This document shows positions 1-64,000 of a DNA stretch of 64,000 nucleotides, piece after piece. Source of the stretch: Anaerococcus jeddahensis (GTDB taxonomy: Bacteria > Bacillota > Clostridia > Tissierellales > Peptoniphilaceae). The translations under genes were made by a program, and so were the position numbers. Under the pieces are notes generated by a model that saw only the letters and a list, made by a program, of their open reading frames with translations, was not told where the DNA came from and made no database searches. The stretch spans positions 558,001 through 622,000 of the forward strand of contig NZ_CWHU01000005.1 in the NCBI RefSeq assembly GCF_001182725.1, in the 5' to 3' direction. Numbering within the stretch: position 1 is the stretch's first letter; each line of letters starts with the position of its first letter.

Positions 1-15
1 AAAGCGTTCTTTCAT
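1..15 (-). CDS. start of an unidentified minus-strand gene (partial)
   Basis: Only the first five codons (MKERF) lie in the window. An ATG read on the minus strand at 15-13 is preceded by a strong Shine-Dalgarno (AGGAGG at 26-21). Upstream are a consensus promoter and a CsoR-like operator. The operator suggests a gene of copper or sulfur-stress handling, such as a copper ATPase, a copper chaperone or CsoR itself. That is inference from the operator alone, because too little protein is visible to name a family. Confidence 0.6.
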
Positions 16-30
16 TTTACCTCCTAACTA

Positions 31-47
31 ACACCCTGTGGGGGTAT
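31..47 (-). promoter_or_regulatory. CsoR/FrmR-type operator candidate
   Basis: The 17 bases ACACCCTGTGGGGGTAT form an imperfect inverted repeat (ACACCC / GGGTAT arms around a G-rich centre). They resemble the ATACCC...GGGGGTAT operators bound by CsoR-family copper repressors in Bacillota. The site lies between the predicted transcription start of the minus-strand gene and its ribosome binding site, a position suited to repression. Assignment rests on motif similarity only. Confidence 0.45.
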
Positions 48-55
48 CTATTTTT

Positions 56-83
56 ATTATATTGCTAAATTAATTTTTGTAAA
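56..83 (-). promoter_or_regulatory. promoter of the left-edge minus-strand gene
   Basis: Read on the minus strand, the -35 box is TTTACA (83-78) and the -10 box is a perfect TATAAT (61-56), 16 bp apart. Transcription should start near 49, just before the CsoR-like operator. Confidence 0.6.
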
Positions 84-128
84 GAAAAAATATTTTTTTA
101 TGGGTAAAAAATTAATAAGGAGAAAAAA

Positions 129-395
129 ATGAAAAGATATAATATGATTTTTAAAGGAAGAGTTCAAGGAGTTGGTTTCAGATACAAATCCTACATGATT
201 GCAAATGAACTTGGACTTACGGGAGATGTTTATAATTTATATGACGGTGATGTCGAAGTAAATGTTCAAGGAAATCAAGAAAAAATAGATATTTTTTTGG
301 ATAGGCTGGCTCACGACAGGTTTATTAGAATTGACGATATAAAAATAAAAGAAAAAGAATTAAAAAATGATGAAAAAGAATTTAAACTTTCATAA
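129..395 (+). CDS. acyP: acylphosphatase
   Basis: This 88-residue protein has the usual acylphosphatase length and hydrolyses carboxyl-phosphate bonds such as those of acetyl phosphate or 1,3-bisphosphoglycerate in the cytosol. The signature GRVQGVGFR (residues 10-18) supplies the phosphate-binding loop and catalytic Arg18. The second motif, GDVYNLYDG, supplies catalytic Asn36. The start is an ATG with AAGGAG eight bases upstream. It is a single-gene unit ending in a terminator shared with the convergent membrane-protein gene. Family assignment is secure; the physiological substrate is unknown. Confidence 0.95.
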   Translation: MKRYNMIFKGRVQGVGFRYKSYMIANELGLTGDVYNLYDGDVEVNVQGNQEKIDIFLDRLAHDRFIRIDDIKIKEKELKNDEKEFKLS

Positions 396-397
396 AA

Positions 398-436
398 AAA
401 TAAGGACGCTTGAAAAACAAGGTCCTTATTTTTTTT
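398..436. terminator. bidirectional terminator, acyP / holin-like gene
   Basis: AAATAAGGAC (398-407) pairs with GTCCTTATTT (422-431). After a bulged G, an inner CTTG/CAAG extends the stem. A-rich and T-rich runs flank both sides, so it can serve both convergent genes. The stop codon of the minus-strand gene lies inside the right arm. Confidence 0.85.
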
Positions 437-767
437 GAAACAAATCTTCTATTACAGGATTTATAATTGCAAGAATTATTGATGCAAAAATTGCAGTAGA
501 AAATGAATCAATCATAGCTCCACTTGATAAGTTGAAGGCTGTTTGTAAAACTATTGCATTCACAATAAAAGAAAATAATCCTAAAGTTATAATAGTTAAG
601 GGAAGTGACAATAGTTTTAAAATTGGTTTTATAATTGCATTAACAAATACTAAAAGTAAAGCAGTAATAATTATAGCTTTATTTTCTGTAAATGATATTC
701 CTGAAAACAAAATATCAAGTATATAAAGACTAATAGCATTTACTAGCCATTGAATTAGTAATTTCAT
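426..767 (-). CDS. small 4-TM membrane protein, phage-holin family 4 (YvlD-like)
   Basis: The product is 113 residues and almost entirely hydrophobic, with four predicted membrane spans at about residues 5-23, 30-48, 55-78 and 85-108. Conserved features are the NAIIKPILKLLSLPLTIITLG block and the late NPVIE. This matches the chromosomal 'phage holin family' proteins related to Bacillus YvlD, which are not tied to a prophage; their molecular role is unsettled. A Shine-Dalgarno (GGAGAA) precedes the ATG. The gene is monocistronic. A ribosome-free ORF on the opposite strand of the same stretch is a shadow. Confidence 0.8.
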   Translation of the reverse strand: MKLLIQWLVNAISLYILDILFSGISFTENKAIIITALLLVFVNAIIKPILKLLSLPLTIITLGLFSFIVNAIVLQTAFNLSSGAMIDSFSTAIFASIILAIINPVIEDLFQKK

Positions 768-825
768 TATTTTTCTCCTTTATTTTTTTATAGATTTTAC
801 AATAAAAATAATTAAATTCAAATTT

Positions 826-876
826 TGATAGAAAATGAATGAAAATGATTGACTTTGGTTGAAGCTGCATTATAAT
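826..876 (+). promoter_or_regulatory. promoter and 10-bp tandem-repeat operator of the DeoR/kinase operon
   Basis: The -35 is TTGACT (849-854) and the -10 is TATAAT (871-876), 16 bp apart. Four consecutive 10-bp units of the form TGATTGAAAA run from 826 to 865 and overlap the -35: TGATAGAAAA, TGAATGAAAA, TGATTGACTT, TGGTTGAAGC. Direct repeats one helical turn apart suit autoregulation by a DeoR-family protein. The start codon at 885 is only eight bases beyond the -10, so the mRNA is probably leaderless. Confidence 0.7.
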
Positions 877-884
877 ATTAGCAA

Positions 885-1574
885 ATGATATTTGAAAAAA
901 GAATTGAAATTATTTTAAACATTTTAAAAAAACAAAGGCAAGTTTCTAATAAGTATTTAATAACAAATCTTAATGTTAGCGAATCTACTTTGAGAAGAGA
1001 TTTAGATTATCTCGAAAAAAGGGGTGATATTAAAAGAGTTCATGGTGGAGCAGTACTTGCAAATATTGAGTTTGAAGAAAAATCTTATGATAAAAACGTT
1101 GTGTCAAATATTGAAAGTAAAATAAAAATCGCTCAAAAAGCTTCAAAAGAAATTTTTAATAGTAAATATATTTATTTGGACGCAGGTACCACTGTAAATC
1201 AAATTATAGATTATTTACCAAAAGATTCTGTTGTAATAACAAATGGAATTATGCATTTAGAAAAACTCGCAAAAAATAATATCAAAACAATTTTTCTAGG
1301 CGGAAATATTAAAAACAAAACAAATGCAGTAATCGGTGAGCAAGCTTTGGAAAATTTATTAAAGTATAATTTCGACTTATGTTTCATCGGAGCAAATGGT
1401 TATTGTGATGGAGAATTTACAACTCACGATCCAGACGAAGCAATAATCAAAAATACTGCGATAAAAAGATCGAAAAGATCAATAATGTTAATAGATAAAT
1501 CAAAATTTGGAAAAGTTTATTTTTCTAAAATATGTGACATAGAAGATGTAGATTTAATAAGGGAGGATTCATGA
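885..1574 (+). CDS. DeoR/GlpR-family transcriptional regulator (FruR-like)
   Basis: A 229-residue DeoR-family regulator. An N-terminal winged helix-turn-helix spans about residues 5-57 (SESTLRRDLDYLEKRGDIKR, then the family's VHGGA). The C-terminal sugar-phosphate sensor carries DAGTT at residues 99-103 and a later IGANG. These proteins sense a phosphorylated sugar and control the neighbouring catabolic gene. It overlaps the next gene by 4 bp (ATGA), so the two are translationally coupled and the inducer is probably the kinase's substrate, such as fructose 1-phosphate. The ATG at 885 gives the normal family N-terminus but has no Shine-Dalgarno. Confidence 0.9.
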   Translation: MIFEKRIEIILNILKKQRQVSNKYLITNLNVSESTLRRDLDYLEKRGDIKRVHGGAVLANIEFEEKSYDKNVVSNIESKIKIAQKASKEIFNSKYIYLDAGTTVNQIIDYLPKDSVVITNGIMHLEKLAKNNIKTIFLGGNIKNKTNAVIGEQALENLLKYNFDLCFIGANGYCDGEFTTHDPDEAIIKNTAIKRSKRSIMLIDKSKFGKVYFSKICDIEDVDLIREDS

Positions 1575-2485
1575 TTTATACGCTAACTTTAAATCCATCT
1601 ATTGATTATGTTCTAAGAATTTATAAGTTTGATGATGGACAAACTATAAGAAGTAAAAGTGAAGAAAAATATCCTGGTGGAAAGGGAATCATGGTTTCCA
1701 AACTTTTAAAAAATCTTGGAGAAAATTCTGTAAATATTGGTTTTTTGGGTGGTTTTACAGGTGAATTTATTAAAAATAAATTAGAAAATTTAGGAATTGA
1801 TGAAGAATTTACAAAAATTTCTGATGACTCTAGAATAAATGTAAAACTAAAATATGAAAAAGAAACCGAGATTAATGCTCAAGGACCTGAGATTAAAGAA
1901 GAAGAGATTGAAGATTTTTTAAATTATTTGGATAATCTAGAAGAAGATGATTTTGTAATAATCTCAGGCTCAATTCCAAAATCCTTGGGAGATGATTTTT
2001 ACAGGGTTATTGTGAATTTGCTTGAAATGGAGAATGTTAGATTTGCCCTTGATACATCTGGCAAAAAATTATTTAATCTTTCATCTTACAAACCATTTTT
2101 GGTAAAGCCGAACAGGGATGAACTTAGTGAAATTTTTGAAGATGAAATTGATAGTGACGAAAAAATTGTGAAATATGCAAGAAAATTAATTGACCAAGGA
2201 GCAGAAAATGTAATTGTTTCTCTTGGAAAAGATGGGTCAATCTTTATCGATAACAGTATTGCATATAAGGCAAAACCAATTGAAGGAAAATTAATTAATT
2301 CTGTAGGAAGCGGAGATAGCATGGTTGCTGGATATATTTATGGATATATGAAAGGACTTTCAAAACTTGATTCATATAAACTTGCAATTGCTTGTGGAAG
2401 TGCAACAGCCTTTAGTCCAGATATTGCAGAAAAAGAATTGATTTATAAAATACTCGAGAAAGTTGAAGTTGAAGAATGGAAATAA
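1571..2485 (+). CDS. fruK: PfkB-family 1-phosphofructokinase (or tagatose-6-phosphate kinase)
   Basis: A 304-residue PfkB-type kinase that would phosphorylate fructose 1-phosphate to fructose 1,6-bisphosphate in the cytosol. It shows the N-terminal NPSIDY, the glycine motif PGGKGIMVSKLL (residues 35-46), and GSGDSMVAG near residues 246-254 with Asp249 as catalytic base. It is coupled to the DeoR regulator upstream. No fructose PTS transporter (FruA) follows; a terminator comes at once. LacC-type tagatose-6-phosphate kinases are close relatives, so exact substrate is inference from the regulator partner. Confidence 0.85.
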   Translation: MIYTLTLNPSIDYVLRIYKFDDGQTIRSKSEEKYPGGKGIMVSKLLKNLGENSVNIGFLGGFTGEFIKNKLENLGIDEEFTKISDDSRINVKLKYEKETEINAQGPEIKEEEIEDFLNYLDNLEEDDFVIISGSIPKSLGDDFYRVIVNLLEMENVRFALDTSGKKLFNLSSYKPFLVKPNRDELSEIFEDEIDSDEKIVKYARKLIDQGAENVIVSLGKDGSIFIDNSIAYKAKPIEGKLINSVGSGDSMVAGYIYGYMKGLSKLDSYKLAIACGSATAFSPDIAEKELIYKILEKVEVEEWK

Positions 2486-2537
2486 AAGATTTATTAAAAA
2501 GAAAATTATAAATCAATAAACTTAATTTTAAAATATT

Positions 2538-2567
2538 CACCAGCTTAATTTTAAGTTGGTGTTTTTT
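2538..2567 (+). terminator. terminator after fruK
   Basis: CACCAGCTTAA (2538-2548) pairs with TTAAGTTGGTG (2551-2561) with one G-U pair, followed by T6. Confidence 0.85.
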
Positions 2568-2609
2568 AATTGGGAAAAATTGGGTATAGGAAGAAAAAGA
2601 GAGGTAAAT

Positions 2610-3980
2610 ATGAAAACATTAGGAAAAGTTATTGAAGAGCAAAAAATATTTTTTAATACGGGCTTAACTAATACTGAAGATTTTAGAAAAAAAGCCTTAA
2701 TAAATTTAAAAAATTCTATAAACAAAAATAAGAATGAAATTTTACATGCCTTAAAAATGGATTTAAATAAATCAGCAACAGAAGCTTATTTTTCTGAAAT
2801 TGCAGGTGCTCACTCAGAAATTGATTTTGCTTTAAAAAATTTATCTAATTGGATGAAAGATAAAAGAGAGATTACAAATATGGAAGCTATGCCTGGAAAA
2901 TCTTTTACAAGATATGAACCTTTGGGTATAACTCTTGTGATTTCTCCTTGGAATTATCCGTTTTTACTTGCGATTGATCCAATAATTAATGCAATAGCAA
3001 GTGGAAATACAGTAATTTTAAAAACTTCAAGAAAGGCAGCCTACACATCAAAAATTATTAAAAAAATTTTGGATAATAATTTTGATAGGTCTTTTATTTA
3101 TTGCGTTGATAACGAAAAAATAAGTCATGACGAGCTTTTATCTTACAAGTATGACCATATATTTTTCACAGGATCTTCAAAAGTTGGAAGAATTATAATG
3201 AAAAAAGCAAGTGAAAATTTGACCAAAGTTACACTTGAACTTGGTGGCAAATCTCCTTGTATTGTTGATGAGAGTGCGAATTTAAAATTTGCTGCAAAAA
3301 GAATTATTTGGGGAAAACTTTTAAATAGCGGTCAAACTTGTGTGGCTCCAGATTATTTATTGGTTCACAAGGATGTGAAAAATGAACTTTTAAGGCTAAT
3401 GAAGCAAGCTATATATGAATTTTTTGGAGATAGGGCTTTAGAAAATCCTGATTATCCAAGAATAATTGACAAAAAAGCTTTAGATAGGCTTGTTTATTTG
3501 ATGGAAGGACAAGATATTTATACTGGAGGACTTTATAATTCAAAAACTTTAAAAATCGAACCAACCATAATAAATAATGTAAATTTTTCAAATAAAATTA
3601 TGGAGGAGGAAATTTTTGGACCAATTCTTCCAGTAATCGAATACGAAGATATTTTTGAAATAATTAAAAAATTACAAAAAATGGATAAACCTCTTTCAAT
3701 GTATATTTTTAGTGAAGATCAAGACCATATTGATAGACTTACTTATGATTTATCATCTGGTGGAGTATGTATTAATGATACAATAATGCATTTAACAAAC
3801 CCAAATCTAGAATTTGGAGGAGTTGGAGAAAGTGGAATGGGAGGATATCATGGTAAATTTGGCTTTATGAATTTTTCAAATAGAAAATCTATAATGATTA
3901 GGTCAAATAATATCGATATAAAAATAAAATATCCACCATATTCAAAAGGCCAAGAAAAAATAATTAAAAAAATTTTTTAA
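2610..3980 (+). CDS. aldehyde dehydrogenase family protein (class-3 type)
   Basis: A 456-residue NAD(P)+-dependent aldehyde dehydrogenase. The general base is Glu210 in LELGGKSP, and the catalytic nucleophile is Cys244 in NSGQTCVAPDY. The IFGPILPV and late GESGMGGYHG blocks are also present. Its length and short C-terminus fit the ALDH3/YwdH group that oxidises medium-chain or aromatic aldehydes. I start at 2610 because GAGAGG precedes that ATG; the longer reading from 2556 would begin inside the preceding terminator. Monocistronic. The real aldehyde substrate cannot be read from sequence. Confidence 0.9.
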   Translation: MKTLGKVIEEQKIFFNTGLTNTEDFRKKALINLKNSINKNKNEILHALKMDLNKSATEAYFSEIAGAHSEIDFALKNLSNWMKDKREITNMEAMPGKSFTRYEPLGITLVISPWNYPFLLAIDPIINAIASGNTVILKTSRKAAYTSKIIKKILDNNFDRSFIYCVDNEKISHDELLSYKYDHIFFTGSSKVGRIIMKKASENLTKVTLELGGKSPCIVDESANLKFAAKRIIWGKLLNSGQTCVAPDYLLVHKDVKNELLRLMKQAIYEFFGDRALENPDYPRIIDKKALDRLVYLMEGQDIYTGGLYNSKTLKIEPTIINNVNFSNKIMEEEIFGPILPVIEYEDIFEIIKKLQKMDKPLSMYIFSEDQDHIDRLTYDLSSGGVCINDTIMHLTNPNLEFGGVGESGMGGYHGKFGFMNFSNRKSIMIRSNNIDIKIKYPPYSKGQEKIIKKIF

Positions 3981-3985
3981 ATGAG

Positions 3986-4016
3986 AATCCTAATTTATTA
4001 GGATTTTTATTTTTTT
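3986..4016 (+). terminator. terminator after the aldehyde dehydrogenase
   Basis: AATCCTAA (3986-3993) and TTAGGATT (3998-4005) form a perfect 8-bp stem with a TTTA loop, followed by a T-rich tract. Confidence 0.8.
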
Positions 4017-4034
4017 GCTTTTTATTTTAATTTA

Positions 4035-4062
4035 TTGAAGAAAAATTTTACAAAAGTATAAT
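4035..4062 (+). promoter_or_regulatory. promoter of dnaG-rpoD
   Basis: TTGAAG (4035-4040) and TATAAT (4057-4062) are separated by 16 bp, ahead of the dnaG ribosome binding site AAGGGGTGG. Confidence 0.65.
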
Positions 4063-4087
4063 AGGGTTTATATCAAGGGGTGGTTTA

Positions 4088-5758
4088 ATGGTGTTTATAT
4101 CTGATGAGAAAAAAAATCAAATTTTAGAAAATTCAGATATTGTGGCAATTATTGGTGATTATGTAGATTTAAAAAAATCTGGTAACTCCTATAAGGGGTT
4201 GTGTCCTTTTCACAACGAAAAGACACCATCTTTTACAGTTGATGACAAGAAACAATTATTTCATTGCTTCGGTTGTGGCGAAGGCGGTGATGTTGTTTCT
4301 TTTATTATGCACAAAGAAGGACTTTCCTATATTGATGCCATGAAATATTTGGCAAACAAGGCCGGCATAAAACTTGATGATTCAAAATCTTCAAAGGAAA
4401 ATAAAATTTTAAATAGGTATTTTGATATTAACAAAGATATTATGATGTATTTTTACAAAAATTTATTGACTGATAAGGCTGGACAAATTTATTTGAAAAA
4501 TAGGGGCTTTAGGTCAAATATTGTAAATACCTTTATGTTGGGTTTTGCTAAAAATTCTTGGGATGACTTATTAAATTATGTAAAAAAGAAAGATTATCTG
4601 CTGGATGATATTGAAAATTTGGGCTTAATTAAAAAATCTCAAAACGGAAAATATTATGATAAGTATAGAAATAGGTTGATTTTTCCAATTATAAATCACT
4701 ATGGAAAAGTGATTGGCTTTGGTGGAAGAAGTATAGATTCAACCATGCCAAAATATTTAAATTCACCAGAAAGTCAAGTTTTTAAAAAAAGATATAACCT
4801 TTACGGTTTAAATATTTTTAAAAAACAGGCAAGTAAGGATATTATTTTGGTTGAAGGTTATATGGATGTAATTGGTTTAAACAATCAAGGAATTGACCAA
4901 GCTGTTGCAAGCCTTGGAACAAGTCTTACAAATGATCAGGCAAAACTTTTGAAAAGATATGCCAAAAATGTTTATATTTGCTATGACGAGGACAATGCAG
5001 GAATTAAAGCAACTGATAGGGCAATCGAAATACTTTTAGATGAAGGTATAAAACCAAATATTATTTCTCTAGAAAAGGGCCTTGATCCTGACGATTTTGT
5101 AAAAAAATATGGAAGAGATGCCTTTTTAAAAAAGATGGATGTGGCTAGTGATGTTTATAATTACAAGTACAATAAAATTCTGGACTTGTATGCAAAAAGT
5201 AAGGATAATGAGAAATTTGAAAAATTAAATTTATTTATCGAATTTTTGGCATCAATCAAGTCAGATCTTACTAGAGAAATTTTCATAAATAATGTAAGCA
5301 AACTGTTTGATATAGATAAAGCTACTTTAAAAGAATCTGTCTTAAAGTATAATGATAACTACAAAAAGACTCATAAAAATAATAAAGAAAATTTTTCTAA
5401 TGATAATAATTTTAAAAATTACAACCAAAAACAAAAAATAATTGTCGAAAGAAAAAATTATGAAATTCCAATTAATGAACTTGAAACTTTAAGATTGTAT
5501 TTAAATCAAAGAGATGATTATAAGGAATTTGAAGATTTTTTCGATCAAGTATTGGTTGATGATAGATTAAAAAAAATAAAAGCATATATTGATAAAAATG
5601 GATTTGATAGGATAAGTGAAAATTTTTCAAATGATTATCAATTTATAATAGATTATATTAAAACTAAGTCAAATAAAATATTAGCTTATGAATTGAAAGA
5701 AAAAATCAATCTAGAAAATAGAAGAAAACTTTTGGAAAAGTTGAAAAATAGAGACTAA
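4088..5758 (+). CDS. dnaG: DNA primase
   Basis: A 556-residue primase that makes the RNA primers for replication. The N-terminal CHC2 zinc finger has Cys39, His42, Cys60 and Cys63 ([13 protein letters not shown] ... FHCFGCG). The Toprim core has the catalytic Glu in [11 protein letters not shown] (about residue 255) and the metal-binding DEDNAG near residue 300. The C-terminal helicase-binding region is asparagine- and lysine-rich and poorly conserved, giving a protein slightly shorter than B. subtilis DnaG. It heads a dnaG-rpoD macromolecular-synthesis operon without rpsU. Start chosen by the AAGGGG Shine-Dalgarno. Confidence 0.97.
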
Positions 5759-5784
5759 TCACTTCAAAGCTGGAGGGGAGACTT

Positions 5785-7641
5785 ATGACAAGTGATAACG
5801 AGAAAATGCTAGAGGATGATCTTCTTAGAGAAATTATAGATGAATTTAAATCTATAAGTGAATCTCAAGACGGTGTTGTAACATACAAACAAGTTTACAC
5901 CTTTGAGAGTTTTAAAGAAATGGAAGATGAAAGCAAAAAATATGTTATAGGCCAAATTATATCCAATGGAATAGAGATTGTTGAAGAACAAAGAACTGTC
6001 TTAGACGAAGACGAAGAAGTAGAAATAGATGAAGATGAAGATATATTAGATGATATAGAAGATGAGGACGAAGATTTTTCTGACGAAAAACTTGAAGATC
6101 ACATGAAAAAGGTCTATCATAAGCAAAAGTTAGAAAAAAAACTTATTCAAGATGATACAATTACTGGTTTAAAATTAGATGATCCAGTAAAAATGTATTT
6201 AAAAGAAATTGGTAAGGTTAAGCTTTTGGATGCTCATGAAGAAATATTTTTGGCAAAAAAAATGGAGTTAGGTGATATTGCTTTTAGGAGTAAAAGCGGC
6301 AAAAAACTTACCAAACAAAACAAAATAAAACTAGCTTTGGATATTTTTTATGGCGATGTTTCCCTAACTATACTTGGAGCAAATCAGTTAATTTTGGATA
6401 ATAAAGAATTTGATGAGGAAACAAAAACAAATCTTAAGTCTTTAATAGAAATTGGTCATCAATTTGAAAATATGTTAAATCAAGAATTAACAGAAGATCA
6501 ATTAGAGGCTATAAGATCTAAAATTTTAATTTGTAATATAGCTCAAAAATCTATAGCTGATAAAGAATTAAGCGAAAAAGAAGCAAATATTTTGTGTGAT
6601 TTGTTTGATAATTTTGGAAACTTGGTTGCAACAAAAGAATCTGATGATATTGTATCATTAATTTATTTGGCCTTTTCAGACCTTTACAAAAAGGGTGCAG
6701 AAAATGAAATTTTAAAAACCAATGACAAATTATTAATAAATGATTTAATTAATTTTTCAAATAAGGCAAAACAAGTTTATGATTACAAGGCTTTATCAGA
6801 AACAAGCATAAAAGATTTGGAAAGATTTGCAAAAACAAAAAATCTTTGCAATAAAATTTTTGAAGATCATGGATTTGATGCAGATGATATAAAAAGATTA
6901 AATAGGGCAATTTTTGATGCAAATAGGGCAAAACAAAAATTGGCTGAAACAAACTTAAGACTTGTTGTATCAATTGCAAAAAAATATGTGGGTCGTGGCA
7001 TGAGCTTTTTGGATTTGATCCAAGAAGGAAATATGGGCTTGATGAAAGCTGTAGACAAGTACGACTATAATAGAGGATTTAAATTTTCAACCTATGCAAC
7101 TTGGTGGATAAGACAAGCTATAACAAGAGCAATCGCCGACCAAGCAAGAACAATAAGAATTCCTGTTCACATGGTTGAAACTATAAATAAATTAGTTAGA
7201 ATTCAAAGACAATTAGTTCAAGATTTAGGACGAGATCCATCAAATGAAGAAATTGCTGAGCAAATGGGAATTGAAGTTGAAAAGGTTCAAGAAATCAGAA
7301 AAATTGCCCAAGAACCAGTAAGCTTGGAAACACCAATTGGGGAAGAAGAAGATAGCCATTTGGGAGATTTCATTGAAGATGATACAGCAATAAATCCAGA
7401 TGATGCAGCAAACTATTCAATGCTTAGAGACCAATTAAATGATGTTTTATCATGTCTTGGAGCAAGAGAGAAAAGAGTTTTACAATTAAGATTTGGTCTA
7501 ATTGATGGAACTCCAAGAACTCTTGAAGAAGTTGGAAAAGAATTTGATGTAACACGTGAAAGAATTAGACAAATAGAAGCAAAGGCGTTAAGAAAATTAA
7601 AATCGCCAAATAAGAGTGAATTATTGAAAGACTTTTTATAA
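5785..7641 (+). CDS. rpoD: RNA polymerase primary sigma factor (RpoD/SigA) with a long internal insertion
   Basis: This 618-residue sigma-70 carries a region-1.1-like N-terminus, an Asp/Glu-rich linker (about residues 73-103), region 1.2 (about 127-157, [11 protein letters not shown]), and region 2 from about 381. The latter includes the -10 recognition helix in the [16 protein letters not shown] block. Region 3 spans about 455-530 and region 4 about 555-608 ([20 protein letters not shown]). About 220 residues separate region 1.2 from region 2, a large non-conserved region like that of E. coli sigma-70 and unlike the 371-residue B. subtilis SigA. It has a strong GGAGGGGAG ribosome site after dnaG. 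Confidence 0.97.
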
Positions 7642-7642
7642 A

Positions 7643-8338
7643 ATGAAGATTACTAAAAGATTAGAAAAAATTGCAAATCTAGTCGAAGAAGGTAAAAGCG
7701 TAATTGATATAGGGACTGATCATGGATTGGTCCCTTTATATTTAGCAAAAAATGAAATTTCTAACGATATACTAGCAACGGATATTTCAAAAAAAAGCCT
7801 TCAAAAACTAGAAGACAAATTAGATGAAAATTTAAAAAAAATAATAAGAACAAAAGTTTGTGATGGCCTATATAAGGTAGAAGTAAAAGAAAATCAAATT
7901 GCAATAATTGCAGGCATGGGTGCTGTTACAATACTTGAAATTTTAAATAAAAATATTGAAAAAGTAAGAAAACTTGATTATGTAATTTGTGAAGGAAATA
8001 TAGGCAATGAAAAATTAAGAAAATTTTTAAATGAAAATAATTTTTATATAGATAAAGATTTTCTTATTAAAGATGGTAGAAAGCACTACGATATAATAAG
8101 GTTTAAAAATGGAAAAGATAGGAAATTGTCCCTAGGTGAAATTTATTTTGGAAAATTTATATACCAAGATTTTAACCCATTATTAAAGAAGAGACTGGAG
8201 CAAATTTATAGGAAAAATTTAAAATTTAAGGAAAATATAGAAAAATTCTCAGAAAATAAAGAAGGACTTGACCTAATTGAAGAAAGAATAAAAGCTATAG
8301 AAGAGGTGAAAAATTATGAAGATAAAAGATATAATTAA
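7643..8338 (+). CDS. trmK: tRNA (adenine(22)-N1)-methyltransferase
   Basis: A 231-residue class I SAM-dependent methyltransferase that methylates N1 of A22 in tRNA. Visible motifs are the SAM loop DIGTDHGLVPLYLA (about residues 21-34), the acidic ATDIS strand end, and the family-specific AGMGAVTI near residue 90. The C-terminal part is a helical coiled-coil. The ATG lies one base after the rpoD stop, so it is probably translated by coupling. The rpoD-trmK-nif3 order is common in Bacillota. Confidence 0.92.
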   Translation: MKITKRLEKIANLVEEGKSVIDIGTDHGLVPLYLAKNEISNDILATDISKKSLQKLEDKLDENLKKIIRTKVCDGLYKVEVKENQIAIIAGMGAVTILEILNKNIEKVRKLDYVICEGNIGNEKLRKFLNENNFYIDKDFLIKDGRKHYDIIRFKNGKDRKLSLGEIYFGKFIYQDFNPLLKKRLEQIYRKNLKFKENIEKFSENKEGLDLIEERIKAIEEVKNYEDKRYN

Positions 8339-9083
8339 TTTTTTAGAAAAAAAATTTCCTTTAGACTTACAAGAAGATTGGGATAATTCTGGGCTTCAAA
8401 TTGGAAATATTGAAAATGACCTTAAAAATATCATGATCTCATTGGATCTTGATGATCAAACAATTGAAAAAGCCAAGAAAAAATCATGTAATTTAATAAT
8501 AAACCACCATCCTCTTTTGTTTTCACCAATAAAATCCTTAGATTTTAGAAAAGACTACAGCAAAAAAATAGAAAAATTAATAAAAAATGATATATGTGTC
8601 TATGCTATGCACACAAATTTAGACATTGGAGAAGGTGGAGTTAATGATAATCTAGCTAAAATATTAGAGCTTAAAAAAATTTCTAATCTTGATACAGAAA
8701 ATGAAAAACCAATGGCTAGATTTGGTTTTGTTGATGAAATATCTTCAGCTGATTTTGCAGAATTTGTAAAAGAAAAATTAAAGTGCAAGGGTCTAATACT
8801 TTATGGAAATAAAGATAAAAAAATTAAAAAAGTTGCACTTTGTGGCGGAGCTGGGAGTGAGTTTATTAAAGATGCAATAGATAAAAAGTGCGATTTAATT
8901 CTTACAAGTGATGTTAAATATCATGAGGCCTTGGATAATTACAAAGACATAAATATTATAGATCCAGGACACTTTGCAAGCGAAAATCATGTGATTTATA
9001 TGATTAAAGATTTATTAGAAAATAATTTTGCAACAGGAATTTACACATATTCACAAGAAGATTTTTTTAGGGAATTTTTCTAA
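8316..9083 (+). CDS. Nif3-like dinuclear metal centre protein (YqfO family)
   Basis: A 255-residue Nif3/DUF34 protein. Metal-ligand motifs are NHHPLLFSP (about residues 64-72), MHTNLDIGEGGVND (about 93-106), and the C-terminal DPGHFASEN. Family members form toroidal hexamers with two metal ions per subunit; a GTP cyclohydrolase-like role has been proposed but is not settled. It is the short form, without the inserted PII-like domain of the roughly 370-residue Bacillus homologue. The start overlaps trmK by 23 bp and has a GAGGTG ribosome site. Confidence 0.92.
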   Translation: MKIKDIINFLEKKFPLDLQEDWDNSGLQIGNIENDLKNIMISLDLDDQTIEKAKKKSCNLIINHHPLLFSPIKSLDFRKDYSKKIEKLIKNDICVYAMHTNLDIGEGGVNDNLAKILELKKISNLDTENEKPMARFGFVDEISSADFAEFVKEKLKCKGLILYGNKDKKIKKVALCGGAGSEFIKDAIDKKCDLILTSDVKYHEALDNYKDINIIDPGHFASENHVIYMIKDLLENNFATGIYTYSQEDFFREFF

Positions 9084-9086
9084 ATC

Positions 9087-9114
9087 TTTACAAAATAAAA
9101 AAAAGTGATAAAAT
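9087..9114 (+). promoter_or_regulatory. promoter of rnpB
   Basis: TTTACA (9087-9092) and TAAAAT (9109-9114) are 16 bp apart, placing the start near 9121 at the 5' base of RNase P RNA helix P1. Confidence 0.65.
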
Positions 9115-9120
9115 ATCTAA

Positions 9121-9452
9121 TGGAGTAAATTGAATAATCGCGTCAAGTACGAGGAAAGTCCGTGCACCACAGAGTAAGGATGCTAGATAACGTCTAGTAA
9201 GGGTGACCTTCAGGCAAGTGCAAAAGAAAGTATACCGCCAAAATTTTTTGGTAAGGGTGGAACGGTGAGGTAAGAGCTCACCAGATAATTAGTGATAATT
9301 ATGCTGTGTAAACCCCATCCGGTGCAAGAACAAAAGGGACATTAGGTTTTCTACTCGAAACGGTCCAGTATGGTAGTTCGCTTGAGCTAATTGGTGACAA
9401 TTAGCCTAGATAGATGATTATTTTTAACAGAACACGGCTTACAGATTTACTC
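9121..9452 (+). ncRNA. rnpB: RNase P RNA
   Basis: The conserved core GAGGAAAGTCCGTGCACC (from 9151) and the 3' ACAGAACACGGCTTAC (from 9427) are the paired universal elements that form helix P4. The ends close as P1, with GAGTAAAT at the 5' side and ATTTACTC at the 3' side. The roughly 330-nt length suits a bacterial RNase P RNA, which trims the 5' leaders of tRNA precursors with protein RnpA. It has its own promoter and terminator. End positions are from P1 pairing and could shift by a few bases. Confidence 0.96.
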
Positions 9453-9469
9453 TTAATTTTTAAATTTAG

Positions 9470-9498
9470 CTATCCATTTATTTGGATAGTTTTTTTTT
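9470..9498 (+). terminator. terminator after rnpB
   Basis: CTATCCA (9470-9476) and TGGATAG (9483-9489) form the stem, followed by nine T residues. Confidence 0.85.
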
Positions 9499-9641
9499 AT
9501 TTTTTTAAAAAATAAAATTGTAACAATTCATAAAAAAAATTAAAATAAGTTACTAAAATAAATTTAATTATGTAAATATTTATATAAATTGGGTTTGTAC
9601 AAGTGTTTTCATAAATTAATATAAAAAAAATGGATAAAAAG

Positions 9642-9658
9642 TGTAAATTTTTTGTAAC
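9642..9658 (+). promoter_or_regulatory. WalR (YycF) box candidate
   Basis: TGTAAA (9642-9647), five bases, then TGTAAC (9653-9658) fit the WalR consensus TGTWAH-N5-TGTWAH exactly. The site ends six bases before the -35 of the NlpC/P60 gene, a position used for activation. WalRK controls peptidoglycan hydrolases in Bacillota, and the downstream gene encodes one. The rest of the 9498-9745 gap is AT-rich with no other feature I can name. Confidence 0.55.
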
Positions 9659-9664
9659 TTATTA

Positions 9665-9693
9665 TTGACTATTTTGTCAAAAAGATATATCAT
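9665..9693 (+). promoter_or_regulatory. promoter of the NlpC/P60 gene
   Basis: TTGACT (9665-9670) and TATCAT (9688-9693) are 17 bp apart. The -35 is part of a small palindrome, TTGAC-N6-GTCAA (9665-9680), which might bind a regulator. A leader of about 45 nt follows before GGAGG. Confidence 0.55.
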
Positions 9694-9745
9694 TATTTTA
9701 GATTTCATAACAGAGTAGAAAAATATATTTTGACGGAGGAAGAAG

Positions 9746-11446
9746 ATGAGTAAGAAAAATATTGGATCGACTATAGGAGTATTAGCTGCAGTAACAATTG
9801 GCGCGACAGCTTATGCTTCAACGATTAATAATTTAGATAAAGAAGATCAATCAAAGAAAGTATTAGATAATAATGTTTCTTTTATTGAAAAAGAATATGC
9901 GTCAAAAGTTAAATCTGTAAAAAAAGATTATTCTAATGAAGTTAAAAATACAAAATTTGCAGAAAAAGCTGAAAACAATGAAGATGCTAAATTATCAAAA
10001 GTTAGAAATTTAGCTGATCCATCTATAATAGAATCATCTAGTGAAGATGCTATAGTTGAAGCTGTAGATAAAAAAATTGAAGAAAATAAAGCTGAAGACA
10101 ATAAGGAAGAAAATACAGTAAGTCAAGTTTTAGAAGAAAGCTCAATAATTGAAAAATTTGTAGCTGTAGATTCATTAAATCTTAGATCTTCTAAATCTGA
10201 TCAAGAAAATAACGTAATAGATGTATTAAGCAAAAATAATAAAGTTAAAGGTATAGTTGAAGATGGTTGGTTAAAAACTGATAATGGATACATAAAATTA
10301 GACTTTTTATCTGATCAAGCCGTAGAAGTTACTGAAGTTGAACAAGCTAGCACTGAAGATGTTCTTGCCCAAGAAGAAGCTAAAAAAGCTGAAGAAGCAA
10401 AAGCTCAAGAAGAGGCTAAAAGAGCTGAAGAAGCAAAGGCTCAAGAAGAAGCTAAAAAAGCTGAAGAAGCAAAGGCTCAAAAAGAAGCTGAAAATCAAAT
10501 GGCACAAGCAACAAGTTTTACAGGTTGGGTAAATGTTAATGCTCTTAATTTAAGAAGCAATGCAAATACAAATTCTAGTATACTTGGCGCATTTACTAAG
10601 GGTGATAAAGTATCAGGAACACTTGAAAATGGTTGGTTAAAAGTTAACCACAATGGACAAGTAGCATACATTTCAGCTGATTATCTTTCAAATACAGAAG
10701 TTAAAAAACCTGTAGTTGAAAATAAACAAGAAACAAAAACTCAAAATAATCAACAAGCTCCAGCACCTGCAAAAAAAGAAAATACAGTTCAATCTCAAGC
10801 ATACACTGGTTGGGTTAATACTGCTGCATTGAATGTAAGAGCAGGAGCATCAACTTCAAACAATATAATTGGAAATTATACAATGGGTGATAAAGTTAGC
10901 GGACAATTAGCTAACGGTTGGTTAAAAGTAAATTACAATGGACAAACAGGATACGTAAGTGCAAACTTATTATCAAATACTGAAGTATCAAAACCACAAC
11001 AAGTTGTACAAAATACTACACAAACTAGAAATGTACAAGCTCAACAAGCATCTGTTCAACAAGCCCCACAAGTATCAGCAAGTGGACAAGCTGTAGCAAA
11101 TATAGCTTCATCATTAGTCGGAAATCCTTACGTTTGGGGTGGAACCGCACCTGGTGGATTTGATTGTTCTGGATTAGTTCAATACGTTTATAAACAAGTT
11201 GGAGTTAATATTGCTAGAACAACTTCTGGACAAGCTGGAAATGGATATGCAGTAAGTCTAGGAAATCTTCAAGCGGGAGATATTTTGTTATTCTCATACA
11301 ATGGTGGAGTAGATCACGTAGGTATAGTAACAGATTCTAGTGGAAATTTTGTTCACGCATCAACACCAAGCACAGGGGTTTGTACAGGTAATGTATATGA
11401 TCCTTGGTATAAAGCAGTTAATGTTGGAGTAAGAAGAATATTTTAA
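9746..11446 (+). CDS. secreted SH3-domain / NlpC-P60 peptidoglycan endopeptidase
   Basis: A 566-residue exported cell-wall hydrolase. The signal peptide spans about residues 1-25 (AAVTIGATAYA). A first bacterial SH3 domain lies at about 134-192, followed by a charged helical repeat at 208-250. Two further SH3 domains, near-copies of each other, lie at about 255-315 and 352-410; a Gln-rich linker then leads to the C40 domain. Catalytic residues are Cys474 (DCSG), His524 (DHVGI) and His537 (VHAS). It should cut D-Glu-diamino acid type bonds in stem peptides. Strong GGAGG start; monocistronic; promoter bears a WalR-like box. Confidence 0.93.
   Translation: MSKKNIGSTIGVLAAVTIGATAYASTINNLDKEDQSKKVLDNNVSFIEKEYASKVKSVKKDYSNEVKNTKFAEKAENNEDAKLSKVRNLADPSIIESSSEDAIVEAVDKKIEENKAEDNKEENTVSQVLEESSIIEKFVAVDSLNLRSSKSDQENNVIDVLSKNNKVKGIVEDGWLKTDNGYIKLDFLSDQAVEVTEVEQASTEDVLAQEEAKKAEEAKAQEEAKRAEEAKAQEEAKKAEEAKAQKEAENQMAQATSFTGWVNVNALNLRSNANTNSSILGAFTKGDKVSGTLENGWLKVNHNGQVAYISADYLSNTEVKKPVVENKQETKTQNNQQAPAPAKKENTVQSQAYTGWVNTAALNVRAGASTSNNIIGNYTMGDKVSGQLANGWLKVNYNGQTGYVSANLLSNTEVSKPQQVVQNTTQTRNVQAQQASVQQAPQVSASGQAVANIASSLVGNPYVWGGTAPGGFDCSGLVQYVYKQVGVNIARTTSGQAGNGYAVSLGNLQAGDILLFSYNGGVDHVGIVTDSSGNFVHASTPSTGVCTGNVYDPWYKAVNVGVRRIF
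10367..10491 (+). repeat. 36-bp in-frame tandem repeat within the NlpC/P60 gene
   Basis: Three complete 36-bp units encode the 12-residue repeat AQEEAKKAEEAK (with one K-to-R change), followed by a partial unit. The encoded segment is Ala/Glu/Lys-rich, predicted helical, and separates the first SH3 domain from the second. Such a repeat can change in copy number by slippage or recombination. Confidence 0.9.
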
Positions 11447-11460
11447 TTAAAAAATGAAAA

Positions 11461-11484
11461 AAACACCCTGAGGGGTGTTTTTTA
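11461..11484 (+). terminator. terminator after the NlpC/P60 gene
   Basis: AAACACCC (11461-11468) and GGGTGTTT (11473-11480) form a perfect stem with a TGAG loop, then T6. The folD-like ATG begins ten bases later, so read-through may feed that gene. Confidence 0.9.
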
Positions 11485-11493
11485 GGTGGGAAA

Positions 11494-12294
11494 ATGAAAA
11501 TTATAAATTCAAAAGAAATTAAAAAAAATTTATTAGAAAGAATTACTAATTCAAAAAAAAGTAAAAAATTATTAATAATCTCTCAAGGTAAAAATTTATC
11601 AGTTTTACAATATAAAAAAGCTATAATGAAACGATGTGGTGAATTTGAAATAGAATATATAGATAAAAATTTTGAAGATGATAAAAATCATATTGATATT
11701 ATTGAATATTGTAAGAATTTAAAAAATGTTGACGGCTTTATAATCCTTCAACCTTTATCAATTAATACTGATTTAACTTATTTAAGAAAAAACATGCCAT
11801 TTTGTGATTTGGATGGTTTTAGGTATGATTCTTTAGGGAAAATAATGGATAAAAATTTTGAAAATTTACCACAAACTGCAAGATCTATTATTAAATTTAT
11901 AGAATATATGGATATAGATTTAAAAGGTAAGGATATAATAATTGCAAATTCGACAAATGTTATTGGTAAACCCCTGTCTATGTATTTAAATTTTAAAAAA
12001 GCAACAGTAACTTTATTTAATTCTAAATCTATAAATCAAAAATATAAAATCAAAAATGCTGATATTTTTATTTCAGCAATTGGCAAGGCTAATTATTATA
12101 ATCTTGATTATTTTAGAAATGGTCAAATTTTAATAGATGCTGGTACAAGTTTTATGGATGGAAAAATGTATGGTGATATAGATTATAAAAGCATTGAAGA
12201 CTTGGATGTTAAAGTTGTTACATGTAGAAATGGAGTAGGATCTATTACAACTTTATCTTTAATTGAAAGATTGCTTTATAGTGCTAATATTTAA
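11494..12294 (+). CDS. folD: divergent FolD-like methylene-THF dehydrogenase/cyclohydrolase
   Basis: A 266-residue protein with the overall FolD plan. It has an N-terminal catalytic domain with the folate-site CDLDGF (about residues 104-109) and a C-terminal NAD(P) domain with NSTNVIGKPLSMYL (about 151-164) and ADIFISAIGKA. FolD interconverts methylene-, methenyl- and formyl-THF. Several normally fixed motifs differ by manual alignment. The Tyr-x3-Lys catalytic pair reads YKKAI, the QLPLP motif reads LQPLS, PCTP reads PQTA, and the C-terminal PGGVGPMT reads RNGVGSIT. It may be a working but unusual FolD or one with altered activity. RBS AGGTGGG. Confidence 0.8.
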   Translation: MKIINSKEIKKNLLERITNSKKSKKLLIISQGKNLSVLQYKKAIMKRCGEFEIEYIDKNFEDDKNHIDIIEYCKNLKNVDGFIILQPLSINTDLTYLRKNMPFCDLDGFRYDSLGKIMDKNFENLPQTARSIIKFIEYMDIDLKGKDIIIANSTNVIGKPLSMYLNFKKATVTLFNSKSINQKYKIKNADIFISAIGKANYYNLDYFRNGQILIDAGTSFMDGKMYGDIDYKSIEDLDVKVVTCRNGVGSITTLSLIERLLYSANI

Positions 12295-12362
12295 ATAAAT
12301 TTATTTTATAGTATAGTAATAAGAACAATGATTTTTAATATTAATTTATTTAAGGAGTAATA

Positions 12363-13355
12363 ATGCCAATAGTAAATTCAAATGAAGATTTAAAAAGATA
12401 CGAAGAGTTTGTAAAAAATTCACCTTACGGAACCTTTTATCAAGATCCTGCTTGGTCTAAGGTTAAGAATAATTGGACTCATGATTTTGTATATATAGAG
12501 GAAAATAAACAGATTATTGCGGGTATGTCAGTACTTGGAATAAAAAATAAAAATGGTAAACACTTTTTGTACGCACCAAGAGGTCCAGTTTGTGATTTTA
12601 CTGATTATGAATTAGTTGATAGGCTAATTAAAGAGGCTGAAACTCTAAAAGATAAATATAATGCTTTTCTTTTAAGAATTGACCCTCAATTTAAATTTGA
12701 GGAAAGACCAATTTATGAATACAAAAAAATGGGCTATGATTTTAGATCGGTTTGCGATCCTATCCATAGTTTTACTCAACCAAGGTATAATATGGTAATT
12801 GATTTGTCACTCGGTGATGAAGAAAAAATATTCGATAATTTTTCTAGTAAGGGAAGATATAATATTAGAAAATCTATTAAAGCTGGTATTGAAACAAAAA
12901 TTGAAACAAATGAGAAAACATTAGATGATTTTTATGAACTTACTGAGATAATGGCAAAAAGACAAGGGATTACTTACAGACCTAAAGAATATCACAAAAG
13001 ACTTGTTGAAAATTATGGATGTAAAATTTTCTCTTCATATTTTGAGGGAGAAGTTTTGTGCTCATCAATTGTTGTTCCTTATAAGGATGGATTGACTTAT
13101 CTATACGCTGCAAGCTCTAATGAAAAAAGAAATAAAATGCCAAATTATAATATGCTTTGGGAAGAAGTTAAATACGGTGTAAAAAATGGATACAAATCTC
13201 TAGACCTTGGAGGAGTATTTTCTTTAGATAAAAATGATGGCTTATATAGATATAAAGAGCATTTCTGCTACCCAAATAAATACACAGCTTACATTGGTGA
13301 GCTTGATGTTGTGTATGATAGGGATGCTTATAATGAATTTTTGATTACTAAATAG
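12363..13355 (+). CDS. FemAB-family peptidyltransferase (lipid II glycyl/aminoacyltransferase)
   Basis: A 330-residue FemABX-family enzyme that transfers an amino acid from aminoacyl-tRNA to the peptidoglycan stem lysine or a growing cross-bridge at the inner face of the membrane. Visible hallmarks are the N-terminal SPYGTFYQDPAWSKVK, the LYAPRGPVCD strand (about residues 73-82), FSSKGRYNIRKSIKAGIE in the GNAT-like core, and C-terminal LDLGGVFS. Alone it cannot be assigned to the FemX, FemA or FemB position. Good AAGGAG start; its own terminator follows. Confidence 0.88.
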   Translation: MPIVNSNEDLKRYEEFVKNSPYGTFYQDPAWSKVKNNWTHDFVYIEENKQIIAGMSVLGIKNKNGKHFLYAPRGPVCDFTDYELVDRLIKEAETLKDKYNAFLLRIDPQFKFEERPIYEYKKMGYDFRSVCDPIHSFTQPRYNMVIDLSLGDEEKIFDNFSSKGRYNIRKSIKAGIETKIETNEKTLDDFYELTEIMAKRQGITYRPKEYHKRLVENYGCKIFSSYFEGEVLCSSIVVPYKDGLTYLYAASSNEKRNKMPNYNMLWEEVKYGVKNGYKSLDLGGVFSLDKNDGLYRYKEHFCYPNKYTAYIGELDVVYDRDAYNEFLITK

Positions 13356-13394
13356 TTTTGTAAGTTTAATTTGAATATTATATGAATTTTAAGA

Positions 13395-13419
13395 GCAAAC
13401 TCAATTGGGTTTGCCTTTT
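13395..13419 (+). terminator. terminator after the FemAB gene
   Basis: GCAAAC (13395-13400) and GTTTGC (13409-13414) pair, extendable by two G-U/G-C pairs, followed by CTTTTA. Confidence 0.75.
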
Positions 13420-13430
13420 ATTTACAAAAA

Positions 13431-13458
13431 AATAGCTAGATTTTTCTAGCTATTTTTT
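13431..13458. terminator. bidirectional terminator, FemAB / tpx
   Basis: AATAGCTAGA (13431-13440) and TCTAGCTATT (13445-13454) form a perfect 10-bp stem with T-runs on both strands. It backs up the FemAB terminator and ends tpx. Confidence 0.85.
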
Positions 13459-13490
13459 GTGAATTTTTGTGATTTTAAAGATTTATTTTT

Positions 13491-14003
13491 TTAGACTATT
13501 TTTTTTGCGGCTTCTATTGCAGCTTTATAGTCTGGTAGTTGTGTGTTTTGTTCTAGATATTCTACATGAGCTAGTTTGTTATCTTTGTCTACAACGAATA
13601 CTGCTCTGTTTTGTAGTTTTAATTCTTTGATTAAAGTTGCATATTTTTCAGCAAAATCTAGGTAATTATAATCTGATACTGTTTTTACTTGATCTATTCC
13701 TTTTGCTGAGCAAAATCTTGATTGAGCAAATGGTAGGTCGTTTGATATTGTTATAATTGATACGTCAGGACTAATTTCTGCAGCAGCCTTATTGAATTTT
13801 GTTGTTTGAATTTCACAAACAGATGTATCAAGTGATGGCACTACTGAAATTATTTTTATTTTTCCTTCTTCATCTTTGTAAAAATTATATTCTGACAAGT
13901 CGTTATTTATTGCTTTAAAATCAGGTGCAATATCTCCAATCTTTAATTCTTCTCCGATTACTGTAATTTCTTCTTCACCGAATTTTTTCTTTCTTTCTGT
14001 CAT
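13491..14003 (-). CDS. tpx: thiol peroxidase
   Basis: A 170-residue atypical 2-Cys peroxiredoxin of the Tpx group, which reduces H2O2 and alkyl hydroperoxides using thioredoxin. The peroxidatic Cys63 sits in PSLDTSVCEIQT, and the resolving Cys98 in SRFCSAKGI. The start is supported by an AGGAGG on the minus strand. It is a single-gene unit, probably a main antioxidant defence in this anaerobe. Confidence 0.96.
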   Translation of the reverse strand: MTERKKKFGEEEITVIGEELKIGDIAPDFKAINNDLSEYNFYKDEEGKIKIISVVPSLDTSVCEIQTTKFNKAAAEISPDVSIITISNDLPFAQSRFCSAKGIDQVKTVSDYNYLDFAEKYATLIKELKLQNRAVFVVDKDNKLAHVEYLEQNTQLPDYKAAIEAAKKIV

Positions 14004-14090
14004 TTATACCTCCTAAATGTATAATCGTTTCTATATTTATATACCCAGTTTTTTGATTTTTTTGAAAAAATTTAAATTATAATATTATTA

Positions 14091-14119
14091 TTGTCAAATC
14101 CTTTTAAATAAGGTATAAT
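14091..14119 (+). promoter_or_regulatory. promoter of the L25 gene
   Basis: TTGTCA (14091-14096) and TATAAT (14114-14119) have ideal 17-bp spacing, ahead of an AAGGAGG ribosome site. Confidence 0.75.
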
Positions 14120-14157
14120 TAATCAGTATGAAAGTTAGATAAAATAAGGAGGAAACA

Positions 14158-14802
14158 ATGGCAGATATAGTTTTAAAAGCAGAAAATAGAGAAGCTGTCG
14201 GAAAAAATAAAGTTAATAAACTTAGACAACAAGCTATTGTACCAGGTGTTGTATATGGTAAAGATAAAGAAAATATAAATGTACAATTTACTTCAAGAGA
14301 TTTTGAAAAAGTATTATCTCAAGCAGGTACATCTACAATTATTGACTTAGATCTTGATGGAGAAAAGTTACCAGTACTTATTAAAGATTACCAAATGCAC
14401 CCATTCAAATCTCAATTTTTCCATGTAGATTTCCAAGCAATCAATGCAAAAGAAGCAATTAGAGTTACAGTTCCAGTTTACTTAAGTGGAAGAGATGATA
14501 TTAGGGTTGAACCTTCAGTTCTAGTTCAAAATATTGATACTGTTGAAGTTGAATGTTTACCAATGTATATCCCACAATATGCTGAAGTTGTTGTAACAGA
14601 AATGCAAATTGGAGATGCTTTCACAGTAGCTGATCTTGATATTGCTAAAAATGAAAATATCAATATCTTACTTGAAGATGATGAAGTTGTTTGTTCACTT
14701 CAAGAACCTCAAGAAGAAGTTGTTGTTGATGATGAAGAAAGTGAATCTGCAGCTGACGTACCAACTGTTGATGAAACTGAAGAAAAAGAAGACGAAGAAT
14801 AA
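14158..14802 (+). CDS. rplY: 50S ribosomal protein L25 / general stress protein Ctc
   Basis: A 214-residue two-domain L25 (TL5/Ctc type) that binds 5S rRNA. The N-terminal L25 domain spans about residues 4-92 (GKNKVNKLRQQAIVPGVVYG, HVDFQAI). The C-terminal TL5 domain follows to about residue 185 (GDAFTVADLDI) and ends in a strongly acidic tail. This long form is usual in Bacillota. Monocistronic with its own promoter and terminator. Confidence 0.95.
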   Translation: MADIVLKAENREAVGKNKVNKLRQQAIVPGVVYGKDKENINVQFTSRDFEKVLSQAGTSTIIDLDLDGEKLPVLIKDYQMHPFKSQFFHVDFQAINAKEAIRVTVPVYLSGRDDIRVEPSVLVQNIDTVEVECLPMYIPQYAEVVVTEMQIGDAFTVADLDIAKNENINILLEDDEVVCSLQEPQEEVVVDDEESESAADVPTVDETEEKEDEE

Positions 14803-14813
14803 GTCTAAGAAAC

Positions 14814-14839
14814 AAAGACCTTTATGGTCTTTTTTTTTA
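14814..14839 (+). terminator. terminator after the L25 gene
   Basis: AAAGACC (14814-14820) and GGTCTTT (14826-14832) stem with a TTTAT loop, then T8. Confidence 0.88.
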
Positions 14840-14887
14840 CGAAATTTTAATTTGTTTTTCAAATTTTAATCTTTTTTCAATTTATTG

Positions 14888-14893
14888 TATAAT
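14888..14893 (+). promoter_or_regulatory. -10 box of tmk; probable leaderless transcript
   Basis: A perfect TATAAT ends six bases before the tmk ATG at 14900, so transcription should start at or next to the start codon. No good -35 is seen, and no Shine-Dalgarno precedes the ATG. Confidence 0.5.
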
Positions 14894-14899
14894 AAAGTC

Positions 14900-15529
14900 A
14901 TGAAAGGTTTATTAATTGTATTTGAAGGTCCAGATGGTTCTGGAAAAACTACTGTTTTGGAGAAAGTTTATAAGAAACTTTTGCAAGATGGGTATGATAT
15001 ATATAAGTTTAGGGAACCTGGCGGAACGGAAATTTCAGAAAAAATCAGGGAAATTATTTTAGATAATGAAAATATAAAAATGTCATCAAGGTGTGAGGCT
15101 TTATTGTATGCTGCAAGCAGGGCTCAATTGGTTGAAGAAAAACTAAGGCCCTTATTGGAAAAAGGATCAATTATTCTTTGCGATAGGTTTGTAATGAGTT
15201 CTATGTTATATCAGGGTATTGGAAGAGGTCTTGGTATTGACGAGGTTAAAAATATAAATGATTTTGCCATTGGAGAAATAAGAGCTGATTTAACTTTGTT
15301 TTTAAATATAGATTACAAAACTGCTATTGATAGGAAAAGAAGAAATTTCGTATCAGATCGTTTGGAAAATGAAGATGATTCTTTTCACAAAAAAACTTAT
15401 GACGGTTATATTGATTTATCTAAAAAATTTAAGGATGAAATTATTTCGATAGATGCTAACAAAGATGTAGAAACAGTTGTTAATGATTGTTTAGATGTAA
15501 TTAAAACTTATTTAAAGGAGAAAAAATGA
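14900..15529 (+). CDS. tmk: thymidylate kinase
   Basis: A 209-residue dTMP kinase (dTMP to dTDP). The P-loop FEGPDGSGKTT spans residues 8-18; the base-binding block has FREPGGTEISE; the DRF motif is in CDRFVMSSMLYQG. I start at the ATG at 14900, which gives the normal MKGLLIVFEG family N-terminus. The TTG at 14885 would lie in the -10 box. It heads the operon tmk-darA-holB-ricT, which matches the Bacillus order except that yaaR is absent. It overlaps darA by 4 bp. Confidence 0.95.
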   Translation: MKGLLIVFEGPDGSGKTTVLEKVYKKLLQDGYDIYKFREPGGTEISEKIREIILDNENIKMSSRCEALLYAASRAQLVEEKLRPLLEKGSIILCDRFVMSSMLYQGIGRGLGIDEVKNINDFAIGEIRADLTLFLNIDYKTAIDRKRRNFVSDRLENEDDSFHKKTYDGYIDLSKKFKDEIISIDANKDVETVVNDCLDVIKTYLKEKK

Positions 15530-15855
15530 AACTTTTAATAGCTATAGTTCAAGATGCAGATGCAAACTTTTTGATGGATTCTTTGACAGATAAGAGATAT
15601 AGGGTTACAAAACTTGCAACAACAGGTGGATTTTTAAGAGAAGGAAATACTACACTTCTTATAGGAATTGAAGAAGAAAATCTTGAAGAAGTAAAACAAA
15701 TTATTGAAGATAATTGTAAAAAAAGAACAACCCAATCATCAATTATAAATCCTACAGCAGATTCTCCACTTTTGGCAACAAGTGCACCAGTAGATGTAAA
15801 TGTTGGAGGAGCTACAGTATTTATTTTAGATGTTGACCAATATATAAGAATCTAA
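15526..15855 (+). CDS. darA: cyclic-di-AMP receptor, PII-like (DarA/PstA, YaaQ)
   Basis: A 109-residue PII-like trimer-forming protein that binds c-di-AMP. It begins MKLLIAIVQDADA and carries the T-loop-containing segment TKLATTGGFLREGNTTLLIGIE (the Thr and Arg contacts in known structures) and a C-terminal GGATVFILDVDQY. Its partner and output are unknown in most species. Overlaps tmk by 4 bp (ATGA) and is followed one base later by holB. Confidence 0.93.
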   Translation: MKLLIAIVQDADANFLMDSLTDKRYRVTKLATTGGFLREGNTTLLIGIEEENLEEVKQIIEDNCKKRTTQSSIINPTADSPLLATSAPVDVNVGGATVFILDVDQYIRI

Positions 15856-15856
15856 A

Positions 15857-16687
15857 ATGACAGAAATTTTAAAAAATCAAATAGAAAATGTCAAACTTTC
15901 CAATGCCTATATTTTTGAATCTAGAAATTCCACATATAATCTAGAAAAGGCATTGGAATTTTCTACGCATGTCTTTAATAAATATGGCATTGATACAAAA
16001 CTTGAAGAAAATTCTGATTTTGAAATAATTGAAAAAGATGAAAAGGAAAAAAATATAAGTATAAAAACCATTAGGTATTTAATAAAAGATATGTATCTTA
16101 GGCCTACTAATGGGAAAATTAAAATTTACGTGATTAAGGATAGTGAAAATTTAAGTATTGAAAGCTCAAATGCTCTTTTAAAAAGTATTGAAGAGGCAAA
16201 ATCTTACATTATCCTTATATTTACAACAAATAATGCTCATAGTTTGCTCAAAACTATAAGGTCAAGATGTCAAATTATTAATTTTAAAAGTCAGGTAGAA
16301 AATGAATTTGTAGATAAGGAAAAACTATCTTATGTATTAAGTGAGATAATTTCTGGAAATTTTTCTTTTTATTATAAAAATAAAGATTTTTTTGCCAAAG
16401 CGAAAGACTATAAAGAAGAATTATTTGGAGAAATTTTAAATTTTTTTAATAATTTGGTAAAATTAAAATACTATAAAAATAATTTAAATGAAAATCAGAA
16501 AATACTGTTTTATCTTAGAAAAATAGAAAAATTACCTTTTGATTCTATTGATAGGATAATAAAAAAAATTGAGCAAATAACAAAAGGATTTAAAAATAAT
16601 GCAAATTTCGACATGTCAGTTGAAAATTTCCTTATTTTTATTTATAGAGAGGGGAAGAGTATTGAAGGTAGTAGGGGTAAGCTTTAA
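15857..16687 (+). CDS. holB: DNA polymerase III subunit delta'
   Basis: A 276-residue clamp-loader subunit. It has the clamp-loader fold signatures SSNALLKSIEEAKSYIILIFTTNN (about residues 97-120) and the SRC motif in TIRSRCQII. No Walker A is present, as expected for delta', which does not hydrolyse ATP. It is shorter and more divergent than B. subtilis HolB. Operon position between darA and ricT supports the call. Confidence 0.88.
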   Translation: MTEILKNQIENVKLSNAYIFESRNSTYNLEKALEFSTHVFNKYGIDTKLEENSDFEIIEKDEKEKNISIKTIRYLIKDMYLRPTNGKIKIYVIKDSENLSIESSNALLKSIEEAKSYIILIFTTNNAHSLLKTIRSRCQIINFKSQVENEFVDKEKLSYVLSEIISGNFSFYYKNKDFFAKAKDYKEELFGEILNFFNNLVKLKYYKNNLNENQKILFYLRKIEKLPFDSIDRIIKKIEQITKGFKNNANFDMSVENFLIFIYREGKSIEGSRGKL

Positions 16688-17480
16688 AAAAACTGGAAAA
16701 ATATATTATTATAATCCGTTGGATTTTGACTTAGAAATTGGAGATAAAGTTATAGTTAGCTCTAATTCTTGTATTGAAATGGGAAGTGTTAAAACTTCCA
16801 TAAGAGAAATCAAAGAAGATGAGTTTGACCATGATTTAAATCAAATAATCAGAAAAGCTGATAAAGATGACCTATTAAAATTCGAAAAAAACAAGAAAGA
16901 TGCCAAGGAAGCTGTAGAAATTTGTCAAAAAAAAGCAGAAAAACTAGGTTTAAATCTCCATGCCATAGAAGCAGAATTTACTTTTGATAGAAAAAAATTG
17001 CTCATATATTTTTCATCAAATAATAGGGTTGATTTTAGAAAATTAGTAAAAGAACTTGCATCAATTTATAGAAACAGGATTGAACTTAGGCAAATTGGAG
17101 TAAGAGATCATGCAAAATTGGTTTCAAGTGTAGGAATTTGTGGCCAAAAATGTTGTTGTGCAAGATTTTTGAACGATTTTGAACCCCTATCAATAAAAAT
17201 GGCAAAAGAGCAAGATATTACCCTAGATCCAAATAAAATTTCAGGTCTTTGTGGAAGACTTATGTGTTGTTTATCCTACGAAAATGAAAATTATAAAATA
17301 GCCAAAAAAGCTATGCCAAAAGTTGGAGAAAAAATTCAAACTGAAGATGGAATAGGGGTCGTTGTTGAAAATAATTATGTCAAGGAAAAATGTAAGATAA
17401 GAGTAAGAATCGAAGAAGATGATACTGAAATTGAAAAATCTTATTGTCCAAAAGATATAAGAAGAGTGGTTGATAAATAG
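16662..17480 (+). CDS. ricT: PSP1-domain regulator RicT (YaaT)
   Basis: A 272-residue YaaT/RicT homologue. With RicA and RicF this protein forms the Y-complex that binds [4Fe-4S] clusters and influences RNase Y-dependent mRNA processing. Two cysteine clusters are clear: CGQKCCCARFL (about residues 159-169) and CGRLMCC (about 196-202). The preferred start is TTG at 16662 (MKVVGVSFKKTGK), with AGAGGGGAAG upstream. The ATG at 16599 would add 21 residues unlike the family. It overlaps the end of holB by 26 bp. Confidence 0.9.
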   Translation: MKVVGVSFKKTGKIYYYNPLDFDLEIGDKVIVSSNSCIEMGSVKTSIREIKEDEFDHDLNQIIRKADKDDLLKFEKNKKDAKEAVEICQKKAEKLGLNLHAIEAEFTFDRKKLLIYFSSNNRVDFRKLVKELASIYRNRIELRQIGVRDHAKLVSSVGICGQKCCCARFLNDFEPLSIKMAKEQDITLDPNKISGLCGRLMCCLSYENENYKIAKKAMPKVGEKIQTEDGIGVVVENNYVKEKCKIRVRIEEDDTEIEKSYCPKDIRRVVDK

Positions 17481-17514
17481 CTATTAAAAAAGAAAAATTG
17501 AGATTTACTATCAT

Positions 17515-17543
17515 TTGACATTAATAAATTTAACTACTATAAT
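17515..17543 (+). promoter_or_regulatory. consensus promoter of the ferredoxin gene
   Basis: A perfect TTGACA (17515-17520) and perfect TATAAT (17538-17543) are spaced by 17 bp. This is the strongest sigma-A promoter in the window and implies high expression. Confidence 0.9.
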
Positions 17544-17572
17544 AATGATATAACAAAATAGGAGGTAATATT

Positions 17573-17749
17573 ATGGCTTATAGAATAGATGAAAATACAT
17601 GTATATCATGTGGATCTTGTGAAGGTGAATGTCCAGTTCAAGCAATTGAACAAGGAGACGCAGCATACGAAATAGACGAAGATGCTTGTATCGACTGTGG
17701 ATCTTGTGCAGCAGTTTGCCCAGTAGAAGCAATCTCACCAGCAGAATAA
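17573..17749 (+). CDS. 2[4Fe-4S] ferredoxin
   Basis: A 58-residue clostridial-type ferredoxin. The two cluster motifs are CISCGSCEGECP (from residue 10) and CIDCGSCAAVCP (from residue 39), with the usual internal duplication. It begins MAYRIDENTC after a strong AGGAGG. It would carry electrons from pyruvate:ferredoxin oxidoreductase (encoded at 45113) to hydrogenase or other reductases. Expressed alone from a consensus promoter with its own terminator. Confidence 0.97.
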   Translation: MAYRIDENTCISCGSCEGECPVQAIEQGDAAYEIDEDACIDCGSCAAVCPVEAISPAE

Positions 17750-17770
17750 GATATATACATAAAAAATTTA

Positions 17771-17795
17771 GACTCAGCTTATGCTGGGTCTTTTA
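17771..17795 (+). terminator. terminator after the ferredoxin gene
   Basis: GACTCAGC (17771-17778) and GCTGGGTC (17783-17790) pair with one G-U, TTAT loop, then TTTTA. Confidence 0.85.
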
Positions 17796-17836
17796 TTATG
17801 CTTAAAAATTTAAAAAATTAATAATTACAAAAAATA

Positions 17837-17865
17837 TTGACAATTAATGCAATTTTTGCTAATAT
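17837..17865 (+). promoter_or_regulatory. promoter of the uracil permease gene
   Basis: TTGACA (17837-17842) and TAATAT (17860-17865) have 17-bp spacing. The leader to the ATG at 17893 is short, leaving no room for a PyrR-type attenuator. Confidence 0.6.
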
Positions 17866-17892
17866 AACTCTTGATGTATACAAGGAGGTATT

Positions 17893-19158
17893 ATGAAAAA
17901 TTCTAAAAAAATTTACCATGTAGAAGACAAGTTACCATTTAAATTGTTATTACCACTTTCAATCCAACATACATTTGCAATGTTTGGAGCAAGTGTTTTA
18001 GTTCCTATTTTATTTAAAATAAATCCAGGAATTGTACTATTTATGAATGGTATAGGAACCTTATTATTTATATTATTTACCAAAAAGAAAGCACCAGCTT
18101 ATTTGGGATCATCATTTGCATTTTTAGCACCAGGAACAGCTATAATTGCAAGTCAAGGATTTCAATACGCTCAAGGTGCTTTTATTGTGGTCGGAATTCT
18201 GGGTTGTTTTTTAGCCTTTATAATATATAAATTTGGAATTTCATGGATTGATGTGGTATTACCACCAGCAGCTATGGGATCTGTTGTAGCACTTATAGGA
18301 TTTGAGCTTGCAGGAAACACAGTAACAGGCGGTTCAATCGGAGCAAATATAATGACAGAAACTGCAAATTATAAAGATTTTATAATTTTTGCAATAACCT
18401 TATTTACAGCAATAATTGGATCAGTTTCTTTTAAAGGATTTTTTTCAACAATTCCAATACTAATTTCCATAATAGTAGGATATGTTTGTTCAATATTTTT
18501 TGGAATGGTAGATTTCACACCAGTTTTACAAGCAAAATTATTTACCCTACCAAATTTTTCAGCTCCAAAATTTTCAATAGAAGCTGTTTTATCAATGCTA
18601 CCAGTAATATTAGTAATAACAAGCGAACACATTTCACACCAAGTTGTAACAAGCAATATTATAGGAAGAAATTTATTAGAAGATCCAGGCTTACACAGAT
18701 CAATTTTTGCAGATAACTTCTCATCAGCCCTTTCAGGATTAGTTGGAGGAGTTCCAACAACAACCTATGGTGAAAATATAGGAGTTATGGCAATAACTGG
18801 AGTATATTCAGTCCAAGTAATAGGAGGAGCAGCAATAATTTCAATATTAATGGCATTTATAGGACCACTTGCAGCCTTAATTCAAACAATACCTGGAGAT
18901 GTAATAGGAGGAGTAACCTTCTTGTTATACGGAATGATAGGAACAAGCGGAATCAGATTATTAGTAGACCAAAAAGTAGACTATTCAAAATCAATAAATT
19001 TAATCCTAACCTCAACAATATTTATAGCAGGACTTTCAGGTCTATCAATAAAATTTGGCTCAATCAAATTACAAGGCATGGTACTAGCTTCTGTAGTAGC
19101 AGTTTTACTATCAGCATTTTTAACCTTATTAAGAAAATTAAATTTAATAAATCATTAA
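17893..19158 (+). CDS. uraA: uracil/xanthine permease (NCS2 family)
   Basis: A 421-residue nucleobase:cation symporter-2 with about 14 hydrophobic segments. Family signatures include the N-terminal LLPLSIQHTFAMFGASVLVP, the GSSFAFLAPG helix break, the conserved Glu of ITSEHISHQ, and the GGVPTTTYGENIGVMAITG substrate block. Together these fit the uracil-proton symporter UraA/PyrP better than a xanthine carrier. Strong AAGGAGG start. Monocistronic, with no pyrimidine gene beside it. Confidence 0.93.
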   Translation: MKNSKKIYHVEDKLPFKLLLPLSIQHTFAMFGASVLVPILFKINPGIVLFMNGIGTLLFILFTKKKAPAYLGSSFAFLAPGTAIIASQGFQYAQGAFIVVGILGCFLAFIIYKFGISWIDVVLPPAAMGSVVALIGFELAGNTVTGGSIGANIMTETANYKDFIIFAITLFTAIIGSVSFKGFFSTIPILISIIVGYVCSIFFGMVDFTPVLQAKLFTLPNFSAPKFSIEAVLSMLPVILVITSEHISHQVVTSNIIGRNLLEDPGLHRSIFADNFSSALSGLVGGVPTTTYGENIGVMAITGVYSVQVIGGAAIISILMAFIGPLAALIQTIPGDVIGGVTFLLYGMIGTSGIRLLVDQKVDYSKSINLILTSTIFIAGLSGLSIKFGSIKLQGMVLASVVAVLLSAFLTLLRKLNLINH

Positions 19159-19164
19159 AATTTT

Positions 19165-19195
19165 AAAAGTTCATCATTAAGATGGACTTTTTTAA
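19165..19195 (+). terminator. terminator after uraA
   Basis: AAAGTTCATC (19166-19175) pairs with GATGGACTTT (19181-19190) with one G-U, then T-run. The following 80 bases are AT-rich without other signals. Confidence 0.8.
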
Positions 19196-19272
19196 AATAA
19201 ATAAATTTTTAAAAATAAAAAAACATAATTTGAAAAAAATTTAGAATTTAAAATTAAAAATGGGCAAAAAAA

Positions 19273-19348
19273 TGGAGCCACTTCCCAGGATCGAACTGAG
19301 GACCTCATCCTTACCATGGATGCGCTCTACCGACTGAGCTAAAGTGGC
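19273..19348 (-). tRNA. tRNA-Thr (GGU anticodon)
   Basis: Read on the minus strand, the gene is a 76-nt cloverleaf with encoded CCA. The acceptor arm GCCACTT pairs with AAGTGGC. The D loop has AGCTCAGTCGGTAGAGC, the T arm TTCGATC, and the anticodon stem CATCC/GGATG encloses ATGGTAA with anticodon GGT at 34-36. It is a lone tRNA in the gap between uraA and tuf, transcribed against both. Confidence 0.96.
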
Positions 19349-19357
19349 ACTGGAGAT

Positions 19358-19386
19358 AATATACCATAGAAAAAATATTTTTGCAA
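19358..19386 (-). promoter_or_regulatory. promoter of tRNA-Thr
   Basis: On the minus strand, TTGCAA (19386-19381), 17 bp and TATATT (19363-19358) precede the tRNA by about ten bases. A TGG just before the -10 strengthens it. Confidence 0.6.
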
Positions 19387-19486
19387 ATTATTTTTAAATA
19401 TGCAAAATAAACGGTATAGTGAATATAATTGTAGTAAAAATATAAAATTTATGGTATAGTAATTTTATAATATTTAGGAGGAAATA

Positions 19487-20683
19487 ATGAGTAAAGAAAC
19501 ATTTGAAAGAAGTAAACCACATATTAATATTGGTACAATCGGACACGTAGACCACGGTAAAACAACAACAACAGCAGCAATCACCCAAGCATTAAATAAA
19601 AAATATGGAACAGGTGAATTCATAGACTACGATAAAATTGATAAGGCTCCAGAAGAAAGAGAAAGAGGAATCACAATCAATACATCTGTAGTAGAATACG
19701 AAACAGAAAAAAGACACTACGCACATATAGATGCACCAGGCCACGCTGACTACGTTAAAAACATGATTACAGGAGCAGCACAAATGGACGGAGCAATCCT
19801 AGTAGTATCAGCTGCAGACGGTCCAATGCCACAAACAAGAGAACACATCCTATTAGCAAGACAAGTAGGAGTTCCAAAAATCGCAGTATTCCTAAACAAA
19901 GAAGACCAAGTAGACGATCCAGAACTAATCGAATTAGTAGAAATGGAAGTAAGAGATCTACTATCAGAATACGACTTCGACGGAGACGATGCACCAGTAA
20001 TAGTAGGATCTGCATTAAAATCATTACAAGAAGGCGGAGAAGGCGAATGGTCAGATAAAATATTAGCTCTAATGGATGCAGTAGACGAATACTTCGACAT
20101 CCCAGAAAGAGATAACGACCAACCATTCCTAATGCCAGTAGAAGACGTAATGACAATCTCAGGAAGAGGAACAGTAGCAACAGGAAGAGTAGAAAGAGGA
20201 ACACTAAAACTAGGTTCAACAGTAGAAATCGTAGGCCTAACAGATAAAACAAGAGAAGTAGTAGTAACAGGAATCGAAATGTTCCATAAATCACTAGACG
20301 TAACAGAATCAGGAGATAACTGTGCATTACTACTAAGAGGAGTACAAAGAAACGAAATCCAAAGAGGACAAGTAATAGCAGCACCAGGCTCAGTACACCC
20401 ACACACAGAATTCGAAGGCCAAGTATACGTACTAACCAAAGAAGAAGGAGGAAGACATACCCCATTCTTCTCAGGCTACAGACCACAATTCTTCTTTAGA
20501 ACAACAGATGTAACAGGAGACATCCAACTAGAAGAAGGAACAGAAATGGTAATGCCAGGAGACAACGCAACATTCAAAATCAAATTACAAAAACCAATCG
20601 CTCTTGAAGAAGGATTAAGATTCGCAGTAAGAGAAGGTGGAAGAACAGTTGCTTCTGGAGTTGTTTCTAAAGTAATTCAATAA
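19487..20683 (+). CDS. tuf: elongation factor Tu
   Basis: A 398-residue EF-Tu that delivers aminoacyl-tRNA to the ribosome. G1 is GHVDHGKTT (about residues 20-28), followed by the switch [20 protein letters not shown] (G3), NKEDQ (G4) and GSALK (G5). Domains 2 and 3 are complete. Codon use is that of a very highly expressed gene, with many C-ending codons and few T's on the coding strand, so long reading frames appear on its reverse strand. It stands alone, not next to fusA. Two copies of GGTATAGT (19413 and 19453) lie upstream, but I cannot fix the promoter. Confidence 0.98.
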
Positions 20684-20691
20684 TATTATTT

Positions 20692-20723
20692 AGAGCGAGT
20701 CTTTTAGACTTGCTCTTTTTTTA
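20692..20723 (+). terminator. terminator after tuf
   Basis: AGAGCGAGTC (20692-20701) pairs with GACTTGCTCT (20707-20716) with one G-U, then T7. Confidence 0.9.
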
Positions 20724-20746
20724 ATTTATTTTGGCTAGGAGTTTAT

Positions 20747-22018
20747 ATGAAATATAAAAAAATATTTATATTATTTTTGTTTTTAATTTCTATTACATTT
20801 TCTTCTTGTGCTTTTAAAAATAATAAAAAAACAGATGAAAGTAATTCAGTATCTGATATAAATTCTAATTTAACTTTAAATAATAAAAAGGAAAAGAAAC
20901 CTAAAGGTGAACCGTATCTTGTAGGTGTTGCCCCTGATGATTACAATATGGATTATGATACATCTAGATTAAAATCATTAAATGAAAAAAAATCTAAATT
21001 TTATCCCAAAGATGGGGTAAAAGGTATCTATTTTAATCCTTATTCTGCAAATGATCCAAAATCTTTAAAAAAAATAGTTAATTTAATTGATAGCACTAAG
21101 TTAAATACAGTTGTTATTGATGTTAAAGATGATTGGGGAAACATTACTTGTGATTTTAAATCTAATGATAAAGATATAAAGTACGCCACTGATAAAATTA
21201 TTGATGCAAAAGATTTTATTTCAAAAATGCATTCAAAAGGAATATATGTGATTGCAAGGATTACAACTTTCAAAGATTCTGTTATGTCTGAAAAACATCC
21301 TGATTGGGGATTTAAATTAAATGATGGTTCTTTGTTGGTTAATGGACTTGGAGAATCTTTTGTTAATCCATATATGGATGAAGTTAGAAATTATAATTTG
21401 AAAATTGCTGAACTTGCAGCTAATGCTGGTTTTGATGAAATTCAATTTGATTATGTGAGATTTGCTGAAGGATTTGAAAATATGGGCGATAATTTATATT
21501 ATTCTAAAGGCAAATGGGAAAATCTAAAAATGAAAGATGGTGACAAAAGAGTTAATGCCATTACTAGTTTTGTAAAAGATGCTAGGGAAGTCCTTCAAGA
21601 CTATGATACTCCATGTGGTGTTGATGTTTTTGGTTATTCTATGCAAGTTGGAAGAGCTGATGGAATCGGTCAAGATTTTAAAGAAATTTCTAATCAAGCT
21701 GATGTAATGAGTTCTATGATTTATCCGTCTCACTGGGGATTTTATGCATTTGATATTGCAAAGCCAGATCTTGAACCTTATGAGCTTGTAAAAAGATATT
21801 TAAAAGAAGAACAAAAAGAATTTTCTGAAATTGAACATAAGCCTCAATCAAGACCATGGATTCAGGATTTTACTGCTTCTTGGATTGGAAGTGGAAATTA
21901 CATGGAATATGACAAGGAAGCTGTCGAAGCTCAAATAAAAGCTATTTATGATTCTGGTCAAAATGAATTTTTACTTTGGAACTCGGCGTCAAAATATACT
22001 AAGGACGTTGATTATTAA
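20747..22018 (+). CDS. lipoprotein with putative glycoside-hydrolase (DUF4015-like) domain
   Basis: A 423-residue exported lipoprotein. The signal peptide ends in the lipobox TFSSC, with Cys21 as lipid site. After a Lys/Asn-rich linker, a TIM-barrel-like domain (about residues 80-410) shows GVKGIYFNPYSAN, NTVVIDVKDDWG, the GFDEIQFDYVRF strand, and YPSHWG. These are features of the DUF4015 putative glycoside hydrolases; acidic residues at strand ends suit catalysis, but no substrate is established. It may act on surface or host glycans. A PsiE-like membrane gene follows 15 bp downstream, probably in the same operon. Confidence 0.85.
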   Translation: MKYKKIFILFLFLISITFSSCAFKNNKKTDESNSVSDINSNLTLNNKKEKKPKGEPYLVGVAPDDYNMDYDTSRLKSLNEKKSKFYPKDGVKGIYFNPYSANDPKSLKKIVNLIDSTKLNTVVIDVKDDWGNITCDFKSNDKDIKYATDKIIDAKDFISKMHSKGIYVIARITTFKDSVMSEKHPDWGFKLNDGSLLVNGLGESFVNPYMDEVRNYNLKIAELAANAGFDEIQFDYVRFAEGFENMGDNLYYSKGKWENLKMKDGDKRVNAITSFVKDAREVLQDYDTPCGVDVFGYSMQVGRADGIGQDFKEISNQADVMSSMIYPSHWGFYAFDIAKPDLEPYELVKRYLKEEQKEFSEIEHKPQSRPWIQDFTASWIGSGNYMEYDKEAVEAQIKAIYDSGQNEFLLWNSASKYTKDVDY

Positions 22019-22033
22019 AAGAAAGTAGATTTT

Positions 22034-22663
22034 ATGGAAAAAAAATTAAAAGAAAAAATTGAAGTGGCTATTAAGGCTGTTGAAATTATAATATGTGTAA
22101 GTATTTTATTTTCTTTAATTTTGTCAATACCAATTCTTGGAAAATATGCAATTTCTGTAATAAAGGCTTCGGATTTTAAACAAAATTATGACCTGTTAAA
22201 TGAATTTTTAAAGTTTGCACTTTTATTGGTTGTAGGAATTGAGCTTATTGAGATGATTTTAACTAAGTCTCATGAGGCAATCCTAACCTTAATTTTGTTT
22301 GTAATAGCTAGGAAAATGCTTTTATATTCAGTTGATTTGATAGATATTTTAGTTGGTTCTTTATCAATAGGATTAATATTTGTTATTATTAAATTTGTTG
22401 TTAAAGATGATAGCTTAATGGCGAAAATTGATAATACTTATTCGGCAGCTATGACTGTAAAAAAAATAAAACAAGATTACAAACTAGATATACCTCAAGA
22501 TATGTCAAATACTTTGGGTGGTTTAGTTTATGAAATAGCTAAGGTCGAAGGTATAGACGAATTAAAAGAAAATACAAGACTAATATATGGATCTTATAAA
22601 TTTAAGATAATTAGCATGAAAGATGGAGTTATTAAAAGAATTAGAATTGAAGAATTAAAATAA
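22034..22663 (+). CDS. PsiE-like membrane protein with C-terminal soluble domain
   Basis: A 209-residue protein with four hydrophobic segments at about residues 12-34, 55-75, 80-97 and 102-120. The stretch GIELIEMILTKSHEAILTLILF and the IARKMLLY that follows resemble the PsiE family. Residues about 130-209 form a soluble beta-rich domain (DIPQDMSNTLGGLVYEIAKVEG ... IKRIRIEELK) like the transporter-associated domain of CorC proteins. I know of no experimental function for this combination. It starts 15 bp after the lipoprotein gene without a strong Shine-Dalgarno. Confidence 0.65.
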   Translation: MEKKLKEKIEVAIKAVEIIICVSILFSLILSIPILGKYAISVIKASDFKQNYDLLNEFLKFALLLVVGIELIEMILTKSHEAILTLILFVIARKMLLYSVDLIDILVGSLSIGLIFVIIKFVVKDDSLMAKIDNTYSAAMTVKKIKQDYKLDIPQDMSNTLGGLVYEIAKVEGIDELKENTRLIYGSYKFKIISMKDGVIKRIRIEELK

Positions 22664-22666
22664 TAG

Positions 22667-22699
22667 AAAAATCATTAGCTTAAGCTAATGATTTTTTTT
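22667..22699. terminator. bidirectional terminator, PsiE-like / AraC genes
   Basis: ATCATTAGC (22671-22679) and GCTAATGAT (22684-22692) form a perfect stem with a TTAA loop. A-run before and T8 after serve both convergent genes. Confidence 0.9.
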
Positions 22700-22703
22700 G
22701 AAT

Positions 22704-23549
22704 TTATATTCTATGATTTTTTCTAAATTGGGAAGGTGTCAAGCCCACTTTTTTTCTAAAAACTTGGTTAAAATATGATTGAGAATTAAATCCTACTATT
22801 GATGAAATTTCTTCCATTGAATGATTGGTACTTATGAGTAAATTTTTGGTAACTTCTATTCTTTTTAAAATTAAATAGTCAATAGGGGTAACCCTATAGG
22901 ATTGTTTAAATTCTGCAATTAAATGAAATTTATTCATATAAGCCATTTTTGAAAGACTTTCAAGTTTAATATCTTCTGAGTAATTATTATCGATGAAATT
23001 TTTTATGTAATCAATTTGTTTGTTGATTTTAATGTCGTTTGTTATAACTATTTCATCTTCGAATTTTCTAAGTAAGGTTATTACAAATTCGCTTGCTTTT
23101 GCATTTGCCATTGATTGGGCAAAAATATTGTTAGAATTAAATTCTTCATTAATAATATCAAAAGATTTTATAAAATAATCTTGGTCTTTTTCTATATTTT
23201 TATAAATGTATTTATCTTCATCAATATTATCATCATTTAAAAGATTTTTTACAAAAATACTGTCTACTCCAAAAGATATATAAACTAAATTTTCATCTTC
23301 TCCTGAGTATATACTGTGGCCAACATTTGAATTGATGATAAAAAAATCATCTTTATTTGTATTTATTACCCTATCTTCAATTGAAAATTTTCCCTTTCCG
23401 TCTAAAATAAAATAAAATTCCGTAAAGGGATGAAAATGAATCCTAGAATTTATATTATTGGAAGTGGAAAATTTTTTTGCATAAAGCACTTTGAGATAGA
23501 TACTTTGCATAGTTGAGTTATCGTTTTCGTGTTTATCTAAAATTTCCAT
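22704..23549 (-). CDS. AraC-family transcriptional regulator with cupin sensor
   Basis: A 281-residue regulator. The N-terminal cupin domain (about residues 25-110) contains RIHFHPFTEFYFILDGKG and GHSIYSG. The C-terminal double helix-turn-helix (about 180-281) has MAYMNKFHLIAEFKQSYRVTPIDYL and the family signature GFNSQSYFNQVFRKKVGLTPSQFRK. Such proteins usually sense a sugar and activate a neighbouring carbohydrate gene. It is divergent from the GlgB-like gene across a 153-bp shared promoter region, so that gene is the obvious target. Start codon has only a weak AGGAAC site. Confidence 0.9.
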   Translation of the reverse strand: MEILDKHENDNSTMQSIYLKVLYAKKFSTSNNINSRIHFHPFTEFYFILDGKGKFSIEDRVINTNKDDFFIINSNVGHSIYSGEDENLVYISFGVDSIFVKNLLNDDNIDEDKYIYKNIEKDQDYFIKSFDIINEEFNSNNIFAQSMANAKASEFVITLLRKFEDEIVITNDIKINKQIDYIKNFIDNNYSEDIKLESLSKMAYMNKFHLIAEFKQSYRVTPIDYLILKRIEVTKNLLISTNHSMEEISSIVGFNSQSYFNQVFRKKVGLTPSQFRKNHRI

Positions 23550-23583
23550 AAAATTTGTTCCTTATTTCTTTTATTCACATTAT

Positions 23584-23612
23584 ATTATACATAAAAAATC
23601 ACTTTACTACAA
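23584..23612 (-). promoter_or_regulatory. promoter of the AraC gene
   Basis: On the minus strand, TTGTAG (23612-23607) and TATAAT (23589-23584) are 17 bp apart. An inverted repeat AAATCA...TGATTT (23596-23620) straddles the -35 and could be an operator. Confidence 0.55.
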
Positions 23613-23640
23613 GATGATTTCCGGGGATAAGAAACATATA

Positions 23641-23649
23641 TGATATAAT
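23641..23649 (+). promoter_or_regulatory. extended -10 promoter of the GlgB-like gene
   Basis: TGATATAAT (23641-23649) is a perfect TGn-TATAAT with no recognisable -35, as expected for a promoter that needs an activator such as the divergent AraC protein. Confidence 0.55.
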
Positions 23650-23702
23650 AAATAATGAATTAAAAGCTGATTATTTTATATTAAATATGGAAAGGAAGAT
23701 AG

Positions 23703-25301
23703 ATGGATACTAGGAAATATTTAGATGGGGAATCGTTTGATGGCTTTAAATTTTTTGGAAATCATAAAAAAAGTAAAAATTCTTATATTTTTAGGACGCT
23801 TGGTCCAAATGCCAAAAATATTTACATAGTAGGTGACTTTAATGGTTGGAAAGAAGAAAAACTTAGAAAATATTCAACTGGTGTTTTTTCAAAAACTATA
23901 AATAATGTTAAAGAATATGATAAATATTTATATGTAATTGAAGATAAAAATGGTAAAAAATCATATAAATTAGATCCATTTTCCAAATTAACAGATGAAA
24001 AATATGAAAATTCATTAGTTTTTGATAAGGCTTTTGAATTTTCTTATAAAATTAAAGAAAATAAAAATTTAAATATTTACGAAATAAACTTTAGAAATTT
24101 TGATGGTAAAATTTTTTCAAATGAAAAGTCTATTGATAAATTCATTTTTTATGTAAAAGAAAATAACTTTACTCATGTAAAATTAATGGATGTTTTTACT
24201 TACAGTTTTTCATATAATGAAAAATTACTAAATTTAGAAAAGTTAAAATTATTTATTGATATCTGTCATAAAAATGATATAGGAATAATAATGGATTTGG
24301 ATATTTCTTCTTTTTATCCAAGTGAAAAATATTTATTAAGATTTGATAATTCTAATATGTATAACTACGACTATGATGACATTTTGTATAATTATGATGG
24401 AAGAATAAATTTAGATCCAAGCAAAAAAATTGTTAAATCATTTATTTTATCTTTCATTTCATATTTATTTGATGAATTTAAGCTAGATGGCATATCTTTT
24501 ATAAATTTAGAAAATTTGATATTTTGTCAAGGAGATAAGTCTAGAGGTTTTAACCATAATTGGTTAGATCTTATCAAAATAATAAATACCCATATAAAAA
24601 ACTTAAATAAACTAAGTCTTGGATTTTATAATTCTATTTGGAATGATGATATAGATTTTAATCTTGGATTTTCCTATATTTATGATAGAACTATGGCAAA
24701 GATAATAAAAATTATGCAAAATTTTCCATATAAAAGATATAATTATTCTAATATTGTAAAAAATTTGATTGAGACAGATTTTAAAAAATTTATTCTTGGT
24801 TTTAATTATTATGATAGTTTGGGTGAGGGGGCAAGTCTTGCTATGAAAATGCACTCAGATGAAAAAAAATATGACCAATTGAAGTCCCTATTTTTACTTA
24901 CCTATACCTTAAATTCTAAAAAAATCCTTTTTATGGAAGATGAAATTGGATCTTTAGAAACTTACAGTTTTGATAAAAAAATAGATTTTAAAGCAAAAAA
25001 TCAAAATGAGAAAGATTTTAATAAATTTTATAAGAAAATTTCCAAATTTCTCTTTGATAATAAGGAATTTTATGAAGAAAATAGCAAGACTCAAATTTTA
25101 GACATTGAAGGTTATTCGCTTTTTGCTTTTAAAAGAAAGTCTAAAAATTTTGAGTATTTAATTATAATTAATTTGACGGATTTGGAATATAAGATTAAAT
25201 ATCTCGATAAAACAAAAACAGTTTTGACAAGTTTTGATGAAAATTTAAAAAATAAAAATATTATACCTGCTTTTGGATCAGGAATATATAGAATAAAATA
25301 A
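23703..25301 (+). CDS. GlgB-like GH13 protein lacking catalytic residues (probable pseudoenzyme)
   Basis: A 532-residue protein with the plan of a 1,4-alpha-glucan branching enzyme. An N-terminal CBM48-like domain (IYIVGDFNGWKEE, about residues 39-51) leads into a GH13 barrel and a short C-terminal beta domain. Collinear landmarks include RFDNSNMY, NLGFSYIYD and KKILFMEDEIG. Key residues are changed. DGLRVDAV reads DGISFINL (residues 262-269), so the nucleophile Asp is Ile267 and the Arg is Ser265. The AEES acid/base region reads LGFYNS, putting Phe308 for Glu. In LSHDE the His is Tyr370, while Asp371 remains. Carbohydrate binding may persist. The frame is open throughout, so it is not a decayed gene. 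GGAAAGGAAG start. Confidence 0.8.
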   Translation: MDTRKYLDGESFDGFKFFGNHKKSKNSYIFRTLGPNAKNIYIVGDFNGWKEEKLRKYSTGVFSKTINNVKEYDKYLYVIEDKNGKKSYKLDPFSKLTDEKYENSLVFDKAFEFSYKIKENKNLNIYEINFRNFDGKIFSNEKSIDKFIFYVKENNFTHVKLMDVFTYSFSYNEKLLNLEKLKLFIDICHKNDIGIIMDLDISSFYPSEKYLLRFDNSNMYNYDYDDILYNYDGRINLDPSKKIVKSFILSFISYLFDEFKLDGISFINLENLIFCQGDKSRGFNHNWLDLIKIINTHIKNLNKLSLGFYNSIWNDDIDFNLGFSYIYDRTMAKIIKIMQNFPYKRYNYSNIVKNLIETDFKKFILGFNYYDSLGEGASLAMKMHSDEKKYDQLKSLFLLTYTLNSKKILFMEDEIGSLETYSFDKKIDFKAKNQNEKDFNKFYKKISKFLFDNKEFYEENSKTQILDIEGYSLFAFKRKSKNFEYLIIINLTDLEYKIKYLDKTKTVLTSFDENLKNKNIIPAFGSGIYRIK

Positions 25302-25346
25302 AAGAAGCTCTTGCAAATAATAAATTTTGCAAGAGCTTCTTTTTAT
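25301..25346. terminator. bidirectional terminator, GlgB-like / CBS genes
   Basis: AAAGAAGCTCTTGCAAA (25301-25317) and TTTGCAAGAGCTTCTTT (25326-25342) form a perfect 17-bp stem with an 8-base loop. Confidence 0.92.
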
Positions 25347-25810
25347 AATTTTTTAATCAATTTATATTCATTTTCTAAATTATGGGCAATATTTGTAAAT
25401 CTTTCTAAAATTGTTTTTCTTGTAATTATTCCAACAAAATAGCCATTTCTGTGGGTTATACATATAAAATTATTATTTATTAGAAGCCTTAAAACATCTT
25501 CAAGTTCTGAATCGTCAAATAAAATTGGGACAATTTGATCCATAACTTCGCTGACCTTGGTTTTGGTAAGAATTTCTTCATTAAAAAAAGTAACATCTTC
25601 TGATGAAATTACAATTTTTGAAATTGAAATTAAACCTCTGACCCTATCCTTGTCATCAAGAACTGGAATAGTTTGATAGCCACGATTTGAAAGAACAATT
25701 ATTGCGTGTAAAAGCGTATCATCTTCTCTTAATACAGCAACATCACTTGCTGGAGTTATTATATTTGCAGTAGGTTGATTAAATAATTTTTTTAATTTTT
25801 CACCAATCAT
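25343..25810 (-). CDS. CBS-domain protein of the DarB/CbpB type (YkuL)
   Basis: A 155-residue protein made of two CBS motifs (about residues 14-75 and 85-145): NRGYQTIPVLDDKDRVRGLISIS in the first, ICITHRNGYFVGIITRKTIL in the second. Stand-alone proteins of this length and sequence in Bacillota (CbpB, B. subtilis DarB/YkuL) bind c-di-AMP and in some species control the (p)ppGpp synthetase Rel or pyruvate carboxylase. Ligand assignment here is by family. Monocistronic; its mRNA would begin close to the SRP RNA terminator. Confidence 0.82.
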   Translation of the reverse strand: MIGEKLKKLFNQPTANIITPASDVAVLREDDTLLHAIIVLSNRGYQTIPVLDDKDRVRGLISISKIVISSEDVTFFNEEILTKTKVSEVMDQIVPILFDDSELEDVLRLLINNNFICITHRNGYFVGIITRKTILERFTNIAHNLENEYKLIKKL

Positions 25811-25826
25811 TTTTACTCCTTCTTAA

Positions 25827-25856
25827 AAAAATAGCCTTTTGTAAAAACAAAAGGCC
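25827..25856 (-). terminator. terminator of the tRNA-Ser/SRP RNA unit
   Basis: On the minus strand, GCCTTTTG and CAAAAGGC (25855-25848 with 25841-25834) form an 8-bp stem followed by a T-run. Confidence 0.8.
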
Positions 25857-25874
25857 TTATAGAGTATATTATGT

Positions 25875-26140
25875 AAGCACACCCAAGCTTGTACAATAAA
25901 ATTTATACGTTACTCAAACAGCCAGCTCATGACAGGTAACCTTACGGCACATAAGAAGATCTACTTAATGCTGCTACGTTCCCGTCCTGACATGGTTCAT
26001 AGTTTCCTATTGCGTAAGACCCATCAATCAACACCGCTTATTTGAGGCAGACTATATATTTTAAAATCCTAACTTGGGAATTCAATCCTGCTGTAGCGGA
26101 TTGCAGGTTACAGGGCACCGCTAACTCCCCATCTAGTGCA
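25875..26140 (-). ncRNA. ffs: signal recognition particle RNA, large bacterial type (scRNA)
   Basis: Read on the minus strand, the conserved domain IV core is CATGTCAGGACGGGAACGTAGCAGCATTAAG, in two parts around 25985-25955: the GUCAGG side and the AGCAGC side that bind Ffh. The 5' Alu-type domain begins GCACTAGATGGGG with the typical GCGGTGCCCTGTAACC. The 5' GCAC pairs with GTGC near the 3' end. The predicted length of about 266 nt matches the Bacillus-type SRP RNA with an Alu domain. The 5' end directly abuts the CCA of tRNA-Ser; ends are estimates. Confidence 0.93.
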
Positions 26141-26231
26141 TGGCGGAGAGCAAGGGATTTGAACCCTTGATACACTATCAATGTATACACGATTTCCAAT
26201 CGTGCTCCTTAAGCCACTCGGACAGCTCTCC
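26141..26231 (-). tRNA. tRNA-Ser (GGA anticodon)
   Basis: A 91-nt tRNA with the long variable arm of serine tRNAs and encoded CCA. The acceptor arm is GGAGAGC/GCTCTCC. The anticodon stem CACGA/TCGTG encloses TTGGAAA with anticodon GGA. The variable arm is TATACATTGATAGTGTA, and the T loop TTCAAAT. It is the first gene of a two-RNA transcript with SRP RNA. Confidence 0.96.
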
Positions 26232-26247
26232 ATGCTTACAGATTTAA

Positions 26248-26275
26248 ACTATACTTTATTTTTAAAAAAATTCAA
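26248..26275 (-). promoter_or_regulatory. promoter of the tRNA-Ser/SRP RNA unit
   Basis: On the minus strand, TTGAAT (26275-26270) and TATAGT (26253-26248) are 16 bp apart, about 16 bp before the tRNA. Confidence 0.65.
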
Positions 26276-26307
26276 ATAAATTTAAAAGTAAAAAAATATT
26301 TTCTCTA

Positions 26308-26316
26308 TGGTATAAT
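26308..26316 (+). promoter_or_regulatory. extended -10 promoter of dnaX
   Basis: TGGTATAAT (26308-26316) lies 20 bp before the ATG, with AAGGAAAGG between. No clear -35. Confidence 0.6.
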
Positions 26317-26336
26317 CTTTAAGGAAAGGAAAGATT

Positions 26337-28079
26337 ATGGCAAAAGCTTTATATAGAGAATACAGACCCCAAAAATTTTCTGATGTTTTGGGTCAGGATA
26401 GGGTTGTAAATGTTTTAAAAAATCAGATTAAATCTGGTCAAATATCTCACGCATATTTATTTGCTGGAGAAAGAGGATGTGGAAAGACAACTTGTGCAAA
26501 AATTTTTGCCAAGGCTATAAATTGTCTTAATCCCAAAGATTCATCTCCATGTGGCGAGTGCGAAAATTGTAAATCCATAGAAGAAGAATCTACTATGGAT
26601 GTTGTAGAAATGGATGCTGCAAGTAACAGAAGAATAGATGATATTAGAAATTTAAAAGAAACTGTAGTTTATCCACCAAATAATTTGAAATACAAGGTCT
26701 ATATTATTGACGAGGCCCACATGATTACAAGAGAAGCTTTCAATGCTTTATTAAAAATTATGGAAGAGCCACCAAGTCATTTAGTTTTTATTCTTGCTAC
26801 AACAGAAATTGAAAAAATTCCAAAAACTATTTTATCAAGAGTTCAAAAATTTGAATTTAATAAAATAGGACGCGATGATATTATTAAACAAATTGACATA
26901 ATTTTGTCTGACAGAAATATTTCTATGCAAGAAGAAGGAAAGGACCTTATTGTAAAAAAAGCAAAGGGAGCAATGAGAGATGCACTTTCTATTTTGGACC
27001 AAGTTTTATCAATAGAAAAAGATTATTTTTCTCTAAAAGATGTAGAAAATATTTTAGGTTTAGTTGATTTTGAATCTTTGGACAAATTAGTTGATAATAT
27101 AATTTCCTACAATCAAAAACAATCCTTGGATTTACTTTTTTATTTAAGAGAAAACGACAAGGATGATGAAGATATATTGGATGGGCTTGTTGGATATTTT
27201 AGGGATATTATGGTTTATAAGACAAGCCAAAATGAAGAATATATAGAAAATTTAGATTATCTTGAATTAATAAAAGAAAAAATTAAGAAAATTTCTTCAG
27301 AAAGGCTAGTTGGATATCTTGAAATATTAAATGAATATTCAAATAGGATGAAATTATCTGATAATTCTTCACTTCTTATGGAAATGGCGATTTTAAGACT
27401 TATAAATTTAAAAGATGAAGAAGATATCCTATCAAGACTTAAAAAATTAGAAGAAGAAAAAAAAGAAAATATAATCGACATAATAAATAAATTGGTTGAT
27501 CAAAAATTTGAAAATATAAATCCAGATAAATTTATAGTAAAAGAAAATTCTAATCCTATTAAAAAAGAAAAAATAGAGGATGAGGAAAATCTAGTAAAAT
27601 CTTTTGAAAATAATAATATTTCAGATGATAAAAAAATAATAGAAGAAGAAAAAAATGATCATGAAAATCTTATTGAAAAATATGAAAATGTAGAAAAAAC
27701 AGAAGAAAATAGTGAAAAAAGTATAAGTCTTGACAAGGACCAAGAAGAACTTTTTGTAAGTGAACTTTCATCAACATCCTCACCAATTTTAAGGGCTATG
27801 TTTAAAGATGAAGGTTTTAATTATGATATTTTAAATGAAAAATTCATAATTTATTATTCTAATGTTTTGTATTACCAATTTTTAGAAGAATCCAAGCCAA
27901 GAATGAAAGAAATTTTGAAGGCGGTTACAGGAAAAGAATTTGACCTAAAAGTTTCATCTATTGACAAAAAAATTTCTAACAAGAATAATAGTATAAGAGG
28001 ATCTAAAAAAGATTCACAAGATGATGTAATAAAAAAACTAGAAGAAGTTTTTGATAATGATTTAATAATTGAAGAATAA
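26337..28079 (+). CDS. dnaX: DNA polymerase III subunit gamma/tau
   Basis: A 580-residue clamp-loader ATPase. Walker A is GERGCGKTT (residues 44-52), and the zinc finger uses Cys63, Cys72, Cys75 and Cys78. Walker B is VYIIDEAHM, and sensor 1 lies in [12 protein letters not shown]. The SRVQKFEF block follows. After domain III, a Glu/Asn/Lys-rich linker (about 380-470) leads to a C-terminal domain IV-V that in tau contacts DnaB and the polymerase. It heads the conserved dnaX-ybaB-recR operon. Confidence 0.96.
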
Positions 28080-28090
28080 AGGAGAAAATT

Positions 28091-28423
28091 ATGGCAAGAG
28101 GCGGATTTCCAGGCGGAAATATGAACAACATGATGAAAAAAGTGCAAAAAATGCAAAAAGAAATGGCAAGGGCCCAACAAGAAATTGAAGAAAAAGAATT
28201 TTCTTCAACAGCTGGTGGCGGGGTTATCGAAGCTGTTGTAAATGGTAAAAAGGAATTAGTTAAAATTAATATTGATGAGGATGTTGTTGATCCTGAAGAT
28301 ACAGAAATGCTCGAAGATTTAGTTGTTGCAGCTGTAAATGATGCATTGAAAAAAGCTGACGAATACACACAAAGAGAAATGGGAAAATTAACAGGAAATA
28401 TTAATATTCCTGGACTAATGTAA
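28091..28423 (+). CDS. YbaB/EbfC nucleoid-associated protein
   Basis: A 110-residue DNA-binding dimer of the YbaB/EbfC family. It has the N-terminal Met/Lys-rich helix ([18 protein letters not shown]), [20 protein letters not shown] in the sheet, and [13 protein letters not shown] in the C-terminal helix. Usual partner gene of dnaX and recR. Start with AAGGAG; its stop overlaps the recR start (TAATG). Confidence 0.95.
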
Positions 28424-29022
28424 TGAGTTTGTATCCTGAAAGTTTAACTAAATTAATTGAGCAATTCCAAAAACTTCCAACAATTGGTAAAAAAAGTGCC
28501 GAAAGACTTGCGATGAGTATAGTAGGAAAAGATCTCGACAGTGTAGAAGAATTTTCAAATGCTCTTCTTGAAGTGAAATCCAAAATTCATCCTTGTAAAA
28601 TTTGTGGAAATTTAACAGAAGATGAAGTTTGTGGAATTTGTAAAGATGTTTCAAGAGAAGATAGTATAATTTGTGTAATTGAAGATGTGAAAAATTTATA
28701 TGCCATTGAAAAATCACAAGTTTTTCACGGAAAATACCATATTTTGGGAGGACTCATTTCTCCTTCCGATAATGTAAAGGCAGAAGATTTATCTATTGAT
28801 AAATTATTAGATAGGATTGATAAGGAAAATATTACAGAAATTATTTTGGCGATTTCTTCAACAATTGAGGGAGAAACCACTTCCTTGTTTTTGGCTCATT
28901 TATTAGAAGGAAAAAATGTCAAGGTTTCTAAAATTGCATCAGGGATTCCTGTTGGATCAAATTTGGAATATTTTGACCAACTCACTTTAGAAAGGGCCTT
29001 GGAAAATAGAAGAGAAATTTAA
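28423..29022 (+). CDS. recR: recombination protein RecR
   Basis: A 199-residue RecR, acting with RecF/RecO to load RecA at gaps. A helix-hairpin-helix (LPTIGKKSAERLA) precedes the zinc finger Cys58, Cys61, Cys70, Cys73 and a Toprim domain (VIEDVKNLYAIE to about residue 170), with ASGIPVGSNLEYFDQLTLERAL at the end. Translation is coupled to ybaB by a one-base overlap. Confidence 0.96.
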   Translation: MSLYPESLTKLIEQFQKLPTIGKKSAERLAMSIVGKDLDSVEEFSNALLEVKSKIHPCKICGNLTEDEVCGICKDVSREDSIICVIEDVKNLYAIEKSQVFHGKYHILGGLISPSDNVKAEDLSIDKLLDRIDKENITEIILAISSTIEGETTSLFLAHLLEGKNVKVSKIASGIPVGSNLEYFDQLTLERALENRREI

Positions 29023-29048
29023 TTTTTTGGAAAAATTAATTTATTTTG

Positions 29049-29057
29049 TGATATAAT
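29049..29057 (+). promoter_or_regulatory. extended -10 promoter of the hydG leader
   Basis: TGATATAAT (29049-29057) would start transcription near 29064, giving a leader of about 140 nt before the hydG ATG. No convincing -35. Confidence 0.5.
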
Positions 29058-29160
29058 GAGAAAGAATTAACAATAAGTTTTGTAGATAAATTAATCTAAT
29101 AAATTTTTGAAAAAATTTTAGTTTAGTGGAAAATTTTAAAGCTGAATATAAAACTTAACA

Positions 29161-29186
29161 AAACCATCCTTTTAGGGTGGTTTTTA
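29161..29186 (+). terminator. terminator or attenuator before hydG
   Basis: AAACCATCCT (29161-29170) pairs with AGGGTGGTTT (29174-29183) with one U-G pair, followed by T5, and ends 18 bp before the hydG ATG. It may end recR transcripts or act as an attenuator inside the hydG leader. GTTTTGT at 29077-29083 could pair with ACAAAAC (29158-29164), which overlaps the left foot. Confidence 0.75.
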
Positions 29187-29203
29187 ATCTTAAAGGAGAA
29201 AAA

Positions 29204-30628
29204 ATGGCTATTTATAATGTAAAATCAAAAAATGCGGAAGAATTTATTAATCACGAAGAGATTTTGGAATCCATGGAATATGGTAGAAAGCACAAAGATG
29301 ATAGGAAATTAATTAAAGAAATTTTAGAAAAGGCAAAAAAAGCTAATGGTTTAAATCACAAAGAGGCATTTGTACTACTTTCTTGCAATCAAGATGATTT
29401 AAATAAAGAAATATTTTCCTTAGCAAAAAAGTTAAAGCTTAAATTTTATGGTAACAGAATAGTTTTATTTGCCCCACTTTATTTATCAAATTATTGCGTA
29501 AATGGATGTTTGTACTGTCCTTATCATGCGAAAAATAAAACAATACCTAGAAGAAAATTAAGCCAAGATGAAATTAGAAAAGAAGTTATAGCTCTCCAAG
29601 ATTTAGGCCACAAAAGGCTTGCTCTTGAAACTGGAGAAGATCCTGTAAATAATCCTATTGACTATGTTCTAGAATCAATTAAAACAATTTATTCTATAAA
29701 ACACAAAAATGGATCAATAAGAAGAGTTAATGTAAATATAGCTGCAACTACAGAAGAAAATTATAAAAAATTATTGGATGCAGAAATTGGTACATATATT
29801 TTATTCCAAGAAACTTATAATAAGAAAAATTATGAACTGCTCCACCCAACTGGTCCAAAACATGATTATGATTATCACACAGAATCTATGGATAGGGCAA
29901 TGAGTGCAGGAATTAATGATGTTGGATGTGGAGTTTTGTTCGGACTAGAATCTTATGAATATGAATTTATTGGACTTTTGATGCATGCAGAACATTTGGA
30001 AGCTAGATTTAATTGTGGACCTCATACAATTTCAGTTCCAAGAGTTCAACCTGCTGATGATATTGATCCGAATGAATTTGACAACTCATTGAGTGATGAA
30101 ATGTTTGAAAAAATTGTAGCTTGCCTAAGACTTGCAGTTCCTTATACAGGAATGATAATTTCTACAAGAGAGTCCAAAAAAGTAAGGGAAAAAGTTTTGG
30201 ATCTTGGAATAAGTCAAATTTCTGGAGGTTCAAAAACTACAGTTGGTGGTTATTCTGATGATATTGGAGATGTAGAAGGATCAAATCAGTTTGAACTTGC
30301 AGATGATAGAAGTCTAGATGAAGTTGTTGATTGGTTATTAAATATGGATTATTTGCCATCATTTTGTACTGCCTGCTACAGAGAAGGAAGAGTCGGCAAA
30401 GACTTCATGAAAATTGTTAAAAATTATGGAATTGGAAATATGTGCCAACCAAATGCTATTTTGACACTAGATGAGTATTTAACAGATTATGCGAGTGAAA
30501 AGACTAGAAAAGATGGAAGGGCCTTAATTGATAGAGAAATTGAAAAAATTGAAAATGAAAAACTCCGTATAAATACAAAAAAATGGCTTGATCAAATTAG
30601 AGATGGAAAAAGAGATATACACGTATGA
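29204..30628 (+). CDS. hydG: [FeFe]-hydrogenase maturase, radical SAM tyrosine lyase
   Basis: A 474-residue HydG that cleaves tyrosine to make the CO and CN- ligands of the hydrogenase H-cluster. The radical-SAM CX3CX2C is Cys98, Cys102 and Cys105 (CVNGCLYC). The HydG-specific C-terminal cluster CX2CX22C is Cys388, Cys391 and Cys414, separating it from ThiH. The start at 29204 follows AAGGAG; the upstream in-frame codons run through the terminator. It overlaps hydF by 4 bp. HydE and the hydrogenase itself are not in this window. Confidence 0.95.
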   Translation: MAIYNVKSKNAEEFINHEEILESMEYGRKHKDDRKLIKEILEKAKKANGLNHKEAFVLLSCNQDDLNKEIFSLAKKLKLKFYGNRIVLFAPLYLSNYCVNGCLYCPYHAKNKTIPRRKLSQDEIRKEVIALQDLGHKRLALETGEDPVNNPIDYVLESIKTIYSIKHKNGSIRRVNVNIAATTEENYKKLLDAEIGTYILFQETYNKKNYELLHPTGPKHDYDYHTESMDRAMSAGINDVGCGVLFGLESYEYEFIGLLMHAEHLEARFNCGPHTISVPRVQPADDIDPNEFDNSLSDEMFEKIVACLRLAVPYTGMIISTRESKKVREKVLDLGISQISGGSKTTVGGYSDDIGDVEGSNQFELADDRSLDEVVDWLLNMDYLPSFCTACYREGRVGKDFMKIVKNYGIGNMCQPNAILTLDEYLTDYASEKTRKDGRALIDREIEKIENEKLRINTKKWLDQIRDGKRDIHV

Positions 30629-31767
30629 TAGCATATAATTCAGAAAGACTTAGCTTTGTTTTGTTGGGCAAGACTAATTCAGGAAAATCTTCTTTTTTAA
30701 ATTTTATTAGTGACCAAGATGTTTCAATTGTTTCAAGCAATAAGGGAACAACAACAGATCCCATAAAAAAATCCATGGAAATCCACGATTTTGGTCCAGT
30801 TTTATTTTATGATACTGCAGGTTTTGATGATGATACAAGTTTATATGAGAAAAGAATTTCAAAAACAAAAAAGACAATCGAAAAAGCCGATGTGATTTTG
30901 TATTTGTTATCAATAGATGATGAAATTGACGAGCTTTTGGATTTAAAAAATAAGCATAAAAATATTTTATTCATTGCAAGCAAGCAGGATTTGGAAATTG
31001 GGAAAAATATTTTTGAAAAATTTGAAAGCCTTGATCCTTTGCTTATAAATTTGAATAAAAAGGATGATAGGGAGAAATTTTTTGAAAAAATTAGGTCAAA
31101 ATTTGAAATTGAAGATAAGACTATAACAAAAAATCTTGTAAAGGCTAATGATTTGGTTTTATTGGTAATTCCTCAAGATGCTGAAGCACCAAAATTTAGG
31201 CTAATAAAGCCACAAGTTATGACTATAAGAGAAATTATAGACAAAAATGCTACGGCAGTTTCAACAAATCTTGAAAATTTAGAAAATACTTTAAATTCAT
31301 TTAAGAAAAAACCAGACCTTGTTATAACTGATTCCCAATATTTTAAAGAGGTTTATAATATTTTGGATAAGGATATAAAACTTACTTCATTTTCAGTTTT
31401 ATTTTCTGCCTTTAAGGGAGATATAAAATATTATGTAGAATCAGTCAAAAAACTTGACCAAGGAGCAAAAAAAATTCTAATAGCAGAAGCTTGTTCCCAT
31501 CCACCAATGACTGAAGATATAGGAACAGTAAAAATTCCAAAACTTTTAAAGAAAAAATATAAGGATATAGAAATAGACTTTACAAGAGGAGAGGATTTTG
31601 AAGATATTGAAAAATATGATCTTATAATCCAATGTGGAGCTTGTATGTTTAATAAAAAATACGTCATAGAAAGAATAAAAATGGCGAAAGAAAAAAATAT
31701 TCCCATGACAAATTATGGGATAGTTTTGGCATATTTAAATGGAATTTTGGATAAAATTTATAAATAG
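30625..31767 (+). CDS. hydF: [FeFe]-hydrogenase maturation GTPase
   Basis: A 380-residue scaffold GTPase on which the H-cluster precursor is built. The N-terminal GTPase domain has GKTNSGKSS (residues 15-23) and DTAGFDD. A dimerisation domain follows, and a C-terminal cluster domain has ACSHPP (Cys290, His292) and CGAC (Cys337, Cys340), the conserved cluster cysteines. The His that often precedes the last pair is Gln here. Coupled to hydG through ATGA. Confidence 0.94.
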   Translation: MIAYNSERLSFVLLGKTNSGKSSFLNFISDQDVSIVSSNKGTTTDPIKKSMEIHDFGPVLFYDTAGFDDDTSLYEKRISKTKKTIEKADVILYLLSIDDEIDELLDLKNKHKNILFIASKQDLEIGKNIFEKFESLDPLLINLNKKDDREKFFEKIRSKFEIEDKTITKNLVKANDLVLLVIPQDAEAPKFRLIKPQVMTIREIIDKNATAVSTNLENLENTLNSFKKKPDLVITDSQYFKEVYNILDKDIKLTSFSVLFSAFKGDIKYYVESVKKLDQGAKKILIAEACSHPPMTEDIGTVKIPKLLKKKYKDIEIDFTRGEDFEDIEKYDLIIQCGACMFNKKYVIERIKMAKEKNIPMTNYGIVLAYLNGILDKIYK

Positions 31768-31769
31768 AG

Positions 31770-31813
31770 GCCTTGGATCAAAGAATTTATTTCTTTGGTC
31801 CAAGGCTATTTTT
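31770..31813. terminator. bidirectional terminator, hydF / helicase
   Basis: GCCTTGGATCAAAGAA (31770-31785) pairs with TTCTTTGGTCCAAGGC (31791-31806), a 16-bp stem with G-U pairs, then T-run. The helicase stop codon lies in the loop, so its last residues are encoded by the stem. Confidence 0.9.
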
Positions 31814-33604
31814 TATTATTTCTTGGCTATTTTTATAAAAAATTGACGGATCTACACTTTTTTTGTTTCGTTTTTTTAGAGTCAACAAGTAAAGACTGTT
31901 TTTTGCCCTTGTAAGACCAACATAAAAAATTCTTCTTTCTTCTTCAAGTCTTTCCAAATAATCTTCTCCATCCAAAATAATAGGAAATTCATTTTTAACC
32001 AAGTCAATTATAAAAACTTTATCATACTCAAGCCCTTTTGAGGAATGAATTGTTGAGAGTTTTATATTAGATTCTTTTAAAGATTTTGACTTTTTTTCGA
32101 TTAGGTCAATTTTTTCATAAATTTCTTCAAGATTTTTGCAAGATTTGGAAAAATACATTAAACTTTCTATATAAATATCCTTGTTTATAGTTTCTTCATC
32201 GTATTTTCGACTTATCATATTTATATAAGAATTATAAGAGAGACTTTTGTAAATAAAGGAGATTTTTTTGTCTATTGGAAGTTTTCTTATATGGATTAAT
32301 TTCTTTTCAATATTAAAAAGACTATCTTTTTTGAAATCTTCAATTTGAGAATTTTCATAAAAATCAAAAATATTTTCATTAATAGCCTTATACCTTAATT
32401 TTTCAATATCTTCTTTTGATAAGTAGGTTACGATTTTATAATAAATATCTGAAAAAATCTCGACATCTGAAAAATCTTCTGAAAATTTAATTATATTTAC
32501 CATATCAATAAAAATTTTAGATTCAAAAAAATCAATAATATTTGATCCTATTGTAAAATCTATATTATTTTCTAAAAAATATGAAATTAAAGAAATTGCA
32601 GATATATTATTTCTAAATAAAATCCCAGTGTTTTCATTTTTATCAATATTTTCTAATATATAGGTATATTCCTTGCTAAAATCAGAAAAAGTTTTGATTT
32701 TAATTTGTCCAGGGATTTTTCTAGAAGTTATGAAAGTTTTTTTATACCTATCTTTATTTTGCCCTATAAAATTTTCCCCTAAAATTACTATATTTTCACA
32801 AGACCTGTGATTTGTGTCAAGGTTTAAAATTTTGGCATCCTTATATATATTTTTAAAATTTAAAAGGTATTTTGGATCAGCTGCCCTAAAAGAATAAATA
32901 GATTGGTCATCATCAGCAACAATCAAAAGATTATTTTCAGGCCAAACAATTTTTTCTAGAATTTTAAATTGCAAAAGGGAGGTATCTTGGCCCTCATCAA
33001 GTTGAAAATATTTGTATTTATTTTTTATAGATTTGAGTAATGCCTTATCTTCCAATAATTTTAAGGCTAAAACTTGCATATCATCAAAATCTAAAAGGTG
33101 TTTTTCCTTTTTTACTTTTTCATATTCAAAATAAATTTTTTTGATATTTGAAATTTCAACTTGGTCAAGATAAGAAGGATCAAGGAGGGAGTTTTTCATG
33201 AAAGATGTTTTTTGGAAAAACAAATTCAAATCTTCTTTTGAAATTTTTTTATTATTAATCTTTTTATAAATTTCACCCACAAGATTGTATTTATTATAAA
33301 TTTTTTCATCTTCAATAAGCTTTACTTCTCTATTATATTTTTTTAAATAATTTCTAATTATAAGATAGCAAAAAGCGTGAATGGTCATAAAGTTTGATTT
33401 TTTTCCATCAAATCTTACTTCCATATCCCTAGCCTGAGTTTTAGAAAAAGTTAAATTTAAAATATGTGAAGGATCAATATTTTTGGATAAAATTTTAATC
33501 CTTTCTAAAAGCATGGTTGTTTTTCCAGATCCTGGAATTGCTAAAACCAACATGGGACCATCCAAATGATTTGCTGCTTGTAATTGTTTGCTTGTAAATT
33601 TCAT
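31787..33604 (-). CDS. UvrD/PcrA-type SF1 DNA helicase (short form)
   Basis: A 605-residue 3'-5' superfamily 1 helicase. Motifs run in order: Ia/Walker A AIPGSGKTT (residues 22-30), II DEGQD, III VADDDQSIYSFRAADP, IV TNHRS, V TIHSSKGLEYDKVFII and VI EERRIFYVGLTRAKNSLYLL. It is shorter than PcrA/UvrD (about 720-740), mainly in the 2B region and C-terminal tail. Motif II reads DEGQD instead of DEYQD/DEFQD. It is probably a second, accessory UvrD-like helicase rather than PcrA. Monocistronic. Confidence 0.9.
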   Translation of the reverse strand: MKFTSKQLQAANHLDGPMLVLAIPGSGKTTMLLERIKILSKNIDPSHILNLTFSKTQARDMEVRFDGKKSNFMTIHAFCYLIIRNYLKKYNREVKLIEDEKIYNKYNLVGEIYKKINNKKISKEDLNLFFQKTSFMKNSLLDPSYLDQVEISNIKKIYFEYEKVKKEKHLLDFDDMQVLALKLLEDKALLKSIKNKYKYFQLDEGQDTSLLQFKILEKIVWPENNLLIVADDDQSIYSFRAADPKYLLNFKNIYKDAKILNLDTNHRSCENIVILGENFIGQNKDRYKKTFITSRKIPGQIKIKTFSDFSKEYTYILENIDKNENTGILFRNNISAISLISYFLENNIDFTIGSNIIDFFESKIFIDMVNIIKFSEDFSDVEIFSDIYYKIVTYLSKEDIEKLRYKAINENIFDFYENSQIEDFKKDSLFNIEKKLIHIRKLPIDKKISFIYKSLSYNSYINMISRKYDEETINKDIYIESLMYFSKSCKNLEEIYEKIDLIEKKSKSLKESNIKLSTIHSSKGLEYDKVFIIDLVKNEFPIILDGEDYLERLEEERRIFYVGLTRAKNSLYLLTLKKRNKKSVDPSIFYKNSQEIIKNSLGPKK

Positions 33605-33660
33605 ATTTATATTTTATCATATAAGTATAAGAATTTGCTTAGCATTTGCCAATAGATTCA

Positions 33661-33688
33661 TTTAACAATTGTCTATTTAAGGTATAAT
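33661..33688 (+). promoter_or_regulatory. promoter of the nitroreductase gene
   Basis: TTTAAC (33661-33666) and TATAAT (33683-33688), 16 bp apart, precede a GGGAGG ribosome site. Confidence 0.5.
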
Positions 33689-33707
33689 ATTAAAAATGGG
33701 AGGAATT

Positions 33708-34505
33708 ATGTTAACTACAAATTTTTTAAAAACTAGAACTTCTACAAGAGATTTTAAAGATCAAGATGTAGATGAAACAAAAATCAAAAAGATTTACCAA
33801 ATAATTACAGAAATTCAAAATAGATTTGGTGAAAGCGATCTTAACTATCAAGTAAATAAAAAAGGCGAAGAAGTTTATTTCAAATTAAAAGGAAATGCAG
33901 GTTACAAGGGAGTTATGATTAAGGCTCCATTATATGTTGGACTTGAAATTAAAAACGAAAACAAAAATGCCCTAGTAAAAGGAGCTTATGGTCTTGAAGA
34001 ATTAATTACAAAATTAGAAGAAGAGGGACTAGGCTCATGCTATATTACAGTAAGTGGAGTAAGTGATGATATTTTAAAATCAGCTTTTGTAAATGCTGAA
34101 GGAAAAATCATGTCTATTCTTGCAATCGGTGAAGCTTCAAAAGAAGAAGTAAGAGAACACAGATATGATGATAGAAAAGGAATAAATGAATTTGTATTTA
34201 TTGATAGCCTTGATCACAAAGCAAGCGTTGAAGAATTATCTCAAAGAGGACTTGATGATTTATTCTCATACCTAAGATTTGCACCATCATCATACAATTC
34301 ACAACCATGGAGATTTGTTTTGATTGATAATCTTGTAAAATTATATCTAGAAGACTACAAAGATGAAGCAAATTTAGTAGATGCAGGAATTGTAATGTAT
34401 TATTTTGACCAATTAACAAAAGATATTTCTATAAATTCAAATTGGGATGTTGATGTAAAATTAGATCAAGAAAAATTCCAATTTATTGCCCAAAAAGAAT
34501 TATAA
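33708..34505 (+). CDS. nitroreductase-family protein
   Basis: A 265-residue FMN-binding nitroreductase-fold protein. RTSTRDF near the N-terminus and the APSSYNSQPWRF block (about residues 190-201) are the FMN-contact motifs. These occur in separate halves, giving the tandem arrangement common in anaerobe 'putative nitroreductase' proteins. Its substrate is unknown. I start at 33708 because GGGAGG ends just upstream; the ATG at 33696 overlaps that ribosome site. It is 18 bp from map and probably co-transcribed. Confidence 0.85.
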   Translation: MLTTNFLKTRTSTRDFKDQDVDETKIKKIYQIITEIQNRFGESDLNYQVNKKGEEVYFKLKGNAGYKGVMIKAPLYVGLEIKNENKNALVKGAYGLEELITKLEEEGLGSCYITVSGVSDDILKSAFVNAEGKIMSILAIGEASKEEVREHRYDDRKGINEFVFIDSLDHKASVEELSQRGLDDLFSYLRFAPSSYNSQPWRFVLIDNLVKLYLEDYKDEANLVDAGIVMYYFDQLTKDISINSNWDVDVKLDQEKFQFIAQKEL

Positions 34506-34523
34506 AATATAGAAGGAATTTTA

Positions 34524-35324
34524 ATGATAAGACTTTATACACAAAACGATATAGAAAAAATGTATGGGGCTTCAGAAATTCTTTGCCAAACACACCTTGC
34601 AATAAAAGAAATTATAAGAGCCGGAATTACCACAAAATATCTTGACGAATTTGCTAATAAATTTATCAAGCACAAAAATGCAAGACCAGCTCAATTAGGT
34701 TATCAAGGCTTTCCATATACACTTTGTATATCTGTAAATGATGAAATTTGCCATGGATTTCCTTCAGATTATAAATTAAAAGAAGGAGATGTAGTTTCAA
34801 TAGATAATGTTATTGATTACAAGGGTGGACTTGCTGATTCATGTTGGACCTACAAAATTGGGAAATTAAGCGAAGAAAATGAAAGATTAGTTGATGTAAA
34901 TTTAAAAGCTCTTTACAAAGGAATAGAAGCTGCAAAACCAGGAAATAGAATAGGCGATATAGGCCACGCTATCCAAGAATACGTTGAAGGCGAAAATGGA
35001 TTTTCAGTAATAAGAGATTTTATTGGACACGGCATAGGCAAAGAAATGCACGAAGATCCCCAAGTTCCACACTACGGAAGAAAAGGATTTGGTCCTAGGA
35101 TAGAAGAAAATATGGTATTTACAATCGAACCTATGATTGCTGTAGGCGATTGGAAATCAAAAATGGATGCAAATGGATGGACAGCAAGAACCAAAGATGG
35201 TTCAGTTTGTTCACAATTTGAACACCAACTTGTTATAAGAAAAGATGGGGCAGAAATAATAACTGACCAAAACAAGTTTTCTTTAACAGAAGAAGATAAA
35301 AAATTTATAGAAGCATACAAATAG
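34524..35324 (+). CDS. map: methionine aminopeptidase, type I
   Basis: A 266-residue M24A metallopeptidase that removes N-terminal methionine. Metal ligands are seen as Asp in SIDNVIDY, Asp in ADSCWT, His in IGHGIGKEMHEDP, Glu in FTIEPMI and Glu in QFEHQLVI; the substrate His is in ICHGFPS. The region NIDVGV of most type I enzymes reads SIDNVI here. No N-terminal zinc finger. Its TAG stop lies inside the first copy of a palindromic terminator that is duplicated 217 bp downstream. Confidence 0.95.
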   Translation: MIRLYTQNDIEKMYGASEILCQTHLAIKEIIRAGITTKYLDEFANKFIKHKNARPAQLGYQGFPYTLCISVNDEICHGFPSDYKLKEGDVVSIDNVIDYKGGLADSCWTYKIGKLSEENERLVDVNLKALYKGIEAAKPGNRIGDIGHAIQEYVEGENGFSVIRDFIGHGIGKEMHEDPQVPHYGRKGFGPRIEENMVFTIEPMIAVGDWKSKMDANGWTARTKDGSVCSQFEHQLVIRKDGAEIITDQNKFSLTEEDKKFIEAYK

Positions 35325-35340
35325 GAGAGAAATCTCCTAT
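35321..35340. terminator. map terminator hairpin, copy 1 (displaced from its T-tract)
   Basis: ATAGGAGA and TCTCCTAT form a perfect 8-bp stem with a GAAA tetraloop, but the next bases are TAGAGC and not a T-run. An identical 20-bp copy with its T-tract sits at 35538-35557. Confidence 0.75.
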
Positions 35341-35537
35341 TAGAGCGTATACAAATCCTCAAGCACGAATATCTGACTTCCAAAATTGGTGATTTCTAAA
35401 TTTTAAAATTCTAAAATCGTAAACTCGCTAACGCTCAAACAATGCGATTTTTGTCGAATTTTTAAATTTGAAATCAAATCAATTTTTTCCGTATGATATT
35501 CTTAGCGTGAGGATTTGTATACTTTGTCGACAGTCTG
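35341..35537. mobile_element. palindromic MITE-like element flanked by 20-bp direct repeats
   Basis: About 197 bp lies between two exact copies of the map terminator hairpin. Its ends carry a 27/28-bp imperfect inverted repeat (35347-35373 against 35495-35522, beginning GTATACAAATCCTC). A second inner pair, 35391-35419 against about 35442-35472, makes the whole segment one long imperfect stem-loop around a 25-base centre. No ORF is present, so any transposition would need a transposase in trans. The base composition of the core (TCGCTAACGCTC) differs from the AT-rich surroundings. The 20-bp direct repeat may be a target duplication. Confidence 0.6.
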
Positions 35538-35565
35538 ATAGGAGAGAAATCTCCTATTTTTTTAT
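35538..35565 (+). terminator. map terminator hairpin, copy 2 with T-tract
   Basis: Identical 20-bp hairpin (35538-35557) followed by T7, a functional intrinsic terminator. The next 230 bp to brnQ are extremely AT-rich with no gene or clear signal except a weak -10 (TAAAAT near 35766). Confidence 0.85.
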
Positions 35566-35794
35566 AAAAAATAATTTTTTTCAAAAAGATAAAATATACC
35601 AAAATAAAGTAAATAAGTGAAAATAAATAATAAAAATACAAAATAAAATGTTTTCAAATTTATAATTAACAAAAATACCAATAAGGAAATCTCATGATTT
35701 GCAAATAAATATAAAAAAATATGAAAAAAATTTTAGAAAAGACTTAATAAGTAATTAAAAAAATGGTAAAATATAAAATAAATGAGGGGGACTT

Positions 35795-37105
35795 ATGGAT
35801 ATATTAGTTATAGGATTTGCATTATTTGCAATGTTTTTTGGAGCGGGGAATTTAATTTTTCCACCAATGTTGGGATATACTTATGGAGATAAGTGGTTAT
35901 TGGCATCAGTTGCCTTTACAATTGTAGGTGTGGGGCTAACTTTATTGGCTGTAGTTAGTATGGCAAAAAGACATGGAAATATTTTTACTTTTACTTCCCT
36001 TGCAGGAAATAAACTTTCAAAAGCAATTATTTTAATTATAGCTCTTTGCATTGGACCTCTTGGAGCAATACCAAGGACGGCTGCAACAAGTTTTGAAATG
36101 GTTCAATCTGCAGGATTTAATATAAATATTTTTGTCTTTACAATGATATTTTTTGGCCTATCCTTATTTTTAGCCTTGTCAAAAAACTCGGTTGTAGATT
36201 TGATAGGTAAGTTTTTAACACCGATTTTATTAATTTCATTATTAATAATGATAATATTTGGAGTAGTAAATCCAATTGGGCAAATAAAAGAAATTAATTT
36301 GAGTCAAGGAAAAATATTTTCCGATTCAATGCTTGAAGGATACAATACTATGGATGCTTTGGCAGCTCTTGCTTTCACACCAATTATTGTTGAAAGTGTT
36401 ATAAAAAAAGGATACAAAAACGAACTTTTGAAAAAAACAATCCAAGCATCATTAATTGCAGTTTTGGGTCTTGCTTTTGTTTATGTTTCTTTGACATTTT
36501 TGGGAGCAAGTGTTTCAACTAGTATAGATACAGATTCAAGAGTAAGCTTGTTAAATTTTATAGCTGAACAAGTTCTAGGAAATAAGGGTAAATTTGTTTT
36601 AATAGCAGCAATTATAATGGCATGTTTTACAACATCAATAGGTTTGATTTCATCTATATCAAATATATTTGCCGAATTTTCAAAAAACAAAGTTTCATAT
36701 AAATTTTTTGCAATAGTAATAGCTTTGGTTTCATTAATACTTTCAGCTCTGGGAGTAGAATCAATAATCAGATTAACAGGACCATTTTTACAATTTGTTT
36801 ATCCTTTAGCAGTTATCTTGGTTATATTTAACTTGATTGGAAAAGATCATATAAGTAAACTTGTAATAAGAAATTCATTTTTTGTAGTTGCAATAGTTTC
36901 TTTTATAGATGCTTTTGTTAACTTGATGGAAATTTTATCAGATATGTTTAATGTAAATATTTCAATATTAAAATCTTTAGAATCAATATTAAAAGGATTT
37001 GTAAAAATAATTTCTTTAAATATAGTAGATTTTCCATGGGTAGTACCAGTACTTGTAACTATAATAATTACAAGCTTGTATTTAAAATTAAATAAAAATA
37101 AATAA
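35795..37105 (+). CDS. brnQ: branched-chain amino acid transporter (LIVCS family)
   Basis: A 436-residue membrane protein with about 12 hydrophobic spans, importing Leu, Ile and Val with Na+ or H+. Signature segments are FALFAMFFGAGNLIFPPMLGYTYG at the N-terminus, IGPLGAIPRTAATSFEM in helix 3 and the FVYPLAVILVIFNLIG loop-helix. GAGGGGG precedes the ATG. Monocistronic. Confidence 0.95.
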   Translation: MDILVIGFALFAMFFGAGNLIFPPMLGYTYGDKWLLASVAFTIVGVGLTLLAVVSMAKRHGNIFTFTSLAGNKLSKAIILIIALCIGPLGAIPRTAATSFEMVQSAGFNINIFVFTMIFFGLSLFLALSKNSVVDLIGKFLTPILLISLLIMIIFGVVNPIGQIKEINLSQGKIFSDSMLEGYNTMDALAALAFTPIIVESVIKKGYKNELLKKTIQASLIAVLGLAFVYVSLTFLGASVSTSIDTDSRVSLLNFIAEQVLGNKGKFVLIAAIIMACFTTSIGLISSISNIFAEFSKNKVSYKFFAIVIALVSLILSALGVESIIRLTGPFLQFVYPLAVILVIFNLIGKDHISKLVIRNSFFVVAIVSFIDAFVNLMEILSDMFNVNISILKSLESILKGFVKIISLNIVDFPWVVPVLVTIIITSLYLKLNKNK

Positions 37106-37110
37106 TTTTT

Positions 37111-37138
37111 ACATCCAAATTTTTGGATGTTTTTTTAT
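37111..37138 (+). terminator. terminator after brnQ
   Basis: ACATCCAAA (37111-37119) and TTGGATGT (37123-37130) pair around a short T loop, followed by T7. Confidence 0.88.
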
Positions 37139-37238
37139 TTAAATTTTTGCAAATTTTTTATAATCCTGTATATTTTTATTGTAAGTAGATACAAAAGAAA
37201 AAGGATTTCAAAATCCAAAATAAAATTTTGAGAAATGT

Positions 37239-37267
37239 TTGATAAATTTTTAACTACATGTTATAAT
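37239..37267 (+). promoter_or_regulatory. promoter of the thiolase gene
   Basis: TTGATA (37239-37244) and TATAAT (37262-37267) have 17-bp spacing, a strong promoter. Confidence 0.75.
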
Positions 37268-37321
37268 TATATTGTAAGTTAAAATAACAAATTATCAGAT
37301 ATAAATTTGAAAGGGGAAATT

Positions 37322-38503
37322 ATGACAAGAAAAGTAGTAATTGCAAGTGCAGCTAGAACTCCAGTTGGAAGCTTTGGTGGAGCATTAAAAACAAAAAGTG
37401 CTGTAGATTTAGGAGTAGTTGCAGCTAAAGCAGCTATCGAAAGAGCAGGAATCAAACCAGAAGATATTGAAGAAACTGTTTTAGGTTGCGTTTTACAAGC
37501 AGGACTTGGACAAAATGTTGCTAGACAAATTTCACTTGGTGCAGGAATTCCTATTACAACTCCAGCTATGACAATCAATAAAGTTTGTGGATCAGGTCTT
37601 AGAACAGTTTCATTAGCAGCTCAAATGATTTTAGCAGGAGATGTTGATGTAGTATTAGCAGGTGGATCTGAATCAATGTCAAATGCTCCATTCTTATCAA
37701 ATGAAGCTAGATGGGGAGCAAGAATGGGCAACAAAAAATTTGTTGACGAAATGATTACTGACGGTCTTTGGGATGTTTATAATGACTATCACATGGGAGT
37801 TACAGCTGAAAACGTAGCTAAAGAATATGGAATTACTAGAGAAATGCAAGATGATCTTGCAGCAGTAAGTCAACAAAGAGCAAGCAAAGCTCGTGCTGAA
37901 GGAAGATTTAAAGATGAAATCGCTCCAGTAGAAATTAAAGATAGAAAAGGAAATGTTACAGTAGTTGAAGATGATGAATATATAAGAGACGGTGTAACAC
38001 AAGAAGGAATTTCTAAATTAAGACCAGCATTTATAAAAGATGGTACAGTTACAGCAGCTAACGCATCAGGAATCAACGATGGAGCAGCTTGTCTTGTAGT
38101 TATGAGTGAAGAAAAAGCTAAAGAATTAGGAGTTAAACCACTAGCTACAATCGTAAGCTATGCATCTGCAGGAGTTGATCCAAAAGTTATGGGAACTGGT
38201 CCAATTCCATCAAGTAAAAAAGCTCTTGAAAAAGCAGGATGGAAAGTTGAAGATCTCGACTTAGTTGAATCAAACGAAGCTTTCGCAGCTCAATCATATG
38301 CTGTAAGAAATGAAATGGGATTTGATCCAGAAAAAACAAATGTAAACGGTGGAGCAATTGCAATAGGTCACCCAATCGGAGGATCAGGAGCAAGAATTCT
38401 TACAACACTTTTATACGAAATGGAAAAAAGAGATTCTAAAAAAGGACTCGCTACACTTTGTATAGGTGGAGGAATGGGAACAGCTCTAGTAGTTGAAAGA
38501 TAA
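37322..38503 (+). CDS. thlA: acetyl-CoA acetyltransferase (thiolase)
   Basis: A 393-residue biosynthetic thiolase that condenses two acetyl-CoA to acetoacetyl-CoA. The nucleophilic Cys is in [16 protein letters not shown] (about residue 88). The catalytic His is in [17 protein letters not shown] (about 349), and the second Cys in [12 protein letters not shown] (about 379). No butyrate or ketone genes adjoin it, so it could feed butyrate formation or the mevalonate route. The start at 37322 follows AAGGGGAA; the TTG at 37307 overlaps that site. Strong codon bias suggests high expression. Confidence 0.95.
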
Positions 38504-38520
38504 TAATTTTATAAATAAAA

Positions 38521-38550
38521 AAAGGTTGCTATAAACAGCAGCCTTTTTTG
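38521..38550 (+). terminator. terminator after the thiolase gene
   Basis: AAGGTTGCT (38522-38530) and AGCAGCCTT (38537-38545) pair with one U-G, followed by T6. Confidence 0.85.
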
Positions 38551-38579
38551 TTTGTAAATATAAAATTTTTAAAAAATAA

Positions 38580-38600
38580 AACTACTCAAAATGAGTAGTT
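38580..38600 (-). terminator. terminator of ychF-tdk
   Basis: AACTACTC and GAGTAGTT (38580-38587 with 38593-38600) form an 8-bp stem. On the minus strand a T-rich tract follows. The tdk stop codon overlaps the stem. Confidence 0.75.
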
Positions 38601-39204
38601 AAATTTGATCTAGTGAAATTTGATTTTTATTTTTTTCTCTATCTTTCATTTTTCTATTGAAGCATGATCTACACAAGGGTTCGTAGGAATCTTGGGCGCC
38701 TATTTCAATCCTATCTTCATTGTAAGATTTTCTAAATGAAACCCAAGCATCTTCACCGCATGATGCACAAATTGCATGATGTTTTATTAACTCATCAGCT
38801 ATTGGCATTAATTCTTTTACAATTTCAAAAGGCCTTGCCTTATAATCCATATCAAGACCAGATACAACAATTGTAATGTGATTTTGCATAAGTTTTATAA
38901 AATATTCAACAATTTTTGATGGATGGTCTGGAAAAAATTGAACTTCATCAATTCCTATTGCATCAATTTCATTGTTTTGTGCATATTCTAAAATTTCTTT
39001 TACAGACTCTATTTTTATTGCATCAAGCTCTAGATTATCGTGGCTTATAATTTTTTCGTCTTTGTGCCTTGAATCTACTGATGGTTTAAAGGCTACAGTT
39101 TTATAGCCTGCAATTTTCATCCTATACAATTCACGCCATAGGGAAGTGGTTTTTCCAGAAAACATTGAACCTGTGTGAACAATAAGTTTTGCTTGTTTTT
39201 TCAT
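38599..39204 (-). CDS. tdk: thymidine kinase
   Basis: A 201-residue type II thymidine kinase for salvage of thymidine. The P-loop is TGSMFSGKTT (about residues 11-20), the DEVQFF motif supplies the catalytic Glu-adjacent Asp (about 95), and the GLDMDYKARPF lasso precedes the zinc-binding CASC and CRSC pairs. It lies 7 bp downstream of ychF on the same strand and is probably co-transcribed. Confidence 0.96.
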   Translation of the reverse strand: MKKQAKLIVHTGSMFSGKTTSLWRELYRMKIAGYKTVAFKPSVDSRHKDEKIISHDNLELDAIKIESVKEILEYAQNNEIDAIGIDEVQFFPDHPSKIVEYFIKLMQNHITIVVSGLDMDYKARPFEIVKELMPIADELIKHHAICASCGEDAWVSFRKSYNEDRIEIGAQDSYEPLCRSCFNRKMKDREKNKNQISLDQI

Positions 39205-39211
39205 ATTTCAC

Positions 39212-40309
39212 CTAAACATTGAATTTGAAGTTGGTAATATCTCCATCTTTCATAACATAATCTTTTCCTTCCATACGAAGTTGACCATGCTCTTTAACTT
39301 TCGTCATATTACCATATTCTTTAAGGGTATCAAAACTTACGATTTCTGCTTTTATAAAACCTCTTTGTATATCTGTGTGGATTTTTCCAGCAGCGTCAAC
39401 CGCCTTTGTTCCATTTGTAATTGTCCAAGCCCTTGTTTCATCTTCTCCAGTTGTTAAAAATGAAATTAAATTTAATGTTTTGTAAGAATCTTTTATAACT
39501 TGATCGCAACCAGATTCATTAAGACCGATCATTTTCAAAAATTCTTTCTTTTCTTCATCACTTTCAAGCTCTGAAATTTCTTGTTCTATTTTTGCACTTA
39601 CTACAGAAACTTGGGCATTTTCTTCTTTGGCAAATTCTCTAACTTTTTGAACAAATTCGTTATTATCTCCATTATCTGCAACGTCTGTTTCATCTACATT
39701 ACAAACATATATAATTGGTTTTGTTGAAAGAAGTTGGTAAGTTTTAAGAAGAGCTTTTTCCTCATCGTGTAAATTTAAAACTCTGGCAGATTTTCCTTCT
39801 TCCAAAACTTCTTTTATTCTTTTTAATAATTCAACTTCACTTCTTGCTGATTTATCTGATTTTGCAACTTTTTCTCTTTTTGCCAAAACTTTTTCAACAA
39901 GTTCAAGGTCTGAAAGTATAAGTTCAAAATTTATTGTTTCAATATCTCTTAGTGGATCGATGTTTCCGTCAACATGGGTTACATTTGGATCATTAAAACA
40001 ACGTAAAACTTCAACAATCGCATCAGTTTCTCTGATATTTGACAAAAATTTATTTCCCAATCCTTCGCCCTTGCTTGCTCCTTTTACAAGTCCTGCTATA
40101 TCATAAAATTCTATAGCTGCTGGTACGATTTTTTTTGAATTGTGCATTTTTGCAAGATAATCAACTCTATAATCTGGAACATTTACAAGTCCTACGTTTG
40201 GATCTATTGTACAGAAAGGATAATTTGCAATTTCTGCTCCAGCTTTTGTAATAGCATTAAATAAAGTTGATTTGCCCACATTTGGTAGGCCAACTATTCC
40301 TAATTTCAT
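39212..40309 (-). CDS. ychF: redox-regulated Obg-like ATPase
   Basis: A 365-residue YchF/OLA1 protein, an Obg-family P-loop protein that prefers ATP and binds ribosomes. G1 is GLPNVGKST (residues 6-14), G3 DIAGLVKGASKGEGLGNKFL, and the usual NKxD is NVDE. The C-terminal TGS domain runs from about residue 275 (LISFLTTGEDETRAWTI). The reading frame of the divergent peptidase overlaps its start but that part is not coding. Confidence 0.97.
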   Translation of the reverse strand: MKLGIVGLPNVGKSTLFNAITKAGAEIANYPFCTIDPNVGLVNVPDYRVDYLAKMHNSKKIVPAAIEFYDIAGLVKGASKGEGLGNKFLSNIRETDAIVEVLRCFNDPNVTHVDGNIDPLRDIETINFELILSDLELVEKVLAKREKVAKSDKSARSEVELLKRIKEVLEEGKSARVLNLHDEEKALLKTYQLLSTKPIIYVCNVDETDVADNGDNNEFVQKVREFAKEENAQVSVVSAKIEQEISELESDEEKKEFLKMIGLNESGCDQVIKDSYKTLNLISFLTTGEDETRAWTITNGTKAVDAAGKIHTDIQRGFIKAEIVSFDTLKEYGNMTKVKEHGQLRMEGKDYVMKDGDITNFKFNV

Positions 40310-40409
40310 TTAATCACTCTCTCTTTTTTATTCTTTATTTAGCATTATTAATTATATATAAAGAGATTGAAAAAATCAATTTTATATTTTTTCTTAAATT
40401 TTCTAACAA

Positions 40410-40418
40410 TGGTATAAT
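40410..40418 (+). promoter_or_regulatory. extended -10 promoter of the aminopeptidase P gene
   Basis: TGGTATAAT (40410-40418) lies 31 bp before the ATG, without an evident -35. Confidence 0.6.
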
Positions 40419-40449
40419 AATTTATAAGATAAAAATTAAAGGAGAAATT

Positions 40450-42219
40450 ATGAATATTAATCAAAGACTAGAAAAGCTTAGAGAGCTAATGGCTGCTAGA
40501 AAAATAGATGCATATATTATAAATACTTCTGATCCTCACCAATCAGAATATATCAGTGATTATTACAAAACTCGTGAATATATTTCAGGTTTTACAGGTT
40601 CTGCTGGAGTTTGTGTTGTTACAAAAGATAAGGCAAGACTTTGGACAGATTCTAGATATTTTTTGCAAGCTGAAAACGAATTGAAATTTTCCGAATTTGA
40701 ATTTTATAAACAAGGCTTTGAAGAAGATCCTACTATGGAAGAATTTTTGCTAGAAGAAGTAGGAGAATTTGGAAAAATTGGTTTTGATGGAAATTGTTAT
40801 TCTGTTAAAGATTATAAATCTTTAAGTGAAAATATGGGATCACGCGCCTTGGTTTATGATTTAGACTATATTTCTCAAATTTGGGAAGATAGACCAAGCC
40901 TTCCAAAAGAAAAAGTTTGGATTTATGATTTAAAATATGTTGGAGAAAGCCTAGAATCAAAAATAAATAGACTTAGAGAAGAACTTAAGAAAAAAGATTG
41001 CGACTATAATTTTATTGGCTCTCCAGAAGATATTTGCTACCTTTTAAATATTAGGGGAAATGACATCGGGTTTACACCAGTAGTTTTATCATATTTGTTG
41101 GTTTCAATGGATGAAATTCATCTTTGCATAGACCAAGACAAACTTGACGATGAAGTTTTAGAATATCTAAAAGAAAATAAGGTAAAAGTTCATTCCTATG
41201 ATTATATTTATACTTTATTAAAAAATATAAAGGGCAAAAATAGGATTTATATAGATCCAGAAAGAACAAATGTAGCAATTTTTGATTCAATTAATTCAAA
41301 TGTTAGAATTACAAGCGGAATAAATATCTCAACTCAAATGAAGGCTGTAAAAAATGATACAGAAATAGAAAATGAGAAAAAAGCCTATATTATTGATGGA
41401 GTAAGTCTTGTTAAATTTTTCAATTGGGTTGAAGTTGGAACAAGTACAGGATCTTTGACAGAGCTTATAGCTAGCAAAAAATTGCAAGATATAAGAAAAG
41501 AAAACGAAACATATATAGAAGACTCCTTTGAAACAATTGCAGGCTACAAAGAAAATGGGGCCATTGTTCATTATGAACCAACATCACTTTCATCAAAAAC
41601 TTTAGAAGAAAAATCACTCTTGTTGGTTGATTCAGGAGCTCATTACAAAGAAGGAACTACAGATATAACAAGAACAATTGCCCTTGGAGAGCTTACAGAA
41701 GAAGAAAAAGAAAATTATACTCTTGTTTTAAAATCTCACATAGCTTTGATGAGTGCAAGATTTAAAGAAAAAACAAAGGGACAAAGACTAGATGCAATTG
41801 CAAAATATCCATTGTGGAAGGCTTGTAAAGATTATTTCCACGGAACAGGCCATGGAGTTGGATTTAGCCTAACAGTTCACGAAGGTCCAAATAATATTTC
41901 TCAATTTAATGACGTAGAATTATTAGAAAATATGACAACTTCAATAGAACCAGGTTTATATATAGCAAATAAACACGGGGTAAGAATTGAAAGTGAAGTT
42001 TATGTAAAAAAAGATTTGGAAAATGAATTTGGTAAATTCATGAAATTTGAATGTCTAACCTATGTCCCAATAGATACTAGACCAATAAATATGGAAATGC
42101 TTGATAAGTGGGAGATAGAATGGATTAATACCTACAATAAAAAATGCCAAGATGTCTTATCTCCATATCTTGAAGGATCAGATTTAGAATATTTAAAAGA
42201 AAGTTGTAAAGAAATTTGA
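40450..42219 (+). CDS. pepP: Xaa-Pro aminopeptidase (M24B, long three-domain form)
   Basis: A 589-residue aminopeptidase P family protein that releases N-terminal residues preceding proline. Two creatinase-like N-terminal domains precede the catalytic pita-bread domain. Its metal ligands are Asp in LVDSGAHY and Asp in GTTDITRT, His in GTGHGVGF, Glu in SIEPGLY and Glu in RIESEVYV. This length matches the eukaryotic-like XPNPEP1 group found in many bacteria. I start at 40450 after AAAGGAG; the earlier in-frame codons would run into the ychF promoter. uvrC overlaps its stop by one base. Confidence 0.94.
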   Translation: MNINQRLEKLRELMAARKIDAYIINTSDPHQSEYISDYYKTREYISGFTGSAGVCVVTKDKARLWTDSRYFLQAENELKFSEFEFYKQGFEEDPTMEEFLLEEVGEFGKIGFDGNCYSVKDYKSLSENMGSRALVYDLDYISQIWEDRPSLPKEKVWIYDLKYVGESLESKINRLREELKKKDCDYNFIGSPEDICYLLNIRGNDIGFTPVVLSYLLVSMDEIHLCIDQDKLDDEVLEYLKENKVKVHSYDYIYTLLKNIKGKNRIYIDPERTNVAIFDSINSNVRITSGINISTQMKAVKNDTEIENEKKAYIIDGVSLVKFFNWVEVGTSTGSLTELIASKKLQDIRKENETYIEDSFETIAGYKENGAIVHYEPTSLSSKTLEEKSLLLVDSGAHYKEGTTDITRTIALGELTEEEKENYTLVLKSHIALMSARFKEKTKGQRLDAIAKYPLWKACKDYFHGTGHGVGFSLTVHEGPNNISQFNDVELLENMTTSIEPGLYIANKHGVRIESEVYVKKDLENEFGKFMKFECLTYVPIDTRPINMEMLDKWEIEWINTYNKKCQDVLSPYLEGSDLEYLKESCKEI

Positions 42220-44066
42220 TGAATAATCAAATAAAAGAAAAACTAAAAGAGTTACCAGACCTACCAGGCGTTTATATAATGAGAAATAGCCAAGATGAAA
42301 TAATCTATGTTGGAAAGGCTATAAATTTAAAAAAACGTGTAAGCCAATACTTTGACAACAACAAAAATAAGGGCAGAAAAGTCCTTGCCATGGTAAGTCA
42401 TATAGATCATTTTGAATATATAATTGTAGAAAATGAGGTCGAGGCTCTTGTATTAGAATCAAATCTAATAAAGAAAAATAGGCCGAGATACAATATTGTT
42501 TTAAGAGATGATAAGCAGTACCCATATATAAAAATCACAAATGAAAAATTTCCAAGAATACAAAAGGTAAGAAATGTAAAAAAAGATAAGGGCTTTTACT
42601 TCGGCCCTTATCCTGATGCTTATGCTGTAAATGATGTTATAGAATTATTTCACATCCTTTATCCATTTAGAACTTGTAATTTAAATTTCGACAAGGGTCA
42701 AAAATTAGATAGACCTTGCCTAAATTATTATATACACAGGTGTAAGGCTCCTTGTATTGGAAAAGAAAATGAAAATGAGTATTTGGAAAATATAAAAAAA
42801 ATAAGAGCATTTCTAGAAAATAAATCAGACCATATACCAAATTTAGTAATAGAAAAAATGAATAAGGCAAGTGAGAGCTTGGACTTTGAAAATGCAGCAA
42901 AATACAGAGACTATCACAGAGCCTTATCAACCATTTCTCAAAAACAAAAAGTCACAACTACAAATGGAGACGATATGGATATAATAGCCATGTCCAAGGG
43001 AATTTTTTATGTTACCATGCAGGTATTTTTTATGAGAGATGGGAAAATTGTAGATAGGGAACACTTTATAATCAAAGATGATTATAGGGAAAATGATGCC
43101 GATATTATGTCATCATTTATGAAACAGTTTTACCTAAATTTAATGTATATACCAAAAGAAATTTTGGTTAGAACCATGCCTTCAGATCAAAAGCTTTTAA
43201 AATCATTTATTGAAAATAAAAAAGGAAAGAAAGTAAATATAACTTGCCCAAAACTTGGAAACAAAAAAGACTTAGTTGATATGGCTTACAGGAATGCAAG
43301 CGATATGATGAGAAAATATGAAAAAAGACTTGAAGAAAAAGAAAGAAAAAAACATTCTGGTTTAAACGGACTAAAAGAAATTTTAAATTTAAAAGCTATA
43401 AATAGGATTGAAGCATACGATATTTCAAATACATCAGGGGTTCAATCAGTTGGATCAATGGTTGTATTTCAAAATGGGATAGCTGAAAGAAAAGAGTATA
43501 GAAAATTTAAAATAAAAACTATAGTAGGACCAGATGATTATCATTCACTTGAAGAAGTTCTTACCAGAAGATTTCAAAGGGCAAAAAAAGAGATTAAAAA
43601 TAATAACACCTATACAGGGTTTGGAAAATTGCCAGATTTAATTTTGATGGACGGAGGCAAGGGCCAAGTAAAATCTGCCAAAAAAGTCTTAAAAAAATTA
43701 AATTTTTCAATAGAAGTTGCAGGACTTGTAAAAGATGACAAGCATACAACAAGAGCGATTATCTATGAAAATGAAGAAATACCAATTAAAAAGCGAGATC
43801 CAGTTTACAAATTAATCTATGAAATTCAAGAAGAAGCTCACAGATTTGCCATAAACTATCACAGAAAATTAATGGGTCAAACAATGAAAAAATCTGAGCT
43901 CGATAATATTAATGGGATAGGAAAAAGAAAAAAAGAAAATCTTTTGAGGCATTTTAAAAGTGTGAAAAATATAAAAAAAGCAAGCCTTGAACAATTGCTG
44001 GAAGTAGATTTGATTGGAGAAAATCAGGCTCTTGAAATAATAAAATATTTCAAATTGAATAATTAA
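42219..44066 (+). CDS. uvrC: excinuclease ABC subunit C
   Basis: A 615-residue UvrC that makes both incisions in nucleotide-excision repair. The GIY-YIG domain (about residues 14-90) has GVYIMRNSQDEIIYVGKA. A UvrB-binding UVR motif follows at about 205-240. The RNase H-like domain carries EAYDISNTSGVQSVGSMVVF and LILMDGGKGQV, and a C-terminal helix-hairpin-helix NINGIGKRKKENLLRHF closes it. The ATG at 42219 overlaps the peptidase TGA (TGATG), so it is translated by coupling. A TTG three bases earlier is the alternative. Confidence 0.96.
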   Translation: MNNQIKEKLKELPDLPGVYIMRNSQDEIIYVGKAINLKKRVSQYFDNNKNKGRKVLAMVSHIDHFEYIIVENEVEALVLESNLIKKNRPRYNIVLRDDKQYPYIKITNEKFPRIQKVRNVKKDKGFYFGPYPDAYAVNDVIELFHILYPFRTCNLNFDKGQKLDRPCLNYYIHRCKAPCIGKENENEYLENIKKIRAFLENKSDHIPNLVIEKMNKASESLDFENAAKYRDYHRALSTISQKQKVTTTNGDDMDIIAMSKGIFYVTMQVFFMRDGKIVDREHFIIKDDYRENDADIMSSFMKQFYLNLMYIPKEILVRTMPSDQKLLKSFIENKKGKKVNITCPKLGNKKDLVDMAYRNASDMMRKYEKRLEEKERKKHSGLNGLKEILNLKAINRIEAYDISNTSGVQSVGSMVVFQNGIAERKEYRKFKIKTIVGPDDYHSLEEVLTRRFQRAKKEIKNNNTYTGFGKLPDLILMDGGKGQVKSAKKVLKKLNFSIEVAGLVKDDKHTTRAIIYENEEIPIKKRDPVYKLIYEIQEEAHRFAINYHRKLMGQTMKKSELDNINGIGKRKKENLLRHFKSVKNIKKASLEQLLEVDLIGENQALEIIKYFKLNN

Positions 44067-44076
44067 AGAGGAAAAG

Positions 44077-45009
44077 ATGGAAAAACAAAAAAGTGTAAAA
44101 TTAAGTTATGTAGTTGATATTTTGCGCCTTGAAATAGTTCATAAATCGACAGATTATGATGAAGTTATTTTGCAAAGCCCAGATATCAATAGGCCAGGTC
44201 TACAACTTACAGGATATTTAGAGGAATTTCCATACAAAAGGCTGCAAATTATTGGTAGTGTAGAATACACTTACCTAACAAGCCTTGATAATAAAATGCA
44301 ATATGAAAGATTTAGGGGGATTTTATCTTATAAAATGCCAGCTATATTATTTTCATACAATGCAGGTCTTCCAAAAGATATCTTAGATTTAGCAGATTAT
44401 TACGATATAACAATTTTAAGATCAAAGTTACCAACAACAAAATTAACATCAATAATTTCTCAAGAATTAGAATATATTTTTGCAGATAGAACTCAAGTTC
44501 ACGGCGAATTATTGGAAGTTTTTGGTGTGGGAGTTTTAATTCTTGGAGAAAGTTCTGTTGGAAAAAGTGAAACTGCACTTGATCTTGTAAACAGAGGACA
44601 CAGGTTGGTTGCAGATGATGTAGTAGAATTGGCAGCTTATGACAATAAAGTTGTTGGACAAGCACCAGAAAATATTAGGCACTATACAGAAATTAGGGGT
44701 CTTGGAATTGTTGATGTAAGAAGATTATATGGAACAGGTTCTGTAAAAGTTTCAACAGAAATCGATTTAGTAATTGAACTTGAACATTGGAGAGAAGATT
44801 ATGAATATGACAGACTTGGACTTGATGATCATTTTACAGAAATACTAAATGTAGAAATTCCAAAAATATTAATTCCAGTAAGGGCTGGAAGAAATTTAGC
44901 CATGATTATAGAAGTAGCTGCTATGAATCAAAGAGAAAAATCAATGGGCTATAATGCAGCAAAAGTTATGACCGATAATTTATTTAAAGATTCTAGCAAT
45001 GAAAATTAG
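44077..45009 (+). CDS. hprK: HPr kinase/phosphorylase
   Basis: A 310-residue bifunctional enzyme that phosphorylates and dephosphorylates Ser46 of HPr, the switch of carbon catabolite repression in Bacillota. It has His142 (VHGE), the P-loop GESSVGKSE (residues 157-165), the DD pair at 180-181, and the HPrK signature IRGLGIVDVRRLYG. RBS GAGGAAAAG. It lies ten bases after uvrC, possibly in the pepP-uvrC-hprK transcript. Confidence 0.97.
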   Translation: MEKQKSVKLSYVVDILRLEIVHKSTDYDEVILQSPDINRPGLQLTGYLEEFPYKRLQIIGSVEYTYLTSLDNKMQYERFRGILSYKMPAILFSYNAGLPKDILDLADYYDITILRSKLPTTKLTSIISQELEYIFADRTQVHGELLEVFGVGVLILGESSVGKSETALDLVNRGHRLVADDVVELAAYDNKVVGQAPENIRHYTEIRGLGIVDVRRLYGTGSVKVSTEIDLVIELEHWREDYEYDRLGLDDHFTEILNVEIPKILIPVRAGRNLAMIIEVAAMNQREKSMGYNAAKVMTDNLFKDSSNEN

Positions 45010-45033
45010 CTTGTGAAAATATTTGATATTAAC

Positions 45034-45062
45034 TTGACTAATGATGTAAAAATGTTTATACT
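45034..45062 (+). promoter_or_regulatory. promoter of the PFOR gene
   Basis: TTGACT (45034-45039) and TATACT (45057-45062) are 17 bp apart, giving a leader of about 45 nt. Confidence 0.65.
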
Positions 45063-45112
45063 TAAAATAGTGTTAACGATAATTGATTCATATAATTTTT
45101 AGGAGGTCTTAA

Positions 45113-48100
45113 ATGACAATTAAAAGAGCTATGAAGACTATGGATGGTAATACTGCAGCTGCTCACGTATCTTATGCGTTTACAGATGTAGCAACAATCT
45201 ATCCTATTACACCTTCATCACCAATGCCTGAAGCAGTAGATGTTTGGGCAGCAAATGGTAGAAAAAACGTATTTGGTAGACCAGTTCAAGTAAAAGAAAT
45301 GCAATCAGAAGCTGGTGCAGCAGGAGCAGTTCACGGCGCACTTGCAGCAGGAGCACTTACTACTACATATACAGCAAGTCAAGGATTATTATTAATGATC
45401 CCAAATATGTACAAAATTGCTGGAGAAAGATTACCAGGTGTTTTCCATGTTGCAGCTAGAACTTTAGCAACTCACGCACTTTCAATTTACGGTGACCATT
45501 CTGACGTTATGGCAGCAAGACAAACAGGATTTGCTATGCTATGTTCAGGATCAGTTCAACAAGTTATGGACTTATCACCAGTTGCTCACTTAGCAGCTAT
45601 TGAAGGAAGAATACCTTTCTGTAATTTCTTTGATGGATTTAGAACAAGTCACGAAATTCAAAAAATCCAAGTATGGGATTATGATGATTTAGCTCCATTA
45701 GTAGATTATGAAGCAGTAGATAGATTTAAAAACGAATCATTAAATCCAGAAAGACCAAAAACTATTGGTACAGCTGAAAAGAATATTTTCTTCCAAAGAA
45801 TGGAAGCTTCAAACCCAGCTTATACAAATATAATTGGTATAACAGAAAACTACATGAATAAAATTAATGAATTAATCGGTACAAATTACGGATTATTCAA
45901 TTACTATGGTGCAGATGATGCAGAAGAAATCATCGTAGCTATGGGTTCAGTTTGTCAAGCAGCTGAAGAAGCAATTGATAAATTAGTAGAAGATGGTAAA
46001 AAAGTAGGTATGGTTGAAGTTCATTTATTCAGACCATTCTCAAAAGATCACTTACTAAAAGCTATACCAAAAACAGTTAAGAAAATTGCTGTTTTAGATA
46101 GAACAAAAGAAAAAGGTTCAATTGGAGAACCATTACTATTAGATGTTAAATCAGCTTATTATGATGTTGAAGATAAACCACAAATAATAGGTGGTAGATA
46201 TGGTCTTTCATCAAAAGATACAATACCTGCAGATATTGAAGCAGTATTTAAAAATCTTGAAGGTGAAATTAAAGATGACTTCACAATCTCAATAGTTGAT
46301 GATGTAACATTTAAATCTCTTGAAAGAACTGACTTAAGAATCAGACAAGAAGGAACAAGCAGATGTAAATTCTGGGGATTCGGATCTGACGGAACTGTAG
46401 GAGCAAATAAACAAGCTATTAAAATCATCGGAGATAATACAGACATGTATGCTCAAGGATATTTTGACTACGATTCTAAAAAATCTGGTGGACTTACAGT
46501 ATCTCACTTAAGATTTGGTAAAAATCCAATTAGATCAACCTACCTATTAGACGAAGCTGACTTTATTTCATGTTCAAAACCAGCTTACGTTCATCAATAT
46601 GACTTATTAGCTGGACTTAAAGATGGTGGTACATTCTTACTAAACTGTCCTTGGTCAGAAGAAGATTTAGAAGAACATCTACCAGCAAATATGAAAAGAT
46701 ATATTGCTGAACACAATATTGACTTTAATATAATTGATGCATCACATATTGCTGAAAATATTGGATTAGGTTCAAGAACAAATATGATTATGCAATCAGC
46801 ATTCTTTAATCTTGCAAATGTAATTCCAATAGATCAAGCAGTTAAATTCTTAAAAGATTCTATAGTTAAAGCTTATGGTCACAAAGGTGATGATATAGTA
46901 AACATGAACTACAAAGCAGTTGATAAAGGAATTGACGCAGTAGTTAAAGTAAATGTTCCAGAATCTTGGAAAGATGCAAAAGATGAAGTTAAAGAAGAAA
47001 AAGAACTTCCAGAATTCATCAAAGACATTGTTAAACCAATGATTGAACAAAAAGAAGATGACCTTCCAGTTTCAGTATTCAAAGATAGAACAAACGGAGA
47101 CTTTGAACCAGGTACAACTCAATACGAAAAAAGAGGAATTGCTCTTAATGTACCAGAATGGCAAATTGACAATTGTATCCAATGTAACCAATGTTCATAT
47201 GTTTGTCCACACGCTGTAATTAGACCTTTCTTAGTAACAGAAGAAGAAAAAGCTAATGCACCAGAAGGATTTGAAACAAAGAAAGCTATTGGTAAGGGAA
47301 TGGATGGATATGATTTCAGAATCCAAGTTTCACCACTTGATTGTACAGGTTGTGGAAACTGTGCTGATGTATGTCCAGCTCCAAAGAAAGCTCTTCTAAT
47401 GAAACCTTTCGAAGAAGAAGTTGAAAAAGAAAAAGATAATTGGGAATACGCACACGAAGAAGTTGGATACAAAGAAGACGTTATGGATCCAATGACATTA
47501 AAAGGATCTCAATTTAAACAACCATTACTTGAGTTCTCAGGAGCTTGTGCAGGCTGTGGAGAAACTCCATACGCTAAACTTGTTACTCAATTATTCGGTG
47601 ACAGAATGTATATAGCTAACGCTACAGGATGTTCATCAATTTGGGGAGCTTCAGCACCAGCAACACCTTATACAACAAATGCTTGCGGACAAGGTCCAGC
47701 TTGGGGTAACTCATTATTTGAAGATGCAGCTGAATATGGATATGGTATGAAACTTGCAGCTGATTCAAACAAATTACTTCTTGAAACTTACATGAATGAA
47801 TTTAACGAACTTGGATTAGATTCTGAACTAAGCGAAGCATTTAAAGCATGGTTAGAAGGAAATGAAGATGTTAAAGCATCTAAAGAAGCTACAGCTAAAA
47901 TCCTTAACCTTGAAGATAAAGCTAAATCAATAAGCGATGAAAAAGCTAAAGATTTACTTCATAAAATTTATACACTAAAAGATTATATGATTAAAAAATC
48001 AGTTTGGATTTTCGGTGGAGACGGATGGAGCTATGATATTGGATTTGGTGGAGTTGACCACGTACTTGCAAGTGGAGAAAACATCAATATCTTAGTATTT

Positions 48101-48643
48101 GATACAGAAGTTTATTCAAATACAGGTGGACAATCATCTAAAGCTACACCATTATCAGCAGTAGCACAATTTGCTGCATCTGGTAAAAAGGTTAGAAAGA
48201 AAGACCTTGGTCTAATGATGACTTCATACGGATATGTTTACGTAGCACAAGTTGCTATGGGAGCAAATCAAAACCAAACAATAAAAGCTATGAAAGAAGC
48301 TGAAAGCTATGATGGACCATCTCTAATCATCTGCTATGCACCATGTATCAACCACGGTATCAGAATTGGTATGGGTAAATCTCAATTTAGAGAAAAACAA
48401 GCTGTTGATGCAGGTTACTGGCACTTATGGAGATTCGATCCAAGACTTGCTGATGAAGGAAAGAATCCATTCCAATTAGATTCTAGAGAACCTAAGGAAT
48501 CATTCCAAGAATTTATCCAAGGAGAAGTTAGATACTCTTCACTTAAGAGATCATTCCCTGAAACAGCTGACCAATTATATCAAGAAGCAGAAAAAGCTGC
48601 TAAAGATAGATATGAAACATATAAGAGATTAGCTGGTAAATAA
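45113..48643 (+). CDS. nifJ: pyruvate:ferredoxin oxidoreductase (homodimeric)
   Basis: A 1176-residue single-chain PFOR that converts pyruvate and CoA to acetyl-CoA and CO2 and reduces ferredoxin. Domain I has YPITPSSPMPE. The ferredoxin-like domain binds two [4Fe-4S] clusters through CIQCNQCSYVCP (Cys688 onward) and CTGCGNCADVCP (Cys744 onward). The TPP-binding domain VI carries the proximal-cluster cysteines Cys812 and Cys815 (CAGCGE), and GDGWSYDIGFGG with SNTGGQSSK. Strong AGGAGG and strong codon bias imply high expression. It is the central catabolic enzyme here. Confidence 0.98.
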   Translation: MTIKRAMKTMDGNTAAAHVSYAFTDVATIYPITPSSPMPEAVDVWAANGRKNVFGRPVQVKEMQSEAGAAGAVHGALAAGALTTTYTASQGLLLMIPNMYKIAGERLPGVFHVAARTLATHALSIYGDHSDVMAARQTGFAMLCSGSVQQVMDLSPVAHLAAIEGRIPFCNFFDGFRTSHEIQKIQVWDYDDLAPLVDYEAVDRFKNESLNPERPKTIGTAEKNIFFQRMEASNPAYTNIIGITENYMNKINELIGTNYGLFNYYGADDAEEIIVAMGSVCQAAEEAIDKLVEDGKKVGMVEVHLFRPFSKDHLLKAIPKTVKKIAVLDRTKEKGSIGEPLLLDVKSAYYDVEDKPQIIGGRYGLSSKDTIPADIEAVFKNLEGEIKDDFTISIVDDVTFKSLERTDLRIRQEGTSRCKFWGFGSDGTVGANKQAIKIIGDNTDMYAQGYFDYDSKKSGGLTVSHLRFGKNPIRSTYLLDEADFISCSKPAYVHQYDLLAGLKDGGTFLLNCPWSEEDLEEHLPANMKRYIAEHNIDFNIIDASHIAENIGLGSRTNMIMQSAFFNLANVIPIDQAVKFLKDSIVKAYGHKGDDIVNMNYKAVDKGIDAVVKVNVPESWKDAKDEVKEEKELPEFIKDIVKPMIEQKEDDLPVSVFKDRTNGDFEPGTTQYEKRGIALNVPEWQIDNCIQCNQCSYVCPHAVIRPFLVTEEEKANAPEGFETKKAIGKGMDGYDFRIQVSPLDCTGCGNCADVCPAPKKALLMKPFEEEVEKEKDNWEYAHEEVGYKEDVMDPMTLKGSQFKQPLLEFSGACAGCGETPYAKLVTQLFGDRMYIANATGCSSIWGASAPATPYTTNACGQGPAWGNSLFEDAAEYGYGMKLAADSNKLLLETYMNEFNELGLDSELSEAFKAWLEGNEDVKASKEATAKILNLEDKAKSISDEKAKDLLHKIYTLKDYMIKKSVWIFGGDGWSYDIGFGGVDHVLASGENINILVFDTEVYSNTGGQSSKATPLSAVAQFAASGKKVRKKDLGLMMTSYGYVYVAQVAMGANQNQTIKAMKEAESYDGPSLIICYAPCINHGIRIGMGKSQFREKQAVDAGYWHLWRFDPRLADEGKNPFQLDSREPKESFQEFIQGEVRYSSLKRSFPETADQLYQEAEKAAKDRYETYKRLAGK

Positions 48644-48664
48644 TATAAATTAAATAAAAATTAT

Positions 48665-48693
48665 AAAGGATGACTTAGCTCATCCTTTTTTTG
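48665..48693 (+). terminator. terminator after the PFOR gene
   Basis: AAAGGATGA (48665-48673) and TCATCCTTT (48680-48688) pair, followed by T7. Confidence 0.9.
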
Positions 48694-48816
48694 TGGAAAA
48701 ATTTAAAAATTTTAAAAAATTTTTTAGATTTTAAATTTATAATTATGTTTATAATTGAAAATTTTGTTTTGAAATTAAATGAAAATTTTTACTAAATTAT
48801 AATAATCTCTTATTTG

Positions 48817-48825
48817 TGGTATAAT
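48817..48825 (+). promoter_or_regulatory. extended -10 promoter of the gls24-fakA-recG operon
   Basis: TGGTATAAT (48817-48825), 33 bp before the ATG. No clear -35. Confidence 0.6.
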
Positions 48826-48858
48826 ATTTTATATATTAAAACTAAAATGGAGGAGTTT

Positions 48859-49212
48859 ATGGCAATTAAGTATAAAAACAATTACGGTAAAGTTAGTATT
48901 TCAGAAACAGTAATTGCAAATATTGCTGCAGCTTCTGTAATGGAGTCCTACGGGGTTGTAGGTCTTGCCAGCAGAAGTACTAAAGATGGATTATATAAAC
49001 TTTTAGGCATTGAAAATATGAACAGAGGCGTAAAAGTTGTTAGAAATATAGATGGATCTGTAACAATAGATATATCATTATTTTTAAATTATGGTGTAAG
49101 AATAGCAGTTGTGTGCCAAAATATTATTGAAAATGTTAAATACAATGTAGAACATTCTCTTAGTGTTGGTGTTGCAAGTGTAAATATTTTAGTTCAAGGA
49201 ATAAGAAGTTAG
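48859..49212 (+). CDS. Asp23/Gls24-family protein (YloU-like)
   Basis: A 117-residue Asp23/Gls24 protein. Motifs include GKVSISETVIANIAAASVMESYGVVGL and a C-terminal VNILVQGIR. Members are small alkaline-shock/envelope-associated proteins; YloU is the partner of the FakA-type gene in Bacillota. I start at 48859 behind GGAGGAG; the longer frame runs back through the -10 box. A second family member is encoded at 56183. Confidence 0.93.
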   Translation: MAIKYKNNYGKVSISETVIANIAAASVMESYGVVGLASRSTKDGLYKLLGIENMNRGVKVVRNIDGSVTIDISLFLNYGVRIAVVCQNIIENVKYNVEHSLSVGVASVNILVQGIRS

Positions 49213-49219
49213 GAGAAAT

Positions 49220-50791
49220 ATGAAGAAAATCGATAGTAAAAAGTTCAAAACTTTAATTATTAAATCTTTTGAACTTCTTAATGAAAAAAGGGATGTTGTC
49301 GATAGTTTAAATGTATTCCCTGTTCCTGATGGTGATACAGGTACTAATATGACTATGACAATGAAATCTGGTGTAGAAAGAGTAAAGGAAAATGAATCAT
49401 CATCTTGTTATGATATTGCTAAAGCTTTAAGCCAAGGAACTTTGATGGGGGCTAGGGGAAATTCTGGTGTAATTTTATCCCAACTTTGTCGTGGTATGTC
49501 TAAAGCCTTGAAAGGTCACGATATTATTGAAGCAGAAAATATAAAAGAAATTTTTGATACTGCAAATAAAACTGCATATAAAGCTGTAATGAAGCCTACT
49601 GAAGGTACAATTTTGACTGTATCAAGATTAATGGCTGAAGAGGCTAATAATTCTTTTGAATATAATATTGATATTGACAAATACTTATATAAAATCATAG
49701 GTGCAGGTCAAAAAGCCTTACTTGATACTCCAAATTTACTTCCAGTATTGAAGGAAGCCAAGGTTGTTGACTCTGGTGGACAAGGTTTGATGTTTTTGCT
49801 TGAAGGAGCTTTGAAAGCATTAAATGGCGATATCGATATTGAAACTGACCTATCTGAAATTGAAATTGAGGATTTGCCTTCAAAAGATTATAATGTTGAC
49901 TTATCTATTAGCATTGGAGAAGATGAAAAAGATGAATTGCTTGAAAAATTAAACGAAATATCTACTTCTTTGTCTGAATCTTTTGACAATGGAATTTTAT
50001 ATATATCTTTTGATTGTGACAGTATTAATGATTTATTAGAAAAAGTTTCTTCATATGGTCAAGTTTTAAAAATGAATGTAGAAAATACAAATCCTGATGT
50101 TTTAAATAATATAAAAATTAACAAAAAACCTGCGAAGAAATATGGATTTATAGCTGTTTCTAGAGGAGAGGGCTATGATAAAGTCTTTGAAAGTTTAAAT
50201 GTCGATATAATTATTGCTGGTGGTCAAACAATGAATCCATCAACTGAGGATATTTATAAGGCTATTGAAAAAGTTGATAGTGAAAATGTAATAATTTTCC
50301 CAAATAACAAAAATATCATAATGAGCGCTAAGCAAGCTTGTGATTTATCTGATAAGACTTGTAGGGTTGTTGAGACAAGGTCCATTCCTGAATCTTTTTC
50401 TGCACTCTTATCTTTTGATGAAGATGAATCTTTAGATGAAAATATGGAAAATTTCAATGATGCTATTGAAGATGTTAGAGTATGTGAAGTTACTATAGCT
50501 GTTAGGGATACTAATGTTAATAATGTTGAAATCAAAAAAGATGAATATATTGGAATTGTTGATAATAATATAGTAACTAGCAAAAAAACTATTGAAAAAA
50601 CCGCAAGGGAAACTTTAGAAAAAGCTGTAGATGATGATACATCTTTAATTACTATTTATTATGGTGAAGATATAGAAGACAAAGATGCAAAAAAACTTCA
50701 AAAATTTGTCCAAAAGAAATTCAAAGACTGTGATGTTGAATTAATTTATGGTGGTCAACCTTTATATTATTATACAATTACCTTGGAGTAG
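49220..50791 (+). CDS. fakA: DAK2-domain protein, fatty-acid kinase subunit FakA-like (YloV)
   Basis: A 523-residue protein. The N-terminal DhaL/DAK2 nucleotide domain (about residues 8-200) carries the metal-binding NVFPVPDGDTGTNMT and GARGNSGVILSQLCRG. The C-terminal FakA domain includes IIAGGQTMNPST and IPESFSALLSF. With a DegV-family FakB it phosphorylates fatty acids for phospholipid synthesis; no FakB gene is in the window. The operon order gls24-fakA-recG is conserved. RBS AGGAG. Confidence 0.92.
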   Translation: MKKIDSKKFKTLIIKSFELLNEKRDVVDSLNVFPVPDGDTGTNMTMTMKSGVERVKENESSSCYDIAKALSQGTLMGARGNSGVILSQLCRGMSKALKGHDIIEAENIKEIFDTANKTAYKAVMKPTEGTILTVSRLMAEEANNSFEYNIDIDKYLYKIIGAGQKALLDTPNLLPVLKEAKVVDSGGQGLMFLLEGALKALNGDIDIETDLSEIEIEDLPSKDYNVDLSISIGEDEKDELLEKLNEISTSLSESFDNGILYISFDCDSINDLLEKVSSYGQVLKMNVENTNPDVLNNIKINKKPAKKYGFIAVSRGEGYDKVFESLNVDIIIAGGQTMNPSTEDIYKAIEKVDSENVIIFPNNKNIIMSAKQACDLSDKTCRVVETRSIPESFSALLSFDEDESLDENMENFNDAIEDVRVCEVTIAVRDTNVNNVEIKKDEYIGIVDNNIVTSKKTIEKTARETLEKAVDDDTSLITIYYGEDIEDKDAKKLQKFVQKKFKDCDVELIYGGQPLYYYTITLE

Positions 50792-50796
50792 GATAG

Positions 50797-52776
50797 ATGG
50801 ATCTTTTAGATCTTAAGGGTATAGGAAAAAAGAAAAAAGAATATTTATCAAACTTATCTATCTATAAGGTAGAAGATTTATATAATTATTATCCTAGGGA
50901 GTATGAGGATAGGTCAAAAAAATTTGATTTATCCCATGGTCTTGATGGAAATAAGCACTATTATGAGTGGAAAATTGAATCAAAAGTTTACACAAACTAT
51001 AGCAAAAAATTTTCTATTTCTTATCTTTATGCAAGTGAAAATGATAAAAGGATAAAAATTGTTTTTTTTAATGACAAATTTTCCCCTAGATCTTTAGAAA
51101 TTGGTAAAACTTACAAATTTTATACTAAAGTTGTAAAAAATGGCTACGAATTGGAGTGCCATAATCCAGAATTTTCAAATCTTGATGATAAGAGAATTGG
51201 AAATATTGTTCCAATCTATCCTTTAACAAAGTCATTAAATAATAAAAATTTATCAGATTTTATTTGTCAGGCCTTGGAAAATTTTAATCAAGAAGAAATT
51301 TTATTGGATAAAAAGGTTCTTGATCAATTTAATTTTTCTAATAAACTTACAAATCTTAGGGAAATTCATTTTCCAACTAGTATAGAAAATTTAAAAAAAG
51401 CTAAGAGTCAGATAAAAATTATTGATTTTTTAAAGGAATTAATTTTTATTTATCTAATGCAAAAAGAAAATTCCTACCAAGATTTAAAATTGGATTTTGA
51501 TTTGGATAATATTTTAAATAGGCTTGATTATAAATTGACACCTAGTCAATCTAAGGCACTACTTGAAATTTTAGAAGATTCTTCAAGTAAGTCAATTATG
51601 AATAGGCTTTTGTGCGGAGATGTTGGGAGTGGAAAAACTATAGTTGCCTTGATTGCTATGATTATTTTTTCTATAAATTCCTACCAATCTTGCATGATGG
51701 TGCCTACTGAAGTCTTGGCCATTCAACAATATAAAAAAAATAAAAAACTTATTGAAAGTTTTGGTTTAAAATTTTGTCTTTTGACTTCATCCGTTAAAAA
51801 TAAGGATGAAATTAAAGAAAAAATCAAAAATGGGGAAGTTGATATAGTTATTGGAACCCATGCTCTTATTGTTGAAGATGTAGAATTTAAAAATTTGAAA
51901 TTAATAGTTGCTGATGAGCAGCACCGTTTTGGAGTTAGACAAAGACAAGCCTTGTATGAAAAAGGTAATGATGCAAATTATCTAACAATGACAGCTACTC
52001 CAATTCCTAGAACTCTTTTTTTAAAGATGAAAAAGCTCTTAGACTTATCTCAAATTACAGAGCTTCCAAAGGGAAGAGGAGAAATTATAACAGAGCTTGT
52101 TCTTTTATCTATGGAAGCTAGTTTATTTTTAAAAATCAATAATTTTATCGAAAAGGGCAGACAAGTTTATGTCGTGAGTGATTCTATTGATAGTGATGAT
52201 GAAAATAGTCTAGAAAATTTATACAAACGCTATAAGAAAAATTTTAAAAATGCTCGTATTGAAAAACTTCACGGAAAATTAAAAGCTGATCAAAAAGAGA
52301 AAATTTTAAAAGATTTTTCAGATGGTGAAATTGATATATTGATTTCTACAACTGTTATTGAAGTTGGAATTGATGTATCCAATGCAAATTGTATGGTAAT
52401 TTACAATGCTAATAACTTTGGTTTATCATCTCTTCACCAACTTAGGGGAAGAATTGGTAGGGGAGAACACAAATCCTATTGTTATTTGATAAGCAAAAAT
52501 ATTGATGAAAGATCTAAACTAAATATTATTAAAAATTCAAATGACGGTTTTGAAATCGCAAAAAAAGATCTAAAGTTAAGGGGAGCAGGTAAAATTTTAT
52601 CTACAATCCAACATGGTAAAAATCTTGATGATTTAAATTATTTAAATCTAAAAGAAGATGAAATTGATTTATGTTTTAAAATTTTTACTTATTTAAAAAA
52701 TAATAATTTTGATGGTGTAAATTTTACTTACTTAGAAAAATATTTTAATATAGATAAGAGGATAGTGTTAAATTAA
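50797..52776 (+). CDS. recG: ATP-dependent DNA helicase RecG
   Basis: A 659-residue replication-fork remodelling helicase. An N-terminal wedge/OB domain precedes the SF2 core: GDVGSGKT (about residues 273-280), DEQHRFGVRQR (about 371), TMTATPIPRTL, STTVIEVGIDVSNAN and QLRGRIGRG. It is somewhat shorter than B. subtilis RecG (682), mainly in the N-terminal domain. Starts six bases after fakA with GGAGTAGG. Confidence 0.96.
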   Translation: MDLLDLKGIGKKKKEYLSNLSIYKVEDLYNYYPREYEDRSKKFDLSHGLDGNKHYYEWKIESKVYTNYSKKFSISYLYASENDKRIKIVFFNDKFSPRSLEIGKTYKFYTKVVKNGYELECHNPEFSNLDDKRIGNIVPIYPLTKSLNNKNLSDFICQALENFNQEEILLDKKVLDQFNFSNKLTNLREIHFPTSIENLKKAKSQIKIIDFLKELIFIYLMQKENSYQDLKLDFDLDNILNRLDYKLTPSQSKALLEILEDSSSKSIMNRLLCGDVGSGKTIVALIAMIIFSINSYQSCMMVPTEVLAIQQYKKNKKLIESFGLKFCLLTSSVKNKDEIKEKIKNGEVDIVIGTHALIVEDVEFKNLKLIVADEQHRFGVRQRQALYEKGNDANYLTMTATPIPRTLFLKMKKLLDLSQITELPKGRGEIITELVLLSMEASLFLKINNFIEKGRQVYVVSDSIDSDDENSLENLYKRYKKNFKNARIEKLHGKLKADQKEKILKDFSDGEIDILISTTVIEVGIDVSNANCMVIYNANNFGLSSLHQLRGRIGRGEHKSYCYLISKNIDERSKLNIIKNSNDGFEIAKKDLKLRGAGKILSTIQHGKNLDDLNYLNLKEDEIDLCFKIFTYLKNNNFDGVNFTYLEKYFNIDKRIVLN

Positions 52777-53336
52777 TGAGAGTAGTAGCTGGAAAATACA
52801 AGGGATTTAATTTAAAATCACCAAAATCAAATAATTCAAGACCAACAGATAATAAGGTAAAGGAAGCTGTAATGGCTATGCTTTATCCTTTTAAAGAAAA
52901 TTTTACAGTTCTTGATTTGTTTTCATGTACTGGACAAATGGGAATAGAATTTTTATCTCATGGGGCAAAGGAAGTTATTTTTGGTGAATTAAATAATTCT
53001 AATTATAGGATACTCAAAGAAAATATTGAAAAGACAAAAAGCGAAAATGCTAAATGTATAAGAGGGGATTTTAGAAAAGTTTTAGAAGTTTTAAAAGATG
53101 AAAATAAAACTTTTGACTACATATATTTGGATCCTCCTTATAAAGAGGATTATTTGAAAATTAGTCTAGAAACTATATTAGTCTACCATTTGTTGAATAA
53201 AGATGGTATAATAATAAGCGAATCAGATAAGGATATTGATTTTTCTCACATGACTAATTTAAATTTAATTAAAGAAAAAAAATATGGAAGGAAAATCATA
53301 AAAATTTATTGCTATGAAAGTGATATATCCAGGTAG
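52776..53336 (+). CDS. rsmD: 16S rRNA (guanine(966)-N(2))-methyltransferase
   Basis: A 186-residue RsmD. It begins MRVVAGKYKGFNLKSP and has SAM-binding DLFSCTGQMGIEFLSHGA (about residues 48-65) and the catalytic DPPY at 119-122. It methylates G966 near the ribosomal P site. One-base overlap with recG (TAATG) and 23-bp overlap with coaD show a tightly packed operon. The usual GAGTGALGIEAL glycine loop reads SCTGQMGIEFL. Confidence 0.94.
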   Translation: MRVVAGKYKGFNLKSPKSNNSRPTDNKVKEAVMAMLYPFKENFTVLDLFSCTGQMGIEFLSHGAKEVIFGELNNSNYRILKENIEKTKSENAKCIRGDFRKVLEVLKDENKTFDYIYLDPPYKEDYLKISLETILVYHLLNKDGIIISESDKDIDFSHMTNLNLIKEKKYGRKIIKIYCYESDISR

Positions 53337-53820
53337 CTTTGATCCTATTACGATCGGACATTTAGATATAATTAAAAGATTAAATGATATGTTTGATGAG
53401 GTAATCATTGCTATATTGATAAATGAAGCCAAGCACTCTCTTTTCTCAATTAAAGAGAGAAAACAATTAATAGAAAAAGATATTGAAGAATATAAATTAG
53501 AAAATGTAAAAGTAAAAACATTTGAAGGTTTATTGGTCGACTTTGCAAAAAAAGAAAATTCAAAAATAATAGTTAGGGGAATTAGGGCTATTGCAGATTA
53601 TGAGTATGAGATGAATATTGCTCAATTCAATACTAATCTTTACCCAGGTCTTGAAACTATATTTTTACTTTCTGACCCAAAATTCTCGTTTATAAGTTCA
53701 AGCGGAGTAAGAGAGCTAGCTAGTTTTGGTGGAGATGTATCTAAATTTGTATCAAAAAATGTAAAAAAAGCTATATATGAAAAAAATAATCTAGGAGGAA
53801 AAAATAATGGCAAATATTAA
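53314..53820 (+). CDS. coaD: phosphopantetheine adenylyltransferase
   Basis: A 168-residue CoaD, the penultimate step of CoA synthesis. The nucleotidyl-transferase motif is YPGSFDPITIGH (residues 5-16), with VRGIRAIADYEYE and FISSSGVREL further on. rsmD-coaD adjacency is typical of Bacillota. No free ribosome site; it starts inside rsmD. Confidence 0.96.
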   Translation: MKVIYPGSFDPITIGHLDIIKRLNDMFDEVIIAILINEAKHSLFSIKERKQLIEKDIEEYKLENVKVKTFEGLLVDFAKKENSKIIVRGIRAIADYEYEMNIAQFNTNLYPGLETIFLLSDPKFSFISSSGVRELASFGGDVSKFVSKNVKKAIYEKNNLGGKNNGKY

Positions 53821-54289
53821 TGAACTTATTGATGAAATTGAAGATATAATGGACAACGCTAGTTCAGTACCATTTTCAAGAAAGGTTTCTGTAGATCCAG
53901 ACGAAATTTTTGAAATAGTTAGGGACATGAGAGATTCCCTACCAACAGAAATTAAAAATGCTCAATGGATTAACGATGAAAAAGAAAGAATTCTTCAAGA
54001 AGCTGATAACGAAGCAAGATCTAAGGTTGAAAATGCAAATAATGAAATTAAAAATTTCAAAGAACAAGCTAAAAGTCAATATCAAAGAATGATTTCTGAA
54101 CATCAAATAACAGCCCAAGCTAGACAAGAAGCACAAAGAATTCTTGAAGAAGCAAATCAAGAGGCTAATAAAATTAAACAACAATCATACCAATACATTG
54201 ACCAATTATTTACAAAATCAAGTGAAAACTTCAACCAATTGGCTCAATCATTGGAAAAAAATAAACAACATATATTAAATCAAAAATAA
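53807..54289 (+). CDS. coiled-coil protein conserved downstream of coaD
   Basis: A 160-residue, hydrophilic, largely helical protein with a long coiled coil from about residue 60 to 150 (EKERILQEADNEARSKVENA, ARQEAQRILEEANQEANKI). It has no membrane segment. The heptad pattern and the N-terminal DEIFEIVRDMRDSLPTEIKNA resemble DivIVA-like or ATP-synthase-stalk-like proteins often labelled 'ATPase' beside coaD in anaerobic Bacillota. I do not recognise a function. Strong AGGAGG start inside coaD; last gene of the operon. Confidence 0.8.
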   Translation: MANINELIDEIEDIMDNASSVPFSRKVSVDPDEIFEIVRDMRDSLPTEIKNAQWINDEKERILQEADNEARSKVENANNEIKNFKEQAKSQYQRMISEHQITAQARQEAQRILEEANQEANKIKQQSYQYIDQLFTKSSENFNQLAQSLEKNKQHILNQK

Positions 54290-54290
54290 A

Positions 54291-54317
54291 AAAATCCTCT
54301 ATATTGAGGATTTTTTT
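54291..54317. terminator. bidirectional terminator, coiled-coil gene / tmcAL
   Basis: AAAATCCTC (54291-54299) and GAGGATTTT (54306-54314) pair around TATATT with T-runs on both strands. The tmcAL stop overlaps it. Confidence 0.88.
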
Positions 54318-55474
54318 ATTGAGATTTTTTGTTTGTAATCGTAATCGAAGTCTCTTCCTATGAGTAGTGAATAAAGGTTAGAGGCTTTATTTATTTGCTC
54401 ACAAATTATTTTATTTTCCTTATCTAACTTTTCCAAATCTTTTTTTTGAATTACAACATCAAGGTCCGTTTCTTTAAATAAAGTTAAGGCTTTTTCGTTA
54501 AAGGCAAGTACTTTTATGAAATTGATATCAATTTCATTTAAAAAAGTTTTATTATCTAGTAAATAATTTATCATAAGTCTTTTTATCCTTGAACTTGTAA
54601 ATCTTTGACTTGAAGAATTTTTTAAAAAATCTTCATAAGATTTATTTTCTCTAGCCATTTTTATTAAATAATTATCCATACCTTCCTCAAAACACAAAAT
54701 ATTTTTCATATTTCTTTTTTCAATTAAGATTTTATAAGAAAAAAGATTATACAAATAATTATTATTAGGAAAAAAAGAATATTGGTTTTTAAATTCATTA
54801 ATATATTTGTAAGAAATTTCTGGCAAGTACTCTTTTATTTTTATATCATTTATATTATTTCTAATTGAGCTTGATGATGCGAAATGATTAAAATTAAAAT
54901 TTTCATCCTTATTCATAGATTTTTGTCTTTTTATGGGAAGAGCTTTTATATTTGAATTTAAATTTTTGATTGCCCTAAAATATTCTAGAGCAAGGATATT
55001 ATTTGCCGAAAAAAATTGTTCATCATCAACGTATTTATTGGATGAAAGATAGGAGGACTTGGCGTAAGACATTCCTTGTTTTAGATAAGTTTTTATATCT
55101 TTATTTATCTTATCTTTATTATCAAATAATTTTTCACAAGTTATAAAAAAATCTTTCTCTTTTATATTTTCAATTCCAAAGGCAAGATAATCAATTTTTA
55201 ATTTATTTAAAATTTCTATATTTTTTTGGGCAAATAAATTTGCAGCTTGCAAAGAAATAAATGAGGGCATTTCAATTACAAGATCTGCAGAAATCATGGC
55301 GGAATTTGCTCTTTTATATTTATCGATAAGACTAATCTCACCTCTTTGGACAAAGTCTCCACTCATTATAGAAATTAGCAAATCTGCATTTGTAATTTCT
55401 CTTGCTTTTTTTTGTATGTAATTGTGGCCGTTATGAAACGGATTATATTCTGATATTATTGCTAATTTTTTCAT
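54299..55474 (-). CDS. tmcAL: tRNA(Met) cytidine acetate ligase
   Basis: A 391-residue TmcAL (YlbM), which activates acetate with ATP to acetylate C34 of elongator tRNA-Met. The nucleotidyltransferase-like N-terminus has EYNPFHNGH (residues 9-17) and SGDFVQRGE; SSSIRNN and SQRFTSSRIKRLMINYLL follow. The gene is next to rsmD-coaD, as ylbM is in Bacillus, but on the opposite strand. Start at 55474 with AGGAGTAATT upstream. Confidence 0.93.
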   Translation of the reverse strand: MKKLAIISEYNPFHNGHNYIQKKAREITNADLLISIMSGDFVQRGEISLIDKYKRANSAMISADLVIEMPSFISLQAANLFAQKNIEILNKLKIDYLAFGIENIKEKDFFITCEKLFDNKDKINKDIKTYLKQGMSYAKSSYLSSNKYVDDEQFFSANNILALEYFRAIKNLNSNIKALPIKRQKSMNKDENFNFNHFASSSSIRNNINDIKIKEYLPEISYKYINEFKNQYSFFPNNNYLYNLFSYKILIEKRNMKNILCFEEGMDNYLIKMARENKSYEDFLKNSSSQRFTSSRIKRLMINYLLDNKTFLNEIDINFIKVLAFNEKALTLFKETDLDVVIQKKDLEKLDKENKIICEQINKASNLYSLLIGRDFDYDYKQKISIKKSSI

Positions 55475-55577
55475 AATTACTCCTTTATTTATTATATCAA
55501 ATAGAAAAAAATAAAGTGAAAAAATATTTTGATTTATTACATAATTTTACATTTAAATTTAAAAAAGTTAATAATAG

Positions 55578-55586
55578 TGGTATAAT
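55578..55586 (+). promoter_or_regulatory. extended -10 promoter of the efp operon
   Basis: TGGTATAAT (55578-55586) stands 28 bp before the efp ATG. No clear -35. Confidence 0.6.
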
Positions 55587-55614
55587 ATTAAAAAAAGACC
55601 GATTAGGAGGATAT

Positions 55615-56172
55615 ATGATATCAGCAAATGATTTAAGAAAAGGAATAACTTTTGAATATGATGGGGATGTTTATCAAGTAATTGATTTTCAACACGTAAA
55701 ACCAGGTAAGGGTGCAGCTTTTGTTAGGGCAAAAATAAAATCTGTAATGCAAGGTGGAAATAAGGATGTAACATTTAACCCAAATGAAAAGTTTGAACAA
55801 GCTATAATTTCTACAAAAGAAATGCAATACTTATACAATGATGGACAATTGTATTATTTCATGGATCCAGAAACTTTTGAACAAATTCCAGTAGATAAGG
55901 ATGCTGTTTCTGAAGCAATTCCATATATCAAAGAAAATGATACAGCTACAATGAGATTTTATAAAAATAAACCATTTTCTATTGAAGCACCAAATTTTGT
56001 AGAGCTTGAAGTTATTAAAACTGAACCAGCAGTTAAAGGTGATACAGCGACAAACGTAACAAAACCTGCAGAAGTTGAAACAGGAGCAATTATAAATGTA
56101 CCAGTTTTTGTAAATGAGGGAGATGTTATAAAAATTGATACAAGAAAAGGGGAATATTTATCCAGAGTATAA
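55615..56172 (+). CDS. efp: elongation factor P
   Basis: A 185-residue EF-P that rescues ribosomes stalled on polyproline. The three beta-barrel domains are complete: [38 protein letters not shown] with the tip Lys (about residue 32), and the C-terminal [23 protein letters not shown]. Start at 55615 after AGGAGG; the longer frame overruns the promoter. First gene of efp-gls24-nusB-xseA-xseB-ispA-argR-recN. Confidence 0.97.
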
Positions 56173-56182
56173 AGGAGATATA

Positions 56183-56497
56183 ATGACAAGAAGTTTTAAT
56201 TTTGGAAGTGTTAGAATTGCCAATGAAACTATTGAAGCTATAGCAAGAAAAGCTTCAAGCGAAGTAAATGGTGTAATTGAAGTAAACACAAAATCCAATA
56301 AAGAAGCTAAAAATACAAAAGTATCTGTTATGAATGGATTTATAATTATAGACTTAAATCTTGTACTTAATGCAGATGTTAATGTAAGAAAAACTATTAA
56401 AAACGTTCAAGAAAATGTAAAAAGACAAGTTGAAACTATGACTGGCTTAAAAGTTAAAAGAGTCAATGTCGAAGTTAATAGTTTAGTAATACAATGA
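56183..56497 (+). CDS. Asp23/Gls24-family protein (YqhY-like)
   Basis: A 104-residue Asp23/Gls24 protein whose operon position between efp and nusB matches B. subtilis YqhY, which has been linked to control of fatty-acid synthesis. It has GSVRIANETIEAIARKASSEVNGV and VKRVNVEVNSL. Start at 56183 after AAAGGAG. Overlaps nusB by 4 bp (ATGA). Confidence 0.92.
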   Translation: MTRSFNFGSVRIANETIEAIARKASSEVNGVIEVNTKSNKEAKNTKVSVMNGFIIIDLNLVLNADVNVRKTIKNVQENVKRQVETMTGLKVKRVNVEVNSLVIQ

Positions 56498-56883
56498 ATA
56501 GAAAACAACAAAGAGATTGGGCTTTCAAATTAATTTTTGAAGACCAAATTAAAAGCCTTAATGATATTGACCAAGCCCTTATTAATCACGAAATAGATCT
56601 TGATAAAGATTCATTTTTATATGAATCTTTAAAAGCCTACGTAGAAAATTTCGAAAAAATAGAAAAAATAATTAATGATCAAATTGGCTCAAGTGCACTA
56701 AAAAGACTTTCAAAAGTTGATAGGTCAATTTTATTTTTGAGCGTAAATGAATTTGAAAATATGGAAATTCCAGTAAGTGTATCTATTAATGAAGCTGTAA
56801 ATATAGCAAAAGAATATTCTACAAGCGATGGTTATAAGTTTATAAACAGTGTATTAGGAAAAATTGCAGAAAAGAGAAAATAG
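56494..56883 (+). CDS. nusB: transcription antitermination protein NusB
   Basis: A 129-residue all-helical NusB, which with NusE binds BoxA of rRNA transcripts. It has RDWAFKLIFEDQI, LKRLSKVDRSILFLSVNEF and the diagnostic SINEAVNIAKEYSTSDGYKFINSVLGKI. folD, which often follows nusB, is absent here; xseA starts immediately. Confidence 0.96.
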   Translation: MNRKQQRDWAFKLIFEDQIKSLNDIDQALINHEIDLDKDSFLYESLKAYVENFEKIEKIINDQIGSSALKRLSKVDRSILFLSVNEFENMEIPVSVSINEAVNIAKEYSTSDGYKFINSVLGKIAEKRK

Positions 56884-58065
56884 TTGAAATCTTTAAGCGT
56901 TAAACAATTTAACCAATATATAAAAACTTCTTTTAAACACGATCCCTTATTTCAAAACATAAGTATAAAAGGTGAAATATCCAATTACAAAATTTCTCAC
57001 AATCACATATATTTTTCATTAAAAGAAGATAATGAAATTATTGATTGTGTAATTTATTATTATGAAGATAAAAATTTAGACCAATATAATAATGGAGATG
57101 AAGTTGTTGTTGATGGAAATCTTATATACAACAGCTTTTTTTCTAAAATTTCTATTGCAGTAAAAAATATAGAAAAAATGGGACTTTCTAAAGATTATTT
57201 ATATTTTTTGAAAGTAAAGGAAGATTTTTATAAAAAAGGTTATTTTGACGTAAATCTAAAGAAAACTATATGCGATTATCCTAAAAATATTGGCCTTATA
57301 ACATCTGACAAATCAGCTGCCATAGTTGATTTTCTTTCAGTTATAAACAAAGAAATATCTGATATAAATATATATTTGTATCCAGTTAAAGTACAAGGAC
57401 TTAGTGCAAAAGATGAAATAATTAATGCAATTGATGTTCTTGATAAAAAAAATCTGGATGCAATTGTCCTAACCCGTGGAGGTGGGAGCAAGGAAGATTT
57501 GAAAGTCTTTAATGAAAAAGATATTGTAGAAAAAATTTACCAAGCAAAAAGTCCAATAATTTCTGCCATAGGCCACAAAATCGACTTGTCTTTGACAGAT
57601 CTAGTAAGTGATTTGTCTTTACAAACTCCGACTGAGGCAGGTTCTTTTTTGGTTAGAAATTATAAAAAAATTAGAGATCAAATAAATAAAATTTTTATAG
57701 ATATTAAAAAAACCCTTGATAGAAATATTGAAATTAAAGAATTAAAGCTTAAAAATATGAAAGTAAAACTTAACTCTTATAGCCTTGATAATTTGTTAGA
57801 TTCAAAGTCTAAAAACCTAGATGATATTTTTGAAAAAATCAAAGATAAGCTTGATAAAAATATAGGAGAAAAAGAAAATAAGCTTTCGATGTTGGGCTTA
57901 AAACTTAATTCTTTGAAATCTATTTTGGATATTAGAAAAAAAAGTATTTTTGTTAAGGATTTTGATGGAAAATTTATCTATTCAAAATATTCTTTAAAAA
58001 ATAAGGATAAGGTAAAAATTATATTTGCAGATGGAGAAGTGAAAGCTGAGATTTATGATGGATAA
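56884..58065 (+). CDS. xseA: exodeoxyribonuclease VII large subunit
   Basis: A 393-residue XseA. The N-terminal OB-fold (about residues 10-95: ISIKGEISNYKISHNHIYFSLKE) binds single-stranded DNA. The catalytic core has IGLITSDKSAA, DAIVLTRGGGSKEDLKVFNE, SAIGHKID and DLSLQTPTEAG, followed by a coiled coil. The start is TTG at 56884 directly after the nusB TAG; the family N-terminus MKSLSVKQFNQYIK fits it. Slightly shorter than E. coli XseA. Confidence 0.95.
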   Translation: MKSLSVKQFNQYIKTSFKHDPLFQNISIKGEISNYKISHNHIYFSLKEDNEIIDCVIYYYEDKNLDQYNNGDEVVVDGNLIYNSFFSKISIAVKNIEKMGLSKDYLYFLKVKEDFYKKGYFDVNLKKTICDYPKNIGLITSDKSAAIVDFLSVINKEISDINIYLYPVKVQGLSAKDEIINAIDVLDKKNLDAIVLTRGGGSKEDLKVFNEKDIVEKIYQAKSPIISAIGHKIDLSLTDLVSDLSLQTPTEAGSFLVRNYKKIRDQINKIFIDIKKTLDRNIEIKELKLKNMKVKLNSYSLDNLLDSKSKNLDDIFEKIKDKLDKNIGEKENKLSMLGLKLNSLKSILDIRKKSIFVKDFDGKFIYSKYSLKNKDKVKIIFADGEVKAEIYDG

Positions 58066-58249
58066 CAACTTTGAAGAAAATTACAAAAAAATGGAATCTT
58101 TGCTCAAGGATTTAGAAGACAATAAGGATAATATTGATAAAAGCCTTGAAATTTACAAAGAAGCCAAAGAAATTTATGATAAGCTTAATAAAAAAATCAA
58201 TGATTATAAGGCGAAGGTTGAAATAATAAATAATGACGAAAATGAATAA
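58055..58249 (+). CDS. xseB: exodeoxyribonuclease VII small subunit
   Basis: A 64-residue helical protein: NFEENYKKMESLLKDLED followed by DKSLEIYKEAKEIYDKLNKKI, the standard XseB pattern. Several copies coat the XseA coiled coil. Overlaps xseA by 11 bp and ispA by 17 bp. Either of two adjacent ATGs (58055, 58058) could start it. Confidence 0.93.
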   Translation: MMDNNFEENYKKMESLLKDLEDNKDNIDKSLEIYKEAKEIYDKLNKKINDYKAKVEIINNDENE

Positions 58250-59075
58250 AGAAGTATTTGATGAAATTTTAATAAATGACAAAAAACTTATCGATAAGGC
58301 AATGGCAAAAAAATTTGAGGATGATAATCCTTTAAAAGAAGCCTTGATATATGCTAGTGATTCTGGAAAAAGAATTAGACCTGTTGTATTTTTAGAAACT
58401 ATAAAAATGCTTTTGGGAGAAGAGGTAATTGATGAAAAAATAATTGATTTTGCCCTATCTCTTGAAATGGTTCATGCTTATTCTTTGGTTCACGATGATA
58501 TGCCTTGTATGGATAATGATGATTACAGGAGAGGAAAGCTTACAGTTCACAAAAAATTTGGAGAAGATTTAGCAGTTTTAGTAGGAGATAGTCTCCTTTC
58601 TTTTGCTTTTGAAAATGTTCTAGCTTTGAGTATATATGACCAACGTTTTCTTTTACCTGGAAAATATTTGGCAAGGGCTTGTGGAAAAGATGGAATGATA
58701 AAAGGTCAAGTTTTTGATATAAAAGCTAAAAAAAACGCAGATTCATCCTACGTTCTAGACGTGTATAAAAACAAAACTGCAAGACTATTTATGGCAGCTC
58801 TAGTTATGGCTGGTCTTTATGCAAAAGTGAGCGATGAAAAAATCAAAAAACTTGAAGACTATGCTTATTATTTGGGACTTTCTTTTCAATTACAAGATGA
58901 TATTTTGGACAAGTATGATGAAATTGAATTAAATATTTTATCATGTATTTCTATGGATGAGGCAAAAAAATTACTATTGGACTTTAATAAAAAAGCAAAA
59001 GAAAATATTAAAGACTTTAAGGACAATGATTTTCATATTTATTTAATTGATTATTTAACAGAGAGGATTAAATGA
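58233..59075 (+). CDS. ispA: polyprenyl (farnesyl) diphosphate synthase
   Basis: A 280-residue short-chain trans-prenyltransferase making geranyl/farnesyl diphosphate for undecaprenyl and quinone precursors. The first aspartate-rich motif is DDMPCMDNDDYRRG (about residues 89-102); the second is FQLQDDILDKYDE. DxP synthase, which follows ispA in Bacillus, is missing, consistent with isoprenoids from another locus or from mevalonate. Start at 58233, or at the ATG nine bases later. Confidence 0.94.
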   Translation: MTKMNKEVFDEILINDKKLIDKAMAKKFEDDNPLKEALIYASDSGKRIRPVVFLETIKMLLGEEVIDEKIIDFALSLEMVHAYSLVHDDMPCMDNDDYRRGKLTVHKKFGEDLAVLVGDSLLSFAFENVLALSIYDQRFLLPGKYLARACGKDGMIKGQVFDIKAKKNADSSYVLDVYKNKTARLFMAALVMAGLYAKVSDEKIKKLEDYAYYLGLSFQLQDDILDKYDEIELNILSCISMDEAKKLLLDFNKKAKENIKDFKDNDFHIYLIDYLTERIK

Positions 59076-59524
59076 AAAAATATACTAGACAAAGACTTAT
59101 TTTAGATATTATTCAAAATAATGAAGTAAAAACACAAAGTCAACTTTCAAACTTATTAAAAGCTCAAGGAGTAGATGCTACTCAAGCAACAATTTCAAGA
59201 GATATAAAAGAGCTTAGAATTTCAAAAGTTCAAACTGATGATTATGATTACAAATATACTGTAATTGATACAGTTTATGATTCTTTAAATGAAAGAATGG
59301 AAAAAATATTTAAGGAATCCGTTCTCTCAGTAGAAAGATCTTACCAATTAGTTGTAATTAAAACTATTTCATATACAGCAACTGTTTGTGGTCTATATAT
59401 TACAAATGCAAAACTTGAAAATATAGGTGGAATTGTAACTGGTCTTGATACAATATTTATTACACCAAAAAATATTGATGAAGTCGACGATTTAATTGAA
59501 ATTTTAAGAAGTATGGTGAAGTAA
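59072..59524 (+). CDS. argR: arginine repressor
   Basis: A 150-residue ArgR. The N-terminal winged helix is TRQRLILDIIQNNEVKTQSQLSNLL, with VDATQATISRDIKELRI as recognition helix. The C-terminal hexamerisation/arginine domain usually carries a GTIAGDDTI motif; here it reads CGLYITNAKLENIGGIVTGLDTIFI, so the arginine-binding Asp pair is only partly kept. Its operon position before recN matches AhrC. Coupled to ispA (ATGA). Confidence 0.93.
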   Translation: MKKYTRQRLILDIIQNNEVKTQSQLSNLLKAQGVDATQATISRDIKELRISKVQTDDYDYKYTVIDTVYDSLNERMEKIFKESVLSVERSYQLVVIKTISYTATVCGLYITNAKLENIGGIVTGLDTIFITPKNIDEVDDLIEILRSMVK

Positions 59525-61213
59525 GTGTTAGCTGAGTTATTTATTAATAACCTAGTAATTATTAAAAGAGATCATTTATTTTTTGATAGCGGATTTAATG
59601 TTTTATCTGGAGAAACTGGATCTGGTAAAAGTTTGATACTTGAAGCTATAAATATAGTTTTGGGAAAAAGGGCCAACAAGGATATAATTGGAAAATTTGA
59701 TGACAAAACAATTGTTGAGGCTGTTTTTGACCTAGATTATGAAACTATAAAAAAATTAGAAAATAAAGATATAACTTTTGATGATAATAAGCTAATAATT
59801 ACAAGAACTATTAACCAACAATCATCATCCATTAGAATTAATGGAAGAGTTGCAAATCTTTCTTTGGTTAAGGAAATTTCAGTTTTGCTTATAGACATTT
59901 ATAAGCAAGGTGATTCAAATATTTTTATGGATAAGGATAACTACCTTGATATAATTGATGCTTATAATAAAAATGATAATGATATAAATTTGAAAAATGA
60001 AATTAGCAATTTATATAAGGAAAAAAACAATTTACTAAAAAAATTTGAAAATTTCAATTTAAGTGATGAAGAAGTTTTAAGAGAAAAAGAACTTATAAAT
60101 TATCAAATAGATGATATTGAACAAATTGATTTATTAAATATTAATGAAGAAGAAATAGACCAAGAATATAAGAAATTAAATTCTATAACTGAGCTTAGGG
60201 AAAGTATAGAAAAAAGTGAAGAATTAATCTCATCATTTGACTATGACCAAATAAGTATAAGCTCACTTCTTGCAAGTTTATCTTCAAATCTATCAGAATT
60301 TTCAGGAATTGATAAGAGTATTGAAGAAGTTAATGATAAAATTTATACTCTAATTGATTTGGCTAATGAAATTTATTCTGAGCTTGATTCATATAAGGAA
60401 AATCTTGACCAAAATCCTGAAAGACTTTATGAACTTGAGATGATAAATCAAAAACTTTTTGATTTGAAAAGAAAATATGGTACTAATATAGAAGATATTT
60501 TAAAATATTACGATAAAATTTCTTTAAGACTTAAAGAATTAGAAAAAATTTCTGATTTTAAGAAAAATATCAACAAAGACATTAAAGAAATTGACGAAAA
60601 ATTAGAAAAAAAATCTAAAGAACTTTCAAAAATAAGAAAAGATAAGTCGAAAAATCTAGAAAAAGAAATTAAAAGCGAAATTCAATCACTAAATATAGTA
60701 AATGGAGATTTTAAGGTTTTATTTAACAAAAAAAATATAGATTCCAATGGAATTGATGATATAGATTTTCTAATCAAAACTAACAAGGGTGAAGATTTAA
60801 AATCCTTGTCAAAAACTGCATCTGGAGGAGAAATTTCTCGTATTGTTTTATCCTTTAAAAAAATATTTGCAGATTATGATAAAATTGATACCATGATATT
60901 TGATGAAATTGATCAAGGAATAAGCGGAAGAACTGCACAAATTGTTGGAGAAAAAATATTAGATTTATCAAAGGAAAGGCAAATTCTTGCCATAAGCCAT
61001 CTTCCACAAATTGCATCTCTTTCAACAAATCACATCTTAATAGAAAAATATGATGAAAAAGATTTGACCATATCTAAATCTACAAATATTGAGGGAGAAG
61101 ATAGGACAAAAGAGATAGCAAGATTATTGGCTGGAGTTGATATAACAGACAAAACCATAGAATCTGCCAAAGAAATGATTGAAATGGCTCATGATTTAAG
61201 AAAAGGAAAATAA
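59525..61213 (+). CDS. recN: DNA repair protein RecN
   Basis: A 562-residue SMC-like ATPase acting early in double-strand-break repair. Walker A is GETGSGKS (residues 29-36). A long central coiled coil follows, then the signature SKTASGGEISRIVLSFKKI, Walker B in MIFDEIDQGISGRTA, and the ISHLPQIAS switch. Start is GTG at 59525, directly after the argR stop. Confidence 0.96.
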   Translation: MLAELFINNLVIIKRDHLFFDSGFNVLSGETGSGKSLILEAINIVLGKRANKDIIGKFDDKTIVEAVFDLDYETIKKLENKDITFDDNKLIITRTINQQSSSIRINGRVANLSLVKEISVLLIDIYKQGDSNIFMDKDNYLDIIDAYNKNDNDINLKNEISNLYKEKNNLLKKFENFNLSDEEVLREKELINYQIDDIEQIDLLNINEEEIDQEYKKLNSITELRESIEKSEELISSFDYDQISISSLLASLSSNLSEFSGIDKSIEEVNDKIYTLIDLANEIYSELDSYKENLDQNPERLYELEMINQKLFDLKRKYGTNIEDILKYYDKISLRLKELEKISDFKKNINKDIKEIDEKLEKKSKELSKIRKDKSKNLEKEIKSEIQSLNIVNGDFKVLFNKKNIDSNGIDDIDFLIKTNKGEDLKSLSKTASGGEISRIVLSFKKIFADYDKIDTMIFDEIDQGISGRTAQIVGEKILDLSKERQILAISHLPQIASLSTNHILIEKYDEKDLTISKSTNIEGEDRTKEIARLLAGVDITDKTIESAKEMIEMAHDLRKGK

Positions 61214-61214
61214 T

Positions 61215-61754
61215 ATGGATAATTATGAAAAAACGATAAAAGTGGACAATATTTATGAAGGTAAAATTCTTTCACTAAGAGTTGAAACTGTAGAAATGCC
61301 TGATAAAAAATATTCAAAAAGAGAAATAGTTGACCATATGAAGGGAGTAGGAATTATTGCTTTTGATGGTGAAGATTCTATATATTTAGTTCGCCAATAT
61401 AGAAAGGCTATAGATGAATTTACTCTAGAAATTCCAGCAGGTCTAGTTGAAGCAAATGAAAAACCAATTGAAACTGCAAAAAGAGAATTGCAAGAAGAAA
61501 TTGGTTATAAACCTTTGGATATAGAATATTTATTTGATATGCACGCATCTCCTGGTTTTACAAATGACAAATTATCCTTCTTTTTGGCAAAAGATTTAGA
61601 AGAATCAAAACTAGAAGAAGATGAAGACGAATTTTTGGAAAGAAAATCATTTAAAATTGACGATATTTATAATATGGTTATAAATGGTGAAATTACAGAT
61701 GCAAAAACAATAATAGCTGTATTGTATGCAAAAAGATTGATTGATGAAAAGTAA
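61215..61754 (+). CDS. NUDIX hydrolase (ADP-ribose pyrophosphatase type)
   Basis: A 179-residue Nudix enzyme, likely splitting ADP-ribose. The Nudix box GX5EX7REUXEEXGU is complete from Gly76 to Gly97 (RELQEEIG at 90-97). HMKGVGIIAF and EIPAGLVE are the usual flanking blocks, and ASPGFTND follows. It is placed between recN and scpA as in Bacillota. Starts one base after recN. Confidence 0.93.
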   Translation: MDNYEKTIKVDNIYEGKILSLRVETVEMPDKKYSKREIVDHMKGVGIIAFDGEDSIYLVRQYRKAIDEFTLEIPAGLVEANEKPIETAKRELQEEIGYKPLDIEYLFDMHASPGFTNDKLSFFLAKDLEESKLEEDEDEFLERKSFKIDDIYNMVINGEITDAKTIIAVLYAKRLIDEK

Positions 61755-62457
61755 TAGTTTAAATATTGATTTGGAAGTTTACACAGGACCTTTTGATGTT
61801 TTGTTAAAACTTATTGAAAAACAAAAAGTAGATATTTATGACATAAAAATAGAAGATATAACAAGCCCTTATATGGAGGCTATCAACGAAATGGATATTC
61901 CTCTTGGTCAATTAAGCGAGTTTATTTATATATCTTCTATTTTGTTATATATAAAATCCAGCAAATTAATGCCAAAGGATAATGATGACACTATAGAAGA
62001 AGATTTTATATCCTATCTTATAGAATACAAAAAAATAAAAAGTGTAGAAGATGATTTAAAAAATTTAGAAAATGAGGCAAAATCATATTTTACAAAATAC
62101 CAAGAAGATCTATCCCAATATAAAAGTGAAGATGAAATAATAGCAAAAGATGTAAATATTTTAAAAAATGAATTTACAAAATTAATCAAGGCCTATAAAA
62201 ATGAAAAAATAGAAAAACCTGATTTGATAAAATCTATAAAAAGACTTGATGTAAATGATTATATAAAAAAAATAAGAAATACTTTGAAATTTACAAAATC
62301 AATAAGGTTAAATAAAATAACTGATGAAATAAAATCAAAAGCAGCTTGTATTGGGACATTTTTGGCCTTACTTGAGCTTGTAAGATTGAAAGAAATTTAC
62401 TTAGAAGAAGAAAATACAAACGAGTTTTTAATAATAAAAAGGGAAAATGATGAATGA
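61744..62457 (+). CDS. scpA: segregation and condensation protein A
   Basis: A 237-residue kleisin that bridges SMC heads. [28 protein letters not shown] (about residues 14-41) is the SMC-neck-binding region, with [15 protein letters not shown] after it. The C-terminal winged helix has [12 protein letters not shown]-like [15 protein letters not shown]. Start at ATG 61744 (TTG 61741 is an alternative), overlapping the Nudix gene. Coupled to scpB. Confidence 0.94.
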
Positions 62458-62986
62458 TACTTATTTAAAAGGAATTATTGAAGAAATTTTATATATTTGG
62501 GGTGAACCAATTGATATCAATGATCTTTCAAAAATTATTTTTGATGCCGAGAAATCTGAAATAAGAAAGGCAATAAATGAAATGATGGTTGAAAGAAATG
62601 AAAATTCATCTGGTCTTATTATTAAAAAATATGAAAACAAATATCAATTTTCAACTAGGTCAGATCATGAAAAATATATTTCAAATATAGTAAAAAAATC
62701 TGAAAAGAATTTGTCAAATTCTTCACTCGAAACTCTTTCAATAATCGCCTACAAGCAACCAATAACTAGGGCTGAAATAGATAAAATAAGAGGAGTTAAA
62801 TCTCAATCAACCATTGATTCTCTTTTGGATAAAAAATTAATAAAAGAAAATGGTAGGCTTGATAAGATTGGAAAACCAATAATTTATGTGACTACTGATT
62901 TATTTTTGAAATATTTTAATATTTCAAGCCTTGACCAATTGCCAAAAATAGATGAAGAGATATCAGGTGAATTAGATGAGGATTAA
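62447..62986 (+). CDS. scpB: segregation and condensation protein B
   Basis: A 179-residue ScpB with two winged-helix domains: [19 protein letters not shown] at the N-terminus and the signature [23 protein letters not shown] (about residues 100-122). It dimerises on ScpA. Overlaps scpA by 11 bp and rluB by 11 bp. Confidence 0.95.
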
Positions 62987-63671
62987 TAAATTTATAGCAA
63001 AAACAGGACTTGCTTCAAGAAGAAAAAGCGAAGAATATATAAAAAATGGCTTAGTTTTTGTAAATGGGAAAAAGCTTGAAGACTTATCTTACCAGGTAAA
63101 AGATGATGATGAAGTTAAGGTGAATGGTAAAATCTTAAAAATACAAGAAAAATTTTATTATAAATTGAATAAACCACTTGGATACATTTCTTCAAATTAT
63201 GATCCCCACAATAAAAAAGACTTAAATGAGTTAATTAAAATTGATGGGAGATTTTTTTGTGCAGGAAGACTTGACAAAGACAGCCACGGCCTTATGTTAA
63301 TTACAAATGATGGAAATATTACCAACAAAATAATTCATCCAAGTAAGGAAATTAATAAAACATATTTGGTAAGAGTCGATAAGATATTATCAAAAGCTCA
63401 AGAGGAAAAATTTAAAAATTCAATAAAATTATCCGAAAATGAGATAACAAGTAAGGCAAAAATTTCTTTAATCGATAAAAATCAAATTCTTTATAAGGTT
63501 ATAATCCACCAAGGTTATAACAGGCAGGTTAGAAGGATGTTTTCTTATTTTGGCATAAAAGTTTTGGATTTAAAAAGAATAAAAATTGGAGAAATTGAAC
63601 TTGGTAACTTAGAAGATGGTGCATATAAAAGGCTTAGTCAAAAAGAATTTGAATATTTAGAAAGTTTATAA
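62976..63671 (+). CDS. rluB: rRNA pseudouridine synthase, RluB/RsuA family
   Basis: A 231-residue enzyme that isomerises a uridine in 23S or 16S rRNA. The N-terminal S4 domain runs from residue 2 to about 45 ([21 protein letters not shown]). The catalytic motif [17 protein letters not shown] places the nucleophile at Asp100. YNRQVRRMF near residue 175 is also conserved. scpA-scpB-rluB order is standard. Confidence 0.95.
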
Positions 63672-63674
63672 ATT

Positions 63675-64000
63675 ATGGAAATAGGAATAATTGGAGCAGG
63701 AGCTAGCGGGATTTTTACTGCTATAAATGCTAAAGATGAAAAAAATAATATCACCTTAATAGAAAAAAATGAAAAAATTGGGAAAAAATTATTTATAACT
63801 GGTAAGGGCAGGTGTAATATCACAAATGCAAAATTTTTTGATGAATTTTTAGACCATATTTTGGTTAATAAGAAATTTATGTATTCATCATTTACAAATT
63901 TTGATAATTACGCTCTTATGGACTTTCTTGAAAATAAAGGTTTAAAACTTACAGTTCAAAGGGGAGATAGGGTTTTTCCAAAAAGTGAAAAATCTAGTGA
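63675..64000 (+). CDS. NAD(P)/FAD-dependent oxidoreductase, HI0933/BaiN family (3' end outside the window)
   Basis: The first 108 residues are visible. A Rossmann FAD loop GAGASG lies at residues 7-12, a ribose-binding Glu in TLIEKNEKIGKKL, then TGKGRCNITNA, which is diagnostic of the HI0933-like/BaiN flavoproteins. Function is uncertain (a bile-acid reductase role is known for one member). It begins three bases after rluB and continues past the window edge. Confidence 0.88.
   Translation, partial: MEIGIIGAGASGIFTAINAKDEKNNITLIEKNEKIGKKLFITGKGRCNITNAKFFDEFLDHILVNKKFMYSSFTNFDNYALMDFLENKGLKLTVQRGDRVFPKSEKSS

Follow-up and report, generated by a model that had tools for sequence, protein, structure and literature searches.

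A duplicated hairpin behind map

The window, a 64,000-nucleotide stretch of the Anaerococcus jeddahensis genome, contains the gene of a type I methionyl aminopeptidase (map), and the gene after it encodes a branched-chain amino acid carrier. Just behind map lies a 199-bp element between two copies of one hairpin (Table 1). The two copies of ATAGGAGAGAAATCTCCTATT, at 35321-35341 and 35538-35558, are exact over 21 nt, and the region 35321-35557 is nearly wholly self-paired, with an RNA folding energy of -85.9 kcal/mol (z -11.0, none of 200 shuffles being as good). The 199-bp element alone, folded as DNA, reaches a z of -6.5. Two exact hairpin copies around a self-complementary segment are what an earlier note, made from the letters alone, had described. 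The note had also stated that only the distal hairpin keeps its T-tract and that the proximal one holds the map stop codon. This was borne out by a terminator scan of 35200-35750, which returned one site, the distal copy at 35537-35558 (mean of 0.1 in shuffles), and by the position of the TAG codon at 35322-35324, inside the proximal hairpin. In each of the six nearest congeners, as in the window, the TAG stop of map forms part of the terminator stem.

Table 1. Features at the 3' end of map, numbered by position in the window
Feature	Position	Strand	Remarks
map (type I methionyl aminopeptidase)	34524..35324	+	TIGR00500, 286 bits against a cut-off of 171
Proximal hairpin copy, TAGGAGA-GAAA-TCTCCTA, without T-tract	35322..35339	+	one copy in 6 of 6 close congeners
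MITE, 199 bp, IS1182-type ends, family 1	35340..35538	+	13 copies in its own genome; 53 copies compared
Left terminal inverted repeat, GCGT end, TTAGAGCGTATACAAA	35340..35355	+	
Right terminal inverted repeat, CTGT end, TCAGACTGTCGACAAA reading inward	35523..35538	-	
Inner inverted repeat, left arm	35347..35364	+	94% complementary
Inner inverted repeat, right arm	35505..35522	-	
Distal hairpin copy	35539..35556	+	
T-tract	35557..35563	+	with the distal hairpin, the sole terminator-like site in 35200-35750

The limits of the element were set from the empty site and from the other copies. By this, the target duplication, given as 20-21 bp in the earlier note, is reduced to 18 bp (TAGGAGAGAAATCTCCTA), a length that is uncertain by 1-2 bp at map because the end base can be assigned to either side. 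The terminal inverted repeats, formerly put at 27 bp, are about 16 bp long and poor in the window copy (11 of 16 positions alike); the longer repeat had included the inner 18-bp inverted repeat, whose right arm stands farther from the right end of the element than the left arm does from the left end. The ends that recur in other copies are TCAGAGCG... and ...CAGTCTGA, with their window equivalents at 35340 (TTAGAGCG) and 35538. No ORF of at least 80 aa is contained in the 199-bp element; its edge includes the start of a 103-aa ORF that runs antisense to map. The scan of the window gave no match above the Rfam gathering threshold near 35.3 kb, so that no group II intron or other structured RNA was identified there. 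A phage origin was rejected, as 35300-35580 had no match among phage records.

The Map protein was found in 30 of the 31 genomes of the genus, that of the window included, and is 94-97% identical in the six nearest congeners (G003, G028, G002, G027, G016, and G029). In all six, the 3' end of map reads AATAGGAGAGAAATCTCCTATTTTT, with a single hairpin followed by a T-tract and without the element, indicating that the insertion is absent from the closest relatives compared. In G003, the sequence further downstream of map is that of the window. In another genome (G017), a different element with a similar end, CAGAGCGTAGACAAAG, starts just 3' of the hairpin over the map stop codon (about 140 bases viewed); it looks like an independent second insertion into the same terminator.

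Three further copies of the window genome were compared with the congeners, and empty sites were found for all three. At the first (L004), three congeners have a single hairpin, the fourth locus being not comparable. At the second (L005), six congeners were compared, half of them with a single hairpin and half with an element. At the third (L011), three of six lack an element, one of them with a different hairpin, and three have one. Hence, at two of the three sites an element is present in the same terminator in several species, either by inheritance or by repeated insertion.

The hairpin thus occurs singly in the empty sites and in two copies at the filled one, which differs from an IS1272-type insertion, in which the hairpin is lost and no duplication is made. 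IS1272, itself of the IS1182 family, replaces or partly deletes hairpins according to two reports (PMC5678879, PMC4923244), and a divergent IS1182 lineage of Anaerococcus, described below, replaces a hairpin at one site where seven other genomes have hairpin-bearing empty sites. For the window element, such a stem-loop replacement, with the flanking hairpins being the element's own ends or carried along from a donor, is nevertheless very improbable and is refuted by the six empty sites, in which the map hairpin stands once as the target's own; copies at other sites, moreover, carry other hairpins. A terminator carried by the element was likewise rejected, given that the hairpins vary by locus.

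MITE copies and their IS1182 partner

The window genome holds 13 copies of the element (family 1), obtained by grouping 28 matches after exclusion of one weak 59-bp match; four of them are longer (320-324 bp) through an extra core. Among the matches listed, family 1 occurs in 24 of the 31 genomes of the genus, its own included. For comparison of the flanks, 53 copies from seven genomes were used (40 among the matches listed and the 13 own copies), which fall into 45 site clusters. The left and right flanks gave a duplication score of at least 8 in 38 of the 53 copies, and 31 of the 45 clusters had at least one copy above this threshold. When left flanks were instead paired with right flanks of different sites, 1 of 2635 scorable pairs reached the threshold; this control had first stood at 18 of 2756 and, without same-site pairs, at 1 of 2738, of which 103 pairs could not be scored owing to N letters.

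The earlier note had read the segment as a non-autonomous insertion into a terminator with a target duplication. The empty sites at map (6 of 6) and at three other copies, the multiple copies and the duplicated flanks elsewhere uphold that reading. The note had also named what would speak against it, namely a single-copy segment at the same place in all relatives, or other copies lacking flanking duplications. The first does not apply, since the element is multi-copy and absent at map in relatives. The second applies only in part, as 38 of the 53 copies are duplicated and 15 are below the threshold; two of the 15 (L077 and L079) were scored as misses on account of N letters in a flank. These 15 copies count against the MITE explanation. 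A hairpin score of 12 anchored at the junctions, reached by family 1 in 35 of 52 left and 43 of 52 right flanks compared with 304 of 2818 random anchors, separates less sharply, which also counts against it.

Beyond the repeated hairpin itself, nothing favors an origin without a transposon, be it an assembly artefact or a segmental duplication that locally doubled the terminator around a filler. We give this next to no credence; it is refuted by the matches in 24 of the 31 genomes (among those listed, the window genome included), and the ends are constant, the hairpins are locus-specific, and empty sites exist.

At least two further small families have the same ends, as judged from an end pattern that has 15 exact matches in the window genome, none of them at the 13 family-1 copies. 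A duplication was found in 13 of 18 end-pattern copies (13 from the window genome and five from G008, G010, and G030); two of the original 20, L123 and L129, were left out because they contain a nested element. The 1.6 kb shared by these two includes a 416-aa frame that we take to be IS110-type. IS110 was rejected as the mover, as comparison with other copies marks this 1.6-kb element as a passenger inside the second MITE family.

In six of 71 MITE copies, the two flanking hairpins match better in inverted than in direct orientation (L090, 23/23; L132, 21/21; L006, L122, and L128; L076, marginally), and this counts against the explanation. Where the hairpins match as reverse complements, the loop is inverted in one of the two. 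Such pairs could have arisen by later inversion of the loop or from the transposition intermediate itself.

The search for an autonomous relative with the same ends, which the earlier note had proposed, led to a 1.6-kb IS of the genus, and the family that the note did not recognize is now identified. In G008, the IS copies are 1599 bp long with the ends TCAGACTGTAGACAAAGTA ... GGGTTTGTCGACGCTCTGA, which the MITE ends resemble when read in the opposite direction. MITE copy L051 and the intact 1599-bp IS (L093) agree at 18 of 19 positions at each end and are dissimilar in the interior. The window copy agrees with the IS ends at 15/19 and 18/19 positions, the medians of the 53 copies being 17 and 17. 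The transposase of this partner carries PF13751 and PF05598 and matches the NCBIfam model NF033551 for IS1182 (435 bits, cut-off 270); sequence matching linked it to no solved structure. Given the common ends and the NF033551 match, the family is IS1182, and by its sequence the window element is an IS1182-type MITE, differing from the IS in having no transposase. The four G008 IS copies examined, of five present, each lie between full hairpin copies, with duplications of 21-26 bp. At one IS copy (L092), the hairpins differ between the two sides.

A search for PF13751 gave matches in 14 of the 31 genomes, 13 of them above the cut-off, with both IS1182 lineages counted. The window genome had none, so that the mover was lost, was missed or lies elsewhere; this counts against the explanation, although a transposase source in the same genome is a usual rather than a defining trait of MITEs. 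In A. ihuae (G003; L094/L171), the sole IS1182 copy keeps a 502-aa transposase ORF and is truncated on the right, where the loss reaches as far as the distal hairpin copy. In principle, this copy may serve MITEs in trans while itself being immobile.

Flanking repeats and palindromes across IS1182 relatives

Relatives of the partner were collected by scanning the contigs of genomes from 84,980 species, each species represented once, with three transposases by means of two peptide patterns. Of 162 relatives found, 80 were kept and 74 were scanned for CAG...CTG ends and a flanking repeat scoring at least 10, a cut-off that hides insertions with short duplications, so that none of these can enter the set. 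A direct repeat at this score was present at 51 of the 74 loci, 50 of the 51 being outside Anaerococcus, in hosts that include Clostridium, Oceanobacillus, Bacillus, Paenibacillus, Cohnella, Peptoniphilus, and Cellvibrio. All 51 repeats, of 16-52 bp, are palindromic to their ends: at least five of the six outer positions are paired in 51/51 repeats, compared with 85 of 10,085 random windows of equal length from the flanks, and the paired fraction is 0.93 against 0.28 in the random windows. Single copies on plasmids behave likewise (Enterococcus casseliflavus, about 19 bp; E. faecium, 21-23 bp; Providencia, 19-21 bp).

The widest range within one genome was seen in Clostridium carboxidivorans, where one IS has 11 repeats of 18, 21, 22, 24, 27, 34, 36, 36, 37, 41, and 52 bp, each its own palindrome. 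A spread of 18-52 bp from one IS in one genome is unexpected for a fixed stagger on linear B-DNA. DDE transposases commonly give fixed short duplications. This background favors an ordinary double-helix target on which protein geometry sets the duplication length, the palindrome being a mere binding preference, and a preference of that kind needs no cruciform. We consider this improbable, because a single IS in a single genome yields duplications of 18-52 bp, each over its own palindrome, and because all 51 repeats are palindromic at their ends. A duplication that tracks palindromes of 16-52 bp is hard to obtain from a fixed protein spacing on linear DNA and is natural if the feet of the hairpin are united in a cruciform. 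The expectation of the earlier note that the long duplication reflects an unusual mechanism or a terminator-targeting element was right: what is duplicated is the hairpin, be it short or long. Within this one clade, the rule that the repeat equals the whole palindrome accounts for much of the range of IS1182 repeat lengths.

Several observations count against this reading. Pairing extends 1-9 bp beyond the duplication in 26 of the 51 cases, which means that the cut falls near the foot of the stem and not always at the last pair. No repeat scoring at least 10 was found at 23 of the 74 loci, and 19 of these were viewed. Seven (L179, L189, L190, L197, L206, L218, and L226) had, by eye, a different complete hairpin at each junction, which we read as recombination between IS copies; in the remaining ones, one recognizable end was missing, the contig end was reached, or the hairpin was one-sided. 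At L181, on a metagenome contig, the two IS flanks repeat each other in inverted orientation over a long stretch, which may be an artefact of the assembly.

Most of the IS targets look like terminators. At least four T occur in the eight bases to the right of the repeat in 45 of the 51 cases and at least four A to the left in 43 of 51, which leaves the direction mostly unclear. The T-rich flanks would suit a single-stranded hairpin as the target, on the lagging strand at a replication fork or in a transcription bubble at the terminator, rather than a double-stranded cruciform, and so would the orientation of family 1: a gene comes in on the GCGT side only in 21 copies, on the other side only in 3, on both in 25, and on neither in 4 (p 0.0003, from a heuristic gene call on partly related copies). 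On the other hand, a whole hairpin can be duplicated only if strand transfer involves both strands, a T-tract is missing from some target palindromes (L245 and L230), and no orientation bias was seen for the IS (10 vs 9) or for MITE family 2 (2 vs 5). We consider a single-stranded target unlikely, with a probability that is low but appreciable.

A second IS1182 lineage in Anaerococcus behaves differently. It encodes a 523-aa transposase, has the ends GGGGCTGTTGCA ... TGCAACATCACC and lacks a flanking hairpin; in five of the six copies displayed, with L114 as the exception, an A-rich stretch stands on one side and a T-rich one on the other. Loci of this lineage are L117, L107, L106, L100, and L120. 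At the L117 site, the place taken by the IS in G004 is occupied, between the same flanks, by the hairpin GGGAAGTATAG ... CTATACTTCCC in seven other genomes, among more matches, with small changes here and there. Judged from these empty sites, the divergent lineage swaps the hairpin for the IS at this site, as in IS1272. A tree of 36 transposases covered 26 from the 51 loci, another five of the duplicating kind, four of the replacing kind, and ISCfr1. The replacing transposases formed one group (100/100) and the duplicating ones another with moderate support (77/93); the tree came with long-branch warnings.

A hairpin-sized duplication and its meaning

As a whole, the observations are best explained, with a probability that we put at about 0.85, by a non-autonomous miniature transposon (MITE) with IS1182 ends that was moved in trans into the map terminator, where the hairpin was duplicated through attack at its 5' foot. 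After the split from the close congeners, an IS1182-family transposase acting in trans would have carried the 199-bp MITE into this site. The transposase would read no target sequence and would recognize a palindrome, most likely in extruded form (a hairpin or cruciform). On each strand, one 3' end of the element would be joined at the 5' foot of this hairpin, and gap repair would then copy the whole hairpin, giving a target duplication as long as the hairpin. With the T-tract retained by the distal copy and the map stop codon by the proximal one, both the gene and its terminator would survive, and the host seems to suffer little.

When a DDE transposase attaches the two 3' ends of an element at staggered positions of the two strands, the intervening DNA is duplicated. 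Attack on the 5' feet of both strands would thus duplicate the whole hairpin, and attack on the 3' feet would lose it. The step from the footprint of the duplications to a cruciform is one that we infer; the footprint itself suggests that the target is recognized by its shape. With somewhat better than even odds, we extend this to the family: IS1182 transposases may handle an extruded hairpin like a four-way junction, with differences between lineages in the feet that are attacked, the 5' feet giving duplication (the present clade and its MITEs) and the 3' feet giving replacement (IS1272 and the divergent Anaerococcus lineage). DNA shape, rather than sequence or protein spacing, would then set both the target and the size of the duplication, and duplication of the whole hairpin would allow entry into terminators without harm to gene or termination.

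Palindrome targeting and variable repeats are already reported for IS1182. Members that target palindromes are attributed to Siguier 2015 (as cited in PMC4923244 and PMC5678879), direct repeats of 2-60 bp in ISfinder are mentioned as an extreme case (PMC7335449), ISPse1 of this family is listed with a 4-bp repeat (PMC3281130), and IS1182-related transposases are said to act with or without duplication (PMC12056078). The nearest known system is IS1272/TnSha1 of staphylococci, which is of the same family and likewise targets hairpins, often terminators, without a sequence consensus (PMC4923244, PMC5678879). It differs in that IS1272 makes deletion-type insertions into terminators, deleting or replacing the hairpin without duplication, whereas the present clade duplicates it. 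In the Discussion and the Fig 13 legend of Wan 2017 (PMC5678879), both outcomes are drawn, the duplication of a whole stem-loop as pathway b of a model and not as an observation, with IS1272 assigned to the loss. In the literature covered, whole-hairpin duplication was met only as that hypothetical pathway, with no statement that the repeat equals the whole hairpin and no mention of these MITEs; most subscription journals, ISfinder, and TnPedia lie outside that coverage, and curators may know the rule.

Two other comparisons are instructive. ISCfr1 of Enterobacteriaceae plasmids is annotated as IS1182-like and shares 133 identical residues with a 499-aa Anaerococcus transposase in an alignment, whereas the one copy viewed (L254) lacks a hairpin and has a repeat of no more than 6 bp (CGGCCG). 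The pneumococcal repeats RUP, BOX, and SPRITE are also short structured repeats with MITE features (PMC3049150). SPRITE is itself terminator-like, its duplication being unknown there, whereas the present element inserts into terminators, which become duplicated.

The rule that the repeat equals the palindrome opens the mechanism to direct testing, as graded hairpins should give graded duplications. Since duplicating and replacing lineages of one family occur in one genus, they can readily be compared to find which residues decide between the two feet. In annotation work, two terminator hairpins in tandem with a spacing of about 200 bp or 1.6 kb can be interpreted as an insertion. If the proposed mechanism is true, it would be a case of DDE transposition in which the stagger is set by the secondary structure of the DNA, and the duplications would form a natural record of palindromes that are able to extrude in living cells.
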